Shown here in pieces: positions 1-64,000 of a stretch of DNA of 64,000 bases (positions within the stretch are counted from its first letter, which is position 1; the number at the start of each line of letters is the position of its first letter). The notes below the pieces were generated by a model. It made no database searches. It saw nothing but the letters and a program-made list of their open reading frames with translations, and had not been told where the DNA came from. The DNA comes from Mycosarcoma maydis (taxonomy: Eukaryota; Basidiomycota; Ustilaginomycetes; Ustilaginales): assembly GCF_000328475.2 (NCBI RefSeq), contig NC_026482.1:434001-498000 (forward strand), given 5' to 3'. The position numbers were made by a program, and so were the translations under genes.

Positions 1-2127
1 GAAGACGCTTTACCTTGGTGGGCCAGAGAAGACTGGCAGTCAATCACGCCTCACGGTTCAGGTACAGCTCAAGGTGCAGCAGAAGCGACACTACCAGAGG
101 GGCTGGCAATAGCTCACAAGTCTGGGACTCTGCTCTCAAGTACTGCCATCTCGAGCCTGATCACAAGCGAGATCGAGGAAAAGGCATCCAGATTGGCCGA
201 GCCGCAAAAATATGCCAAGCACGATCAAGGTGTGGAGCTGACACAGGTGAGACAGCTGGTAGACTATCCGGTCGTCGATACTGGATCATCGAGCAGGAGC
301 AGCAACAATGAGCAGATGGCAGCTGCGATGGAAGTTGTTGACGTTCCAGTCGTGTTTCAAGTGTTTGGCGGATTCGAAGACTTTGCTCAACGCGAGATTC
401 TGCAGCAAACGCTCTTGCGTGCATCCGGCGATGAGGACGCCTTGACACACAAGCTCGGTGTTTCTTCCAGCATCCACTCTGGGCACGTCAAGGTGCTGGA
501 TAACAAGCTCGCTGGGCATGCATTGCAAGTCTATTTTGATGCTAAGCTCGGTATCGCCAAGACAGCATATTTGCTGACGGCGGTGCGTGAATTTCCGCGA
601 GAGTTGGCAAAGGAGCTTAAGCACGAAAAGCACATTGGCGGTGCGAGCAAAAGGGCCAAATGGAAGGCGAAAGAGCTGCGCAAGGCACTGCAAAAGAAGG
701 AGGGCAAGAAGCTGGCGACGCAACCGACCACGCCAGGGATCATCCAAAAGCCGTCTATCCTGCAGAAAGATGGCGAGAAGAACGAATCATCTCGCTCCAT
801 GACTGCCCCATCTGCTGATGGCAAAGCAACCATTTCAACTACAGCTGTCGAAGAAGCGACAAGCTCAGCCGTTAGTGAGGCCGAGACCGATGAAGGTGCG
901 CCATTTCCTTCCGAGGTCAAGTTGCTTGAGCTACTCGACGACATTTGGGAGGCGTCACGTTCGCAGCTCGACCGAGCACTCGAAAGCTGGAAATGCATCG
1001 TCGCCGCAACCACCGGTGTTCCCGTCGCCACTTCGTGCCGCACATATCGAGCCACCGTTGACCGGGCCACGTACAATCTTCCAAGTCTCAACACTCAGAC
1101 CATGGAACGATATGTGGGCGAACTTGCCTGGGATTGGCTCAACGGTCCCGACACGCCTAATACCGATCTGAATGCTCCGACCAACTGGCGAGTCGATTTG
1201 GAAAAGCCTATGGTGGATATCACGCTCAAATTCTTACCCGGGTTCGGCATCGGAGACGAGTTTGAAAAGGAGCTCGGCGAACAGGACGATCCGGCGCTCA
1301 AGACGGAAGGACAGATCGCGTTCATGATTAAACTGCCTCCACCAGCGACAGCAAACCCTCGACGACCGGCGGGAAGGAATGCGTTATTGGTTGGAGGAAC
1401 AGCCATGGCCGAATACCGAGCTGCATCTCTAGCGCTTGCGCTTCCGCTACCAACGGAGCGAAAGACTCTGAATGGTGTGCAGTCCGGTCCAGAAGTTGCG
1501 CCGCTGCGTGTGCTCGAGGCTTGTTGTGGACATGGATCACTGGTTTTTGAGACCGCAGCGATGATGGAAGCTCGAGGACTTCACGGCCAAGTGTTGGGTT
1601 GCGATATCGACAATGAAACTATCGAGCGCGCACGTTGCATCTCGAATCTCGCTGGATTCTCAAGCTCGAGCGGAGCTGTTTCTGTGCAACTGGAAGCCAT
1701 CGACGGTACCGATTGCTCTGCGCTCCAATCGTTTGTCGGAGGCTCTTGCTCTGTTGATGCCATCATCACCGATCTACCGTGGGGTAAGCGGGAAAAAGCG
1801 TCGCAATCGCTGTCCAAACTCTACCACTTGTTTCTCGAATCGTGGTTCTCGGTGCTCCGAACCGGCGGATACATCCTAACGGTCACCGCAGAACATCGGA
1901 CGCTCTCACGAGCTCTCAGTGTCTTTGAAACCACTTGCAGAAAGAAGCGATTGGGAGCATGCCTCAGGATGGAAGATGTGAGGATGCTGGACAAGAACGG
2001 AAGTGGATTGGAGCAGAACAAAGTGAAGCAACAGGGTGTGTTAGAAGCACAGAGAAACGGACAGATGAGGAAGATCGAGATCGGATACCATGTATATGTG
2101 TTTATGATCCGCAAGATTGCCATCTGA
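1..2127 (+). CDS. THUMP-domain tRNA guanine-N2 methyltransferase (5' partial)
   Basis: The reading frame is open from the first base of the window to the TGA at 2125-2127, so the 5' end lies outside the window. A later in-frame TTG at 193 is not a credible start. A THUMP-like stretch (about 990-1240) precedes a Rossmann methyltransferase domain. That domain shows a SAM-binding motif with ACCGHGSL (about 1520-1545), an acidic loop GCDIDNE (about 1600-1620) and the catalytic-type motif TDLPWGKR (about 1769-1792). The order matches THUMPD2/THUMPD3/Trm14 enzymes, which methylate N2 of guanosine in tRNA; choosing between the subfamilies needs the missing N-terminus. A Lys-rich low-complexity insert sits between the two halves (about 600-900). 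Confidence is high for the family and moderate for the substrate. Confidence 0.85.
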   Translation, partial: EDALPWWAREDWQSITPHGSGTAQGAAEATLPEGLAIAHKSGTLLSSTAISSLITSEIEEKASRLAEPQKYAKHDQGVELTQVRQLVDYPVVDTGSSSRSSNNEQMAAAMEVVDVPVVFQVFGGFEDFAQREILQQTLLRASGDEDALTHKLGVSSSIHSGHVKVLDNKLAGHALQVYFDAKLGIAKTAYLLTAVREFPRELAKELKHEKHIGGASKRAKWKAKELRKALQKKEGKKLATQPTTPGIIQKPSILQKDGEKNESSRSMTAPSADGKATISTTAVEEATSSAVSEAETDEGAPFPSEVKLLELLDDIWEASRSQLDRALESWKCIVAATTGVPVATSCRTYRATVDRATYNLPSLNTQTMERYVGELAWDWLNGPDTPNTDLNAPTNWRVDLEKPMVDITLKFLPGFGIGDEFEKELGEQDDPALKTEGQIAFMIKLPPPATANPRRPAGRNALLVGGTAMAEYRAASLALALPLPTERKTLNGVQSGPEVAPLRVLEACCGHGSLVFETAAMMEARGLHGQVLGCDIDNETIERARCISNLAGFSSSSGAVSVQLEAIDGTDCSALQSFVGGSCSVDAIITDLPWGKREKASQSLSKLYHLFLESWFSVLRTGGYILTVTAEHRTLSRALSVFETTCRKKRLGACLRMEDVRMLDKNGSGLEQNKVKQQGVLEAQRNGQMRKIEIGYHVYVFMIRKIAI

Positions 2128-3521
2128 TGCGGTAGCAAGAGGTGTCGTTAGCGGCTGTTGCCAAACCTGTCCAGAATCGTAAATCACGAATGAAGCCGTT
2201 CACAAACCCACTTGCAAAGTAAATTCTTTCTCATTCATACAAGATCCGTGATTCGTGATTGATGGACGCTTCACATTCACGATTTGACTGTCCTGTCAGA
2301 ATGTGACGTACTAGCCACTGTGTGTAGGTGCACGACAACGTCCAGGGCTGACTGTCTAGAACGGGCGGTGTCATGGTCCCGCCTCAGCACATGGAGCTAT
2401 GGACAGCACAAACTCGACACTAGATGAGTGTGAGTCTGGAGCCCCGCCTGTGTTGGTGATATCCAAAAAAAATCATTTGAATCGCACTACGGTTGGCGAC
2501 GACGATGTCTGGGTTCTCGGCCCGTCTTCCAGAAAGAAAAAAAAACCCCCCACAGACACGAACATGCCGACACAATCACGCGGAACGCGGCCATAAGGTG
2601 GCAGTAGACAACGTTAGTGGAGGAACAGATCTGTCCATGACACCGGCTCGTCCGATGTCAGCAGGCTGATTTTCGTGATTGTTGTGACATGAGTCGCACT
2701 TACTCGTGCTGCGTGCTGATACCGGTGAAAAGGGAGAGTGCTTACTCTTTTTCGGTGAGCCTCGATGGCGACGATTGTGGATTGCGCAACGTCGTATAAA
2801 TGGATGACTGGGTTGGCTGCACCGCTTTGCATGTTATTCCGTTGTGGCCGTGCCTGACGACTTGAAAATTATAACAAAAAAAACAAGAAGAAGCCTCGCT
2901 TATTACATGTCGGCATCATGACAGAGGTGTCACGCTGAACCAGGACAACAATTTCCTCATCCAGCTGCTGCAGTGCTGCAGTACAAAATGTACGTCATAC
3001 CCATAAGAAGAGCTTGGCGAATTCAGCAAGGCGGCGCCTCTCTCTCTTTCTCTGTGACACGCGGCTTGGCCGACAAGACAATCACGAATCACAGAATGCT
3101 GTGCAACGTTGCAGACGCCGTCCGTTTCTTGTGTGACATTCGTGATTACGAAGGTCGCTGCTGACTCGCACTGTCGAGACTGAGAAGAATTCAGGGTCTC
3201 TCTCTCTTTCTCTTTTGCGCCGACGCTGTGCTTTGCCGAAGGCCGCATGGAGCCTGTCCAAGCCCTCGTTGCTCGACTTGAGTGATTCTTGAGTGACCGT
3301 ATGGAACGCTGACTTCAGAACATCAGGCAGCTTATTCCTTGCGTCTGAAAAGTCCCTCCATTCGCATAAGTAGTTGAACATCCCCATCACACAAGCTTCG
3401 GTCGTTATCCCAACTACGCCTGCACTCATACCGTTTCTGAGTTTCAGAGCTTCTTGCTTTCCTTGGTGCAAACAGATTTAGCAGCAGAAACACGACACTT
3501 TACTGCTGCTTTATTACAGAA
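2128..3521. other. Intergenic region with heptamer-repeat traces
   Basis: This 1.4-kb gap separates the methyltransferase from the protease. It holds copies of the AATCACG/ATTCGTG heptamer (about 2183-2192, 2250-2263, 3083-3097, 3139-3150) and two CT-rich tracts (about 3043-3056 and 3199-3214), the second near the protease promoter side. The short open frames in it show no domain, signal peptide or codon pattern that would support a gene. Confidence 0.5.
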
Positions 3522-4880
3522 ATGAAGTTTACCGGCGCCACGCTGGTCTCATCAGGCCTCCTCGCCGCTTCAGCTGCGATGGCTGCTCCTGCTCCTGCTT
3601 CGACCGGCGCCGACACGCCAGTGCACATTCCCATTCAGAAGCGATCCGTTGTCAAGCGTTCTGGTGACGACCTTCTGCACTGGGCCTACGATCAAAAAGC
3701 GCTTCTTCAATCCAAGTACAACTTGCCGACCAATTCATCGCAAAACCAACGACGTGCGGGCGCTACATGGCTCACCAACGTACAGTATGATTCTTCCTGG
3801 GTCGCCTCCCTCTCGGGCGGTACACCAGCCAAGGACTACGAGGTGGTCCTCGACACGGGTTCCTCCGATCTGTGGATCTCTTCGCAATACTACCAGCCTT
3901 CGTCAAGCAGCACCTTTCGGAACCAGTCGACTCCGTTCGACATTCAGTATGGCTCGGGTTCAGTACATGGCTACCAAGCCACCGACACTTTTACGCTTGC
4001 TGGCACCACGGTCAACAATCTGCACGTTGCCGTAGCCACTTCGGTAAGCTCTGGTCTAACAAGTGCCGCTATGGAAGGTATCATGGGTATGGGCTTTCAG
4101 CGTCTCGCATCTTCCGGTGAACCTCCACTATGGGTCGCTGCCGGCATCGACACCTTCTCGTTCTACCTGGAGCGAGCCAGTCTCTCTACACGCGATCAGA
4201 CGCAACCGGGCGGGATTTTTACGCTCGGTGGTACCAATACGAGCCTCTACCAAGGCGATATCAGCTACAACTCGCTCCTCGAAGAGCTCTATTGGATGGT
4301 TCGTCTGGGCGCTATCGGTACGATGGGAGCCAATGTGCCCCTCAACGGTCTAACTCGTGCAGCCATCGACACTGGTACCACCCTGATCGGCGGACCCGAT
4401 TCTGTTGTTCAGCAGCTGTACGCCAACATCGCCAACTCTCGATCCCAGGGCAACGGATACTATTCGTTCCCGTGCAGCTCGTCAGTCGATGCAACGCTGA
4501 CGTTTGGCAATCAGCAGTACACGATCCCCAGCACCGACTTTGTAGCAGGCACCCTGGACCAGTCGGGCTCTCAGTGTCTGGGTGCCTTCTTCGGCTTGGG
4601 CTCGTCCAGTCAGACCGACTTGCAGTGGATCGTGGGCGATGCCTTCCTGAAGAACGTGTACTCCATCTTTACCACCAATCGCAACAACGGCAACTCGGGC
4701 GTCGGCTTTGCTAGCTTGGCCAGAGGCTTGAACTCGGGTACCATTTCCAAGAGCGTAAACTCGACCAGCAACAGCGTCAGCAGCGACAGTCCCGCCGCCA
4801 CCACCGCCAAACGCTGGAATAACGTCTCGGCGTTGATGGCGACTGTCGCTCTGCCCGTCCTGGCGCTCGTATTTGGCTGA
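3522..4880 (+). CDS. Secreted pepsin-like aspartic protease, probably GPI-anchored
   Basis: This 452-residue protein starts with a signal peptide (MKFTGATLVSSGLLAASAAMA). A propeptide follows with two Lys-Arg pairs (KRSVVKR) suited to Kex2 processing. Both catalytic aspartate motifs of family A1 are present: DTGSSDLW and, about 170 residues later, DTGTTLIGG. The flap region and the C-terminal hydrophobic-hydrophobic-G motif (IVGDAFLKNVYS) are also recognisable. After the catalytic domain comes a Ser/Thr/Asn-rich tail, then a short hydrophobic C-terminus (MATVALPVLALVFG). That arrangement is typical of GPI-anchored yapsin-type proteases, so the enzyme probably sits on the plasma membrane or cell wall. 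The gene is intronless and its length is normal for the family. The anchor is an inference from the C-terminus. Confidence 0.9.
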   Translation: MKFTGATLVSSGLLAASAAMAAPAPASTGADTPVHIPIQKRSVVKRSGDDLLHWAYDQKALLQSKYNLPTNSSQNQRRAGATWLTNVQYDSSWVASLSGGTPAKDYEVVLDTGSSDLWISSQYYQPSSSSTFRNQSTPFDIQYGSGSVHGYQATDTFTLAGTTVNNLHVAVATSVSSGLTSAAMEGIMGMGFQRLASSGEPPLWVAAGIDTFSFYLERASLSTRDQTQPGGIFTLGGTNTSLYQGDISYNSLLEELYWMVRLGAIGTMGANVPLNGLTRAAIDTGTTLIGGPDSVVQQLYANIANSRSQGNGYYSFPCSSSVDATLTFGNQQYTIPSTDFVAGTLDQSGSQCLGAFFGLGSSSQTDLQWIVGDAFLKNVYSIFTTNRNNGNSGVGFASLARGLNSGTISKSVNSTSNSVSSDSPAATTAKRWNNVSALMATVALPVLALVFG

Positions 4881-5101
4881 TCGCGCCAGCACCTACAACC
4901 AACACTTTTTGCTCTCTCCCTGCAATCACGTATAGCAGCACTCACAAAACTCGTGACTATTCGTGATTACCAACTTGACTGCAAGTGCGAAGCACTTTCC
5001 ATACTCGTGACTCTTTTTCTTTTTTTTTAGCAATTCATAATCGTGACATCTGGATGCTATCTGAAAAACGTATCTGTGGGGCATGTCAAGGTGCGTCGGC
5101 A

Positions 5102-6712
5102 TCACGCTTGGTAGCAGTGTGAAATGGTATGGAGTGGCGACTCGGCTCTCAATACGGGTGTGCTTCTGCCGCTAGTGAGTGGCATCTGGAGGGCCAAGCT
5201 TGGACTGGACCCTCTCCTTGGCTTGCGCATTGCGCCTGTACCGAGCAAGTCGGCTTCGTTGGTCTTGACGCGCGCCAGGCCGCCTACACCTCCAGCTGCG
5301 AGCGTGGTGGCACTGAAGCGTCTGCCCATGCCCATGCCGCTGCCGCCCTCTGGATGTTGCTGTTGCAGGCAGCGTTGCATCGCCGCTTTGTTCACATGGT
5401 CCTTCCAGACCTTCCTTCCGCGCTCTTCCTTGACGGCTTTGGTGGCGAGCAGCTTGACGTCGATGGCCGCCGAGGCGTTGGGATGCGAAGAGTCGATCGA
5501 ACGTAGCGAGATGGCATCGATGGATTTGCGCGCCATGGATGCTCGTGCTCGGTTGTGGTTGGCCGACGACGCGGCAGATGGCGGCCGCGAGATGGTGTAC
5601 CCGGCCTGGAGCGCAGTGACGGACTGATCGGCGTCGTCATCCACGCTGATGGGCGAAGCAAATGGCGGCGTGGTGGCTGGACCAGTCTGTATATCCAACG
5701 ACAGTTTCGGTCTTTGCTGCTGCTGTTTCATGTGCTGCTTTGGCTTGCTCATCATCACTACCGTCGTGTTCATCTGCCACGGCTCGTGCTCAGCGCTGAA
5801 TGGGTGTCGGAAAGTGGGTTGCCACGGTGAAGCACCCAGCGAAAGCGCCCCTGGCGGCAACACTGTTGCAGCATGCAACGGCTGCTTGCGCCGGGTCAAA
5901 TGTCCCGAATCAAACGCGCCCTCTGCGACCGTTTCGTCCGTCTCGACAACCGGTGCGATTTTGGCTCCTCCACGGTTGGCACTAGGCGTTTCGACTCGTG
6001 CAGCGGAAAAGAGGCTGGGTTGGGTCGATCTGGACGATTTTCTTGGTTGGATTTGACGTTTGATCATGGTAGAATCGGAATGCACGTGCCAACGTTGATC
6101 CTGCACGCGTTGTAAGACATGCTCATCGATGCGCTCCGGCGAGAGCGGCGAAGAAGCAAGACGGTTGATGCGCACCTCGGTTTTGGGTTGTGAGCGATGA
6201 GACGCAGCAACGTTGCCCATGACCCACAGCTTTCCCCTCTCCCTCTCACTCACTGTCTCCCTCTCCTCGGCAGGTCTAGCAGCGGGAGCCTTGGCCACTT
6301 GACCCAAACTGGCGTGCACATCCTCTCTGGCCGGACTATTGGGAACGCTGTTGACGATACTGTATCTGTGGTTGTGCAACAGCTTGTCGCCCATGGCTGC
6401 TGCCTCGGCCCTCTTCCTCCTTTCGCTCCTCCTCTTCTTCTCCAATTGACGCTGTTGAACACGGTTCGCAGGGACGATGCAGACATTTCCCGGTCCACAC
6501 ACCAACGACTCTTTCCGAGTGAGCGCCGCCGAGGCCGGCGAAGAGGTGTCGACGAACACTACATCGTAGCCGAAGATTCTCGAGAAAAACAAGCTCGAGA
6601 ATGTGGATAGTGCGCGATTGATACGTCGAAAGGCCGAGTCGATAATGTGCGCCAGACCGAGAACGAACGAATCGACCGAGATTTCAGCTTGGCGCGAACT
6701 GATGTTGCCCAT
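5102..6712 (-). CDS. Predicted N-myristoylated, largely disordered protein of unknown function
   Basis: The open frame extends upstream to a GTG at 6790, but the first ATG is at 6712 and gives a 536-residue protein beginning MGNISS. Gly at position 2 with Ser at position 6 fits the N-myristoylation signal, which supports this start. Residues 10 to 50 are hydrophobic and amphipathic and could add to membrane contact. The rest is low in hydrophobic content, with a basic run (EKKRRSERRKR), Gln- and Ser-rich stretches and many Ser/Arg phosphorylation-like sites (RKSIDAISLRS, RRFSATT). I recognise no catalytic domain. It converges with the aspartic protease, 221 bp away. A membrane-tethered regulatory or scaffold role is only a guess. 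Confidence 0.7.
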   Translation of the reverse strand: MGNISSRQAEISVDSFVLGLAHIIDSAFRRINRALSTFSSLFFSRIFGYDVVFVDTSSPASAALTRKESLVCGPGNVCIVPANRVQQRQLEKKRRSERRKRAEAAAMGDKLLHNHRYSIVNSVPNSPAREDVHASLGQVAKAPAARPAEERETVSERERGKLWVMGNVAASHRSQPKTEVRINRLASSPLSPERIDEHVLQRVQDQRWHVHSDSTMIKRQIQPRKSSRSTQPSLFSAARVETPSANRGGAKIAPVVETDETVAEGAFDSGHLTRRKQPLHAATVLPPGALSLGASPWQPTFRHPFSAEHEPWQMNTTVVMMSKPKQHMKQQQQRPKLSLDIQTGPATTPPFASPISVDDDADQSVTALQAGYTISRPPSAASSANHNRARASMARKSIDAISLRSIDSSHPNASAAIDVKLLATKAVKEERGRKVWKDHVNKAAMQRCLQQQHPEGGSGMGMGRRFSATTLAAGGVGGLARVKTNEADLLGTGAMRKPRRGSSPSLALQMPLTSGRSTPVLRAESPLHTISHCYQA

Positions 6713-8005
6713 GTTTGGGCCGAGCGAATTGGGATAGTATGAAAAAGTGTGAGCAGTGGCTTGGGGCTTGGATACAAGTGACAATGCCACTGCGAATGCG
6801 ACGACGGAAAGCCAGCGTCAAGGAGAACGCTGCAGGGTATGATCTTGGCACAAAAGTGTAAGCCGATAGCGGGTATCTAGTCGTAAGTCGTCATCCTGGA
6901 TTCACTTGATGGCCATGTCCGTCAGAAGCTCGTTGAGGTCGAGCAGGAAAGGGGGTTGGTGATATGAAGGAGCAGAAAGCACAGGCACCTGCATGAGCTC
7001 CCTGAGCAGCCAGCCACATGCAAGCTTTCGAAGAATATCATCCAGCTGTCCGAATAGCGAATCAATCACGAATCGTGCGCGCGTCAGGCGAGTCTGTGCT
7101 ACTGTGGATCGCGAATCAAGAATCTCGTCAGGGGCTGTCAAACTCACACGTCCGTCTTTGTTGCTATAGCAATTGCTCAATTGCTCACCATTAATCGTGA
7201 ATATTAACAAAAAGATAACCAGCTTGTTGCTCATTTTATTAATCACGAATAATTAACTACACTAAACACCCAGGCGCATCCACTCTGCGACTCTCATGCA
7301 GCAAACAAGTCGCGTGGAGTTTTCTGTGAATCCGGAGTTGATTGGCGAGACTTTCTATGGAATCTTGGTGCCAAGTCGTGAGTCTCTCGAGTGCAAATTG
7401 CAGAGTCGAAATGGCCGAACAGATTTACTCCGGTGCACGGTGCGTGGTGTGTGAATAAACATACACGATCAACGACTTTGACTGGCAAACAAGTCGTGAG
7501 TGACACTTGCGCGCGGAGAAAGTCGTGAGTGCGAGGTCGGCCATCCTCGCATGATTCGGCGTATCGACAACCACAAACAGCTGATTCACGACTCACGGCT
7601 CACGACTCACAATTCACAATTCACAATTCACAATTCACAATTCACAATTCACAATTCACAATTCACAATTCACAATTCACGATGCTCGGATCTGATCGGA
7701 TGCCCGATACCAGTCCTGTAAATCTCGTCATGGGTTGGCGGAGTGTCATCTGGACGTTGCTTTCCTTCCGCTTGCCGCTGTCCTTGAAAGCGTGAGGGTA
7801 GCATGGCGGCCATACAACGTCTTGCTGCAACTGTTGTGTCGGCTACGTGGGCTGCTCCCATGGCACGTCGCATCCCTGACGGCAACTTGCTCATGCACAT
7901 GCAAAGTCGATCCAGGAAGGGTAACGTTAGGGGAAAATTGGCAATTGCAATCACGGAATAGAAATGTTCAATGTATAAAAGTGACAGCGTGAATGTCAGT
8001 GAATG
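6713..8005. other. Intergenic region rich in heptamer repeats
   Basis: This stretch holds scattered AATCACG/CGTGAAT copies (about 7060-7078, 7193-7202, 7241-7249), several AGTCGTGAGT decamers (about 7374, 7492, 7520) and the 14-unit array listed separately. A short direct repeat of TGAATGTCAG occurs at about 7990-8010, at the 3' end of the DUF2985 gene. A 110-codon minus-strand frame (6902-7234) begins with a hydrophobic stretch, but it runs through the repeats and was not accepted as a gene. Confidence 0.5.
7584..7681. repeat. Tandem heptamer array, 14 units
   Basis: Exactly 14 consecutive 7-bp units fill this interval. Three units end in TCACG (ATTCACG, ACTCACG, GCTCACG), followed by ACTCACA, nine identical ATTCACA units and a final ATTCACG. 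The homogeneous middle suggests recent slippage or unequal exchange within an older, more varied array. It is the longest pure run of the heptamer family that occurs throughout the intergenic DNA of this window. Confidence 0.97.
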
Positions 8006-10051
8006 TCAGTGCTGGTCAGCGATCTTGCTCGCCAACGCATCCAGATCGATCCGCTGTTCAGCGTTTGGCCCCACCTCATCGACCGTTGTCAACCGCGTCT
8101 GCGCTGGCCAAGCACTGCCTGTACCTGCCACGCCCACTTTGTCCTCGCTCACCGCCCGCTCTCGACGCATCGCCTCGACGCGAGCATCAACGTCCTTGGC
8201 AAACGCAGCGAGCAGCTTCTCCTCCACCTCTCTCTTTTTCTTACTCTTCTCTCCGCCTTTCCAGATCAATACACCCGCTGCAATGCCCGCCAAGAACGAA
8301 CACGGCATGAAAATGCCCGTCGACCAAGCGGGTCGCGAACGGTAGTGCGTAGCGTATCCCCACATGTATCCGCACAACAGGCATTGAAACAGCGAGTTGA
8401 GATCGTTGCAGATCGTGATCCACAGTGCGAGCGAGATCGAGAATGCATGGTGCGTGAACGTCTCGTGTGGTCGGTACCACGATTGCGATTCGGCAAACGC
8501 GATTTGCAATGCGTGCAGATGAGCAGCTTGGTGCGGAGAGAGCACCACATCCGGCGACAGCTCCATGTTCTGTACACCCTCTTGTTCGTCGCTCGAATCC
8601 TCGTCTGCCCAGGATGCTTTCTTCTTCTTACCATGCTGCTTGGCTGCGACAACCGATGGAACGTCGTTCTTGTCCACGAGTCTAGGTAGGCCTTGCTTCT
8701 TCCTCAGCCTCCAAGTGAGGTGCTGGTAGTAGGCAATCCAAGCCATCCTCCACGTGTCCCTCAATCGCCACGGAATCAATCCAACACCCGTAATCGTAAA
8801 CAGTCCATTTTCAAACTGACTGAACACCTCGACCCAGAAGTCCTTGTTCTTTCCCTTGTCAATCGCTCCTACCAAGAACAAGACTAGCGCTGCACCGCCA
8901 AACACCACCAAGAACCCATAGATACCCGCAATCACTCCCAACGGCGTCTTGAGAAACGCCCATACACCTTGCATCGCTCGTTTAAACTTTTGCTTTTTGG
9001 TGAGAAGCTCGTGTACGTAGGCATCCAGGTGCAGGTCGTCCTCAGCTTGGCTGGTCATGGCAGCGCGCGCCGCTGGGTGGCGACCTTCTTCCAGCTGCAA
9101 TGTTGCTTGCATCTCCGCGGTATCAGCGTCCACCCGCTCTGCCGGTAGATCAATCGCCGGTCTTCGATCGTAAAGTCCAGGGATGTTGGGGAACATGAGC
9201 GAATTTCCAATGTTCGACAGATGACCAGCCGCAGAGACACCAGGGTCAACCACCTCCAAGGTATCCACTAGATATGCGCTGTGTTCATCGTCGAACGAAG
9301 ACGATTCCGACGTCGGAGAGGCGTCCGTCATCGCTGGCTCTTGTTCGGCTGATGTTGAGGCGCCAAGGCGCTCATTTGTGGGGCTACGCGCTTCCTCTTG
9401 TGCCATGCTGCCGTACTTTCGGATAAGCGCCATAAACGTCGTTTCTTTAGCTTGACCGTGCTGCCGCTCGCCCTCCTTCAGTGGGTCGAGCGCGGCGATA
9501 CGGCGCAGACGGTCCATCCGTCTCTGCTTCTCCCGCTTCTGCACTTTGCGATGGTGCTTCTCCACCACCCTCCTCACAATACCATATGCACCGTATCGAC
9601 TGCGATCATGGATGGAATCGTCATCGTCGTCACCGTCTGCGCCCCTGTTGCGCTTGGTACTGCTGTTTGCTTCTGCTTCCGCTTGTGCCGCAAGCCGTTC
9701 GAGATAAGATTCCTTTTCCCTTTCAGAAGTGACACTGCCCAAATCCGAGGAGACAGTCAGAGCGGTTGTGGTAGGTCGCAGCATCGTGCTGTCGGTGGAG
9801 GCATACTGCACTTCTGAATCGAGCATCGCCCGTGCCTTGGCCAGCTTATTCGCGTCTTGAGCTCGACGCCGGCGCTCCTCGAGCACCACTTCGGGAAGCG
9901 CAACGAGCTCAATGTCGGTTTGTTTCTTGGAAGATGAGTCCGAATCGGATGCGGAAAGTGATCGCGGACGGTCCGGCTGGCATGTGGATACGCTGGGATG
10001 GCGATGCCTGCGCAGGCGCAATGTGCGGTGCCGATGATGTCGTTGCGGCAT
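8006..10051 (-). CDS. DUF2985 family integral membrane protein
   Basis: The model starts at the ATG at 10051 (the TTG at 10069 is rejected) and encodes 681 residues. The N-terminal 350 residues are basic then acidic and look disordered. The membrane part begins near residue 365 with FLKTPLGVIAGIYGFLVVFGG, followed by ENGLFTITGVGLIPWR and a second hydrophobic block near residues 540-595. That block includes CNDLNSLFQCLLCGYMWGY and RPAWSTG. These are the hallmark segments of fungal DUF2985 proteins, whose biochemical role is unknown. A charged coiled-coil-like tail (KKKREVEEKLL) ends the protein. Four hydrophobic segments are visible. The location, plasma membrane or an internal membrane, cannot be told from the sequence. 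Confidence 0.85.
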   Translation of the reverse strand: MPQRHHRHRTLRLRRHRHPSVSTCQPDRPRSLSASDSDSSSKKQTDIELVALPEVVLEERRRRAQDANKLAKARAMLDSEVQYASTDSTMLRPTTTALTVSSDLGSVTSEREKESYLERLAAQAEAEANSSTKRNRGADGDDDDDSIHDRSRYGAYGIVRRVVEKHHRKVQKREKQRRMDRLRRIAALDPLKEGERQHGQAKETTFMALIRKYGSMAQEEARSPTNERLGASTSAEQEPAMTDASPTSESSSFDDEHSAYLVDTLEVVDPGVSAAGHLSNIGNSLMFPNIPGLYDRRPAIDLPAERVDADTAEMQATLQLEEGRHPAARAAMTSQAEDDLHLDAYVHELLTKKQKFKRAMQGVWAFLKTPLGVIAGIYGFLVVFGGAALVLFLVGAIDKGKNKDFWVEVFSQFENGLFTITGVGLIPWRLRDTWRMAWIAYYQHLTWRLRKKQGLPRLVDKNDVPSVVAAKQHGKKKKASWADEDSSDEQEGVQNMELSPDVVLSPHQAAHLHALQIAFAESQSWYRPHETFTHHAFSISLALWITICNDLNSLFQCLLCGYMWGYATHYRSRPAWSTGIFMPCSFLAGIAAGVLIWKGGEKSKKKREVEEKLLAAFAKDVDARVEAMRRERAVSEDKVGVAGTGSAWPAQTRLTTVDEVGPNAEQRIDLDALASKIADQH

Positions 10052-10709
10052 GGTGCTGTCTCTCTTCAAGCCGTCAATCGGCTGCTATCAGCAAAAGTGG
10101 GTTGGCCAAAACGCTCCAAGTTCTGCGATAGGCAGAGATGGTGTTGTTGACGCAAAGAAATCACCAGCGGATGACGGTGGTCGTCAAGAAAGGCGTGGCC
10201 CAGCGAGATGCCGTTTTGCGCAACAAAGTCGTGAGTGCACAGAATTGCAATACCAGTTACTGCTACGTTATATATCACGTATGTTCTATGCCTTTCAAAC
10301 ATCAAAAGTTTACGAACCCGCTGCAGACGAACCATAAATCCGTGAATCGTGAATCGCAACGAGAATACACACCTTCACGCTTGTGTGTCGCGCTCCAACT
10401 TATTCTGATTAAAATATAATATAAGCGCCGCCAATCGTGAAGCGTGAAGCGTGAAGCTTGAAGCGCGAATGGAGCTCCGGAACTGGGTCCGTTTCAGGGT
10501 CCCTCGCTCTGTCAAGCATCATGACACTTAATCAAAACACGCACGTTGGGTAAAACCCGCGACCAGACAACAAACACGAACACACTGTGGCTGTGACACA
10601 AGAGCACTCAGGCATTTTGTTTGGCATGATGATTTGCTGCAGGGACGTCGCCAAGTCATGGCTATGATTAGTCCAATGTTGGTTGCAGATGCAACATGCT
10701 GGGACGAAC
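10052..10709. other. Intergenic region with a five-unit heptamer array
   Basis: The gap lies between the DUF2985 start and the 3' end of the twinfilin gene. At 10434-10468 five units run in tandem (ATCGTGA, AGCGTGA twice, AGCTTGA, AGCGCGA). Copies also occur at about 10338-10352, and an AGTCGTGAGT decamer lies at about 10227. No gene is supported here. Confidence 0.55.
10434..10468. repeat. Heptamer array, five units
   Basis: Five contiguous 7-bp units (ATCGTGA, AGCGTGA, AGCGTGA, AGCTTGA, AGCGCGA) belong to the same family as the arrays elsewhere. Here they carry an AG in place of the usual AT at the unit start. Confidence 0.9.
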
Positions 10710-12596
10710 CTAGTTTCGACTAGAAGCACCAGCCTTTCTAGGCCTTGAAAATCCTGCTTCCAACTTGGTGATAGTCTGAGGCGCTTCACTATCAATCCCG
10801 GTCCCCGCAAACTTGTGCTTCTCTTGTGCAAGTACTTGCTCGATCTCATTTGAGACATGTGAGTGCGTCAGATCGTTTTTGTCCGACGCCTCGAGTTTTT
10901 TTACCACACGCATACCCGAAAAGCCCTTGACATGGTTGAGGATGATCAGCACATTGCTCGAATAGATCATCCGCGCCTTGACACCGCTAGAGGCGGGACA
11001 GCAATATAGCATCGCCACTACGCTCTCGCTCGACGCTCGCAGCGATACATTGTCCAGCCTGTAGAATGCGATTCGGGGGTCGTGGTCGCTCAGCGCTGAA
11101 GGCAGATCTGCAGGTGGAACAAAGCGAGGTGGCGATTCGAGCTCGACCGTCTCGCTACGAAGGTCGATCGCCAGAACCACCAGGTTCCACTCAGAGGTTC
11201 CGGACGCCGTAGATGCAAGCCCCTGGATCGCCTCTTGGACTCCATCACCCCATTTGAATCCGACGGCGGGTCCACCGGCACCGCTACCTATGCCATTGCT
11301 GCTAGCTGCCCCAGCGCGTTCGGTCGCCTGCAACCTTCGCAGTTCGGCGAGCTCTTGCTCGCGTTGTGTAAGCCCGGTTGTGGACGCACCAGTTCCAGAT
11401 CCGACCGAGATCGAGCTGCTTTGTTGCGCAAACGCTGCATCCTTCAAGCTGGCCTGACCGAGCGAAGTTGGCAGCGTTGGCTGTGAGAGAGGTGCCAATG
11501 TCTCAGCTGAGGGCGTAGGAGGTTCCTGCGGCGCTTTGGTCTCGGAAAACTCTTGCTCGGCTGCGGTCACTCTGGACTCTGGTTCATTCTTGTCGATGGC
11601 TGTACTGACGTTGACTGCTGCCTGGAGTGTCGAGTCGGACGGTACCGTGGGCTGTGACAGGCTATCGGTGTTTCCGGCGACTGCACGTGGTGTCGTTGGC
11701 TCCTCGGGCGCTTCCAGTTCAGAAGCAAACTGCTTGGCATTGACGTCCTTCTCCGCTGACAAAGTAGCAGAAGCATCTTCTTCGCCTCTATCTTCAGAAG
11801 TAGGCGGCGAAGGGCTTTTGAAAGCCGAAGTGAACTCGTGCGAATTGTACCTCTTTGGGGTAGGAGCCGAGGTAATTGAAGGTTGCTCTGCTTCAGGAAC
11901 AGGTCGAGGACGTTCGGCCGCTCGAGTCGTATCTTGCAATGAGCCAATCTTGCTGACACCAGTCACACCCGAAGTGGCTTCAAGATTGGAGGCTTCCGTC
12001 GAGCCTGATGCCGCACTTGTTAACACAGTGGTCGATGACTCTTGCGCCGATCTGAGGTTGTTTGCCTTGCTGGCCGAGCCGAAATTCCTTCGTGCGCCTC
12101 CCGAACCCGTGCCTGCTGCTTCCGACGCAGCGAGACCTGCCGTCTTGAGCTGGGGATTCTGATAGTCGTGCTTGCGGCTGTTGCGCAACTTGGTAGGCCA
12201 CAGAAAGTCTTTGGGTGTAGCACCAAAGATGGTCTCCAGAAAATTTCGTTCAGTGAGACCCGCCATGAGCGAGGAGCGCGTGATGGCGTACTGCATCTTT
12301 TCCTTGATTTTGGCACCGTCTGGCTGGTACGAGCAGCAGAGCCACTCCCACTCGCCTGACGCGGACTGGCTGTCGAGACGATACAGAGCGTATCCACTGC
12401 GTTGCGGATCGTTGGCAAAGAGCTTGGACAGCACCGGTACAAAGTCTTGCTTGTCGCTCGCATCTGCGTCTGAAGGCGGTGCTGATTCGACGAGTTTGAG
12501 AAGTCCGCCATCGTTTTGCACGAGAATGGCGCGCACCGACTCATCGGCCTGCTTGAATGCTTGGGCCAGATCGTCGGCGATCGGGATGTTCGACAT
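10710..12596 (-). CDS. twf1: Twinfilin-like actin-binding protein with long linker
   Basis: The ATG at 12596 (MSNIPIADDL) starts a 628-residue protein; the in-frame GTG at 12695 is rejected. The N-terminal 140 residues form an ADF/cofilin-homology domain, with GYALYRLD, EWEWLCCSYQPDGAKIKEKMQYAITRS cut by normal spacing, and the LTERNFLE segment. A second ADF-H domain occupies roughly residues 430-590 (WNLVVLAIDL, RIAFYRLDN, SGVKARMIYSSN). The C-terminal tail (FSRPRKAG) resembles the capping-protein-binding tail of twinfilins. The family binds actin monomers and caps filament ends at cortical actin patches. The Ser/Thr/Pro/Glu-rich linker of nearly 290 residues is far longer than in yeast or animal twinfilins. 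Confidence 0.85.
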   Translation of the reverse strand: MSNIPIADDLAQAFKQADESVRAILVQNDGGLLKLVESAPPSDADASDKQDFVPVLSKLFANDPQRSGYALYRLDSQSASGEWEWLCCSYQPDGAKIKEKMQYAITRSSLMAGLTERNFLETIFGATPKDFLWPTKLRNSRKHDYQNPQLKTAGLAASEAAGTGSGGARRNFGSASKANNLRSAQESSTTVLTSAASGSTEASNLEATSGVTGVSKIGSLQDTTRAAERPRPVPEAEQPSITSAPTPKRYNSHEFTSAFKSPSPPTSEDRGEEDASATLSAEKDVNAKQFASELEAPEEPTTPRAVAGNTDSLSQPTVPSDSTLQAAVNVSTAIDKNEPESRVTAAEQEFSETKAPQEPPTPSAETLAPLSQPTLPTSLGQASLKDAAFAQQSSSISVGSGTGASTTGLTQREQELAELRRLQATERAGAASSNGIGSGAGGPAVGFKWGDGVQEAIQGLASTASGTSEWNLVVLAIDLRSETVELESPPRFVPPADLPSALSDHDPRIAFYRLDNVSLRASSESVVAMLYCCPASSGVKARMIYSSNVLIILNHVKGFSGMRVVKKLEASDKNDLTHSHVSNEIEQVLAQEKHKFAGTGIDSEAPQTITKLEAGFSRPRKAGASSRN

Positions 12597-13258
12597 GTTG
12601 TGAGGACGAAAGAGAGGTAGACGAATATGACCTATAGTGATGGGGATGGTCGTGCTCTTACGAAAGCTCGTGCTAAGTGTCGAACGAACAAGCACGAGGT
12701 TGTGTCATTCAACAGATCGATGCGCTCACGCTGTTTGTTTCCGCTTTGGTTCTTCTCGCTTGACTAGCGCCGCAAACGCAGTCACAGTGCTGGTCTCGAC
12801 TTATTTAGACATGGCTCAGCACCGTGGCAGCAGACCGCTGCTTGCAGTTGTCGCGTATCTCCTGGAATCACCGCTGCTGTCAGTGTGGAGTAGAGCTGGA
12901 CCGTGCAGCTGTTGGTTGGCAGGCGTGGAGCACAGAACACGGACACGAGAACACGGAACGAATTTTCAATTTGTTGGTTGAGCCGCTCTTACACCTTTGA
13001 GATTTCGATGTGCGATACGCTACTCGGCAACCGGTCGAGACAGGCTGGCGGGACACGCGCGAGACCGGCTTCTGCTTTGAAATGCTACCGGAATGTAGTG
13101 AGTTCCGAGCCTAGTTCCCAACTTTCTGCGAGGCTTTCAGTCAACGTAGCGCTTGACTATATTTGACATGGGCATCTTCGTGCTTCTTGCTCGTTGCCGT
13201 GCTCCACTCTGATCAACTCCTTCACCATCCCGCTTCTGAACGAGTCTACATCAACACA
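12597..13258. promoter_or_regulatory. Divergent promoter region between twinfilin and the dehydrogenase
   Basis: This 662-bp interval separates two divergent start codons and must contain both promoters. I see no clear TATA box close to either start and almost none of the heptamer repeat. Open frames entering it belong to the upstream non-ATG extensions of its neighbours. Confidence 0.5.
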
Positions 13259-14223
13259 ATGCCCAAGGACGCAGCTCCCGAAGTGATGCCTGAGCTTGGT
13301 GCTCAGCGCCTCTTCTCGCTTGATGGAAAGATCGCCCTTGTCACCGGTGGTGGCACGGGTATTGGCAAGATGATCGCCGCCACCTATATCCGCAACGGTG
13401 CCAAGGTCTACATTGCCAGTCGCAAGCTCTCTGATCTGCAGAACGTGGCCAAGCAGCTCAGTAAGCTCGCTCCCAGCGATCCCGAGGGTAAAAAAGGTCT
13501 CTGTGTAGCGCTTCAGGCCGATGTGGGCAGCAAGGCAGGTTGTGATGCGCTCGCTGACCAGGTCAAAAAGGCCGAGTCCAGACTCGACATCCTGGTCAAC
13601 AACTCGGGTCTCACTTGGGGCGCACCCATGGACAATTTCCCAGAGGACAAGGGTTGGAATAAGGTATTCGACCTCAACGTCAAGAGTCAGTTCTACCTCA
13701 CAGTGGCGCTGCTGCCGTTGCTCGAAAAGGGCAAGAGCAATACCGAGCATGCCACCGTGCTCAACATTGCCTCTACCGCTGCTATCGTTCCTCTCGCCGA
13801 AGCTGGTCTGTCTGCCCCCGGGCACGGTACCTACTCCTGTAAGTTATTGTGCTTGCCATTCAGCGTTAGACCAGACGAGAGACTCATGAACTAACCTAGA
13901 ATTCGACCATTGTTCCGTACACAGACCAACCGTCAAAGGCCGCATCGCTGCACCTTACCAAAGTGCTCGCCAACTCGCTCGCTGACAAATTCATCATGGT
14001 CAACGCCATCTGCCCCGGCGTCTTCCCTTCGCGCATGACTGCATACGGTCTCGAGGAGAACCGCGACCTGCTCGAAGGTGTCCAACCCACCGGCCGTATT
14101 GGTACGCCCGAGGACATTGGTGGTGTCGCCATGTTCTTCGCTTCTCGTGCAGGTGCTCACTGCACCGGTACCGGCATCGTTGTCGATGGTGGCCAGAGCA
14201 TCCAGTTCCAGCCTCGTCTGTAA
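13259..14223 (+). CDS. Short-chain dehydrogenase/reductase (SDR), two exons
   Basis: The exons are 13259-13838 and 13925-14223, giving 292 residues. The 86-bp intron has a GTAAGT donor, a CTAAC branch-site match near 13890 and a CACAG acceptor. The protein has the classical SDR cofactor motif TGGGTGIGK, the NNSG motif, the catalytic Ser in NIASTA and the YQPSK active-site pair. The Tyr codon is split by the intron, so only the spliced message encodes the active site. The sequence resembles RhlG-type 3-oxoacyl reductases of fungi. The substrate is not determinable, although the NADP(H)-type pocket followed by SRK is suggestive. The C-terminus reads PRL, at best a weak peroxisomal signal. Confidence 0.92.
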
Positions 14224-14394
14224 AGATGCCTAGCCGTGAAATCAGAGTCGCTGACCAACAGTTAAGCTCTTTCGTTGAGATTCGGCGTGTGCTGTTCGAT
14301 GCGTTACTTGTGCCGACAGACATGAGAGCAACCCAATGATTCGATCGAAATGGAAAAAGTACAAATACAATCCTGAGCGAATCCGAGCTCTGAG

Positions 14395-14920
14395 CTATTC
14401 CTGAACATAACGTCGGCGCATCGTCCTATATTTTTTGAGCGAGTACAGAGTTTCTGTCTCTGTTGTATGAAGCGCGGTGTAGTTATCAGATGAAATGCGT
14501 CAGTAGTCAACAACAGTCTCGGCCATTCAGGGAGAGATTCGAATCTTACCTTTCTTGACAAACTCTGCCAGGTCGAGTTTAGCCTTGATCTCCTTGTCGT
14601 CGGTCAGATGCGCATTTCTTTCAAACATGCTGCGTAGTTTCCCCAAGAAATTGTACTTGGGATCTGGATAGTCTCTTCCTAGACGGTGGAGCTGTAACAG
14701 CACCAGCAGCATGAGTTTGCAACGTGTCATTGTCCATCAGCTGAAAAGCACCTTCTTGACATCAATGCCTTTCGAACTCGACTCCCAGGGGGGTTTTTGC
14801 TTCAATATCGCAAAAAGCACAGAGGTTTTGGCGTAGTGTGCCGGAGCTAGACATGTATCTACTCACTTCTTTGTACAAGCCGATCGCTCTTGCCCGCATC
14901 GGATGCCCGAGTGGCGGCAT
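14395..14920 (-). CDS. LYR-motif protein, ETFRF1/LYRM5-like, three exons
   Basis: Splicing exons 14920-14867, 14691-14550 and 14459-14395 (minus strand) yields an 86-residue protein. The junctions are GTGAGT/TTACAG and GTAAGA/CAACAG, and all phases agree. Exon 1 ends in the LYR-type motif GLYKE, exon 2 continues HRLGRDYPDPKYNF, and exon 3 ends in LYSLKKYRTMRRRY. This is the layout and length of LYRM5 (ETFRF1), a mitochondrial matrix protein that strips FAD from electron-transfer flavoprotein in animals. No single open frame shows it, because each exon is very short. The stop is TAG at 14395-14397. It is divergent from the UXT-like gene. The family call is firm; the ETF role in fungi is inferred. 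Confidence 0.85.
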
Positions 14921-15297
14921 GACGTTGAGCTTAGTGCTGTTACGGAGCAGACGAAAGACGTTTTGCTTCAAACGGGTGAGCTGGGATTGCCTTTGTGTGC
15001 TTGAGGGAAACAAAAGATAGTTCTGTTCAAGAAGTGTTGGTGTAGTGAGAAGCGAAGGATCTTGTATGTAGAAAGCGAGGTTTAGCTTACAAGATCAGCA
15101 GTCGGTGAGTATCTCGCATCTGATTTCAATTTGCTCGAGGGTGACAGAATCGAGAATCTCAAAAAGCTGTCAAAAATCAAGGCTACCAAATCTCCTCTTT
15201 CACACACCACTCTTCTTGTCGTCATCACGCCTGCATTTGTGATCGCCCTTGCTCCGCATCGCATCGAACAGCGTCACGCTAAAGCTTCGTAATCTCG
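14921..15297. promoter_or_regulatory. Divergent promoter region, LYR protein and UXT-like protein
   Basis: A 377-bp interval lies between the two divergent ATG codons (14920 and 15298). It carries no heptamer repeats and no convincing TATA box. It is probably a shared promoter for two small housekeeping genes. Confidence 0.5.
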
Positions 15298-16136
15298 ATG
15301 GATCGCTTCCGGCAAGACTCTGAAATCGATGAGGCTACCAAAGCCGAAACCGCAGATGCACTCACCAAGTCGCGTCAATTTCTCACTTCTCGTCTATTGC
15401 CGGACCTCGACAGAGCGAACCAAGTCCACCAAAGCCTCATCGCCCAAATTGAGGGCTACAAGAAGCTGCGAGAGACGCTCAGATCGCTGGACGTCGATGA
15501 AAACCGTGTGAAAGACTCAAATGTAGCGGACAAGGACGCCACACTGCTAGCAGACATTGGTGGAGGTGTGGCTGCCCAGACTCGACTGTAAGTCACATTC
15601 GGGAACTTGCTACAAGAATCGACGAGCCTCTGAGGGGCTGTAACAAGCCTTGAAGTAGCTATCCGTAAGGGTTTCAGGTATAGGAGCTGACTCAATCGCC
15701 CTCTCTTGATCGTACTGGGCAAAAGTCTAGAAGGGGAGAATCCGATCGTCTCACTTGGGCTCGCCAACTTTTACGCACAACTCACCAACAGAGAAGCAAG
15801 AGCTTTCATCACAAAGAAGCTGAGCTTGCTCGAAATGTGAGTACCTTGTGCTGCTGTACCTTTTTCTTTCCCTCTTATGATTTCCTCAATCGTTCAAACG
15901 CGGCTAACTCGGATGTGTTGGATCCCGAACAGCAAACGCGACCGAGCGATAGACAAGCTCGCCCAGATCGAGGCCCACATTCATCTCGTAAGTTCTTCGC
16001 CGTTCGAGCTTGACAAAGAAACGAATAGATCCAGGGCTGACTTTGAAGCTCGAATAATATCAAACTACAGACTTCCACATCAATAACGCAGCTTGATAAT
16101 CTGCATCGCGGTGGCTCCATCATCGACGACGTATGA
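15298..16136 (+). CDS. UXT-like prefoldin-alpha family protein, four exons
   Basis: The proposed exons are 15298-15587, 15726-15836, 15933-15987 and 16071-16136, encoding 173 residues. Donors are GTAAGT, GTGAGT and GTAAGT; the last two acceptors are ACAG-type. The first acceptor (AAAAG at 15725) is weak and was chosen because it alone keeps the frame. The protein has the prefoldin-alpha plan of two helices flanking beta hairpins. ADIGGGVAAQTR and VSLGLANFYAQLTNREA correspond to the UXT segments ending in the GYGFFLELTLAEA region, and a second helix (FITKKLSLLEIKRDRAIDKL) ends in AHIHL. UXT-type proteins belong to the R2TP/prefoldin-like chaperone complex and act in transcription. Exon boundaries other than the first acceptor are well supported. 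Confidence 0.8.
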
Positions 16137-16880
16137 TGTGGCGGGCTTAGCGCCGTTTGACTCACTCGTGTCATTGCTCTACTTCGAGAACGCCCATTAC
16201 AGGGTTCTGGTATGGACAAAACATGGAAACTTATCCGCATCTCGGGAGAAACCCATGAGGAATGCGTAGGAATCTTCTTAACTTGCACGCACCGAGTCAA
16301 CCTCCTGTTTACGAGTCGCGACGCTTATCAAAGACTATCGCACTGAAGACAGCGGAGCCCTCATCTGCTCACACTTCCAGCTTGTAGATGGAGGCTTTCC
16401 AAGCTTGGGCAGATTCACCGGATCGACCAGGGAGCAGCTCCGACAATGGTCTGAGCACACAGGAGAGCGGCAAAGTGGGCAAGCATCGCAAAGTGGGTAA
16501 AACAAGTCAAACGTGAGAGAGCACAGTTTTCAGCATTGTGGAGGGACCAGCGGGCCGCTTGCATGTCGAGCTTCATTCGTGATTTCATAGGACTCACGTT
16601 TTTTTTAATCGTACGTGCGAATGGCGACCTTAGCAAGCTCGATGCTCCTGTCGACTGCTTATGGACTGTGGCTGTTCAAAGTCGACAACGCAGATGAAGC
16701 CGTCCGGTGGGTTCAAACGGGATCAAATTGAAGGTTGCCTGAACAGCTTAGCCAGAGACAAGCTGACCTTGTACCTCAACGGTCGCTCTGTTTACGGTTT
16801 GACAACTACCATCACTCCCGATCCCTTTCTTCTCCTTCTGCTTATATACACACCGTCTTTCTCACTGCTGCAGCTGGGAT
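16137..16880. other. Intergenic region ending in a TATA-type promoter
   Basis: The gap contains no supported gene. A TATATA element at 16843-16848 lies just upstream of the ATG at 16881, after a CT-rich tract, and probably drives the secreted-protein gene. One loose ATTCGTGATT heptamer copy occurs near 16575. Confidence 0.5.
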
Positions 16881-17650
16881 ATGATGTTGCCCTTCCAATC
16901 GTACATTCTTTTCTCATTGCTAGCAACAATATTCTGGACCATCGGCTGCGATGCATTGCAGCAAAAGCGACCCATCGCTTTCGGCAGTAGCGTCGAGAAA
17001 CGAAACCTCGGAGGAAAGTTGAAAGACTGGTATCTGGCAGGTGTCACCAAGAACTACATGTGTACCGACACGGGTCGTTTGGTGCCCGTCGATCCGCAGA
17101 CAGGTCATATGCTGTTGAAAGGGTTGCGAAAGCGAGACAGCTGGTTCGACGATTTGGTCGGTCATTCGCACGACACTGAGCAGGGGCTCTGCCGTAATCG
17201 TAAGTGTTGCCTGATTGTCTCGATCAAATACTTGTATTCGAAAACCGAGACGTTTTGCTTTTGCCAGAGTAGTTGCTGACTGTTGGTTTGATTGGTCGAG
17301 CATTGTTCGCAGCTACATGGGTTTTGCCTCCCGGTTGGACGCAACCGATCCCGGTGACGCAGTTCAACGCTCAGTACCCGTGGGTGACGGTCGATGATCG
17401 TGGACAGATTCGGTTCCGCGAGGAGTATAGTAACTGGTTGAAGCAGCGGGCTGGCTCTGGAGTCGGATCGCAGACGATGGGCCAACCAGCTAGTGGCACG
17501 AGTGGTGCTCCTGCAGCGGTACCGGATGGAGGCGTCGGCTACGTTCCACCGTCAGCATTGAACGTGGCTGCCGGCACGGGTACCAGTTCTGGGCTGGGGC
17601 AAAACGATTTCGGTAACGGTATTTCGGCTGGCAATGTTGCACACGTCTGA
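16881..17650 (+). CDS. Secreted protein of unknown function, two exons
   Basis: Exons 16881-17199 and 17313-17650 give 218 residues; the 113-bp intron has a GTAAGT donor, a CTGAC branch-site match and a CGCAG acceptor. The first 25 residues form a signal peptide with a hydrophobic core (YILFSLLATIFWTIGCDA). Dibasic sites (KRP, KRN, RKRD) follow and may be cut in the secretory pathway. The middle holds a conserved-looking GRLVPVDPQTGHMLLKG segment and a PTWVLPPGWTQP segment interrupted by the intron. The last 70 residues are Gly/Ser/Ala-rich and probably disordered. I recognise no family. A secreted or wall-associated location is likely. Confidence 0.75.
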
Positions 17651-17778
17651 ATTACTTGATCTCCTGGCTTCGGTGCGAACATGTACCACCTCGTTATCCT
17701 TTCTGATAACGTTGCTGTTGCTTTGCAATTCAGTTCTGTTCGGTCTACTTTAACATTGTTACGCTTGCAGAACGTGTA

Positions 17779-18285
17779 TCACTTGCCTGCCGCCTTGATC
17801 GCGATTGGGTTGGCGTGCACCGTAACGCCCGTCATCCTGATCTCGCTGGTTGGTCTGTTCTTCGCATCGACAGGTATGGCCTCCATAGCATCCAGTGTCC
17901 CTCCATCTTCGGCGCCATCGATGACCTTGCCTATGATTGTGTACTTGCCGTCTAGATGTGGCTGCTTAGCATACGTAATGAAGAATTGTGACTTGTTGGT
18001 ATCTGGTCCGGCGTTGGCACACGCAACGATTCCGCGACGATCAAACTTGAGAGATGAGCGAATCTCGTCGGCGAAAGGTTTGCCCCAGATAGATTGACCT
18101 CCTTTGCCTGTGCCTGTGGGATCACCCGTCTGGATCATGAACGATTTGATGTTGCGATGCCATTTGACGTCGTTGTACGTGCCAGCTGCGCAGTGGCCAA
18201 GAAAGTTCTCTGCGGCACGTGGAGTAGCGTCGCAGAACACTTCAACTTTGATATCACCGACGTTGGTGTGCAAGGTGACTGACAT
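17779..18285 (-). CDS. cyp10: PPIL3-type cyclophilin (peptidyl-prolyl isomerase)
   Basis: The ATG at 18285 starts a 168-residue single-domain cyclophilin with no signal peptide; the frame remains open upstream to 18516 without a better start. Motifs typical of PPIL3 proteins are clear: WHRNIKSFMIQTGDPTGTGK, the NKSQFFITYAKQPHLD loop and the KVIDG segment. The Arg and Phe-x-x-x-Gln active-site residues are present. His replaces the Trp that in cyclophilin A contacts cyclosporin, as is usual in PPIL3. The family is associated with the spliceosome in animals. It converges with the secreted-protein gene 128 bp away and diverges from the Hua1-like gene. Confidence 0.93.
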   Translation of the reverse strand: MSVTLHTNVGDIKVEVFCDATPRAAENFLGHCAAGTYNDVKWHRNIKSFMIQTGDPTGTGKGGQSIWGKPFADEIRSSLKFDRRGIVACANAGPDTNKSQFFITYAKQPHLDGKYTIIGKVIDGAEDGGTLDAMEAIPVDAKNRPTSEIRMTGVTVHANPIAIKAAGK

Positions 18286-18772
18286 TTTCCGTTTGACGAC
18301 CCCAGGTCGAGGTGGACTAGGAGGAGAAACGACATGCAACAAGTCGTGAGTGCTTTCTGGAAATGTTTTTGGGTTTGATTTCCGACTTGCGCACTCTGAG
18401 ACTTGTGCGAATTCTCCACTTGCCGTAAGAAGCAGCAGCAGAGCACAGAACAAGCACCAATCGTGAATCACAGAATAGGCGAACACGGAATCAAACTTGC
18501 CGATAACACACACCACTCATGAGCTGTGGCCAGACAGTCGCAGTTGCATGACAGTAACAGACACGAGAGTGGTGAGTGTCAATCACAAGTCACAGAATCG
18601 TGAATAATCGTGAATCGTGAATGCTCCGCGCGTTTCGGCGAGCTACATGTACGATCACGGATGTGCATCTCGTTCTGTTTGTGTGTGTATGTCCATCATC
18701 TTTTTATATCCTTCTGCTCTGCAGACAACAGTGACGGGTACAGTTGCAGAGCGCTCCCGCTAAGTTTGTGCC
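18286..18772. promoter_or_regulatory. Divergent promoter, cyclophilin and Hua1-like gene
   Basis: This 487-bp interval contains an AGTCGTGAGT decamer (about 18341) and heptamer copies at about 18455-18468 and 18596-18622. A TATATCC element near 18704 lies about 70 bp upstream of the Hua1-like ATG. Confidence 0.5.
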
Positions 18773-20344
18773 ATGCCGCGCAACGACGATGCAGACATCG
18801 ATGCTCTGCCTAACGAGCCGCCGCCGCCGTATGAGCAGTTAGATGCCGCTTCAAATGTGCCGAGCACTGCCACTTCGTCTACTGCAACAGCAGCGAGCCA
18901 TGCGCAAAGCTTGAGCACTGGTACAGGCACTAATGCGAACGTCGATACACCTTCGGTCAGCAATGCACGAAACAATCCCTTCCTGGCACCTGAAGAACAA
19001 ACCACGGGATCAAGTGTAACTGATGCAGCAGCCACGCCTCCGCTTCTAGCCGCAAGTACCAATCCTTTTTCAAGTACAATCTCACCACAACCGACGGGTG
19101 CATCGACGGCATCAACCGTCACGCATGCCGTACCTGCTTCGACAAGCCAACCACCTAGTCTTCCACCACGGACCTACACGGCGCCTCAGAGTCCCACACC
19201 GTCCCAGTCAGGAGCAAATCGTGCTAGCCTAGAATCGCGCCACTCACGATTGTCGTCTATAACATCGCCAGTCTCACCCTCACCCTCGTCCGCCTCTGCA
19301 CCCGCATATGCGCCGCCATCTGGACCTCCACCTTCGTCGCCTGCTACCTCTTCTTATACGGCAAGCCGTCCGAGTCAGCGACCTAACGACTCGTATCGAC
19401 CCACCACCGTCCCTACGCCCGGCCAGCCACTGTTGCGAAAAGGCAAGCTGCTCGTCTATCCTCGCGACTGGCGCGGATGTCCAAAATGCAACGATACCGG
19501 TTACAAGCACGGTGATCCGAACAACCCGCACAAGAGCTGCTGGGATAAGTACGGAAAACCGTACACGCCCGCTATGAGCTATTCGGTGGGACTGAATGGA
19601 GCGACAACTCACTTGCAGAAGCCGTTACCTGTGTTGAGCGGCCCACCGGTGATGGGAGGAGGAGGTCGGCCTAGTCACGGATACATTCCAGGAGGGTATC
19701 CTGGTGCTAGCACTGGAGGATTTGTCGGGGCTGTTCCGGGAGCTCAGGTCTATGGAGGATATCCGGCACACGCGCCACAAGCACACGCACCACCACCGAC
19801 ACCACCACCTTCAGCAATATCAGCTTTGGCTCGACCAGCTGCAACTCCGACCACGCCAACTGTGGACGCCGAGACCGAAGGAGCACGAATGTCGGACGTG
19901 CCACCCAACTATCAAGATGCGAGCAACGTGCATTCCAACGAGCGGTTACCGTCGCAGTACGTGCCTCCGCCTGTACCGCCTCCTGGGCACGCTTCAGCGC
20001 CACTGCCACCGTCGAATCATGCACCGCTCTCCCCCACGCCCGCCCCGGGACCGTACGGCGGCTACGCACCACCACCACCACCAGGCGCATTTGTCGGCGG
20101 CTTCAGCCCTCACCCCGGCACCCCAAACCCGTACGTCTCGATCCAACCCCCGCACGTCCAACAAGCGTGGTACGGCACATACGCACGTCCTCCACCCCCT
20201 AACGCGCTCGTCGTCATGCCTGGCGATCCCAGAATCGGCGGAAGACTCTGCTACGAGTGTGGCGGAAGAGGCATCATCGAAAGCTTCTGGTTGGGCGACG
20301 AAACGTGTTTCCGTTGCTCTGGGTCTGGTCGCATCTTCCGATGA
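18773..20344 (+). CDS. hua1: Hua1-like PPxY adaptor with paired zinc-binding motifs
   Basis: This intronless 523-residue protein starts near a PPPPYE motif. Its long Ser/Thr/Pro-rich region leads into a conserved block (LRKGKLLVYPRDWRGCPKCNDTGYKHGD, here split by position: LLVYP about residue 225, CPKCNDTG about 236). The C-terminus has a matching pair of CxxC motifs (CYECGGRG and CFRCSGSG). This DnaJ-like Cys arrangement at the two ends is characteristic of yeast Hua1. Two PPxY motifs (PPPY and PPNY) would bind WW domains such as those of Rsp5-type ubiquitin ligases, in line with Hua1 being a candidate ligase adaptor at actin patches and endosomes. The function is inferred from the family. 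Confidence 0.85.
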   Translation: MPRNDDADIDALPNEPPPPYEQLDAASNVPSTATSSTATAASHAQSLSTGTGTNANVDTPSVSNARNNPFLAPEEQTTGSSVTDAAATPPLLAASTNPFSSTISPQPTGASTASTVTHAVPASTSQPPSLPPRTYTAPQSPTPSQSGANRASLESRHSRLSSITSPVSPSPSSASAPAYAPPSGPPPSSPATSSYTASRPSQRPNDSYRPTTVPTPGQPLLRKGKLLVYPRDWRGCPKCNDTGYKHGDPNNPHKSCWDKYGKPYTPAMSYSVGLNGATTHLQKPLPVLSGPPVMGGGGRPSHGYIPGGYPGASTGGFVGAVPGAQVYGGYPAHAPQAHAPPPTPPPSAISALARPAATPTTPTVDAETEGARMSDVPPNYQDASNVHSNERLPSQYVPPPVPPPGHASAPLPPSNHAPLSPTPAPGPYGGYAPPPPPGAFVGGFSPHPGTPNPYVSIQPPHVQQAWYGTYARPPPPNALVVMPGDPRIGGRLCYECGGRGIIESFWLGDETCFRCSGSGRIFR

Positions 20345-20627
20345 GCGCAAACCAAAGTCAAAACGAATCAGCTCCGTCAATCGTGAATGCGAGGAAATTG
20401 TGAATGTGAAATTGCGATGAGAGTCTGGAGCCACAATGTTAAGACGGACAATCGTCCGAAAGATAATGCAGATGCGAAAGGAAGGTGCGAATGATAACGG
20501 GGACTGAGTATGCGATGAACCGATTCAACTGAGCCGATGGCAAAGACACATATAGAGGGAGAGAGGTGCAGCGAAACAAGACGTCGAGAGCAGCGCCACC
20601 CAATATGGTATCCCTCTGTCCAACAGC

Positions 20628-21770
20628 CTAACTGGCATGAGCAGGGGTGACTGGAAAACCATAGTCGCTCGCGCCCTGGCTCGGCGACGACTCGTACGCC
20701 GGCGACGGCGCTGCATCGGGCGAGTGGGGTACACCAAATCTACCCAACGACTCGACCGAGCTCAGAAAAGCAAGCTGTTGTGGCGTAGGGCCGCGTTTCG
20801 GATAAGAATACTGCGACCGTACCAAGGTCCAACTCAGGGGCTCTGAAATGTTGCGAGCTGCCAGAGTGGGTCGAGCAGCAGCGTTGGATTGCGCGCGTCT
20901 TCTACGATGCAACACGTGCGACGAGAGTGCAGGTGTAGGTAACGAACTGGATATCGAAGCGATCGTGGGTGCGAGAGGGGTCGAAGCGTGTCGAGCCATG
21001 GTGACGCCGTTTGTGAGTGAAGGGCGGGAAGCAGAGTTGCTGTTGGTGCGGGTGCGGGTGCAGGTGCGATGGCGCAAGTGCAGTTGCTGCGGTACAGAAG
21101 ATGCTGACTGTACTTGATCGAGCGGGTCCGAAATCTCATACCGAGGCGATGGCTCAGTTGCGAAACGCTGGAAGGCAGACAAGGTAGAAGCTTGGCGCGG
21201 CGTTAGCGGCCAATGCAAGGACGATGCAAGCTGCTCAACGTGCTGATCCTCGTACTCATCGTCAGTAGAAGCATGACTAAAGCTGGTAGAAGATGTATGT
21301 TGCTCGGTCTGTTGCACAGCAGCAGTTGCAAGCCGCTGCTGGTCGAGCTGCATAGCTGCCAGTGTGTCTGCTTCTTCTTTCGCCTTGAATAGGATCATTT
21401 CGTCGTCGCCCACCTCATCGGTGTAAGCAGGGACCGGCCAGAAGGAGTGATGATCATGGTCATCTCCGGGATGGCCTTGTCTAGCACGCAACTCGTTACG
21501 ATACGCGAGTCCGGGCGGCTCAAGGTAGTAGGATCGAATGGGAAGGGCGAAAAAGTTGACAAAGGAACGCCACTTGCGTTTCAAGGGGTGACGACGCGCG
21601 TGAACCTCAGGTTGCGGAGGCAGACCAAGCACAAGGTTGGCTGATGACGTTGTCAAAGTACTGACTTGTACGTTTGGCGGTGGAGGTGCAGAAGTGCGGA
21701 GAGACGAGGACACGTAAGTACTTGTTGCGGCGTCCAGCGCCGACCGAGACGTAGGAGCGATCGTGGTCAT
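20628..21770 (-). CDS. Hypothetical Ser/Thr/Ala-rich protein
   Basis: The ATG at 21770 starts a 380-residue protein with no recognised domain. Residues 60 to 90 hold the only compact hydrophobic segment (RKWRSFVNFFALPIRSYYLE-type composition). A Gln-rich and acidic stretch follows (EEADTLAAMQLDQQRLATAAVQQTEQ region), then long Ser/Thr/Arg-rich disorder. The sequence has no signal peptide. The SFVNFFALP segment and a short C-terminal SVESLGRFGVP segment are the parts most likely to be conserved. The gene is convergent with the Hua1-like gene, 283 bp away. Codon use looks like that of its neighbours, so I accept it as a real gene without assigning a function. Confidence 0.65.
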   Translation of the reverse strand: MTTIAPTSRSALDAATSTYVSSSLRTSAPPPPNVQVSTLTTSSANLVLGLPPQPEVHARRHPLKRKWRSFVNFFALPIRSYYLEPPGLAYRNELRARQGHPGDDHDHHSFWPVPAYTDEVGDDEMILFKAKEEADTLAAMQLDQQRLATAAVQQTEQHTSSTSFSHASTDDEYEDQHVEQLASSLHWPLTPRQASTLSAFQRFATEPSPRYEISDPLDQVQSASSVPQQLHLRHRTCTRTRTNSNSASRPSLTNGVTMARHASTPLAPTIASISSSLPTPALSSHVLHRRRRAQSNAAARPTLAARNISEPLSWTLVRSQYSYPKRGPTPQQLAFLSSVESLGRFGVPHSPDAAPSPAYESSPSQGASDYGFPVTPAHAS

Positions 21771-22794
21771 CGTGTGTGTCAGGGAGGAGGTGCTTAGAAG
21801 CGATTTTGATGCCGAGGCGCTCGGAGCATCTAGAAACTGATATCAGGCGCAACACTGGTGAAAGAAGACATATATGCAGCGCAATTGAGTTTGCCAACGA
21901 TCCGAGTTCTGTGTAGCCCAGCAATCACAAATGTTGTGGCTTCCCGATGGCGCTAAGGATTGTTGAAAGTGGATGTTGGCGGCGACCGAGGCGTAGCGGA
22001 AAGTTGGGCGAGAAAGCAAGCACCAAGGATGGTGACAAGATCAAATCTATAAAGGCAAAGGACGCCTGGGCCAACGTCGAACGAGGAAGGCGTTTGGGAG
22101 GCAAGACAGGCTAGAAACGCACCCCGAGAACAGTCACGAGTCGTGAGTGGCTGAAAGCAGAGCGCGAGAAGAAGACGTCGACTGGCACAGAGCGCTCAGC
22201 TGGATTTCTTGGATTCTTGGATTCTTGGTTTCCACACCGACCATCAGGGTCCAGCGGTGAGCCAAATTCCGCGCCCCAGTGCATCAGTCTTGTCTCCCGC
22301 TATAGCCTAGCCTAAGTCACGAGTGGTGAGTGCAGTCGCCGCGATAAGCTTTTCCTTTGTTGTCCCTTTCCCAACCCGGAGCTTGAGATTAGCAAGCGGT
22401 AATGTGCCACATTTGTGATTCACAGTCTCAAATCACAATCACAAAATTGCTACGTTGTCACAAAGCGAACTTCAAGCCATACTTCGACCGACTCTTGACC
22501 AGATTTCACAGACCAACAATCGTCAATCACGAATCACAAAATCACCAAGAGGCAAGCAAGGCACGAGCGAGGGTGTGAAGTGTGGCCAATTCAGGCTGCA
22601 GGTCAAAGCGTTTGCTTGCTCAAGCTTGACTCACAACTTGCCCAGCTTCACAAATCACGAATCACGAAACCGTATCTCTGATTGGTTCTATTCGTGATTG
22701 TTACATGGACTCGCATATGGCAGCAGAACAGCTGTGCGGCCTGCGGGGAAGCTGTCAGTCTAAGAACGCCCATTCCAACAGTCAGTCCGCCCTT

Positions 22795-22843
22795 CCACGA
22801 TCCACGATCCTTGGTCCGTGATCCACGATCCGTGATGCGTGGA
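22795..22843. repeat. Heptamer array with alternating CACG and CGTG cores
   Basis: Seven 7-bp units run in phase: CCACGAT twice, CCTTGGT, CCGTGAT, CCACGAT, CCGTGAT and GCGTGGA. The core switches between CACG and CGTG without a change in the flanking bases or the 7-bp register. Confidence 0.9.
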
Positions 22844-22895
22844 CGCACGTCGTGAACCCAGAAGACACCAAGAACCCACTTTGGTTCAATCACGA

Positions 22896-22930
22896 ATCGT
22901 GAATCGTGAATCGTGAATCGTGCGTGGTGA
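22896..22930. repeat. Heptamer array, five units
   Basis: Three perfect ATCGTGA units are followed by ATCGTGC and GTGGTGA. An ATCACGA unit lies immediately upstream (22889-22895) in register, so the array again includes a core flip. Confidence 0.92.
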
Positions 22931-24193
22931 ATCCGGCAAATCTAAATTAAACTACAGGGACCTCGCTCGCAGCTTGATGCGCTAAGTTAAGTTAAATTAA
23001 CCCTCAACGATTCATTCACGATTCACGATATTCGTGATTTCGCAATTTCTTCATAAGATCACATCCCTAAACAGGACCCGATTCAAGCTTTGTGTGTTGG
23101 TATCGACCCCTGATCTAATCTTAGCAACTACCCGATCGGAGATTGATTTAAAAATATGCTACGAGAGCGTCGCCTCTAAATTTTATTAACAGATTTAAAA
23201 ATCGTGAATATCTGTTCCTTCCGTTCTCGTTTCATTTAGCCTACCTTCGCGGCGCCTCTTTTGACGTTTCTGAGCTGACTTTGATTGACGATTCATTTGT
23301 GATTGATTCCGCAATCATTTCATCATAGCTGTACACTCTCAACACCCGACATTCTTGACTTGCTCCTTGTGAGTTGACATTGCCAGACCAAAGCCGACGC
23401 GTAGCTCAGTCACGAGTGGTGTCAAGTGGGTCGTAGTCCAGATTTCTCGATGCAAGAACGATGCCGAAATACCAGCCGTTCATGCTTGGGTGTATGTGGC
23501 TGTCCAACTAAGCGAGCTGCGAACTCAAGAACGTGCTCACCATTCCGTATTGCTACGCGCTTGAATTCATACTACAATAATCGTGCTGTAGTGAAGCACG
23601 AATCGTGAAAAAGAGATTCCTTAGACCCTTGATCATTCACGATATTGTTATGTACTGCCTACGGCTCACCATGACCTTTCTAGCTTCATCTCTCCGTGAA
23701 GATGTGCCATCAAGCTGGCGCAACGTGCTTGCTCTTCGCGCCGTTCTTCTCGACAGACTTGGAGCTTCACAGGCGCACGCTTTCGATCCGTCATACACGT
23801 GCATCTCGTTTGTCGCTAGATCATTGCCGCATTTTTACCGAGATGCCTCCGTTGCGCGGTCCTGACAAAGCCGGACAACCCCATTGGAAGAGGAGAGGAA
23901 TAGGTGCTAAGCCGCCGCGCTAGTACTAGGCTCTGTACATAGTATTGCCGTCTCTCGCCGCCGCATCAAAACGGATCCTCACTCCAAGATCGTCCTCACT
24001 GTGCTCGCGAAAAGCATTTGGCCAGAATGTCACCAACCTCTTGCTGCTGCCGGCGGGCCGTCTCATCACCTGCGATCTTGCATCGAACCGGTCTCACCTA
24101 AGAAATTTTTATATAGATCCTTCCACAATCTTGTGCTTGGCAATCATGATGCTCAACCCCTCTCCTTCCCCCAGTGCTTCCTTCTTGTCAACA

Positions 24194-25753
24194 ATGAAGC
24201 GCTCCACCCTTTCTTCCGTGCTGGCGCTCTTCGCCGCTGCCACTGCCACCTTGGCGTACGAATACCCCCACGTCCCCGCAGACAAGACTACTCCGTCCCA
24301 GATCCGTCTTTCCTTCAAATCTCTCAACGCCGTCTCTGTCGCCTGGAACACCTATGAAAAGATCAACAAGCCATGCGTTGCCTACGGTACATCGGCGTCC
24401 AATCTCAACAAACGTGCCTGCTCGTCTACCTCGGAAACCTATCCAACCTCTCGCACATGGTTCAACAATGTCATTCTCGACAATCTCGCTCCTAGTACCA
24501 CCTACTTCTACAGCATCGACTCGTCCAACTCGAGCACTCAGTCATTCAAGAGCGCACGCAGGCCCGGTGACACTTCGCCCTTTGCTTGCAACGCTGTCAT
24601 CGACATGGGCGTCTATGGTCTCGACGGCTACACAACCACCAAGAAGCGAGACATCCCCTTTATTCCTCCCAGTTTAACGCATTCGACCATCGATCAGCTT
24701 GCGCAGAGTGTCGATCTGTACGACTTTGTCATCCATCCGGGAGACTTTGCCTATGCTGATGACTGGTTCTTGCGTCCTCAGAACCTGCTGAATGGGAAAG
24801 ATGCCTATGCTGCCATCACCGAGCTCTTTTTCAATCAGTTGAGTTCCATCTCGTCAGTCAAGCCCTACATGGCGGGCCCGGGAAACCACGAAGCTGCCTG
24901 CCAGGAAGTCCTTTACTACCAGGGTGCTTGCCCTGAGGGTCAGTATAACTTTACCGATTTCTCTCACAGATTCGCTCCTAACATGCCCACCACATTTGTC
25001 TCGCAGAGCAAGGTCTCAGCTGCCAAGGCCAGCGCTACACTGGCTCGAAGCTTGGCCCTTCCACCCTTCTGGTACTCGTTCGACTACGGTATGGTTCACT
25101 TCATCTCCATCGACACCGAGACCGACTTTCCCTCGGCCCCGGACACGCCGAAACTCGGTGCGGGTCCCTATGGCCGCGCCAACCAACAGCTGGACTTCCT
25201 CAAGGCCGATCTTGCCTCGGTCGACCGCAAGGTTACCCCCTGGGTGGTTGCGATGGGCCATCGACCTTGGTATAGCACTGGTGGAAATGACAACATTTGC
25301 TCGGAATGTCAGGCTGCTTTTGAGGATCTGTTCTACCAGTACGGCGTTGATCTCTTTGTCGCAGGTCACGTTCACAACCTCCAACGTCACCAGCCCATCT
25401 ACAAGGGAACCGTCGACGCTGCCAACTTGAACGATCCCAAAGCTCCCTGGTACATTGTCGCCGGTGCAGCAGGTAATATTGAGGGCCTCGAGGGCTTCAA
25501 CACTCAACCCTCTTACACCGTTTTCGCAGACAACGTCCACAACGGCTATGCTCGTCTCACTTTCCAGGATGTCAATCACTTGAAAGTCGAGATGATTCAC
25601 TCGACTGACGGAGGCGTGCTCGACTCGGCTATCCTTTACAAGAAGCACGCCGACCAATTTGTAAGACAGCCGCTCCCTGCCTCCACCAAAAAGAGATCCT
25701 TGCTCAACTCACTGTTCAACATCGGTGGAAGCTCGATTCGGCGCGATGTATGA
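24194..25753 (+). CDS. Secreted purple-acid-type phosphatase (metallophosphoesterase)
   Basis: The ATG at 24194 opens with a standard signal peptide (MKRSTLSSVLALFAAATATLA) and gives 519 residues; an in-frame ATG at 24146 would add 16 residues. A TATATAG element near 24109 suits the downstream start. An N-terminal fibronectin-like domain (SAWNTYE-type strand, LAPSTTYFY) is followed by the metallophosphoesterase core. The five metal-binding motifs appear in order: DMG, GDFAYADDW, GNHE, MGHRPWYSTG and AGHVHNLQRH. The enzyme should hydrolyse phosphate monoesters outside the cell or in the secretory pathway. The C-terminus ends in a basic Ser-rich tail with KKR and RR sites. It is intronless and of normal length. 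Confidence 0.92.
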   Translation: MKRSTLSSVLALFAAATATLAYEYPHVPADKTTPSQIRLSFKSLNAVSVAWNTYEKINKPCVAYGTSASNLNKRACSSTSETYPTSRTWFNNVILDNLAPSTTYFYSIDSSNSSTQSFKSARRPGDTSPFACNAVIDMGVYGLDGYTTTKKRDIPFIPPSLTHSTIDQLAQSVDLYDFVIHPGDFAYADDWFLRPQNLLNGKDAYAAITELFFNQLSSISSVKPYMAGPGNHEAACQEVLYYQGACPEGQYNFTDFSHRFAPNMPTTFVSQSKVSAAKASATLARSLALPPFWYSFDYGMVHFISIDTETDFPSAPDTPKLGAGPYGRANQQLDFLKADLASVDRKVTPWVVAMGHRPWYSTGGNDNICSECQAAFEDLFYQYGVDLFVAGHVHNLQRHQPIYKGTVDAANLNDPKAPWYIVAGAAGNIEGLEGFNTQPSYTVFADNVHNGYARLTFQDVNHLKVEMIHSTDGGVLDSAILYKKHADQFVRQPLPASTKKRSLLNSLFNIGGSSIRRDV

Positions 25754-26210
25754 TTTGGTTTCTATAGATTTCCCACTAGAAAGCAGTCCATTTGGTGCAA
25801 TGCGTTCTGTGATGCTGTGAATGCTTTTGTACTGCAACTCACGACTGTCTGTGCGGGTGCGTGAGGATCTTTTCAGCTTTGAGCTTAGAAGATAAGGTGG
25901 AAACAACCGAGTTCAGAGGGTCGATTATGGATTTGATTTGTGACGCAGCCGATTTTGCGTTGGAGCGCACGTTGACGTTGCCGATACCGATGCACACCTC
26001 CACTCGTTAATCTGTGCTCTGCGCTTTGTTCTGTTCGCTTTCTTCCGAAAACTCGCCGATCTTTCAAGGTAGTCTCTGCTGGTGCTGTCTGACCTGCTCT
26101 TTCACCATCATCACCTCAAATCAGCCAGAGCTGATGTCTCGAGCTGTTATGCTTCCTTGATACTCAACCGAGGCGCCCATTACGCCGCCTCAGACCGCTC
26201 CCCATAGGCA
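25754..26210. other. Short intergenic region
   Basis: The 457-bp gap between the phosphatase and the RNase III-fold gene shows no coding frame and no heptamer array. It should contain the phosphatase terminator and the promoter of the next gene; no clear TATA box is seen. Confidence 0.4.
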
Positions 26211-28379
26211 ATGTCTTTGCTACGTCACACATCAGTGGCGGTACGCCTGTCCAGCCGCACACCGCTATCGCCGACACCTCGAGCGGCAACGCCAGCCAGG
26301 TTGATTGCTTCTTCTAGCACTAAAAGGGAACAACTGCAAGCATGTAAGACACACAACCACCAAGAGCCTCCTCAATCGGCAGTGTTGTCAGAAGAGCCGC
26401 AAAAGCTAGGCAAAAGAGCGCGCAAGGCGCTCAAGGCAAGAGAGAGACAAGAGCAAGGAAGCATAGCAAAAGCGGCCAAAGAAAGTGCTCGATCAGAAGC
26501 ACTCGAGATGGAATCGGCACGCTTGAATCAGCAAGGCGATACCATCGCGGTTCATGTAAAACCAGTGCTCAAAGTCAAGCATGTAATGAATGCGGCAGAG
26601 CATACAATGCCCGAAACAGCAACGCAGGACAAGGAGCTGGAGTTGAGGAGAGTGAAGATGGAAACCCAATATCATGGTGATCCTACGACTCGCTGGAGTG
26701 GGTCACTGTTCCGCAGTCATATATCATCACTTCTCTCTGGCTTTGGCACATCACCGAGTACGAGGCCTTTGCAAGAGAATGATTTGCCAACTGCGTCTTC
26801 CGCAACCGTCCCTTGGGCAAGCTTGGATTCGACATCAAAGGACTCAGATACAAACAGATCCGATATAGACAACAGTTCAACAAGCTCGCGCTTCAGGAAA
26901 GACATGCCCTCGTCATCAACGTCCATGTCCAAGTCCGAGCGCATGGAGTCGCAGGCACGCGTTATCTTTCATGCCATTCGCGAAGCGCGAGAACGTGGCA
27001 TGGTTGACGAAGACGAATCTTTCTTCTACCCGTACCCTGAGGGCGTGCCACCCAAGGATCTCGACGGCAAAGATACGGTATGGCTCAATCTCGGCCCAGA
27101 CCCTGAAGCTTGGGGACGGGAGCTGCCTCAGGTCAAGGACAAATGGCTCGAAGTTCTTTCTCTCGGTCTTGCAAAGGAGATAAACGATCAGGCTTCCACC
27201 CCTAGCTCGGCACCATTCGAGGATGCCGATGGAGGACAAGAAGGGGAAGAGCAGCACCCAAGAGAAGACCAAATCGCATTCAACGATCTAGTCGAAGATT
27301 ACGACCTAGAGGATCACGAGCGATTGGAGCAACTAGGCGATTCTATTGTTAACATGTCTTCTCGGCTGCTAGCCTACCTCTCCTACCCAGATGTCAACGA
27401 AGGATCATTGACGAGACTGTCCAACTACCCAACGCAGAACAACTTCCTTGCGCTACTGTTTCGCGAGTGTGGACTAGCTGCTCGGCGAGATGAGCTTTGC
27501 CGCGAGCTTCGCGGCCAACACGGACACGATGACGACGCCAGCACCACTCAGAAGCAAGCATGCAGGAAATGCACGCGCACACGACAGACCGACGAAGAAA
27601 TGGCGCAATTGCCACTACTGATCAAGCGCGATGCAGATATGTTTGAAGCGTACGCTGCGGCGGTGTTTCTCAGCCACGGCAACGATTTCAATGTGGTCCA
27701 CAATTGGCTCTGTCATCTGTTCAGACCGTTCCAAGACCAAGCATATCGGTTCATGGTTCAGCGAAGTGAGGCACTCGCAAGGATGCAGGCGAATCGTGCA
27801 GCAGCAGCTGCTGCTTCCGCTGCTGAAGCTTCTTTGGCGCTGCGTAGCAGAAACAGTATCGCAGGTTCACCGACCAACCTGGCAGCAGATGGTTTAGGCC
27901 TCAATTCCGCCACCATCGACCCGTCCTCCGTACGCTTCTCATCGCTTTTTCCCGACTTTTCTCGTGGATCCGAGAAAAAATCTGCCATCCCGGCCTACGC
28001 ACTCGCCAACACTGACCAAGCCTTCATCACGGATGAATTCCTCACTGTCGCCGCGCGCGCGCGCCGTCAGCGCGAAGAACGTCTTCGAGAAGAACTCCGT
28101 CTGCAAGACCAGCAAGAACTCATGAAGATGGGTTGGTTTCGTAAAGGTTTCCTCAACTTACGCACTGGTTTCCGCCAGTACGTGATGGGCAAAGATATGG
28201 TCAAGGAGCAAGAAGCGAGATTGAAGCGCAAGATAAACGAACAGAGAGGAATGAGTGAAAAGAATCGACAGAGGCTCAGAGCGCGAGAGAGAAGCGAAGC
28301 TGGTGTGTCGGTCAAAAGTACAGCAAGTAAGATGAAGGAGAAGATCTTCGAGGCCAATGCGAATCAGGAGAATCAGTGA
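26211..28379 (+). CDS. Mitochondrial-type protein with an RNase III domain
   Basis: This intronless 722-residue protein begins with an Arg/Ser-rich, acid-free presequence typical of mitochondrial import. An RNase III fold lies at about residues 355-510. The signature HERLEQLGDSIVN supplies E370, E373 and D377, and DADMFEAYAAAVFL supplies D476 and E479. These match the E-x2-E-x3-D and D-x2-E acidic set of catalytic RNase III enzymes. Compared with bacterial RNase III, about 30 extra residues with a CRKC motif are inserted between the two halves. No double-stranded RNA-binding domain is visible. A charged, helical C-terminal region follows. Likely relatives are fungal mitoribosomal proteins mL44/mL57 or a mitochondrial processing nuclease; which one is open. 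Confidence 0.75.
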   Translation: MSLLRHTSVAVRLSSRTPLSPTPRAATPARLIASSSTKREQLQACKTHNHQEPPQSAVLSEEPQKLGKRARKALKARERQEQGSIAKAAKESARSEALEMESARLNQQGDTIAVHVKPVLKVKHVMNAAEHTMPETATQDKELELRRVKMETQYHGDPTTRWSGSLFRSHISSLLSGFGTSPSTRPLQENDLPTASSATVPWASLDSTSKDSDTNRSDIDNSSTSSRFRKDMPSSSTSMSKSERMESQARVIFHAIREARERGMVDEDESFFYPYPEGVPPKDLDGKDTVWLNLGPDPEAWGRELPQVKDKWLEVLSLGLAKEINDQASTPSSAPFEDADGGQEGEEQHPREDQIAFNDLVEDYDLEDHERLEQLGDSIVNMSSRLLAYLSYPDVNEGSLTRLSNYPTQNNFLALLFRECGLAARRDELCRELRGQHGHDDDASTTQKQACRKCTRTRQTDEEMAQLPLLIKRDADMFEAYAAAVFLSHGNDFNVVHNWLCHLFRPFQDQAYRFMVQRSEALARMQANRAAAAAASAAEASLALRSRNSIAGSPTNLAADGLGLNSATIDPSSVRFSSLFPDFSRGSEKKSAIPAYALANTDQAFITDEFLTVAARARRQREERLREELRLQDQQELMKMGWFRKGFLNLRTGFRQYVMGKDMVKEQEARLKRKINEQRGMSEKNRQRLRARERSEAGVSVKSTASKMKEKIFEANANQENQ

Positions 28380-29179
28380 AGAAGATCGCAATGTAAAGTA
28401 AAAGGCACTTTGCTGTCTTGCAGATGAATTGCTGTTGATCAGACCCGGTATGAGGATAAGCGAGTGCGTTGAGAGTTTGAGACAGTGCCATTCGAGCCAG
28501 TCAACGAATCGATCAGAAACGTTGGAGCTTATAACTTTGGAGCATATTAGCATTGCCTTGCGGTTGGCTTTGTCGACAAGGTCACACAGGCTTCCCATCA
28601 AGTGCTCACCGGCGCTCTCTTTCAAAACAAGTAGGTCGCGCACTTTGCCCGCTCAAAATAACAGAGTGGGTTGTCCTCGTATAGAACCCAGTCGGCCCAG
28701 AGACAGGCTTGAATAGGTGTGATTGCTGCGGCAGGCCAAACCACACATGCTTGCCGTGTTTGAATCGGCGCGATTGGCTGCAAATATTTATCATAGCTGG
28801 AGGATCTCAAGAGAGCGACGAATGGGGAACGAGCGAGACAGCAATCGCTACGACTCGTGTTGACAAACCTCGAGAAAGTAAAGACCGCCAAATCCGAATC
28901 ATGGCGCAATCGTGAACGCAAACACGAGGAACGGGGATTTTTAACCGGCTATCGGCCTGGGGTAATTAGGAGCGGGGCAGCGTCTTACACGTCGTGAGTC
29001 AATTTCCCTGCGAATCGTGAATCCTCCCCGCATTAAGAGCACTTCGGAAAAGATCAACCAGGCGCGAGCATCTTGTTGCTCTGTAGACTCGGCCTCCTCC
29101 CTCCTTTCTCCACAGCACGTCGTCGGTCACGCTTCACGCTCTTGCTCACTACGATCACTGTATTCTCATCTCATTCAAC
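28380..29179. other. Intergenic region between RNase III-fold and HIBADH genes
   Basis: The 800-bp gap holds two weak heptamer copies (about 28909 and 29012-29024) and a GTCGTGAGT decamer near 28992. No open frame has coding features. The HIBADH promoter should lie in the last few hundred bases, which are CT-rich. Confidence 0.45.
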
Positions 29180-30280
29180 ATGCTGCCGACAACGAGATGC
29201 ATGCTGCATCATACCATTCGGCGTTGTGTGCCGCACGACCGAAGCAAGACAATCGGGTTCATCGGTCTTGGAGCGATGGGCAAAGAAATGGCTAACAACC
29301 TGCTCTCCAAGACGCTCGCTTCAAATCCTGACCCTGCTGTCACATTTGTGGTGCATGATGCGTTCGAACAGTCCATCACTCGCTTCCTCACGGCCAACAC
29401 TTCGCTGTACCCGAACCGCAACATCCTGGCGGCTTCTTCTCCTGCTGGAATCGCCAAGCTATCCGGTACGATTGTCACGATGCTTCCTTCCTCGCCGCAG
29501 GTCGAAAGCGTATACACGCATGAAAATGGTATTCTGGACGGGCTCGAGTCGTTTCAAGCAGCGGCTGTGGATGATGCGCAGGCCAAGACGCTGTGTATCG
29601 ATTGCACGACACTCGACCCGGATGTAGCGGTTCAAACAGCCACGGCGATCAAGAACGCCAACGCCAATGGAGCGTTTGACATGATCGACGCGCCCGTATC
29701 GGGTGGTGTAGTGGGTGCTAATGCAGCAACTCTTTCGTTCATGGTTGGATCCGACTCGTCCACCACTTTCGCCTCGGCGGAACCGTACCTATCGCTCATG
29801 GGCTCTCGCGCTGTTCACTGCGGCAAGAACGGTAACGGCCTGATCGCCAAGATTGCCAACAACCTTTTGCTAGGAATCTCGATGCTCGGTGTTACCGAGG
29901 CAATGTTGCTAGGAACCGCGCACGGTCTGCCCCCCGCCGTTCTAGCTGGCATCATCAACACCTCGACGGGCAAATGCTGGTCGAGCGAAGTCAACAACCC
30001 CTGTCCAGGTGCCCTCGAGGGAACCAAGTACAGTCCACCGGCCGACAGAGATTACCAAGGCGGATTCGCCGCAAGACTGATGGCCAAGGATTTGAAGCTG
30101 GCGATGAACACGGCAAAATTGCAAGGCGTGCCTACGCCATTAGGCCAGTTGACATCCAGTATTTACGAAGCACTTGGTGGCAACGACGAGTTCAAAGACA
30201 AGGACTTTGCTGTCGCGTTCAAGGCGCTAAGTGCTGCATTGGGCAGGGAGGAGTTCAAAGGAGGACGTGAAAAAGTGTGA
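29180..30280 (+). CDS. 3-hydroxyisobutyrate dehydrogenase, mitochondrial
   Basis: The 366-residue protein has a short basic N-terminus likely to direct it to mitochondria. The NAD-binding motif IGFIGLGAMGKEMANNL follows directly. The substrate motif DAPVSGGVVGANAATL and the catalytic-lysine segment GLIAKIANNLLLG are intact. Together these define beta-hydroxyacid dehydrogenases, and the C-terminal pattern (GKCWSSEVNNPCPG, DYQGGFAARLMAKDLKLA) is that of HIBADH. The enzyme oxidises 3-hydroxyisobutyrate to methylmalonate semialdehyde in valine breakdown. The gene is intronless, of usual length, and convergent with the next gene. Confidence 0.95.
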   Translation: MLPTTRCMLHHTIRRCVPHDRSKTIGFIGLGAMGKEMANNLLSKTLASNPDPAVTFVVHDAFEQSITRFLTANTSLYPNRNILAASSPAGIAKLSGTIVTMLPSSPQVESVYTHENGILDGLESFQAAAVDDAQAKTLCIDCTTLDPDVAVQTATAIKNANANGAFDMIDAPVSGGVVGANAATLSFMVGSDSSTTFASAEPYLSLMGSRAVHCGKNGNGLIAKIANNLLLGISMLGVTEAMLLGTAHGLPPAVLAGIINTSTGKCWSSEVNNPCPGALEGTKYSPPADRDYQGGFAARLMAKDLKLAMNTAKLQGVPTPLGQLTSSIYEALGGNDEFKDKDFAVAFKALSAALGREEFKGGREKV

Positions 30281-30490
30281 TGAGTCTCAGTTGCACTCAT
30301 CCATCGTTAATCTGTCAATCGAGGAGAAATCCGATCTCAACACTTTCCATACAGCGTGCGAGTAGAATCAAGGGAACTGCATCCGAATTCGATGCGGATG
30401 TGGTATTACAACAAGAGTAGTGGTGAATAATCCTAACATTATAGAGATACAACTGCGATCGCAAGTGGGTATATGTCGTTCTGAAAACCT

Positions 30491-31165
30491 TCAGAACCTT
30501 CTGAGGCCCAGTCCTGTCTCAGCGGCCTGATTAAAATACGCCTGCAGCTCTTTCTGACGATTCGCCTCATCAACCTGTTCCTGCCTCTCTGTGTTGTGGA
30601 TCATAGCTTCGTAATCCGAAATCGGGGTTTTTGTCACTTGTCTTGAGATGGCTGGTGAAGTGTTTGCGCTCGAAGCGGTCGAAGCTGGGTTATGCAGAGA
30701 GCTAAAGCCTTGCGAAGCGAACGAAGAGCGACGCGAGGACGTGGGTGTGGAGAATGCGGAAGAGTCCGAGGTGTGACCCGAGTTCTTTCGAGACCACGAC
30801 TTGAGCGAAGTCTTTCGTTTGAAGACTCGGAGGAAGTCCACATGTAATGGTGAAGAGAATGATGATGATGATGATGACGAGGCATGTGAAGAGGGAGCCG
30901 CGACCAGATCCGAATCCTGAGTGAGCGTCTTGAGCATCGCGTGTGAATGTACATCTTGTCGACGCGGGAAAGAGTGCGAGCGTGATGGTTGAAGGTACTG
31001 ATGACGATACGCCGAGCTGTCATGGGAAGCCGATGCTGTGGGTAAGAGGAAGACGGGTGATAGTGTAGAGGAAACACCCGTGGCGGGCAACGAGGGTGCA
31101 GATGATCGCACCTTTTCCTCGTACAGGTCGCTGAAAGTGAGGTATTGGTACGGCATGGTGGCCAT
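30491..31165 (-). CDS. Hypothetical Ser-rich protein
   Basis: The first ATG is at 31165 (a GTG at 31252 is rejected), with another in frame three codons later; the protein is 224 residues. Recognisable pieces are an N-terminal PYQYLTFSDLYEEKV segment, a run of serines encoded by a TCA/TCG-type microsatellite (about 30860-30880), and a basic RVFKRKTSLKSWSRKNS segment. A C-terminal helix (MIHNTERQEQVDEANRQKELQAYF) completes it. There is no signal peptide. A TATATAAAG-like element on the minus strand near 31236 lies about 70 bp upstream of the ATG. I do not recognise the family; the helix and basic segment suggest a protein-interaction role. Confidence 0.65.
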   Translation of the reverse strand: MATMPYQYLTFSDLYEEKVRSSAPSLPATGVSSTLSPVFLLPTASASHDSSAYRHQYLQPSRSHSFPRRQDVHSHAMLKTLTQDSDLVAAPSSHASSSSSSSFSSPLHVDFLRVFKRKTSLKSWSRKNSGHTSDSSAFSTPTSSRRSSFASQGFSSLHNPASTASSANTSPAISRQVTKTPISDYEAMIHNTERQEQVDEANRQKELQAYFNQAAETGLGLRRF

Positions 31166-31724
31166 GGATGTGTGATGCGCGAAATGGAAGGAGTGACGAG
31201 CTGCCAGAAGCTTGAAAGAGCTGTGTGGGGCAGCTTTATATGGTGTGCACACGCTTGCTGAACGCTTTGGTCGTCAGGTCACTTGACAACGCTTTCGGGG
31301 AATGGGGACCGGCTTCGGCTAAGGCGTTTCGCTGACCAGAGACTGGAGGGTGTGGGGAAAAGAGCTGGTGGAATCTCGGATCTAAGGTCTTTGAATGATG
31401 ATGCTATGTGGTGGAAGTGGATGAACAAGTTTTGACTGAGCCGATGGCAGATACAAGTGAGGTTGATCTTTGACGTGTGATAGAGGTGCTGATACACAAG
31501 TGCGTCCTGCTAAGGCCGAACCAAACAGCGGCAAATTTGTTTCCCGGTTTTCGCACCGCGCCGATCTTTTACTTTCCCGGTGGAAGGCGGATCTGTCATC
31601 AGTCATAAGAGCATTCGTAACTCACGACTGTGAATTTGGAAATTTGGACGACCAAATTTCATAAGAACGCCTACACGATTCACGAATCGAATTAAAATAA
31701 AATTGCCGTTGTCTCCGTGGACCA

Positions 31725-31752
31725 AATCGTGAATCACGAATCACGAATCACG
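31725..31752. repeat. Heptamer array, four units
   Basis: AATCGTG is followed in register by three AATCACG units and then a degenerate AATCTGC. The core flips once while the AAT spacer stays the same. Confidence 0.92.
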
Positions 31753-32280
31753 AATCTGCGTAACCGACTCACAACTTTCACAGAATCGCAAATTGACACG
31801 TCGGACATATCTTTTTTTTTTTCAGCCGACACCAGATCCAGCGAACCACAGACACATTCCATGTTGACTTCTTTGACAGGCTGATCGATTTCCAAGCTAA
31901 ATCCGTGGACCTTTGGCTAGTCAATCTCTCCTCCTACATCGAGTCGATTCGTCTGCTTCTTCGTTTGTAGAAGATATCGTTGGACCTGACTCCTACGAGC
32001 TACCGTTTCAAAGGACACTTCAGTATGTATTGCAAAACAGCGGAGGATGCGGAACCAGGAGTCATGCACATCAAACACTTTGTCGAAACTTTCCACGTTC
32101 CGTTGCTTGGCGCAGTCAGGAGTCATGAGTGTTCGCCGACCCTTTCCGACCCTAATTTTCGGAAGAAACCGCGTTACTTCAAGGTATACCAACTTAACAT
32201 TCCCAGTTGAACCAAACCCCGTATCACGTAACGGACTTTTCGCTGGGCTTAGCGCCGATGAAATAAACGCGAGGTTCAGC

Positions 32281-32353
32281 AACCGGCTAATCGGCAACTT
32301 ATTCGAAGCCGGTTACCGGATGACGACAACGCTAGCCCCCGCCTTCGGCTAGC
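32281..32353. other. Two adjacent inverted repeats
   Basis: AACCGGCT at 32281-32288 pairs with AGCCGGTT at 32307-32314, with an 18-base loop. GCTAGCC at 32331-32337 pairs with GGCTAGC at 32347-32353, with a 9-base loop. They may be hairpins in a transcript or the remnant of an element end; no coding context is seen. Confidence 0.6.
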
Positions 32354-32464
32354 AAAGGCGTCAGGATGTTGCCGAGCAACCAGCGATGATTGCCTTGTGG
32401 CCACTCGAGAAAGGTAGGGTACAGCATGTTCGCATGTGGGGTTGTGTGGAGAGGGCTTAAGACA

Positions 32465-32485
32465 AATCACGAATCACGAATCACG
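32465..32485. repeat. Heptamer array, three units
   Basis: Three perfect AATCACG units are followed by a degenerate AATCGAA. Confidence 0.9.
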
Positions 32486-32895
32486 AATCGAAATTCATGT
32501 CAGTTTCAAATGTGAGAGCGGCAGCACGAACATAAAACAAATTGCAACTCGTCCGGTAGCCAGAGACCACGCCAAGATCAGATAGAATCTCGACCGTTCG
32601 AATCTGATCGGACGGTGGCATGTACATTAGTCGTCACCAGCCGATGTAGAAAACATGACAATCTAGTGGTTCGAATTCTATCAGCGTAGTCATGTTCTGC
32701 TTTGCGGATCTCCCTGCGCCTGTCGTTCGTAAGGTTTGAAGAAGTCAAGGCAAAGTCATGTGATCATCCAACTTCCGTAGTTGACCGATCCACTTGTTGG
32801 AGGGGAACAGAACAGACACAAAGAGCCAATGGGAAGCAGCGCATGCATCAACTTGCAGAGGTGCTGGAAAACTCAAGCATGTCAACTGCATAGAC

Positions 32896-32904
32896 TTATC
32901 AGAT
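32896..32904 (-). promoter_or_regulatory. Iron-GATA site (ATCTGATAA on minus strand)
   Basis: TTATCAGAT on the plus strand is the reverse complement of ATCTGATAA. It matches the ATCWGATAA consensus bound by Urbs1/SreA-type iron-sensing GATA repressors. It lies about 790 bp upstream of the hapX ATG. Confidence 0.6.
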
Positions 32905-33182
32905 TAGCGCGATCGAGGCGAGGCTTCGAATCAAAGGGAGGACAATGGCATCCGACTGGTGTGACTCATCTGTCGGAGCCTTCTCGGCAAGTTAGACATA
33001 GCGAGACTGCGGCAAAGAGCTCACACCAGCGAGCGCGCAAGCCGCACCTCAGCGCAGACCAGCCAAAGTACTTGGCATGCACACCAGCGCGCCTCAGCAA
33101 AGCATACTGGCACGAAAAAGGTGGGGTGTGAGGGCTGAGGAAAGACACGCAGAGGTTGAAACTTGAAGCGAACCACGGCGAG

Positions 33183-33194
33183 CCAATCAGATAA
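33183..33194 (+). promoter_or_regulatory. Overlapping CCAAT box and iron-GATA site
   Basis: CCAAT (33183-33187) overlaps ATCAGATAA (33186-33194), a perfect ATCWGATAA match. CCAAT is the target of the CBC complex, the partner of HapX. The composite lies about 500 bp upstream of the hapX start and could let repressor and activator compete. Confidence 0.65.
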
Positions 33195-33277
33195 CTCGAG
33201 TCCAATGGCTGACTCTCGCATCGAAACTAGATTTCAATGTTCTCTTGAAGAAGCAGTCCACGCACACTTCAATTCTA

Positions 33278-33286
33278 ATCTGATAA
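33278..33286 (+). promoter_or_regulatory. Iron-GATA site (ATCTGATAA)
   Basis: This is the third perfect ATCWGATAA match in the hapX upstream region, 92 bp downstream of the second and about 406 bp before the ATG. Confidence 0.65.
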
Positions 33287-33691
33287 CAAGAATTTCTACC
33301 ACACCCGAAGCTCATTGTATCGGTTCGCAGGCACCAGACCAGTACAAGTCTCCTCTCGTCTTTTCAGCTCCTTCAGCCAAGAGAGCGGCTCAGTCGTGAG
33401 TCGATTCCACCAGAGTACCCAAATTTTCTCTGCTCTCCCCATTGCCTCCACGACTCTTTCGAAACCATCGATCCTTTTTCCCTCAACCTCAACAACAGCA
33501 TTCGACTACCGTACAAATCCTCAACGCTTGGCCTTCGACGACGACGTGAGGCCTCACAATCTGGCTGAAGCTCGCATCCTCGGGCTGCTGATCCAGACGT
33601 CACATCCACTCGTTGTGGTTCAGGCTGTCATGCCGTCTTCTCTGGTTTTTTCGCAAGCTTAGCGTTCATTCCAACGTCAGCGCGTTCCACC

Positions 33692-35968
33692 ATGTCATCT
33701 CCAGCTATGGCACAGATTTTGCCCAATCCAGCCACATCTTCGTCTTCCATTGCAGCACAACGAAACCTGGCACAGAGACCGCTGGTATCTTCTTCAGCGG
33801 CTGCCTCATCTCTCAAACCCGCTCCATCAAAGCCGCCTTCTTCACGGCTGGCGCCAGCACCGTCTTCTTCCATTGCTGCAGCGCCTCTACGTTCTGCTGC
33901 ACCATCGCCTCCGAAGCCCAAACCAGCAACGCTAGCGCCCACGCTCTCTGCCGCTCCTGTACCCTCGACCTCCACTGCATCCCCTGTTGCCAAGAAGGAC
34001 ACCAGTGGCGCACCTCTTGTTCAGCCATCCAAAGAATGGGTCTTGCCTGCGCGCGCCAAGCCTGGTCGCAAGCCTTCCGAAACCGAACCCCTTACTAAGC
34101 GCAAAGCTCAGAACCGTGCCTCTCAACGTGCTTTCCGCGAGCGCAAACAGTCTTACCTTGCAGAGCTCGAAGCGAAAGTTGCTGCCTATGAAGCAGCCGA
34201 AATCGACCGTAGCGTCGAGATTCAAAAGGTCGCCCAAAAGCTACGAGCCGAGAACGACTCTCTGCGCAAAGAAGTTTCGGCATGGAAGGAAAAGTTTGCT
34301 CAAATCGAGAAGTACCTCCTTCAGGCAAAGGCTAACGGAGGCAGACTTCCAGGCATTACGCCAAGCAACAGATCTGGCCCAGGATGCAAGGCTCCAGCGC
34401 ACGAACGTTCGTCAGCTGTACCCAAAAGAGGCGTTTTGATTGCACCTGGTGCAAAGAGCGAGCGCGATCGGGAGAGGAGTGCTGGTGGAGTAAGATTTGC
34501 TGATGCTAAGCCAGACAAGCCCGCGTTGCAGGCGGGCTCTTCAACTGAGGAGCAGCAAGCAGCGTCTGTGCCCCTTCGACCGAAGCCGATCGGAGTCTCA
34601 CTTCCTGTTCCGCCTCCTGATGCTGTGGACACTATCCCGTCTGCTAGCCTAGACGACACCGCCAGCGACGATCAGGGCTCGCTGCCCGAGACTGGAAAGG
34701 TAGCTCCGCGCAAAGCCTCTAAGCTACCTCTCTGGTCTTTTGAGTCGACAAAGCCGCCCTCCCCCGATGCCCCTTCGTTAACTATCTCTGCCACCACAAG
34801 CAGTGATGACAAGCCCACCTCACTCCTATCACCATCTCTCATGCCGCAAGGTGGCCATCTTTCTGTCGGAGGAGGCTGTGGCTTTTGCACCGAGGCTTCT
34901 CCCTGTGTTTGCGCAGACGACTTTCTTGATCTTTCGACGCAGACACCGCCGTCACATATTGCCGTCATCAGCGACGTTGCATCTGCAGTTCCACTCCCTA
35001 AGCGTAGACCAGCTTCAGGCGCATCAGAGACGTCGAGGAGGATGAGCATCGGCTCGCTCACACATGCCAATGACCTGGCCCTCGATCAGCGCAGGCGCAC
35101 CGCTTCGAATGGCACAGGCAAAAAGCTCTGGTACACTGTCACACAGCCTGCCTCTCCCCCGGGGTACTCGGTCACTGCTGCCGTGCCGCTGTCACTCAAA
35201 TCTACATCAAAGGGCAACCCCAGCAAGAAGCTCTGGACGGTCACGGAAACGCCTGCTGAGCCGGTGTGCACAGGTGATCCTAGCACTTGCGGCGCTTGCT
35301 CGACCGATCCTGGTCTGGCCGCATTCTGCGAAGCCGTCACCACCGCCACTGCCTCTCCGTCTTCATCAGTACCCTCTTCTGCTGCTGCTACCGCGTCATC
35401 TCTGTCCCCATCGCGTCCAGGTATGTCGCGTTCCGGAACGACTGGTCAACTTCTTCCTCCCTACCCATCACGAGGTGAGACAATCCCATCGGCATGGCGT
35501 CAGATTCGCTCGCATCCGCGTTTCTCGCAGTGGCAAGGTGGTCTCGACCTTCTCGCCGAAGTCGTCAGCAAGCGTAGTGGCAACGTTCATTCTCCTCTTC
35601 TCTCCAGCAAACGGCCTCGCGAAGCATCTGTCGAGATCGAGCCTTCTCGCTCCAACACCATCTCGGCTACCAGCAACGACCGTGCTACTGCCAAACCGCT
35701 CTTGCTTCACACCACCTCGGACACAACTGTGCACACAGTGCCGCAAATCAAAACGGAAGATGAAGATGATGGGCTGGACGCCCGTGAGCAGAAGCGCAGG
35801 CGGATCTTGATCGATAGGGAGGCCGTGCAGGAGGCTCTGGCTCTGTTGGACGCTGGTACTGCAGCGCAGCCTAGAGCAGGCGCGAGTCTGAGCACCAATC
35901 CGGGAACTGGCAAAGAAGAACAACCCTGCCCTTGTCCCTGGCGTCCTGGCGAAAGGCGGACACCTTAA
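33692..35968 (+). CDS. hapX: HapX-type iron-regulatory bZIP transcription factor
   Basis: The 758-residue protein has the Hap4-like CBC-binding motif SKEWVLPARAKPGRKPS (residues 113-129). A basic region with NRASQRAFRERK (about 141-152) follows, and then a coiled coil to about residue 210. Two cysteine clusters match the iron-sensing regions of HapX: CGFC...CVC (396-407) and C526, C533, C536, C546. The C-terminus adds CPCP. A region reading SAWRQIRSHPRFSQW is also shared with HapX proteins. HapX works with the CCAAT-binding complex to repress iron-using pathways and to activate uptake under iron starvation. The gene is intronless. Its upstream region has three iron-GATA sites, pointing to repression by an Urbs1-type factor when iron is plentiful. 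Confidence 0.9.
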   Translation: MSSPAMAQILPNPATSSSSIAAQRNLAQRPLVSSSAAASSLKPAPSKPPSSRLAPAPSSSIAAAPLRSAAPSPPKPKPATLAPTLSAAPVPSTSTASPVAKKDTSGAPLVQPSKEWVLPARAKPGRKPSETEPLTKRKAQNRASQRAFRERKQSYLAELEAKVAAYEAAEIDRSVEIQKVAQKLRAENDSLRKEVSAWKEKFAQIEKYLLQAKANGGRLPGITPSNRSGPGCKAPAHERSSAVPKRGVLIAPGAKSERDRERSAGGVRFADAKPDKPALQAGSSTEEQQAASVPLRPKPIGVSLPVPPPDAVDTIPSASLDDTASDDQGSLPETGKVAPRKASKLPLWSFESTKPPSPDAPSLTISATTSSDDKPTSLLSPSLMPQGGHLSVGGGCGFCTEASPCVCADDFLDLSTQTPPSHIAVISDVASAVPLPKRRPASGASETSRRMSIGSLTHANDLALDQRRRTASNGTGKKLWYTVTQPASPPGYSVTAAVPLSLKSTSKGNPSKKLWTVTETPAEPVCTGDPSTCGACSTDPGLAAFCEAVTTATASPSSSVPSSAAATASSLSPSRPGMSRSGTTGQLLPPYPSRGETIPSAWRQIRSHPRFSQWQGGLDLLAEVVSKRSGNVHSPLLSSKRPREASVEIEPSRSNTISATSNDRATAKPLLLHTTSDTTVHTVPQIKTEDEDDGLDAREQKRRRILIDREAVQEALALLDAGTAAQPRAGASLSTNPGTGKEEQPCPCPWRPGERRTP

Positions 35969-36128
35969 TCACCACAAATCTCGTATCACTGTACGCTCAG
36001 CTTGTAATTTGTTCTTGATAGTAACTATACATTCGTGATTGCAGTGTCAAGCGACGATTGAGATTCATTTCAGCTACTGTCTGTGTCGCTGCGTTTCTTT
36101 GGATCGGGACACGGTACACTATTGCCAG

Positions 36129-36761
36129 TTACGGAAGTCTGCGTTGACCGTTGCGAGTTGCGAATCGGAATGTGCGCATGCTCGGTTCATCCATTCTGAC
36201 CGCCCAATCTGCTGTATCGCGGATCTCTTCGATCTCAGGCTTCGTAATGCCTCTGTCTCGAGCAGCGCCGTCGACGTCTTTCCACCACCTCATAGCCTTT
36301 GCGCTTCCTTCGACCGATTTCGAAGATGCTGGGATCCTTGCTCTTGCTCTCGCCTCCTTCTCAGCAAGCTTCATCCTCCTCCACTTCTTCCACAAGCCCG
36401 GATTCGTGTACATTCCCATTTTCTCTTCGGTGGATCGAACCATGGGGCTGTTGGAACTATAACGAACGACTGCGTCTTCGTTCGGGAGCGAGAATCCACC
36501 CGTTTGACCCGTCGGATCGGACTCGGTGGCAAAGGTGTGTATCCACCTTTGGGATGTTTTGGTCCGCAGGAACTTGGCTCGAAGATTCAGAAAGGCCGAC
36601 TTGAGTCTGCTCCCGCTGGCAAAACCTTGATCGTGGATCGGAACAGGTCGAGAAGTTGCTGCTAGCTCTTCTGCCAGTTCCGAGTTGATGAACCCCGTTC
36701 TGACTCTGCTGACGAGGCCATAGACGATCAAGACGAGCAGGAAGTTGAAGCGCGGTGTCAT
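36129..36761 (-). CDS. Cysteine-free secreted protein, candidate effector
   Basis: The ATG at 36761 starts a 210-residue protein with a signal peptide (FNFLLVLIVYGLVSRVRT region, about residues 5-22). The mature part has no cysteine. It is rich in Arg, Lys, Glu and Ala, with likely helices (GLWKKWRRMKLAEKEARARAR) and a Trp-containing C-terminal block (AMRWWKDVD, ADWAVRMDE). I recognise no family. A TATA-like TAAATAG on the minus strand near 36830 lies about 70 bp upstream. It converges with hapX and is the first of a run of minus-strand secreted-protein genes. Secretion is well supported; an effector role is inferred from size, novelty and neighbours. Confidence 0.7.
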   Translation of the reverse strand: MTPRFNFLLVLIVYGLVSRVRTGFINSELAEELAATSRPVPIHDQGFASGSRLKSAFLNLRAKFLRTKTSQRWIHTFATESDPTGQTGGFSLPNEDAVVRYSSNSPMVRSTEEKMGMYTNPGLWKKWRRMKLAEKEARARARIPASSKSVEGSAKAMRWWKDVDGAARDRGITKPEIEEIRDTADWAVRMDEPSMRTFRFATRNGQRRLP

Positions 36762-37457
36762 TCTGGGACATGGGCCGAGGGCTTGCCTTGGAGCTTGTTG
36801 GTTAGCTTTGAAAAGTGTGTGAGTTGGAGCTATTTATCCGTCTTACTGAATCGAGAGTGCTGCTACTAGGCGCATTGGTGGGAAGGTCCAGCTCAGCCTT
36901 CCAAAACGTACCGCCTGAATGAATCATAAGCCCGCGTACAGCGCTTGTGGCGCGACCGGTCGAGCTTCGGTGGGCCCGGCGACCATCCATCTGCTAAGGT
37001 CTTCATCTCTTTTCTTCAGAACGCTTTGCCAAGACAGGACTTCTCGCCATATCAATGACGATCGAGAGCCGTAGTATGAGCTGTTCTTAAGGTTTTTGTT
37101 TGCTGAGTCATACATGCCAAGCTCAGATCATCCTCCCGAACGTCGCCTTCCAGCCAAATGTCCCGGACTCCGGCCGAAAGTCGATTCGGCTTGAACAGCA
37201 AAAGCAATGGGCTGAACTTCATCTCAAATGCTTTAGTTGTTTGGACTCATACAATGGCAATCTTGCAACACATTCACAGATTGACAGCTGATGATCCCTC
37301 AGGCCCTCCGCTACACCTCGTCCCCCTGCACCATGCGAGCGGGCGTCGTATTCACGCTTCCTGCGCGGCATATAACATTCATTCGTGATGAGCGAAGAAA
37401 CCTGGTTTCAATGCAATCACATTATATACACAACACTCAACCACCCTAATATGAAAT
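36762..37457. other. Intergenic region upstream of a secreted-protein gene and a tRNA
   Basis: The gap holds the promoter of the minus-strand secreted protein (TATA-like element near 36830) and one heptamer copy near 37378. No coding frame is supported. Confidence 0.45.
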
Positions 37458-37553
37458 GGCCGGTTGGCCCAATGGTAAGGCGTCTGACTACGAATATCCT
37501 CTCAGAGGATTGAGTTAATCAGGAGATTCTGGGTTCGAGCCCCAGGCTGGTCA
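37458..37553 (+). tRNA. tRNA-Arg (ACG) with a 24-nt intron
   Basis: The acceptor stem GGCCGGT (37458-37464) pairs with GCTGGTC (37546-37552) using three G-T wobbles, and A37553 is the discriminator. The D arm is GCC/GGC (37467-37469, 37479-37481). The anticodon stem TCTGA pairs with TCAGG (37519-37523), and the loop CTACGAA carries the ACG anticodon at 37490-37492. A 24-nt intron (37494-37517) sits after position 37, the standard place. The T arm is CTGGG/CCCAG with the loop TTCGAGC. A TTTT run at 37557-37560 fits RNA polymerase III termination. The mature tRNA is 72 nt before CCA addition. Confidence 0.95.
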
Positions 37554-37859
37554 ATCTTTTGTGGCTTTTTTCCGCCTCACAGTCGTAACATTTTTTTCTG
37601 TCCTGAATAACAAGCATGAATTGTCCAAAACTCTCAGTTGCGAGTGCCTTGTGGCAGCGCAGCCGAGCATATGGTGTAGGTTTAAGCAAAGGAATGTGCC
37701 GCATGACGCTGAAGCAGAGCAGACAGTCTTGTATGTATGAGGAGAGCACACGCTGATAAGTTATTTTAGGACAGGATGTGGTAGAATTTGGTAATATGAG
37801 TAGAAAGCACGTTTCGCTGGCAAGAGGCAAGGATCTACTGTCCCTGGACGAGGTGTGAG
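37554..37859. other. Short intergenic stretch downstream of tRNA-Arg
   Basis: The 306 bp contain the Pol III terminator T-run and the 3' flank of a minus-strand secreted-protein gene. Nothing else is recognised. Confidence 0.4.
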
Positions 37860-38201
37860 CTAGAAAGCTCTTTGCGGTATGCCCTTGCGAGGTCGTTTTC
37901 TCCTGGAAAAGTTGATGGAATTGATGGCTTCTTTTCGAGCCAGTTGAATATTGGACATCCTAGTCGGACTGATGTGGTTGGACACGCGGCGTTGCGGATC
38001 GAGAATGCGCATAGGAGAGCTGTAAAGATCTCTTTGTAGTTGCTCGAGGCTGTCCAAGAGTTTTGTTTCCGCGCCTTGTTCCGAATATTCAGCATGCTTG
38101 ACGATCTCGCTGACTTTCAGATAAAGGGGAATCGAGGCCGACTTGACAAGAGCTAGAGTGGAGATAGCTGCCACCAGGAGATACAAGATAGCGATTTTCA
38201 T
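37860..38201 (-). CDS. Small cysteine-free secreted protein, candidate effector
   Basis: A 113-residue protein starts at the ATG at 38201. The signal peptide is clear (MKIAILYLLVAAISTLALVKS). The mature chain of about 91 residues has no cysteine, is helical at the start (KVSEIVKHAEYSEQGAETKL) and strongly basic at the end (RRKRPRKGIPQR). The basic tail could act as a processing or nuclear-targeting signal, but this is a guess. A TATAAG-type element on the minus strand near 38274 lies about 70 bp upstream. It is unlike any family I know, and is the second of the minus-strand secreted genes. Confidence 0.6.
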   Translation of the reverse strand: MKIAILYLLVAAISTLALVKSASIPLYLKVSEIVKHAEYSEQGAETKLLDSLEQLQRDLYSSPMRILDPQRRVSNHISPTRMSNIQLARKEAINSINFSRRKRPRKGIPQRAF

Positions 38202-38739
38202 CGTGGGATGTCAACGGATGCCGACCAAAAGGAGGGTGTACAACTCCACTCGATCTTTCGATTCAGTAAGCCCTTATAAGTGTCACGTCTTATGTTCGAG
38301 GCTGTACCGAGTCAATCTAGCGGCTGTGTCAGCGAAGAAGTGCGTGGGGTTGAGCCGGTGGGTGGCTCCAGGAGAGTGGCTCGCATGTGCTATTTTAATT
38401 TTCAGGGCGCAGACGGCATTCACGCGCTCATGGTGGATGGTGGATGGTGGATAAGGGATGGTGGCTGTTCGGAAAGGGACAAGGTTATACAAGACGAATC
38501 ACATAACGTTGGTCGATCGAGTGCATGTGCGAGCTTATCGAATTTGGGTTCTGCTCCGCTTCCATTCCGGTGCTCAATACAGCAACGTTAGGGAGGTGGG
38601 AGGGATGGACAATTCAACGGACTAGGTGAGCTTGAAGCTAGATGTGGCTGTTCGGATGAGACAGGTTTGAGTCGAATGAAACGAAGTGATGTCATCAAAG
38701 GATATTTTTGAGATCCGTTCGCGGCAATGTAGCGGTGAA
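38202..38739. other. Intergenic region with GGTGGAT repeat
   Basis: Three tandem GGTGGAT heptamers occupy 38432-38452. A TATAAG-type element for the gene on the left lies near 38274. No coding frame is supported. Confidence 0.45.
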
Positions 38740-39069
38740 TCACTGGCGAGTTCGAGAGGTTCGACTGGACTCGGCTTCGGAGACGCGAGTCCGCTTTCCG
38801 GCCATTGGCACTGAAGACCAGGCGTTAGGCTGGCTTGAGCCGGCAAAGCGGGGAGCATTGGCCTCCTCTTCGGATGAGACGATTCGACTGCCTTGGGGAG
38901 ACGTCTTGAGGCGTGGGAGTCTGCTCATAGCCTCGACAAGGTCGTCAATCTCGTTGGACTTGCCCGCCACATCTCTGCCTGCTTCTTCCACATAAGGGCT
39001 GAGCGGGGCCGCGATCACGGCGGTTGCGACCAAAAAAGACAGAACAACGCCCAAGAACGATCCCCTCAT
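38740..39069 (-). CDS. Small cysteine-free secreted protein, candidate effector
   Basis: The ATG at 39069 gives 109 residues with a signal peptide (MRGSFLGVVLSFLVATAVIAA, cleavage likely before PLSPY). An open frame continues upstream to 39195 but would bury the signal peptide. The mature chain is acidic at first (EEAGRDVAGKSNEIDDLVEAM) and Ser/Arg-rich later (SEAESSRTSRTRQ), with no cysteine. No family is recognised. An AATATAG element on the minus strand near 39207 may be its TATA box. Length, secretion and orientation match the neighbour at 37860-38201, although the sequences share only faint similarity. Confidence 0.55.
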   Translation of the reverse strand: MRGSFLGVVLSFLVATAVIAAPLSPYVEEAGRDVAGKSNEIDDLVEAMSRLPRLKTSPQGSRIVSSEEEANAPRFAGSSQPNAWSSVPMAGKRTRVSEAESSRTSRTRQ

Positions 39070-39955
39070 GGTTGTATTCGAAACAGAGAGACGAGCGGGG
39101 TCGCGTTGTTTGGAGTGTAGGTTAATCGAGGCTCGAAGTACGTGGGAAAGAGTTTGAAGACGTGCGAAGTGATGAAAGCGGAAGAACAACAACAAAAGGC
39201 TCCTATATTCCTCAACTTAAATGCTACCGCCGTTGAGCGAGATTAGTCAAGACTTTACGTTGTAGCTTCAAGTTAACGGTTGCCAAGTGCAGACTGAGCT
39301 ACTTCTAGACCGACGCAGCCCCGGAAGGAGACAAATTCGCAACCAATGAGTCGAGTGGATTGCGTGGTAACTGTGTAAGTAGTTGTGCACGTGCACAAGT
39401 ACCGAAACAGGATTGCATCTCATCGCCTTGTCGAGCATTCTTGCTATGTAGCGTATCAAAAATGTCTCTGTGCCCTGGTTAAGTAATGACCATTGATATA
39501 TGTGCAATCCTCATTGGCTGCTAGCATGCATGCCTGTATGAAGCCCGTCTTACGATGCAGTGAGTGTAAAGAAATATTGAATAGGCTATAGCGCCTCATC
39601 GTCGCTTTATTGTTAAGAGGAGCTCCTCATCTCCACCTGCACACACGGGCATCTGTCTATTCTTCTCGTCGTGACCCTGTGCAAGGCCCACTCTTGAAAT
39701 AAAATGAAGACTTCAGTCTACTGGACGCTTTTCGCGGCAACCAACAAGACCAGGTTGATACAGTAAATAGAGTTACAACAGCAGAACTGAATATAGCTCT
39801 TCCTTCCTCATAGAAAACCTGCACATTCACATAAGTAGATGCAATGATACAATGGTGTGAAATGTGATGTGGTCAACTCACAGAACCTCTTCAATGTGCG
39901 TTTGTGCAAGTGATTTTGAAAGCAAGCTTGTTGGTTGCGCATGTCTGCCAAACCA
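39070..39955. other. Intergenic region, nothing recognised
   Basis: The 886 bp between two minus-strand secreted-type genes contain no heptamer array and no supported open frame. An AATATAG element near 39207 probably belongs to the promoter of the gene at 38740-39069. Confidence 0.4.
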
Positions 39956-40366
39956 TCAAAGTGGGTAACTCTTGACGCTCCTTCGAAGAAACAGGCCTCC
40001 TTTTAGAGCAGGGTTCCTTTGTCTTGGAAACTCTTTTTTGGTCCACAAGCCCTGACCTGACCTTAGTCTGCGGAACTTGCTCGATCGCTTCCAAAGGCAG
40101 TTGTTTGCTTCTCTGGCAAAAATGGCGAATTCTCGAGGGCACACTGTGAGGCGAGCTGTCATGAGACATTGTGCTTCATTGTGACTTTGAAGAAGGCGCG
40201 CTTCATCAGCGGTTCGTTGTGCACTTGCCTTGCCACGCCCTTTTGGATCGAAGCAGAGGAAACCCACATTGACGTAAAGGAGGCCTAGGAACAGTGTGAT
40301 GCTTGAAAGCATCGATCTCCGATGTAATGACAAGAACCGTTGAACGAGGCGGTGTGTTAGAGCCAT
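39956..40366 (-). CDS. Possible small secreted or membrane-anchored protein
   Basis: An open frame from the ATG at 40366 encodes 136 residues; an internal ATG at 40312 would give 118 residues beginning MLSSITLFLGLLYVNVGFLC, a good signal peptide. The first start would instead make a signal anchor. The mature part is basic, with three cysteines and many Arg/Lys residues (LWKRSSKFRRLRSGQG). Heptamers at 40412-40439 lie just upstream of the start. No family is recognised. It continues the run of minus-strand secreted-type genes, but coding support is weaker than for its neighbours. Confidence 0.35.
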   Translation of the reverse strand: MALTHRLVQRFLSLHRRSMLSSITLFLGLLYVNVGFLCFDPKGRGKASAQRTADEARLLQSHNEAQCLMTARLTVCPREFAIFAREANNCLWKRSSKFRRLRSGQGLWTKKEFPRQRNPALKGGLFLRRSVKSYPL

Positions 40367-41141
40367 TATCGATGGTTCTGCACCGCTACGCCGATGTTCC
40401 CCACTGTCAACATTCACGATTCGTGATTCGTGATTGACGTGTGATGATGCTACATCGTTCATCCACGTTCAGCACGCAGACACACAGACGAGACGTGAGA
40501 AATTTTTCGAAATGTTAAACCCACGCATCAAAGAAGAGTGAAAATAGCAGCGGCAAATCACAGCATCGTGAATCACGAATATCGTGGAATCTAAGCTCGT
40601 GGCTCCGGCAAGCACGGATGTTGTGGTGAACACGTCGAGGATGTGTCGGACGAGAATTTGCGCAAGTCATGACAGCTGAGCAAGGAAATACCGGCAAAGC
40701 GCCAATTTTGGCGTTGGCTGACAGCGGTAAAAGTTCATCGTGCATGTACCCCACACTCGCGATTCACGATGGTAATCTCATCCTGCACGACACTCGTCCC
40801 TCTCCTGTGTTACCTCTTTGTCCTGGTTTGAGATTGTGAGAAACGTCGGGCCCCCGCAGTTCGGAGTAAAAGCTCCCGGCACCTTGCTGCTGCCGTTGCA
40901 CAATTTCAGTGTTTGCAGACTCTCATCGTTTCTGACAGGTCGTACCAGCAACAAATCCGTGGTCAACCTCACACAAGGAAGTCGATAGCCTTCTCTTTCC
41001 GTCATATGAAGGCAGCGACTGAAAAGAATTATAAAAGACGCCAACCTCTGATATCATCTAATACCTTTTAATGTTCAGGCTCAATCCCGCAACCCATCAT
41101 CTTCTCATCCTAGCAGAGTGTCCACCACCGAGTCTGCAATT
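40367..41141. other. Divergent intergenic region upstream of the P450
   Basis: This 775-bp interval contains the heptamer array at 40412-40439, further copies at about 40567-40583 and 40761-40770, and a TATAAAAG box at 41030-41037, about 105 bp upstream of the P450 ATG. Confidence 0.55.
40412..40439. repeat. Heptamer array, four units
   Basis: ATTCACG is followed in register by ATTCGTG twice and ATTGACG, again with a core flip and an unchanged ATT spacer. Confidence 0.9.
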
Positions 41142-42899
41142 ATGACAACGGCACCTCACACTGGCATTGTCGAGAGCTCTGTCGTGGCCACTTTGGCAAA
41201 GATCCTCTTGACACCATTGTCAGGCTGGCCTTCTATGCTTCAGCTCCTGACTGGAAGCTTCGTGCTCCTCTTTGGCTGGATTGTTTACAACCTTGCCATT
41301 TCCCCACTCTCTCGCTATCCAGGTCCACTCTCTGCACGTCTTGGCATTCCTTTCTGGAGGTTTTGGCATTCTCTGCAAGGTGACTATGCTCCTGCATTGT
41401 ACTCACTGCACAGAAAGCATGGTGACGTTGTACGAATCGGCCCTACTCATCTTTCTTTTGCGGATCCAACCGCAATGAACTCGATCTACAGCCTTTCAGA
41501 CGGGGTTTCGAGCAAGTTCCGGAAATCTAATTTCTACCGCTCGTTTCAGGTATTCAAGGCTCACCCTTCCATCTTCAGCGAGCGGGATCCACACCAGCAT
41601 AGCAAGCGTCGTAGAGCTGTTGCAAGTGCCTACAGCATGAACAGTCTTGTCAAGCTCGAAGAGTACGTTGAAGACGTCACAGAGTTGTTGCTCAAGCGTC
41701 TTGACGAGCTGGTCGAGACCAACTCGGTTGTCGAGGGCGGGGGCACGAGCGAAAAGACAAAGACAAAAGCGGTTCGGCTGGACCCCTGGTTCCATTACTT
41801 TGCCATGGATGTAGTCGGAGAGTTGGCCTTTGGACAATCGTTCAACCTTTTGCATCGCGGAAAGGACGACGAAAGATTCTTGACTGGCGTCCTGAACCTC
41901 TCGCAGTGGGGCGCAGTCGCGGGATGTATGCCGTTGCTGTCGTCCTTGATTTTGTGGCTATTTCCCCGAATCACAGGTCAGCCCGGCGGAAGCGTCATCG
42001 GCGATAAGACCACTTCAAGAATTCAGACTCGGTACGCTGAAGTCCAAGATAACGGTGGTGTGGCGTCTCGCCCAGACATGCTCACCAAGTTTATGGAGGC
42101 GAGAGATCCTGATACGAAAGAAAAGTACTCGATGAAACAAGTGCTCTTCTCAGCTTCCTCAGTCATGTCGGCCGGATCAGACACTACGGCGACGTCTCTC
42201 ACCATATTTTTCGGCTACCTTCTCGAGCATCCAGCGTGTTATGCCAAGCTGCGACAAGAGATCAACGAAGCCATCCAGGCTGGCCACCTCATCTCGCCCG
42301 TCAAGTACGCCAAGGGCGCCCAATTGGAGTATCTACAAGCTTGCATCAAGGAAGCTCTACGTCTCTCTCCACCAATCTCGATGGATCTTCCACGCTACGT
42401 TCCCGCGGGAGGAGCGTTGATCGGAAAGAACCCTCACGTTATCCCTGCCGGTACTACTGTCGGAATCAGCCCTTATGTTCTGCATCGCCAGCCCGAAGCT
42501 TTTGGCGCCGACGCCGAAATGTTCCGACCCGAGCGCTGGCTTGAAGGTGGGGAAGAGGGAAGAAAGGCGATGGAACGCTTCAACATGACCTTTGGCGGTG
42601 GATCTCGTGCATGCATCGGAAAGAACATCAGCTTGATGGAGCTTTCCAAGACCATTCCTGAGATTTTACTTCGATACGATATCAAGAAGCCCGCAGTCAG
42701 TACTCACCTCCATACCACACCTTCAAACGCCAAACAGCCATTCTTCCAAGGCAAGAGTGCATGGTTCCTCGAAGCACACGTAAGTCACCATCGCTTCCAC
42801 AACTTCGAGTAAGACTACATCATGCTGACGTCCTCTGTTACATACCTTTGTGCTTTCAAGAACCTTCACGTTGAGCTCGTCCCACTCCACAATATTTGA
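41142..42899 (+). CDS. Cytochrome P450 monooxygenase, two exons
   Basis: The ATG at 41142 (upstream GTG at 41118 rejected) starts a membrane-anchored P450. Exons 41142-42779 and 42861-42899 give 558 residues. The terminal intron (GTAAGT donor, CTGAC branch match, TTCAAG acceptor) replaces a read-through tail with NLHVELVPL, which resembles the last beta strand of P450s. Motifs present are the N-terminal hydrophobic anchor, the Pro-rich hinge (SRYPGP), the I-helix AGSDTT (from residue 344), ExxR as EALR (from 404), the PERW motif and the heme loop FGGGSRACIG (from 484, Cys491). The sequence is like fungal benzoate-4-monooxygenase/pisatin-demethylase-type P450s. The substrate is unknown. It is convergent with the three-module secreted protein. 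Confidence 0.92.
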
Positions 42900-43169
42900 T
42901 GTTACATGAAGCAAGGTGAACACAATGTATGAAGTCGGATCATTCCGAATCCGCAAACATGATTTCAGCGATGGTCGCGATGAAGTTGCGTGGTATTCTT
43001 GGTAACGGAGAGATGAGCTGAGCACAAAACAGGGGTGACGGTGCGAGCAAGAGCGAACAATGTGCTGCGAGCCGAAACAGATGAAGCAGACATGATCAAA
43101 CTGCTGTCATATACAGTAAGTTATGTCAATGAAGAAAACAACTTGGTCTGGCACAAATCGTCATTGGGT

Positions 43170-45218
43170 CTACAAGATGTGATGGAGAACTTGTCCGGAT
43201 TTGTCGAGCGCATATCCCATAGCTACATGCTCGTTGGAAACAACAAGCATGTTATGCGTGTGAAGCAGCTCCCACTTGTCTGCCATTGGCTCATTGATGG
43301 CGATCCTTGGGGCTTTTGCTCTGACCTTGTCCCAACTGGGGGTCTTGTAGCTTTTGAAGAGACTCGTTTTGCGTCGGGCAAACGGAGGACCTTTTTCGAG
43401 GAGGATCGTATCACGTTGAGCTGGATCAGAAAGTGTCTGCATGTGTTGGACATTCCGGACAACGTCTTGACTTCCGAATCTGGCGGTTGCTCTGGTAACA
43501 GAGTCGACGCGCGTCGCGGTGACCAATCCTGGATTATCGATAGGGCTGCCAACGATCCAGTAGCCTCGATAGTCATGCTTAGCCTGTTTCACCTTGGAGA
43601 AGACGTGAGGGTCAGTAGCTGGAAAGAACACTGGCTCTCCTTGGATGTGCAAATGGTCTGCATAGAAACGACCTTTGGCTGTGTCTGATAGAGGTCTGAG
43701 GCGCGGATCTTCTGGGACTCCGGCAACCAGGTAGGTCTCTATGTACCTCCGCGCGTCGGAATCCATGCGTTTGTGAAGCGCATGAACTCTGGCTGTGAGA
43801 TCTTTTATCTCGACTTGACCAGCTGCGTCGAGTCGCAAACCCCACACCTTGTTGGCGACGTTGTCCTCGGCCTTCAAAAAGTTGTGCTGGTCCAGATGCT
43901 GACGTAGTCGGTAGATATCCGTTTCAGCTAGGTTGAAAGTTGTCCCTTTATGGTCTACCTTCTTCCAGTCCGGCTTGGAGTAAGATTTTCGTCCGAACGG
44001 GAGGAATGCAATTCTGCTTGACTGACGAGGTGCAAACGGCATTCCATATTTAAGATACATGAGCTTGTGGCCATACTCGGCGCGAGCCGCAGCGGCTTCT
44101 GCAAGACGTGCTGAAGCACGCTCTGCACCATGAGAGTCGAATCTGCCTTCGCGGCTCAATCGCACGGGCGGCTGGTATTCTTGAGGCTCGCCTCCAGGCA
44201 CGACAGTCGTCAGCCAAATATGTCTGTGTGCGTTGAAGGCATGCTGAACTTTGGACTCGAACACCTGTCCGCCGACAAGAATAGGAGCTCCGTCGTGATA
44301 GATTGTGTCGGCGAACATCTGCTGTCTTGCTTTTTCCGTTAAGGCTCGAGTAGGCTGACGATACTGGAACCTGGCCCTAGGGCCTACATAGTATTGGTAA
44401 GGATGGATGTTGTCTGTCTGGCTGGTATATGCCAACGAAGATCCGACATACATGCGTTTGCCAAGGGGATCAGGCTTATCAGAAATCTGATTGCTTCGCT
44501 TCCTAATTGAATGTGCCAGTTGTTTGACATCCATTTCGACGTTGCCGAGACGATCTAGCCTGAATGCCATCAGCGTCTCTCGAGACGGATCGTGAAGAAG
44601 GATCCTCTTGTTCTCTTGCAGAGTCTTTCGAATTTCAAGCCACTCTGCGCCAGTCTTGTGCGCCGGGATCGGAACAACATGTTTATTGTTCCAAATCTGG
44701 TCCCAAAAGTAAATGCGAGAAGAACGAGACTTGAAAGGAGGTCCGTATGTAAGCAGCTTGGCGGCATCGCCGTAGTGTTGTGCGACCTCCCTAGCGCGAT
44801 TCATGTGCTCCTGTAGAAGTGTCGATAGAGCATGGTCGGTTTGAACCGCTGGCTTGCCGTCTTTATACAAGTCAAACACAAAAGATGGGCTTGCGGAATG
44901 CAAGTTGGGCTGTCTGAGCCACACAGCGCCATACTTTTTCCGGGCATAGTCCATCACTTTTGGATCGGTGGTTAAGGTGTCGAGGATAGGATAAGACTTG
45001 TAGAAGACCCGACTTTGTACTTGAGCTTCCAGTTCTAGGTTCTTGACTTTGTACGGAGCGTCTTCTCTACCGATGACAGCAGGCTCCTTTGCAAGATTGG
45101 CGCCAAGTGGCCGGGAAGATGCGACACCCATCGGCTTGGCCCAACAGAGGACTGAGCACAGGGACAGCCAGATCAACACCGCGAACAGCATCGATTTGCC
45201 AGACATTGCTCGAAACAT
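43170..45218 (-). CDS. Large secreted protein with three diverged repeat modules
   Basis: The 682-residue protein has a signal peptide (LFAVLIWLSLCSVLCWA); the only two cysteines are in it. Three modules of roughly 165-190 residues follow (about 71-245, 302-490 and 517-682). Each begins with an F/Y-rich strand and a P-I/V motif (YPIL, GAPIL, GEPVF) and continues to a W. A G-P/M-P-F turn follows (YGPPF at 158-162, YGMPF at 391-395, KGPPF at 609-613), and the module ends with a hydrophobic strand-turn-strand (LDRLGNVEM, LDAAGQVEI, LDKSGQVLH). I know no family with this plan. A TATA-like GATAAAAGG on the minus strand near 45316 lies about 100 bp upstream. It probably acts outside the cell; an effector role is inferred. 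Confidence 0.8.
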   Translation of the reverse strand: MFRAMSGKSMLFAVLIWLSLCSVLCWAKPMGVASSRPLGANLAKEPAVIGREDAPYKVKNLELEAQVQSRVFYKSYPILDTLTTDPKVMDYARKKYGAVWLRQPNLHSASPSFVFDLYKDGKPAVQTDHALSTLLQEHMNRAREVAQHYGDAAKLLTYGPPFKSRSSRIYFWDQIWNNKHVVPIPAHKTGAEWLEIRKTLQENKRILLHDPSRETLMAFRLDRLGNVEMDVKQLAHSIRKRSNQISDKPDPLGKRMYVGSSLAYTSQTDNIHPYQYYVGPRARFQYRQPTRALTEKARQQMFADTIYHDGAPILVGGQVFESKVQHAFNAHRHIWLTTVVPGGEPQEYQPPVRLSREGRFDSHGAERASARLAEAAAARAEYGHKLMYLKYGMPFAPRQSSRIAFLPFGRKSYSKPDWKKVDHKGTTFNLAETDIYRLRQHLDQHNFLKAEDNVANKVWGLRLDAAGQVEIKDLTARVHALHKRMDSDARRYIETYLVAGVPEDPRLRPLSDTAKGRFYADHLHIQGEPVFFPATDPHVFSKVKQAKHDYRGYWIVGSPIDNPGLVTATRVDSVTRATARFGSQDVVRNVQHMQTLSDPAQRDTILLEKGPPFARRKTSLFKSYKTPSWDKVRAKAPRIAINEPMADKWELLHTHNMLVVSNEHVAMGYALDKSGQVLHHIL

Positions 45219-46223
45219 TGTCGCTCAGCGTCGATCAGGATGACGCCGACGAACCACTTTTTTTAGTAGAAAGCCGATGAGGAGGCAAGAATGTCGAGGA
45301 TGTAATGATAGTCCTTTTATCACTCACTTGCTCGATCCAATTCTGTGTGCAAGCCTTCACCAAGCCTACCAGCCAACAATGCGTGCGCATATCAAGGCGG
45401 TTTGCTGCTGTAGACTGACAGCGATTTCGATTTTATGTAGTCGTCATATGAAGTGACCAATGGAAACCCGACTCGGCCAACACAATATGCTCCAACCCTA
45501 TTGTGCCCACCAAAATCTCTTGCATGCATTTGGATCTCTGCGTTCTCATCTGGGTTCCCACGCCGCTGGTTGACACATAACTTGAACTGAAGTGAAACAG
45601 CGTGGGACCTGAATCGTACTTTGCTGAGCGTGCCCATAGGGGTTATTCGTGATTTGGCTGCAAGATTCCATCGTACCTCGACGAATGAGGGCGGATCTCT
45701 TTGAAATGTCGACGGAATCACTGTTTGTGACGATCAAGCTTGGTTGGCGCCTTTCCTGAGCGTGAATCTTTCCCCAAGTACGAGACCTTCACGAAGCCAA
45801 TGTTAGTCATCGGAAAGCGTACAGCTCCCAACGGTGGCATTTGCTTCAGCTTTTGGGTTCTTTTCAAGCAGGACATACCCTCTATAGCATGTCTTAAAAA
45901 CACCATCGGTCATTCTCAAATCAATTGCGGGATGTCTGTCTCCGAATGAATAGAGGTGGGTATTATTCTGTATATTGGAAATGTATTGCGCCTATTGGGC
46001 AAGTTTGCGGGCGGTGCTTTCTGGTAGGTGCAACAGTGCTTGGAACAATTCGCGTACTGCCTGACGGGACCAGTGTCCGGGTGACTAAGATGATGGGACA
46101 GAGACCAAGAGCAGGAGAGGAAAAGAGCAAAGAACAAGCGTTTAGCGCGACACCTTGACTCGTCCGTCACATGACAATTGCTATGCGGACGCTCGCTCTT
46201 CTACATGGTAGAAGAATTCACGA
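45219..46223. other. Intergenic region, sparse repeats
   Basis: About 1 kb without a supported gene. It holds the promoter of the three-module gene (TATA-like element near 45316) and heptamer copies at about 45645 and 46220. Short overlapping frames on both strands lack coding features. Confidence 0.45.
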
Positions 46224-47516
46224 TCATGACATGTTTCTACGACGATTCTTCTTGGGCTTGCCAAAGCCTGGAAACTTGACTCTAAAATCTCGTTGGTTAT
46301 TGGGATGACCAGCTGGCCACAACCAGTAATGTGGGTATCTAGCCCTTCCGAGATTCATCCAGACCATAGCCCAAGCGACCATGATGACGCTCGAGAGCAG
46401 GATGACGGGTAGATAATGCCAGCCGAGCTTAATCACAGGTGGACTTGTGGCAGCCAACAACGCGGTTGCACCACCTGGTGGGTGTACGGTGTCGGTCAAG
46501 ATCATGATGCATAAAGCTGTTCCCGTCGCTATGGATCCCGCTACCCAAACGAGGCTGTGTGAAGAATCAATAAGGTCTGGGTTATAGTTGCGGTTAAGCT
46601 CGAAGAGTTTCGTGATGCAGACCGAGGTGAGCGCGCAGATGAATTGACCTCCAAGGAAGGCCTTCGGTTGACCAAGCGGAGACGCAGGCGTTCCATAGAG
46701 GATGACGCTGGAAGCGCCGAAAGAGCCGATGATGATCGGAGTAGTCCACACGGTGATGGGGTCGTTAGACGACATGGCAAACTGGTCCCAGCGGGAGAAG
46801 GCGACCATGACAAAGCCGAGACCTAGCGCGGCACCGATCCATGCCCAGATGAGCGTCTCGAATTTGCGAGGAAGCTTCTCGACAGGTCGGATGAGGGCGC
46901 GGTTCTCAGTCGATTTTCTTCGGTAGCCGAGGAAGTGTGCGATGGGATAGGGGATGCGCGACAGACAAGAGACTGGTTTTGGTGGATGCTTTTTCTGAGC
47001 TTCAATGTCCTTGTTTTTGTCCTTGCTTTTGCCGTCGCTCTGCTGATTCGTTGGATGCGCATCTTTTTGCACATCGACTGGCGTTGCTGGTACGACCGCC
47101 GAAACGTTTCCGAGTGTGGTTGCTTGCGAGCGCGACGCCGAGTCCTCTTCCAAAGTCGAAGCTAGTTTTTGAGATTGTGGGTCGATGTCGTGCACTTTCA
47201 CAGGTGATTGTCGGCCGTCGTTGTGCTGTTCGTCATGGATGAAGACATAATCATCGTCGTCTTCGAAGCTTCCTCTGACAGTCCTCGACTCACTCCTCCA
47301 CCTCTGCTGGCTGGATTGAAGTGCATCATTCTCGTCATAGATCTGATAGGTTCGTCGACGCGATCGACCGAGAAAACTGGCTCTGGATGAAGACCGGTTG
47401 TTGCTTCTTGCTATTTGGCTAGAGGTGGCGCCAACAATGTTAGCACGACCTCGCGAACGAGAGCGTGCGATCCGATCCGGTGAACCATCGCCGCTAGTGG
47501 TGTTGCGCTGTGCCAT
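46224..47516 (-). CDS. HPP-family integral membrane protein
   Basis: This intronless 430-residue protein has a hydrophilic N-terminal half (about 200 residues, Ser/Arg- and Asp-rich). An HPP domain follows with five or so transmembrane segments. The defining motif HPPGGAT is present, as are FGASSVILYGTPASPLGQP and GGQFICALTSVC. HPP proteins occur in bacteria, plants and fungi; a plant member moves nitrite into chloroplasts, but fungal members are uncharacterised. The C-terminus is short and very basic (KPKKNRRRN). It may lie in the plasma membrane or an organelle membrane. It diverges from the GNAT gene. Confidence 0.9.
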   Translation of the reverse strand: MAQRNTTSGDGSPDRIARSRSRGRANIVGATSSQIARSNNRSSSRASFLGRSRRRTYQIYDENDALQSSQQRWRSESRTVRGSFEDDDDYVFIHDEQHNDGRQSPVKVHDIDPQSQKLASTLEEDSASRSQATTLGNVSAVVPATPVDVQKDAHPTNQQSDGKSKDKNKDIEAQKKHPPKPVSCLSRIPYPIAHFLGYRRKSTENRALIRPVEKLPRKFETLIWAWIGAALGLGFVMVAFSRWDQFAMSSNDPITVWTTPIIIGSFGASSVILYGTPASPLGQPKAFLGGQFICALTSVCITKLFELNRNYNPDLIDSSHSLVWVAGSIATGTALCIMILTDTVHPPGGATALLAATSPPVIKLGWHYLPVILLSSVIMVAWAMVWMNLGRARYPHYWLWPAGHPNNQRDFRVKFPGFGKPKKNRRRNMS

Positions 47517-48370
47517 GTCTCAAAATGGACCCGACCCGACGCGATTGTAAGAGTGGAAGCAGCGAACAAGACGCTTTAGAGCAAAGCGGATGGGCTATAG
47601 ACTTGGCTGTGATCGAGGCTACGACCAAGGTGTTCTGAGCACGACCGAGGAAAAGGATGCTCAAGCTGCGAAAGGGAGGGACGAAGCTATGTTGTGGAAA
47701 CGGTACATTGTGCGGGATGTGGGTGAGAGAGAGAGCAGAAGGTACAATTATTAGGCTACTACACGCCATTAGAGCATCGTGTATTCACGATCTTAGGATT
47801 TGTAGCGAGCCTATTCGTGGTTCGTGGTTCGTGATTGCGTTTGGGCCCGTCAGAAGGGCTTTTCTAACTCACAATTCGACCGTAGACTGATGTTTGTGGT
47901 TGTTTGCTTGTTCGGCCCGAAGCGGGGTAAGGGCCGATGAGACGAATCGAACAGCGGCTGGAAAGCGCAGTGAGGATGACGGCGCGAGGCTTCGCACAAG
48001 TCTGTCGCACGTAAGTACGAGTCACATGTGACACAGTGAGGCACGAGGCGAGCGGAGTTGGGTCGAGCCTGCCAGCATACGCTTAACTAACTAACTTAAC
48101 TTGGACTGGATGAGAGCGACATTCTTGATTTACAGTCACGAGTGTCTCCGTCGTGGGGAAAAGGGTCTTCCGGCTCATAGAATTACAAGCGTGACGAGGT
48201 GCACAAGGTGAATTTGCCGCGTCACGCGGTCATCATTCAAGATTATCAAAGTTCTAGTGCAAGTTCGCAAGTTCATACCGAAAGAAAAGGTGCGACGAGT
48301 ACGACGTGGCTCTCTCGTTTCCACATCGTATGGACGACGAGGACCGGCTCTGAAAACCCAAACCTGACGA
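47517..48370. promoter_or_regulatory. Divergent promoter region, HPP and GNAT genes
   Basis: The 854-bp interval contains a heptamer array at 47813-47840 (ATTCGTG, GTTCGTG twice, ATTGCGT), copies near 47784 and a TCACGAGT decamer near 48135. A TAACTAACTTAACTT run lies at about 48084. No clear TATA box is seen for either gene. Confidence 0.5.
47813..47840. repeat. Heptamer array, four units
   Basis: ATTCGTG, GTTCGTG, GTTCGTG and ATTGCGT are contiguous and in register. Confidence 0.88.
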
Positions 48371-49258
48371 ATGAGCGCGGACTCGGCGTGCCAACCCACC
48401 GACATTGGCGATCCAGAATGGTCCGCGTTTCTGCTCCCGTCGACGCCTGGCTCTGCCCTTGCCACGACCACTCCATCCCCTTCGAATTGTAACCAAGATG
48501 CTTCGCCCTCAGCTCTATCAACAGCATTGCTGAGCAGTCAACAAACAAGACCACGCGAACGGTCAAGTCCGAAGCCCAAGGTGGCCAACTTGCTCACCCT
48601 GACCGAGCTACGCAAAGCAGCATGGTCGCGAATCTACTCGAGTGGCATTAAAAACGGCGATGCAGCCATTTCGACGATTCGCGTACCGACATGGAAGCAG
48701 TTTGACACGCTCATGATCAAACGACACCGTTTCATCGCGGTCGATCCACGCGATAATCGTACACTGGGCTGGATTGCTTGCTTCCATCCCTACCCGCAGT
48801 GGTCTGTACTGTACGACGACGATCTGGATTCGACAGCGATCGACAGCGCGCATGGACGCCAAGGCAGGCCGGCGGAAGTTCAAATCATGGTGGCAGAGGG
48901 TGAGAGGGAGAGAGGAGTTGGTACGCTTCTCGTCAAAGCGGTCGTGGCATCGTTGAGAGCAGACAGCAGGTACTCGACAATACAGGCATCCTTCTTCGCC
49001 GAAAATGACGCGGCACGCAAGCTGTTTGAGCGTTGCGAGTTTGAGCTCGTGTGCACCAGAACGGGTGCTGTCAGAATGCTAGATGGTCCTCAAAAGGGTG
49101 CTTGGAGGGACCTGATCACCGTGGAATACAGGTTCTCATCACTTGAAGAGCAATCACCACAGCAATATTTGCCAAACTCAACAAGGCTCCCCTCAAACAT
49201 CGACAATGACGCCATTGTTGACCCAAATGCAGTGCTCAAACGACCGAGATTAAGTTAA
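48371..49258 (+). CDS. GNAT-family N-acetyltransferase
   Basis: The 295-residue protein has a Ser/Pro-rich N-terminal extension of about 70 residues. A GNAT fold follows: LGWIACFHPYPQW, VQIMVAEGERERGVGTLLV and the C-terminal FFAENDAARKLFERCEFEL. The ERERGVGT run is the acetyl-CoA pyrophosphate-binding loop (Q/R-x2-G-x-G/A), and NDAARKLFERCEFE is the usual terminal motif. It resembles phosphinothricin-acetyltransferase-type enzymes, which acetylate small amines; the real substrate is unknown. It converges with the next gene, leaving only 88 bp, so their transcripts probably overlap. The gene is intronless. Confidence 0.9.
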   Translation: MSADSACQPTDIGDPEWSAFLLPSTPGSALATTTPSPSNCNQDASPSALSTALLSSQQTRPRERSSPKPKVANLLTLTELRKAAWSRIYSSGIKNGDAAISTIRVPTWKQFDTLMIKRHRFIAVDPRDNRTLGWIACFHPYPQWSVLYDDDLDSTAIDSAHGRQGRPAEVQIMVAEGERERGVGTLLVKAVVASLRADSRYSTIQASFFAENDAARKLFERCEFELVCTRTGAVRMLDGPQKGAWRDLITVEYRFSSLEEQSPQQYLPNSTRLPSNIDNDAIVDPNAVLKRPRLS

Positions 49259-49346
49259 CTTGACTTGAATCCGCTTCTGCGCAAAATGACACAAGCAGAC
49301 GATTAGTTTATTTGCAATTGTATAATACACCTATACCGCTATTTGT

Positions 49347-51140
49347 CTATGAATGGCTCTGCCTTGAATGCCCATAACCCTCCAACCCGAGCTCTTCCTC
49401 TTTACCAGCTGGCGTCCTCACGGCAATGCCGTGTCTGTTGTGTTCCCCTGATGTTTTTTCATCGCTTGCCAGCTCAGCGCTGTTGCTTTGCTGTGGCTCG
49501 CCATCCTGATCCAAACCAAGCAGGTCTCTTCTACGATCTTCTTGGATACCACGAATGGATAGACCTCGCAAAAAGGCACCGGTCGACAATCGACGTTGTA
49601 TACCACTTCTTGGCGTGGCAGCACCCGAGTCCAAGTGTGCTGTGTCGTGCTCGTCGGCAAGGTGAAATGTGTTGTGCTGGGGACCATCGCAAAGCTCGTG
49701 CGGGTGGTGGCCATTGGGTCGACGGCTTTGCTTAGCTGCATTGTTAGCATGCGCGGCTTCGAGAGCTGCGGCAGCCTCTTCGGCTTCAGGATCTTCCGAA
49801 ATTGACATGCTCTGCAACTGTGCGGTGGGGCTAATTGCGCGGCGCGGTGTATGATCCCCACTCTGAGGTCCTGAGTCAGCTGCTGGGAGCTTCTTGGCTG
49901 AATCTGAGATTCGGCCATTCGGAACCTCCGATGAGGAGCCGAGGGCAGAGCCATCAGCCATCTTGAGCTCTCCCGTCTCAGGGTCTGCTACCGGTGCACC
50001 TTCTTTGGGGAACGCCTTCTTGGGTTGGTCGAACATGGCCGATTGCGCTGCTTTTGTCTGAATTGCATTGCTGCTGTCAGAAACTTGTTTGGCTTTGCCA
50101 CCCGAGCTGTCGCTGGTGCTAGCCCCTCCACCTCGGATGAATTTCCATGCCTTGGAAGCACCTTTCTTTATCTCTTCTCCAACATCAACGACGTCGGCAT
50201 GCCTCAGGTGAGTGGCTGCGTTTGCGTTGTGACCGGCATTTGTATACCAGCTTTGCGAGCCATGAACATGATGTGGTGCGTACGACGGTCTGAGCGGCGC
50301 AGCAGAACCTTGCGACTGGAGCAGATGCGATCGCGCGGCTACACCGATGGTGATCGAATTAGCACGTTTCAGTCGTCCGGATACCGGGAGCGGGCAGAAT
50401 CTGATTGCGGCACCACTACTGCTAGAAGTGGTGGACGCCATCGAGCCCTCACGTGCTCGGCTGGGCACCGAAATTGCTGGACGACCCCGTTCGGACGAAG
50501 TGTTTGTCGAAGAGCCCATGGCGGAGTTAGTCTCGGAGGTGTAAGAGTGAGAATAGTCGGCCGACTCATCCGTCTCGCTGGGAGTGCTTAGACCGCTATC
50601 CTTATCACTGCCATAGCCAGACCCACTAGTGCTATTCACCGGAGACGTCGAAGGAGGGTAGAGACAAACTGTGGGTAAGATACCATCGCCAGCGGAAGCA
50701 TTTTTGCCTCGTGGATCATAGTCGAGTACTTCGCCTCCTTCGAAATCCGTGGAACGAGGCTCTGTGCGCTGAAAAGACCTGCCTAGTGTTCTGCCGTCTT
50801 TGAGCTTGACCTGACGTCCAGGAGTAGGAGGCGGTAGAAAAGTGGCTTTGAGGGCAGCTTTGAAGCCAGACTCGCTACCGGACCTTGATGCTCTGCACGG
50901 AAGGACATCGTTTGGATTGTCAAGGATGCTCTTGAGCTTGGGCTGCTTGGAGAATTCGGATTGGATTGCAGGCGCTCTGAACGAATCAGATGAAGTCTGC
51001 TCCGGTGAGGAAGTCTCCTCGGCGGTGAGGGTGGACACAAAGACTGGCTCTTGTTTTGCGGGTGCTTGCGAACGGTCAGAGATGGCAGCACTTTTGTGTT
51101 GGTCTTGCTGAGACGAGGTGGGCTGTGAAGCAACTGACAT
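49347..51140 (-). CDS. Hypothetical disordered protein, basidiomycete-type
   Basis: This 597-residue intronless protein has no catalytic domain. Conserved-looking islands lie in low-complexity sequence: LKSILDNPNDVLP, FLPPPTPGRQVKLKDGRTLGR, IRFCPLPVSGRLKRANSITIG with VAARSHLL, and GEEIKKGASKAWKFIRGG. The rest is Ser/Thr/Ala/Pro-rich with many phospho-site-like motifs. The IRFCPLP-NSITIGVAARS island occurs in basidiomycete proteins of unknown role, to my recollection. There is no signal peptide or membrane segment. It is likely cytosolic and regulated by phosphorylation. The ATG at 51140 is the first in frame. Confidence 0.7.
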   Translation of the reverse strand: MSVASQPTSSQQDQHKSAAISDRSQAPAKQEPVFVSTLTAEETSSPEQTSSDSFRAPAIQSEFSKQPKLKSILDNPNDVLPCRASRSGSESGFKAALKATFLPPPTPGRQVKLKDGRTLGRSFQRTEPRSTDFEGGEVLDYDPRGKNASAGDGILPTVCLYPPSTSPVNSTSGSGYGSDKDSGLSTPSETDESADYSHSYTSETNSAMGSSTNTSSERGRPAISVPSRAREGSMASTTSSSSGAAIRFCPLPVSGRLKRANSITIGVAARSHLLQSQGSAAPLRPSYAPHHVHGSQSWYTNAGHNANAATHLRHADVVDVGEEIKKGASKAWKFIRGGGASTSDSSGGKAKQVSDSSNAIQTKAAQSAMFDQPKKAFPKEGAPVADPETGELKMADGSALGSSSEVPNGRISDSAKKLPAADSGPQSGDHTPRRAISPTAQLQSMSISEDPEAEEAAAALEAAHANNAAKQSRRPNGHHPHELCDGPQHNTFHLADEHDTAHLDSGAATPRSGIQRRLSTGAFLRGLSIRGIQEDRRRDLLGLDQDGEPQQSNSAELASDEKTSGEHNRHGIAVRTPAGKEEELGLEGYGHSRQSHS

Positions 51141-51950
51141 GATGTTCGCTATCAGCTCTGCGCTCGTTGAAGGTTGTGGTTGGGTTGCTTTAAGGCATTG
51201 GCATGGCCGAGGTCAATCTAAGCTCTAATCTGGGATAGAGCTGATTAAGGTGGTAACGAAGACATAGGAGTCTGGCATCCGAATCAATAGCGATGTCGAT
51301 GACGACAAGCTGAAAGCTGAGGTGTGGGAGACAAGCGCACGCCAATTGCAGCTCGCTAAAGCAGATGGAAAGCGTCGATGTCTAGAAGCCTTGGTCAAGC
51401 ATCTTTCGGCGCATGGTCTCTTCCACTTTCTGCTCGGATTCGTGATTTGTGATTCATGATTATTGGCTGACGCTCAGATGGTCGACATTACGCATACCCC
51501 ACTCGTGACTTTTGGCGGGGCAAATGCGCTCAAAACCCGCGTTAAGCATGGAGAAGAACACATTTCAAGTGCAGATCCGAACCTACCGCACGCCGTGGTG
51601 CTCAATTTGTTTTGTTCTTGACTTTTGTTTTTTGGGTTCCTCAGGCCAAGGTGCGTACTTGCAATCGGCGTCGTGTGGGCAAATCCTATGTGGCCGCGTT
51701 CTCTGTCTCTTTCCGTCTTTCCGTCTTTTCCTTGCCCCTCTCCACATCACGCATATTCACGATTCGCGCGGTTTTTGATTCGTGATTCACATCCACGATT
51801 CGTGATTTGGTCCCAGTACAAGACAGTGTCGGTCAAACATTCTCGATTTCTAGAACGTGCACCAGAAGACTCACGACTCGTGACTTCTCGTAGACCTAAT
51901 CGTGAATTGTAAAACGTGGATTTCAAGCTTGCCCGTCTTTGCACGACACC
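51141..51950. other. Intergenic region with heptamer arrays
   Basis: The 810-bp divergent interval contains heptamers at about 51437-51460 (cores CGTG, TGTG and CATG in succession), 51755-51768, 51778-51805 and 51899-51907. The HIT-finger gene starts just downstream. No coding frame is supported. Confidence 0.55.
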
Positions 51951-52699
51951 ATGTCGGTCTCGGTGTCGCTGCGCAAACGGCGCTCAGTCGCATCACGGCC
52001 TGTCACCAATCGACCACAGACCATCACGGGTCAGCAGAACAGAGCGCTCAACGAAGAACAGGAACGCGAACGACAAGCCAAAGAGCTGGATGCGCGTCGA
52101 CGTCGCGCTCGTCGTCGTCTTGATGAGCTAGAGCGCATCAACTACCGTGATGCTCCAACGGCTTCTGCTTCATTTTCGGTAGCGCCTAATTCTTCCACCG
52201 GCTCACTAGACGCATCCACTTCTGCAGCGCCCGACTCTACGGCGGCAACTGCAGCAGACGTGGACTTGGTAGGCGCAGCAGCAGCAACAGTCGGAGTGAG
52301 TCTAGCGCAGAGAAGGAGAAATCAGGCCGAAATCAAGAGGATCCTCGTCGGTGGGCGAAGAAATCTTCATTCAATAGTGGAAGAATTGATCGATCAAGGT
52401 AGGCTGCCCTTGCGAGGCGGCAAAAATAGGGCCAACTGGAGAAGCACAAGGTCAGCACCGTCGCAGAAACCGGCAAGGAAGTATTGTACCATCTGTGGCT
52501 ACTACGGCGATCTGGCTTGCATTCGATGCGGTCATCGATACTGCTCGAGGCGGTGTCGAGATGTGTAAGTTTGTCCTCACCCGTCAAGTCTCTCGCACAT
52601 GAGGGTTCAGATTTACTGACCGGCTTTTGTCCCTTGAACCCTCCTCGACGCTAAACTCACAGACACGACGAAAATCGGTGTGAACGCCCACTACGCTAA
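51951..52699 (+). CDS. vps71: HIT zinc-finger protein, ZNHIT1/Vps71-like, two exons
   Basis: The first ATG is at 51951 (TTG at 51939 rejected). Exons 51951-52564 and 52663-52699 encode 216 residues; the 98-bp intron has a GTAAGT donor and a CACAG acceptor. A basic helical N-terminus (NEEQERERQAKELDARRRRAR) is followed by an Ala/Ser-rich linker. A HIT finger ends the protein: CTIC, CIRC, YCSRRC and, from exon 2, HDENRC. The last His-Cys pair is encoded only after splicing. This layout is that of ZNHIT1/Vps71, a subunit of the SWR1/SRCAP complex that loads histone H2A.Z. The nuclear role follows from the family. Confidence 0.88.
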
Positions 52700-53197
52700 T
52701 TTGCAACCAAAATCTCCATCACACACTCTTCCGCCGCCCATGTACATCCGTAGGCATCATCAGGATACTTGCACTTCTCGTGATCGTTCAATCAGGGTCA
52801 TAAGTGGAAAGAAAAGGGAACGAAAACATTTGAAAATGCCAAACTCTGAAACCAAGCACAGTCGATTACTGGCAGCGCATCCGTCAAGATGGCGGTTAGA
52901 TTGTCGAGTCAGTTCAGCCTGCTGATACCTTTATAGTAGCATGGCGCTTGGCCATTGGTGGATAGGCTTGAGAAGGAATCGTGGGGCGATTGCCTTGAAA
53001 TTTACACTGAGAACAGGCTCGGGCGGAAGAGGTTTGTTCGAATGACACCAACGCACATAGAAAGCCGAAAGGGCTGAGTCATTAAACGACACACAAGACG
53101 GAAGTGCATACACAACGGTCAAAACGATGCATTTTGTGAAAGCCGAAAATCCAGCAGAAAAGGGCGAGTCAATCACATGTGGGGTAGCAAGTGTCGT
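52700..53197. other. Intergenic region between convergent genes
   Basis: The 498 bp between the convergent HIT-finger and methyltransferase genes show no heptamer copies and no coding frame; they should contain both transcript ends. Confidence 0.4.
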
Positions 53198-54271
53198 TCA
53201 GATACGATGGAAGATGAATAGGTCTGTGCGGTAAGGGTACTCCCAAATACCCTGTTCTTTGTCGATCCATTTCCTACCCAACTGCTCATCAGGGGTGTTG
53301 TTGAGATAGTCTGAGATCTGCTTGACCAGCTGGTCCTGCTTGTCCTGTGGCAAGACCGAAATATACGACTTGGACAGCACTCTGTCGATGACGGCCTGCA
53401 GTGTTGTTGGAATGGTGCGATGGTAGTGTTTGGGCTTGTCGGCTTGAAATTGACTAGCCAAAGTAGGAGCCTTGTACATGGCGTGCCAGTACATGTGTCG
53501 GTATTGAGGTGTGTTGTCCTCGTACATTTCGTAAAGATCTCGGATCTGTGCTACCCATGGAGCAGCCTCGCGATCTTCCAAGTTCCAAATGAGAGCGAGG
53601 ATTCCATCGACTCGAAGCGCTTTAGCTACCTGCTGAAGAGCCGCATCCCAGTCCTGACACCAGTGCCAGGCCTGCGCGACGACAACTGCATCGTTGCCTA
53701 CTCCTGCATCAAACGACTCGAAAGCGCCGTCCTCGATGGTGATGCTGGTGGATGGGGAGAGGAGGCCTTCGTTCTGCATCTGCTGCTTGAGCGAGTCTTC
53801 TCCCGAGGCAATAGCGGATTCAAAGTGGGAGCGCATACCAGCCGAAGGCTCGATAGCGGTAAGAGAAGCGAGGCCAGGAGGTGGAGTGCCATCGGCCGAA
53901 GTCGAGGTGGCAGCAGCCAGCAACATACGTGTCGCAATCCCGGTTCCTGCACCAAGCTCGACGATTCGCAGTGGCGATGGTGAGCTTGTATTGGTTGCCT
54001 CAGCAACGATGGCAGCGATGGCAGCAGGCGGGTAGGAGGGTCGTGCGCGATCGTACAGGCCGGAGCCGCCGGACGAATCGAATCCACTTCGTGCAACCTT
54101 GTGCATGGCTGAGCCCACGCCAGCTCCCTGCTGCTGTGCTACGTTGGTCATGGTAACGCGTTGAATCGCACGTCCTTGGGTCTGGGGGAGTGGGGCTATC
54201 GTTCGTGATCGAGCGAGCGCAAAAGGCGAAAGGTACTGGAGAGGTTTCTGTAGTCTCGCTATCGTAGTCAT
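53198..54271 (-). CDS. Class I SAM-dependent methyltransferase
   Basis: The 357-residue protein has an N-terminal 40 residues rich in Arg and Ser without acidic residues, compatible with mitochondrial import; an in-frame ATG at residue 41 would remove it. The Rossmann domain shows LYDRARPSYP, the glycine-rich motif IVELGAGTGIATR, the acidic loop TAIEPSAGMR and the post-motif VVAQAWHWCQDWDAAL. This pattern is that of Tmt1/YcgJ-type methyltransferases of fungi. The substrate is unknown. The gene is intronless and its C-terminus (WEYPYRTDLFIFHRI) is the usual end of the family. Confidence 0.85.
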   Translation of the reverse strand: MTTIARLQKPLQYLSPFALARSRTIAPLPQTQGRAIQRVTMTNVAQQQGAGVGSAMHKVARSGFDSSGGSGLYDRARPSYPPAAIAAIVAEATNTSSPSPLRIVELGAGTGIATRMLLAAATSTSADGTPPPGLASLTAIEPSAGMRSHFESAIASGEDSLKQQMQNEGLLSPSTSITIEDGAFESFDAGVGNDAVVVAQAWHWCQDWDAALQQVAKALRVDGILALIWNLEDREAAPWVAQIRDLYEMYEDNTPQYRHMYWHAMYKAPTLASQFQADKPKHYHRTIPTTLQAVIDRVLSKSYISVLPQDKQDQLVKQISDYLNNTPDEQLGRKWIDKEQGIWEYPYRTDLFIFHRI

Positions 54272-55010
54272 GTGGCTTGGGCTTTCGATACACGTACGCT
54301 CAACCGCCTTAATATATGGGAAGCGTTCTTGTCAACGGCGGAGCAAGCGGACGCTGTCACTTCTGCAGACTGGAAGCGGCAGGCGATAGAAGGCGATAGA
54401 CGGAGTCAAGGATCTGACATGGTTGTTGCCGTTGTGGAAGAAAAGTGACCGGCATGCTCGAACCCAACCGCCGGCACAAAGTTGCTGTGTTTGCCTGTGT
54501 TGGGGTGGAGCAACAAGACCGCATAGAAAGCCGCTCAGGTGCGAGCGTTGGGGTGGACAAATTCCGTCAAACGCGGTGTATCGGCCATTTCGGCTTTTTC
54601 ATGTGGGTGCAAAGCGTGAGTCATGAAGTCAGTCACAAGATCACGGTGGCGCGATTCAAGTGTTATGTCCTATCGGTGGACATTCAAAGCAAACTACCAC
54701 GAGCCATGAAAGGCTTCCCCACAGAACTCTGTGATGATCACAGTTTGATAGAATTTTGGATGCTTTGCTAGTGTGCTTGCGATGCATAGGGTCTCGCCTT
54801 GAAGCAGCTCGACGGAGGCTGGTAAGACGATGGCGCTGTTTTTCTAACCATGACCACTACATTCGTGATCTGCCCACCCTGAAAGTGCAAACTCAATCGT
54901 GAATCGACTGTTGTCGTGGCGGGCGGAGCGTGACTCTAGCCACACGGACTCTACGACATTCACGAATTCACGATTCCAGGCTGAATGTTTGAACGTTGAT
55001 GTTAATGCTT
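54272..55010. other. Intergenic region with scattered heptamers
   Basis: The 739 bp contain heptamer copies at about 54860-54868, 54895-54906 and 54958-54977. A small open frame at 54423-54626 has no coding support. Confidence 0.45.
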
Positions 55011-55856
55011 TCAAATATACATGTTGCCGTCTCCTAACACAGCCAAATTAGCTGCTGGCTTAACCCTTCGAGATGCTACAAAGTCAAGCAGGGTTGAACC
55101 CTTGGATGCTACTGGTTTGCCACCGTCGAGACCGGTCAAGGCACTCAAGGTCTCGCTGATTGCCGGTGATGGCTGACCCGCACCAAGGGATCCGTACAGC
55201 TGAATGTGAGATTGGAAACTTACATCCTCAAGCAGCGCGAGAATGGCAGGAATGTTGCTGATCACCGCCTTGGACAGGAATGCAGCGCCAATCCCGCCCG
55301 CCGATTCAGGTGCTCGCAGGGGTGTCATCCTCTTTGAGTCGATGGTATGGCTCGCAGTATAGCTGGGTGATGCCAGGTATCGAATCGGTGCTTCGCAATC
55401 AGCGTCGTCTTGCGAATCGAGATCGCGGTAGATTTGCTCTTGTGGGCTATACGAGTCAACGATGACAATCTTTGATGGATTTGTTGCTTCGATTATCTGA
55501 TGAGCAAGATCATGAAAGCGAGATGAGCGCAGTTGTGGAGGAGGTACTACCAGAGCTATGGTGATCGGGCTACCAGTGCTGGAACTTGCAACGGCAATTG
55601 CTGCATGCTGTTCTGATTCGCTCTGCAAAGATAGTTGCTGTGAGGGAACGCCACCTGCCAGCGAGGATAGCATCTTGGCGCCTGCGCTGCCAACCAGTAC
55701 AGTCAGCTGCGAACCTTGAGGCAAAGCGTCATCTGCAGCAACGAGGGTGTATGGATGTTGCGACTCGTTAACATTATGCTCCCACTCGTCTTCTGAGCCC
55801 GACTCTAGCTCGTATCGGGGTGCAGGTACATCACGGTTGACTGGGTCGAACTCCAT
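55011..55856 (-). CDS. Probable proteasome assembly chaperone 1-like protein
   Basis: The 281-residue protein begins with an acidic stretch (ELESGSEDEWEHNVNE). A folded region then alternates hydrophobic strands and helices: LTVLVGSAGAKMLSSLAG, PITIALVVPPPQL, SKIVIVDSY and ISNIPAILALLEDV. The order and the PAILALLEDV helix resemble PAC1/PSMG1, which pairs with PAC2 to build the proteasome alpha ring. The similarity is recalled rather than computed, so the call is moderate. It has no signal peptide or intron. The alternative is an unrelated conserved fungal protein. Confidence 0.45.
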   Translation of the reverse strand: MEFDPVNRDVPAPRYELESGSEDEWEHNVNESQHPYTLVAADDALPQGSQLTVLVGSAGAKMLSSLAGGVPSQQLSLQSESEQHAAIAVASSSTGSPITIALVVPPPQLRSSRFHDLAHQIIEATNPSKIVIVDSYSPQEQIYRDLDSQDDADCEAPIRYLASPSYTASHTIDSKRMTPLRAPESAGGIGAAFLSKAVISNIPAILALLEDVSFQSHIQLYGSLGAGQPSPAISETLSALTGLDGGKPVASKGSTLLDFVASRRVKPAANLAVLGDGNMYI

Positions 55857-57489
55857 CTGGTAGGTTGAGGCGGCTAAATGGAATGTCAGATGCGTGAAAG
55901 AGGCCTAGTAAAAGGGTATCCCGTTGGTAGTTGACACGAGTGGTGGCCGCGCGTCCTAGGCTGGCAAGCACTGAATTAAGCGAGCGAGAAGAAAAGCAAT
56001 TGTGAATCACGAATCGTGAATCTGAACAACCCGTGCCTCGCAGTCACGAGTCGGAGGTCCAAAAAACATTAAGATGGAAATGTTTGACCGAAGTAGGGCT
56101 GGCTATTTCTGGAAACAAGACCCACATGCACGTTGTGGAGGTGTTTTGGGCTGAGCCGAAATAGGGGACAATTCACGTGATTCGTGATTCGTGATTGTCA
56201 AGAAAGTCAGACTTGTGACCGTGTCAATTGACAGATCCACGATTCGACACGCGCGCACAGCATTCACGATTTTGTGTGCCATAGAAACATGGACGACGTT
56301 AACCCGCGCCGAGCATGGAGAGATCTCAAAGTCAAATTAGTATGGTAGGCTTGGAAATTTTGCATCCATCCCACCAACTCCCAACATCCATTTTCACGCT
56401 TGACATCCTTGTCACCGTCAACTTCAATCACTACTCTGCACACTGCCTACCCGATTGAGCCGCACGCTAGCGACTTTTACTTCAAATGCCTTCTGTTCAC
56501 GTTAACCACCGCATGCACCAGTACACGCTCATCCCTCGCGTGCTGTACCTTCGTCGTTGGGGGATGAAGAGATGGTCCTTTGCGCTCGGCCGCAGCGGCA
56601 GGATCAGTGTCGATGCTTAAGTGACTTGCTTCAATGCCTCGGCCGTTCGACGGTCTCGATCTCCGCCATCACCTATTTCGTCAAGACTGCCTCGCCTCAG
56701 ATCCGACGGCCCTCAAGCTCATCTCAAGACGCATCGCTTCCCTCAGCCACACCATATCATTTCTGCTAGTCTGTTCTCCGTATACCCCGTAATGGAATCT
56801 CATTCATATAACAAGCTTCCAATGTCAAGGCAGACAGCGACTGGGTGAATTTTAATCATGCCCGTGTCCATACATACTGTGATCGCCCGCACTTCTCTTT
56901 CCACTCACAATGGGAGCACGCCCAAGTTCAGTCTGTCGACTCTTAAGTATCTGTCCATGCTGGCACACAGCTCAGTTCAAGTATCAATTGGTTTGGGTTT
57001 CGGGCACTCTGTACAATACAAAACTGGAGTCGTAGTCTTATTCTTTTCAATCTTTACTTCACAAATGCAAGGTGACGAAATTCGGATGCACGTCAGACCC
57101 TGATTCGTGATTTGTTGCACCGCTGGTCATTCTATTCTCTCAATCGACGGTTTCGAGTGTGCTGGCCACCCTGGTGAAGAATGACATTCACGATTGGCGG
57201 CCTCGTGTGATTGTTCTATTTTTCGCCGCTGACTACTCACGGTTGCTCTTCGGGTTCGACGACGAGGCTTGGTAACATAGCTTCTCTTGTCAATTGCTTT
57301 CATTGACTCTTGAAAGATTCAAGACCGATCCGACGATCTTCCAATCCATCCTGAGCGTCTAGCCAACTGCGACCAGCAACGAATGAACTCACCACACGAT
57401 TACCAAGAGGACAATAAACTGTTACGAAGTATCTAGCATTCGTGATTGGTCCAATAAGCTGGCCAACGGCAAGATACTTGCCAGCCAGT
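55857..57489. other. 1.6-kb divergent intergenic region
   Basis: The interval contains heptamers at 56005-56018, 56171-56200, about 56262-56272, 57101-57112, 57186-57195 and 57437-57446, the last close to the antiporter start. It also holds a 44-codon frame (56486-56620) with reasonable codons, reported as a possible small ORF among the findings. No TATA box is clear. Confidence 0.5.
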
Positions 57490-59445
57490 ATGAACATCGA
57501 ACTGGAGATTACTTCTCTCAACCTCGTTTGCACCGCGTTTGGTCTGTTCTTCGTTTCATATGGCACCGTTTCGTACCTCATCAAGGAACGTCTCTTTCTC
57601 GGCGAGGCGCCGCTCGCCGTTCTAATCGGAGTTGGACTGGGACCCTATGGCTTTGGTGGCATCTTCAAATGGACCCCAAAAGAGGTCAACGTGGATGAGC
57701 TTTCGCTGGGTCTATGTCGAGTCGTCATTGGTATTCAACTTACGCTCGTTGGAGTGCAGCTTCCGTACAAATATCCGTGGATCGAATTACGTAGCTTGGT
57801 CATGCTGCTCATACCTATCATGGCCGTCATGTGGCTCGCCACCACACTTTGCATCTGGCTAGTAATCCCGTCTCTGCCGCTGCTTGCAGGACTCGTCATC
57901 GCCACATCGGCTACGCCTACTGATCCGGTGCTTTCCAACGCCATCGTCAAAGGTGCGTTTGCCGACCAGTACGTTTCTCCGCGTCTTCGAAATCTCATCT
58001 CGGCTGAGAGCGGTGCTAATGACGGGTTCGGATATCCCTTTCTCTATCTCGCGGTCCACCTACTCAGAATTGAGAGCACCACGCAGGCACTGACAACTTG
58101 GATTCTGAAAACATGCCTCTACACCGTCGGAGGCGCCATCGTTTATGGTATTGTCATCGGCTACATCTGCCGGCGTCTCATCGACTTTTCCACCGCCCGC
58201 AACTTGATCGACAAGGAGAGTTTCCTTCTGTTCGGTGCAGCCATGGGAGTCTTTATCATTGGCTCTGGCGGCGTACTACAATTCGATGATCTCCTTGCTG
58301 CTTTTGTTGCGGGCAACGCGCTCTCCTGGACCGACTTTTACCGCGAGCAATGCGAGGAGTCTGAGGTCGACAACTGCCTCGATCTGCTCCTGAATCTCGT
58401 CTTTTTTAGCTTTCTCGGTGCGACGATCCCCTGGGATTCGTTCAACGACCCGGACAACGGCATCACACCTGGGCGTCTCGCTCTCATGTGTATATTCGTC
58501 CTCGTTTTCCGACGTTTGCCTGCTATGCTCGCCTTCTACCGCTACGTACCCACGCTCAACGATGTCTCTGAAGCGTGCTTCATCGGCTATTTTGCTCCTA
58601 TTGGTGCTGGTGCGCTCTTCTACCTCGGCGTTATTCTTGACGAGTTCAAACCGCACGATGATTCGTCGCCAGTCGCAGAACGCATACGCGTACTTGCTAA
58701 ACCGATTACCTATGCGCTAATTCTGGCATCCATCATCTGCCACTCGCTCGCCATCCCTCTGGTCAAGATCGCTTTTAGCTATTTTGATGTCAAGTCGATT
58801 AAACTTGAAGGTGAATCCGATGCAGATGACGACGATGTCAAGAACCAAGACGAGCAAAGCGACTCAGAGGAAGAAGCAATGGGCAGCAATGCAGATGGCC
58901 AGAGTGGGAGTGTGCGATCTTGCGACTACACTCGACCGATTCAGTCGCGACGAGAGGAACAAGAGGTGGAAGACGATTACGAGCAGGGCGAACATCACGA
59001 TCCGCGTTTCAGTTCTCATGCCGATGAAACCGAGCGCTCGAGGTCGTTCCGATATTCGAGCGTTCATCGACCCGAGAACCGAGATGGTCTGAACTATCGC
59101 GAAGATGCTGAGACGAGTGGCGCGTATCACAATGACGGAGTCTGGGACAATCACGCATCCTGGCGCGTATCGAGCGGTCACAAGCTTGGCCCTCACCATC
59201 AGCTGCGAAAGAATGCGCAGACGGGTCTGCTTGAGCTCGATCCGCGCGTGTACACTGTTGAGCATGGTGCGCCTTCTCCCTCGCCTAGACGTCGCGGCCG
59301 ACCAAGCGTTGCACGTCGAGCTGCAAATCCGAGCAACGTCGCTCTTCGTCGAGATGACACAGCCGATTCGCAGCGTTTGTTGGAAGAAGCCCGCCTACAG
59401 TCCTCGTCGTACCGCCCTTCGTACGGAAGCACAAGCAATCACTAG
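57490..59445 (+). CDS. nha1: Na+/H+ antiporter, Nha1/Sod2 type
   Basis: The ATG at 57490 (GTG at 57442 rejected) starts a 651-residue CPA1 antiporter. About a dozen transmembrane segments occupy residues 10-430. The ion-binding signatures are present: SATPTDP (Asp145) and GANDGFGYP (Asn177, Asp178), the ND pair of electroneutral antiporters. The hydrophilic C-terminal tail of about 210 residues is acidic (EGESDADDDDVKNQDEQ) and then Arg/Ser-rich, as in yeast Nha1. The protein should expel Na+, Li+ or K+ at the plasma membrane in exchange for protons. It is intronless and converges with the beta-galactosidase gene. Confidence 0.95.
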   Translation: MNIELEITSLNLVCTAFGLFFVSYGTVSYLIKERLFLGEAPLAVLIGVGLGPYGFGGIFKWTPKEVNVDELSLGLCRVVIGIQLTLVGVQLPYKYPWIELRSLVMLLIPIMAVMWLATTLCIWLVIPSLPLLAGLVIATSATPTDPVLSNAIVKGAFADQYVSPRLRNLISAESGANDGFGYPFLYLAVHLLRIESTTQALTTWILKTCLYTVGGAIVYGIVIGYICRRLIDFSTARNLIDKESFLLFGAAMGVFIIGSGGVLQFDDLLAAFVAGNALSWTDFYREQCEESEVDNCLDLLLNLVFFSFLGATIPWDSFNDPDNGITPGRLALMCIFVLVFRRLPAMLAFYRYVPTLNDVSEACFIGYFAPIGAGALFYLGVILDEFKPHDDSSPVAERIRVLAKPITYALILASIICHSLAIPLVKIAFSYFDVKSIKLEGESDADDDDVKNQDEQSDSEEEAMGSNADGQSGSVRSCDYTRPIQSRREEQEVEDDYEQGEHHDPRFSSHADETERSRSFRYSSVHRPENRDGLNYREDAETSGAYHNDGVWDNHASWRVSSGHKLGPHHQLRKNAQTGLLELDPRVYTVEHGAPSPSPRRRGRPSVARRAANPSNVALRRDDTADSQRLLEEARLQSSSYRPSYGSTSNH

Positions 59446-59726
59446 GTTTTCCCAGCGCCAGTGTTTCAACTGGCAAGCTCACAAAAAGAGAACCCCATCG
59501 TGCGAGGTTTGGGCTCAGCCGCTTCTTGCACCAACAAGCACGGCCTTGATGTCCACCCTAAAAATCCTGGGCTGTTCAGCCCCTTTCTAACACACACGAT
59601 GCTCCAATTTGTTCAGTTTGACCCGAACGGTACGCGGAATACAGAGCGAAGAAACACGCGAGCCTACGCTGTCAGCTGCGGCCTGCATTGGACACAACTA
59701 CAGTCTCAGTCATGCAGTTTTACACT

Positions 59727-62250
59727 TTACTCGAGACTCCAGACAGTAAGGCTGGTAGGGCCAATGTAACCATCTTTTGTGCCGACCAACACGTTTGCTT
59801 CCTGAGTGAGTGGCGGAAGTTTGATTTTGTGTGGACCGTAGTTGAAGGCCCATAGCGCATTGGCGTTTCTTCTGAAGCGCAGATCGTGCCCGAGATCGGT
59901 TTTGTTGGCCTGGGGTGATTCGCCAAGGACAGTTTGCACGTTGGCCTTGGCTGCCAAATCGCCGAGGTACGATACCAGGAAATCGACCGGTGTATAGGCA
60001 GAAACGTAGTGAGTTTCCTTGTCGCCGTGCTTGTTGGCGCACGTGGCGGGAGAGCCGTCGCGATAGCCATAGTAGGTGGCAGATTGCTCGATTTGCACCG
60101 ACGCATTCTTGCCATCTCGGTCGCACTCGATCCATTCGACCCAGCCAGAGACGTTGTACTGGTTTCCATTGTACGAGATCATATCTCCGAAGCCCTCCTT
60201 GATCGTTTCGACGCGAACCACTTTCATAGGCAGCACATCGCGCACAGCGCCACTGCTCGGTGGCAGGCCGTCGGGGATCGACAGTGCAGCCACCTTGCTA
60301 GCGGAACGAGGTCCAAACACCGACAGACCCTTGTAGCCGGTCCAAGTTTGTACGAACTCATTGCCGATGATGGGCATGCTGGGCACAACCACCATCTTGT
60401 AGCCGTCAAGAGGCGTGGTGGTGCCGACAACGTCAATGTTGAGGCCCAGCCTACGCAGCGCAGTGTACCAGCTCATCACGAGAGGAAAGTACTGCATAGA
60501 CGCGTCTTGAAAGCCTTCTATATCGACGTTCCACGTGCCCGATTGCGGTTCGGCCTCCATCAGCCATTGTGCAGCGTAATCGAACACGAGAGCCACTTGG
60601 GCCTGTCCCTCGGTCTTGGTCTGAACTGGCGCGTTGTCGGCTACATTACGCTTGCCCTTTTGCGACACAAACAGCCTCGACATCTTGGGCAAATCGTCGT
60701 GAACCACTTGTTGCTGCTCGACGTAGGCATGGTCAGCAACATTGTCGCGTCGAAGCATGGCAGCGTGCATCTGCTCTTGAGCAAACGGAACCTGACGCCA
60801 TCGGAAAATGTTGGACATGCTTCCTCCGTGAGCAAAAGTCTCGTGCTGCCAAAGCCGTACCATTCCGAGCTTCGGAGACGGATTGTATCCGGCCCAGTTG
60901 ACTGGTCCTGAGCGATTTCTACACGCGATCAGCCAGATCATAGTCAGTATGGACACATTGTGATTGACAGATAGAGATCTGGTGGGCGAACGATGCGAAC
61001 GCCTTGAAACGCGCACACATTCGGAGCACATCAGTCAGTCTAGAGCCACATTGCTTCGGTGTTGACTCACCTGGTTGCTGTTCCATGATTCCGAACGGAC
61101 CCGCCGTCTTGTTGTACGCAGCTCCAGCTACGCCACGATATAGGTCGTGATGAAAAGCTTGGAAGTCAGGTGTCCCTGTTCTGCCGTACTTGATCTTGTC
61201 GGCGTCCGAGATCCATGAGAACTGCTCCGTGTTGCCCAACGGGTACGAATCCCATGTAACTAGATCAATTCCTGTCTCGCGAGCCAGTTTGAAGTGGTCA
61301 AAGTCGAGGAATGCACCCATAAAGTTGGTGGTGATTGCCTTGTCCGAGTACTTGCGGATCATGTCCACCTGCTCCTTGGCATACTCGATAGCCATATCAG
61401 ATGAGAAGTGGTAGAAGTCGAGGCGGCCAGCAGGACTACTCTCGGTCACTTCGAGCATGGGAAGCTCGATCTGATCGAAAGACTGATAGGTGGAGGACCA
61501 GAAGACGCGACCTTGCATCATGTTGTACAGGGTGATGTTGTTGTTGTACTTGTTGCTCAGCCATTGCTGCCAGCGCTTGCGAGCGTTGTTGTCGTAAGTG
61601 CGGACGGTACCGTGACAGCCGAGCTCGTTATCGATCTGCCAGCCAACTACCGCCTCGTGACTACCGTACCGCTTGGCCATCGCTGCGACAAAGCGCTTCG
61701 AGAGCATCCGGTAATCGGTCGAAGAGAAGGAATAGTGCCTGCGCGAGCCAAACCTCCTCTGTCGACCTTGAGCATCGGCGCCGAGAATATCGTAGTTTTT
61801 CACTGCCCACACAGGCGGTGTCGCGGTTGGCGTGCCTAGAATCACCTTGACACCTTGCTGGTGCAACACTTGAATCGATCGATCCAGTAGCGACCAATCG
61901 TAGTTGCCATCGGTAGGCTCAAGGATAGCCCAGTCAAACTCGCTGATGCGCGCATACGAGAGTGTGGCATTGGCCATCCTAGCTGCATCGTCAGCCCAGA
62001 GCAAGTCAGGCCATTGTGCAGGGTAGTAGTCGACAGCAAAGTGTAGTCCCTTGGGCCATCGCGAGGCGTCTGGCTTCAGGCTGGGCGAGAAAGGATAGGC
62101 TTTCGAGCTGTCGACGTCGGGTTGAATGTAGTCGCGAGAGAAGAGGCTCCAAGATTCGAGCTCAAGCTCGTGCGAGCTCGGAAAAGCGGCTGATAAGCTT
62201 GGAAGCAGTGCTACAGAGGCGACGAGCGTTGTCCAGCTACCGGCCAACAT
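59727..62250 (-). CDS. Secreted GH42 beta-galactosidase, two exons
   Basis: Exons 62250-61071 and 60907-59727 (minus strand) encode 786 residues; the 163-bp intron (GTGAGT donor, CTCAG acceptor) falls just after the nucleophile. A signal peptide (MLAGSWTTLVASVALLPSLSAA) indicates secretion. The barrel shows FAVDYYPAQW, WQIDNELGCH (acid/base E209) and GIMEQQPGPVNW, with nucleophile E390 and the splice junction restoring GPVNW. A trimerisation-type middle domain (MVVVPSMPIIGNEF) and a beta-rich C-terminal domain follow. GH42 enzymes cleave terminal beta-galactosides. The family is common in bacteria and uncommon in fungi, so ancient transfer is possible. A sugar transporter lies just upstream on the same strand. 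Confidence 0.93.
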
Positions 62251-63244
62251 TTTGGTTGCTAGGCGAACAAGCAACAAAGGCCAAGGACGAAGGATGTGGA
62301 GCCAAGCAAGGAAGAATCCAGCGATTACGTCGTTATATACGCAGCTAGAAATCTTGGCTCTGCATCCGTGATTGTCGCACGCTGCGAAGAACCAACGTTG
62401 CCAAGCGAGCACTTTCTCAGCGTGGACACACAGCACTCGCTTCAGCTTTCGCGAGCTTGACGAGCGCTTGGGACTCTGTTGGGCCCCGCATTTGTGGGGA
62501 TGTATCAATGCAGAGCACTGGATCGACCACCTCGGTCCACCACGGCCCGAAGCCATCAATTGACCGGTGAAGCCTGTCGTGAGCGAAGCCGACTGTCCAA
62601 GACGAAAGACAGACGAAAGCGGTACAATTGTCAACCACGACCGTTGCACAGAACGACAAGCAGAGATCTCCGAACTGCGACAGCCGCGCTGGTTTTGTTA
62701 GCCTCTCGAATACTGCACGCCTCTCGTTCCACGTTCGCAAATCTTTCGTCTTTGGTTGCTGTCGCTCGCTCGGCTAACAAGCGTGACGACTGCACACAGT
62801 CACGAGTGCCACGCTCGTTGGTAGCGAGCACATGGTCGCGTAGTTGAACGGGTTTGATCGGTCTTTGACGCATGCAAACCCACACGCGTATTTTATCGTC
62901 ACTATTGTTCTTTGGGTGTCGCTGGGCTCGACTGGGTCATAAAGCCGCCAGAGTTGCAGCGCGCAAAAGACGCACGACGGACGACGGACGACGGTTTGGC
63001 TGCCCACCTCCTGCTTCCCAAAGAGGCTCAGTTCACGACGACAGTCACGAGTGATGGCCATCTAGACAATGTCGAAAACACAAGCTAGAGCAATAAAGTG
63101 CATGCGCTTGTCGTGACCGTGGTCTCGAACACAAACACACAAAAGGACATACCCAAGATTCATGGAGCATTGGCATTGCATTTCGTGGAAACATCTACTG
63201 GAAAAGCATTGAGACGTCAAAGTGACCTTCTGGCAGAACGAGGC
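62251..63244. other. Intergenic region upstream of the beta-galactosidase
   Basis: About 1 kb holds the galactosidase promoter, with a TATATA element on the minus strand near 62335. Other contents are three tandem ACGACGG heptamers (62974-62994), and AGTCACGAGT decamers near 62799 and 63045. No coding frame is supported. Confidence 0.5.
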
Positions 63245-64000
63245 TCAGACAGACGCTTTCTCGCGCAACCTGTTGTCGCGTACCCAAGCTGCCGACTTCC
63301 ACGGCTTGACGTTCTCGGAATACAGCACCTCGACATCTTCGAGTGAGATGCCTTTTGTTTCAGGTACCATGAAGTATACCCAGACAAACGCAAAGACGAG
63401 CACTGAGCCAAAGATGAGCATGATGAACGGCCCGTATTGCGCCGCGACCTTGTTTGAAAAGAAGCTGAGCAGGAAATTGAACAGCCAGTTACTCGCCGAC
63501 CCGAGAGAAATTGCTTTGGCTCTTGTAGGTGAGTTGAACGACTCGGAGAGGTACAGCCAAGGACCTGGACCCCAACAGCAGCTGTAGAAGAGCAGATGGA
63601 TGATCGCAAAGGAGATAAATACTGCGCCCGCTTGGTGTTGCGATGCAGTGATGAGGTCCGCAGGTGTGTCCTTGGGTGCGGTCTTGTAGTGTCCTACGAA
63701 AGCGACGATGAAAGCACAGGCCGCTTCACAAGCCGCTCCGATGAGGAGAAGCGGGCGACGGCCGAGCTTTTCGATAGCAACTAGTGCAGGGAGCGTAGCG
63801 ACGAGCGAAGCAGAACCGAGGATAAACTGGATCTGGAAGGGGTCGAGCGGAAGCGCCAGGGTGGAGCTGAGAAGAGGCAGGTAGTAGTAGTAGAAGTTCT
63901 GACCGTTAAGCTGCTGCAAAGTCTGGAGCATCATTCCGTTGATGGTACGCTTCCACATCTGGTTCTTGGCGGAAAAGCAGACAAGGTAAGAGCCCAGGTA
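63245..64000 (-). CDS. MFS sugar transporter (5' partial)
   Basis: The frame is open to the last base of the window, so the N-terminal part lies outside; an internal ATG at 63958 is not the start. What is visible is the C-terminal half of a sugar-porter MFS protein. It includes LQQLNGQNFYYYY, the IEKLGRRPLLLIG loop, SESFNSPTRAKA (the PESP-type motif), an Asn-Trp helix (ASNWLFNFLL) and the VPETKG signature. About six transmembrane segments remain. The C-terminus is cytosolic. Such transporters carry hexoses or oligosaccharides with protons. Its place next to a secreted beta-galactosidase suggests galactose or galactoside uptake, but specificity cannot be read from the sequence. Confidence 0.9.
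   Translation of the reverse strand, partial: YLGSYLVCFSAKNQMWKRTINGMMLQTLQQLNGQNFYYYYLPLLSSTLALPLDPFQIQFILGSASLVATLPALVAIEKLGRRPLLLIGAACEAACAFIVAFVGHYKTAPKDTPADLITASQHQAGAVFISFAIIHLLFYSCCWGPGPWLYLSESFNSPTRAKAISLGSASNWLFNFLLSFFSNKVAAQYGPFIMLIFGSVLVFAFVWVYFMVPETKGISLEDVEVLYSENVKPWKSAAWVRDNRLREKASV

Follow-up and report, generated by a model that had tools for sequence, protein, structure and literature searches.

Clustered iron-GATA sites upstream of U. maydis hapX, the gene in print as yap1, suggest control by Urbs1

Results

The stretch of DNA analysed, referred to as the window, is 64,000 nucleotides long (C5:434001-498000) and belongs to the 19.66-Mb, 27-contig genome of U. maydis. It contains a hapX-type gene with its ATG at 33692, and three iron-GATA sites (ATCWGATAA) are found upstream of this gene (Table 1). 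The naming of the gene as hapX in a preliminary description of this DNA was borne out by the protein, which combines a Hap4-like motif, a bZIP and the cysteine-rich regions CRR-B and CRR-C. Both Hap4_Hap_bind and bZIP_1 score above their Pfam cut-offs. The Hap4-like CBC-binding motif (PF10297), by which a HapX is recognized, reaches 27.7 bits against a cut-off of 21.1, and this is the only gene in the genome in which it does so. The best PDB relatives are 7aw7/7aw9 (E 2e-16, residues 113-202), which carry the label 'BZIP domain-containing protein' and which we take to be Aspergillus HapX. Pap1 (1gd2) was matched at 1e-8, so that the Pap1/Yap1-type bZIP is nearest to the solved HapX. Cysteines are present at residues 232, 396, 399, 405, 407, 526, 533, 536, 546, 746 and 748. 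The 195 matches found, of which 120 were listed, include proteins of the smuts Pseudozyma hubeiensis, Ustilago trichophora, Sporisorium graminicola, S. reilianum and S. scitamineum, and 13 relatives hand-picked from the list were aligned with the protein. In this alignment AQNRASQRAFRER within the bZIP is invariant, and the CRR-B cysteines, the four CRR-C cysteines and CPCPW are invariant in 14/14 proteins, query included. CRR-B and CRR-C are those found among the four cysteine-rich regions of HapX.

Table 1. Features of the hapX locus (window positions), followed by genomic copies of the CCAAT-GATA composite and the other genomic trios of ATCWGATAA sites within 1,500 bp
Feature	Position	Strand	Remarks
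Distal CCAAT box	32826..32830	+
Iron-GATA site 1, ATCTGATAA	32896..32904	-	Exact match; 787-796 bp upstream of ATG
Perfect TGACTCA palindrome, presumably AP-1-type, between iron-GATA sites 1 and 2	32962..32968	n/a
Composite CCAATCAGATAA: CBC-consensus CCAATCA overlapping iron-GATA site 2	33183..33194	+	One of exactly five in the genome
Iron-GATA site 2, ATCAGATAA, part of the CCAAT composite	33186..33194	+	Exact match; 497-506 bp upstream of ATG
Second CCAAT box, 19 bp downstream of the first (33183-33187)	33202..33206	+
Iron-GATA site 3, ATCTGATAA	33278..33286	+	Exact match; 405-414 bp upstream of ATG
hapX-type gene, 758 aa, single intact open frame	33692..35968	+	ORF, Pfam, PDB relatives, Cys399/Cys407
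CBC-binding (Hap4-like) motif, residues 112-128	34025..34075	+	Pfam PF10297
bZIP basic region and start of zipper, residues 135-167	34094..34192	+	Pfam PF00170
CRR-B, CGFC-x5-CxC, residues 396-407	34877..34912	+	Cysteine positions
CRR-C cysteine-rich region, residues 526-546	35267..35329	+	Cysteine positions
CPCPW, C-terminal motif, residues 746-750	35927..35941	+	Alignment
CCAATCAGATAA copy	C2:36337		Upstream of MFS gene beside ferric reductase
CCAATCAGATAA copy	C2:1834699		Upstream of ABC gene in NRPS region
CCAATCAGATAA copy	C2:1871341		About 1.8 kb upstream of ferric reductase at the end of C2
CCAATCAGATAA copy	C8:338795		Within Dor1/COG8 coding frame
ATCWGATAA trio	C1		Multicopper oxidase and FTR1
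ATCWGATAA trio	C2 left		Ferric reductase
ATCWGATAA trio	C2 right arm		NRPS
ATCWGATAA trio	C2 right end		Ferric reductase
ATCWGATAA trio	C4		Between ornithine monooxygenase and AMP-binding (NRPS-type) gene; sid1-/sid2-type
ATCWGATAA trio	C4:148657		ABC transporter, no assigned iron role
ATCWGATAA trio	C14:375348-376455 (L026:4349-5456)		No recognisable iron gene

The next bZIP relatives in the genome, at C15:85536 and C3:1142964, were considered as a second hapX and rejected, neither having a Hap4 motif over the cut-off. One ATCAGATAA (C15:84820-84828, L035:785-793) lies about 710 bp upstream of the Yap-type bZIP match at C15:85536.

U. maydis Yap1 was reportedly presented as a peroxide sensor and virulence regulator by Molina and Kahmann in 2007. 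Its deletion reduces virulence and peroxide resistance, according to the available part of PMC11452521. As described in the corresponding part of PMC4232046, Yap1 has CBC-binding and bZIP domains, CRR-B with Cys399/Cys407, CRR-C and a CPC near the C terminus, and is without CRR-A and CRR-D. The window's protein likewise has cysteines 399 and 407 and a CPC near its C terminus. Because the numbering is the same as published, the window's hapX, judged from its predicted protein, is the gene in print as U. maydis yap1, the peroxide and virulence regulator. The preliminary description had overlooked this. The same paper already puts forward a 'Yap1/HapX chimera' that may take part in iron homeostasis, an idea drawn from protein domains. 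The promoter evidence given here is additional to it, and none of this kind was met in the available portions of the literature.

The three perfect 9-mers had been described as lying within 800 bp of the ATG. Their coordinates and strands were as claimed, and the measured distances span 405-796 bp. About one such site had been expected by chance in 64 kb; the calculated expectation is 0.71, and five were found in the window. Here the description needed correction, since it had noticed one other site where there are two, at 14483-14491 and 55493-55501. The latter, overlooked until now, is ATCAGATAA and falls within a 281-aa ORF with no Pfam match at 0.001. When the upstream stretch of hapX (31253-33691, 2,439 bp) was shuffled preserving dinucleotides, at least three sites occurred in 1 of 5,000 shuffles, with a mean of 0.026. 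The motif is therefore present at hapX beyond chance, as would be expected of a member of an Urbs1/SreA regulon.

In the whole genome, ATCWGATAA has 130 matches (127 distinct sites once overlapping palindromes are merged). The reversed pattern gave 30 matches, and a control 9-mer, ATGWGATAA, gave 102. The raw excess of 130 over 102 is small, and the signal is in clustering and gene association. The hapX trio, spanning 391 bp, is the tightest in the genome among the 127 distinct sites. Three trios fall within 800 bp, against 0.0015 expected from random placement, and eight within 1,500 bp, against 0.0055. Among the 100 control matches listed of the 102, no two neighbours are within 391 bp of each other; within 1,500 bp there are three pairs and no trio. 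The 800-bp trios are those at hapX, at a ferric reductase located 8 kb short of the C2 end and in the sid1/sid2-type stretch on C4, sid and fer names being matched in this genome by domain and place alone. Besides hapX, five of the seven trios within 1,500 bp are at iron-acquisition genes as judged by Pfam domains, and the heme oxygenase gene has a pair of sites. The trio on C14 adjoins a Myb/Cef splicing factor and an ORF of 633 aa; this ORF gave no Pfam match at 1e-5 and may be an iron gene.

Several pairs of sites have similar spacings from start to start: 303 bp at heme oxygenase (L014:5025-5336), 301 bp at a ferric reductase (L015:4513-4822), 302 bp in the sid1/sid2-type stretch (L023:5999-6309) and 290 bp at hapX. 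A spacing rule of about 300 bp was rejected because an equally strong peak appeared in 27-58% of random-placement simulations.

The middle iron-GATA site had also been described as overlapping the CCAAT box at 33183-33187, and it does so by two bases, forming CCAATCAGATAA. Its CCAATCA conforms to the CBC consensus, given as CCAAT(C/T)(A/G) in the available part of PMC4232046; CCAATCT does not. Exactly five copies of CCAATCAGATAA exist in the genome and four are upstream of iron-related genes, the iron role of the MFS and ABC genes being taken from their neighbours alone. The flanks of the copies differ, so recent copying is not apparent. CCA precedes 5 of the 52 genomic copies of ATCAGATAA, compared with 0.81-0.87 expected (P 0.001-0.002), and none of the 78 copies of ATCTGATAA. 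There are zero genome copies of CCAATCTGATAA, although ATCTGATAA (78) outnumbers ATCAGATAA (52). By a hand count covering the examined loci, outside which further ATCAGATAA sites may include more iron genes, 11 ATCAGATAA sites are at iron loci and four of them have CCA. If C2:36337 is left out, having been chosen for its composite, the count is 3 of 10 (P about 0.0005).

Two further comparisons gave weaker results. Of the 40 genome copies of CCAATCAGAT, 5 are followed by AA, only a slight excess over chance (P 0.06-0.10). A CCAAT box is no more than 6 bp from the GATA site at 6 of 26 sites in iron stretches; eight non-iron loci have 1 such site among 18 (Fisher P 0.21). The iron set here consists of ten hand-chosen inter-ORF stretches with 26 sites, the sites of L017, L019 and L018:9404-9739 lying outside it. 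Given the weakness of these two measures, the case for the composite depends mainly on its gene association (4/5) and the CCA excess (5/52).

Genes for the two proposed binding partners were found. An Urbs1-type gene at C2:725130-725663 on the minus strand encodes two GATA fingers around a Cys-rich stretch, the arrangement of the iron repressor. The CBC subunit NF-YA/HapB is at C3:490739. The 3.5 kb upstream of urbs1 (C2:726700-730200, L042) hold no ATCWGATAA. They have six CCAAT boxes, of which four read CCAATCA. The CBC:HapX motif is given as CSAATN12RWT in the available part of PMC10602907, and one of the six boxes (729005) has its N12-RWT spacing. Across all loci examined this spacing follows 34 of 452 CCAAT boxes, so at least one in six would arise by luck about one time in three. 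The CCAATCA boxes are 1.7-2.6 kb from the urbs1 ATG and may serve another gene. Together, the CCAAT boxes and the absence of ATCWGATAA are weakly compatible with reciprocal repression between urbs1 and hapX, and suggestive only.

Discussion

The HapX architecture, the non-random sites, the clusters at iron genes and the Urbs1-type gene together make repression by Urbs1 the likeliest reading. We consider it probable that the three sites are Urbs1 operators, as predicted from the DNA, and that Urbs1 represses hapX/yap1 under ample iron. When iron is plentiful, iron-loaded Urbs1 would be on the three sites and transcription of hapX/yap1 would be held down. When iron is scarce, Urbs1 would leave them. 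With Urbs1 gone, CBC would move onto the CCAAT boxes, including the one overlapping the middle GATA site, and hapX/yap1 would be expressed. At the composite, Urbs1 would deny CBC its site, the two proteins probably being mutually exclusive. The preliminary description had proposed that a GATA repressor shuts off hapX. The non-random sites, the motif at iron genes and the Urbs1-type gene stand in its favour, while Urbs1 binding, the direction of repression and the exclusion of CBC at the composite are what we infer.

For U. maydis sid1, the in vivo sites are described as matching ATCWGATAA (PMC2610380). PMC10532341 and PMC11380514 describe Urbs1 as a negative regulator of fer and sid genes. PMC10532341 maps the fer cluster to the right end of chromosome 2 and counts it, together with sid1, sid2, fer1 and fer2, among the genes under this negative control. 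The same extended motif clusters at the matching genes here. The sid and fer genes serve uptake and siderophores, whereas at hapX Urbs1 would act on the gene of a transcription factor. In the accessible literature, fer and sid genes are listed as Urbs1 targets, and yap1 and hapX are not. The Urbs1 target data are said to go back to an array paper, Eichhorn 2006.

One alternative is that Urbs1 binds these sites as an activator or without effect on the transcript, and that HapX is set mainly post-translationally through its cysteine-rich regions. The C. neoformans factor Cir1 acts positively as well as negatively and changes HAPX little (PMC2991262); in A. fumigatus, HapX uses cysteine-rich regions for iron sensing (PMC4232046 and PMC12390756). 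Urbs1 acts negatively on the U. maydis fer and sid genes, however, and their counterparts here have the same site clusters. We think this alternative unlikely.

Equally unlikely, in our estimation, is the version in the preliminary description, in which the composite CCAAT serves self-regulation by CBC:HapX, and HapX and Urbs1 compete there. It would agree with the CBC-consensus CCAATCA overlapping the GATA site and with the TGACTCA at 32962. CCAATCA is also over-represented among the CCAAT boxes of ten hand-chosen iron-gene upstream stretches (17/50 compared with 20/172 in two control sets, Fisher P 0.0005). Yet all three CCAAT boxes ahead of hapX lack a following N12-RWT, and the three matches to CSAATN12RWT in 31253-33691 all begin with CGAAT. 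Competition between Urbs1 and CBC alone therefore fits the composite better.

Another possible explanation, to which we give slightly less weight still, is that the sites belong to a different GATA factor, such as one of Nit2/AreA-like or white-collar-like type, with nitrogen or light in place of iron as the controlling signal. The genome has 12 GATA-finger matches, so other readers of the GATA core exist. This explanation is opposed by the clustering of the extended ATCWGATAA, which the bare core WGATAR does not share (61 in the window compared with 72 expected), and by the location of five of the seven other trios at iron-acquisition genes. We think it very improbable that the cluster arose by chance or belongs to the divergently oriented ORF next to it (30491-31252, minus strand): some single ATCWGATAA sites are not at iron genes, nor is the C14 trio at a recognisable one, but the shuffles rarely gave three sites and the start of the neighbouring ORF is more than 1.6 kb from the hapX sites, compared with 405-796 bp for hapX.

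Repression of hapX by Urbs1 would resemble what is known in ascomycetes. The available part of PMC2610380 places hapX in the SreA regulon of A. fumigatus and A. nidulans, where an iron GATA repressor, the ATCWGATAA motif and a hapX target are likewise combined (also PMC2991262 and PMC12390756, as far as available). The present case differs in being in a basidiomycete smut, in having three full sites within 391 bp with one overlapping a CCAAT box, in a target that is also the published peroxide regulator Yap1, and in that control is predicted here. The composite resembles the A. fumigatus ftrA promoter, where the repressor's GATA site overlaps that of an activator and competition has been proposed (PMC10294635, available part). 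The partner there is SrbA, at an overlapping SreA/SrbA site, whereas CBC is predicted here. Cryptococcus neoformans offers a GATA factor and HapX pair within the basidiomycetes, Cir1/HapX. Unlike in the smut proposal, HAPX responds little to Cir1, and HapX increases CIR1 transcript (PMC2991262), so GATA-hapX wiring cannot be assumed across basidiomycetes.

GATA control of hapX is known in ascomycetes; what appears to be new is this member of the kind, its connection with yap1 and the composite it shares with other loci. No statement on Urbs1 or iron control of U. maydis hapX/yap1 was found in the accessible portions of the literature, and an earlier report, for example in Urbs1 array data, is possible. 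For the missing half of the account in a 2017 review (PMC5812535, in its available part), the hapX promoter offers one named gene and three short test sites. It would show whether GATA control of hapX reaches the smuts, Cryptococcus being wired differently. The regulatory DNA of yap1, a published peroxide-defence gene, suggests control by iron supply. If this is true, one regulator would connect the supply of iron with the defence against peroxide, each of which has a link to virulence.

A fuller scheme can be put forward only tentatively, and we doubt that it holds in every part. A single protein would be both the published peroxide sensor Yap1 and HapX. Iron-loaded Urbs1 would shut its gene through CCAATCAGATAA, shared by four iron-related upstream regions, with Urbs1 and CBC mutually exclusive. 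Iron would thereby set a regulator of peroxide defence, and hapX/yap1 and urbs1 would repress each other.

Two minor features of the upstream stretch may bear on regulation. The TGACTCA at 32962-32968, which we take to be an AP-1-type bZIP motif, is a possible candidate for binding by a bZIP protein, including self-binding and self-regulation. An upstream ORF of 10 codons, ATG to TAG (33630-33662), ends 29 bases before the hapX ATG and, if transcribed, could exert translational control of hapX.
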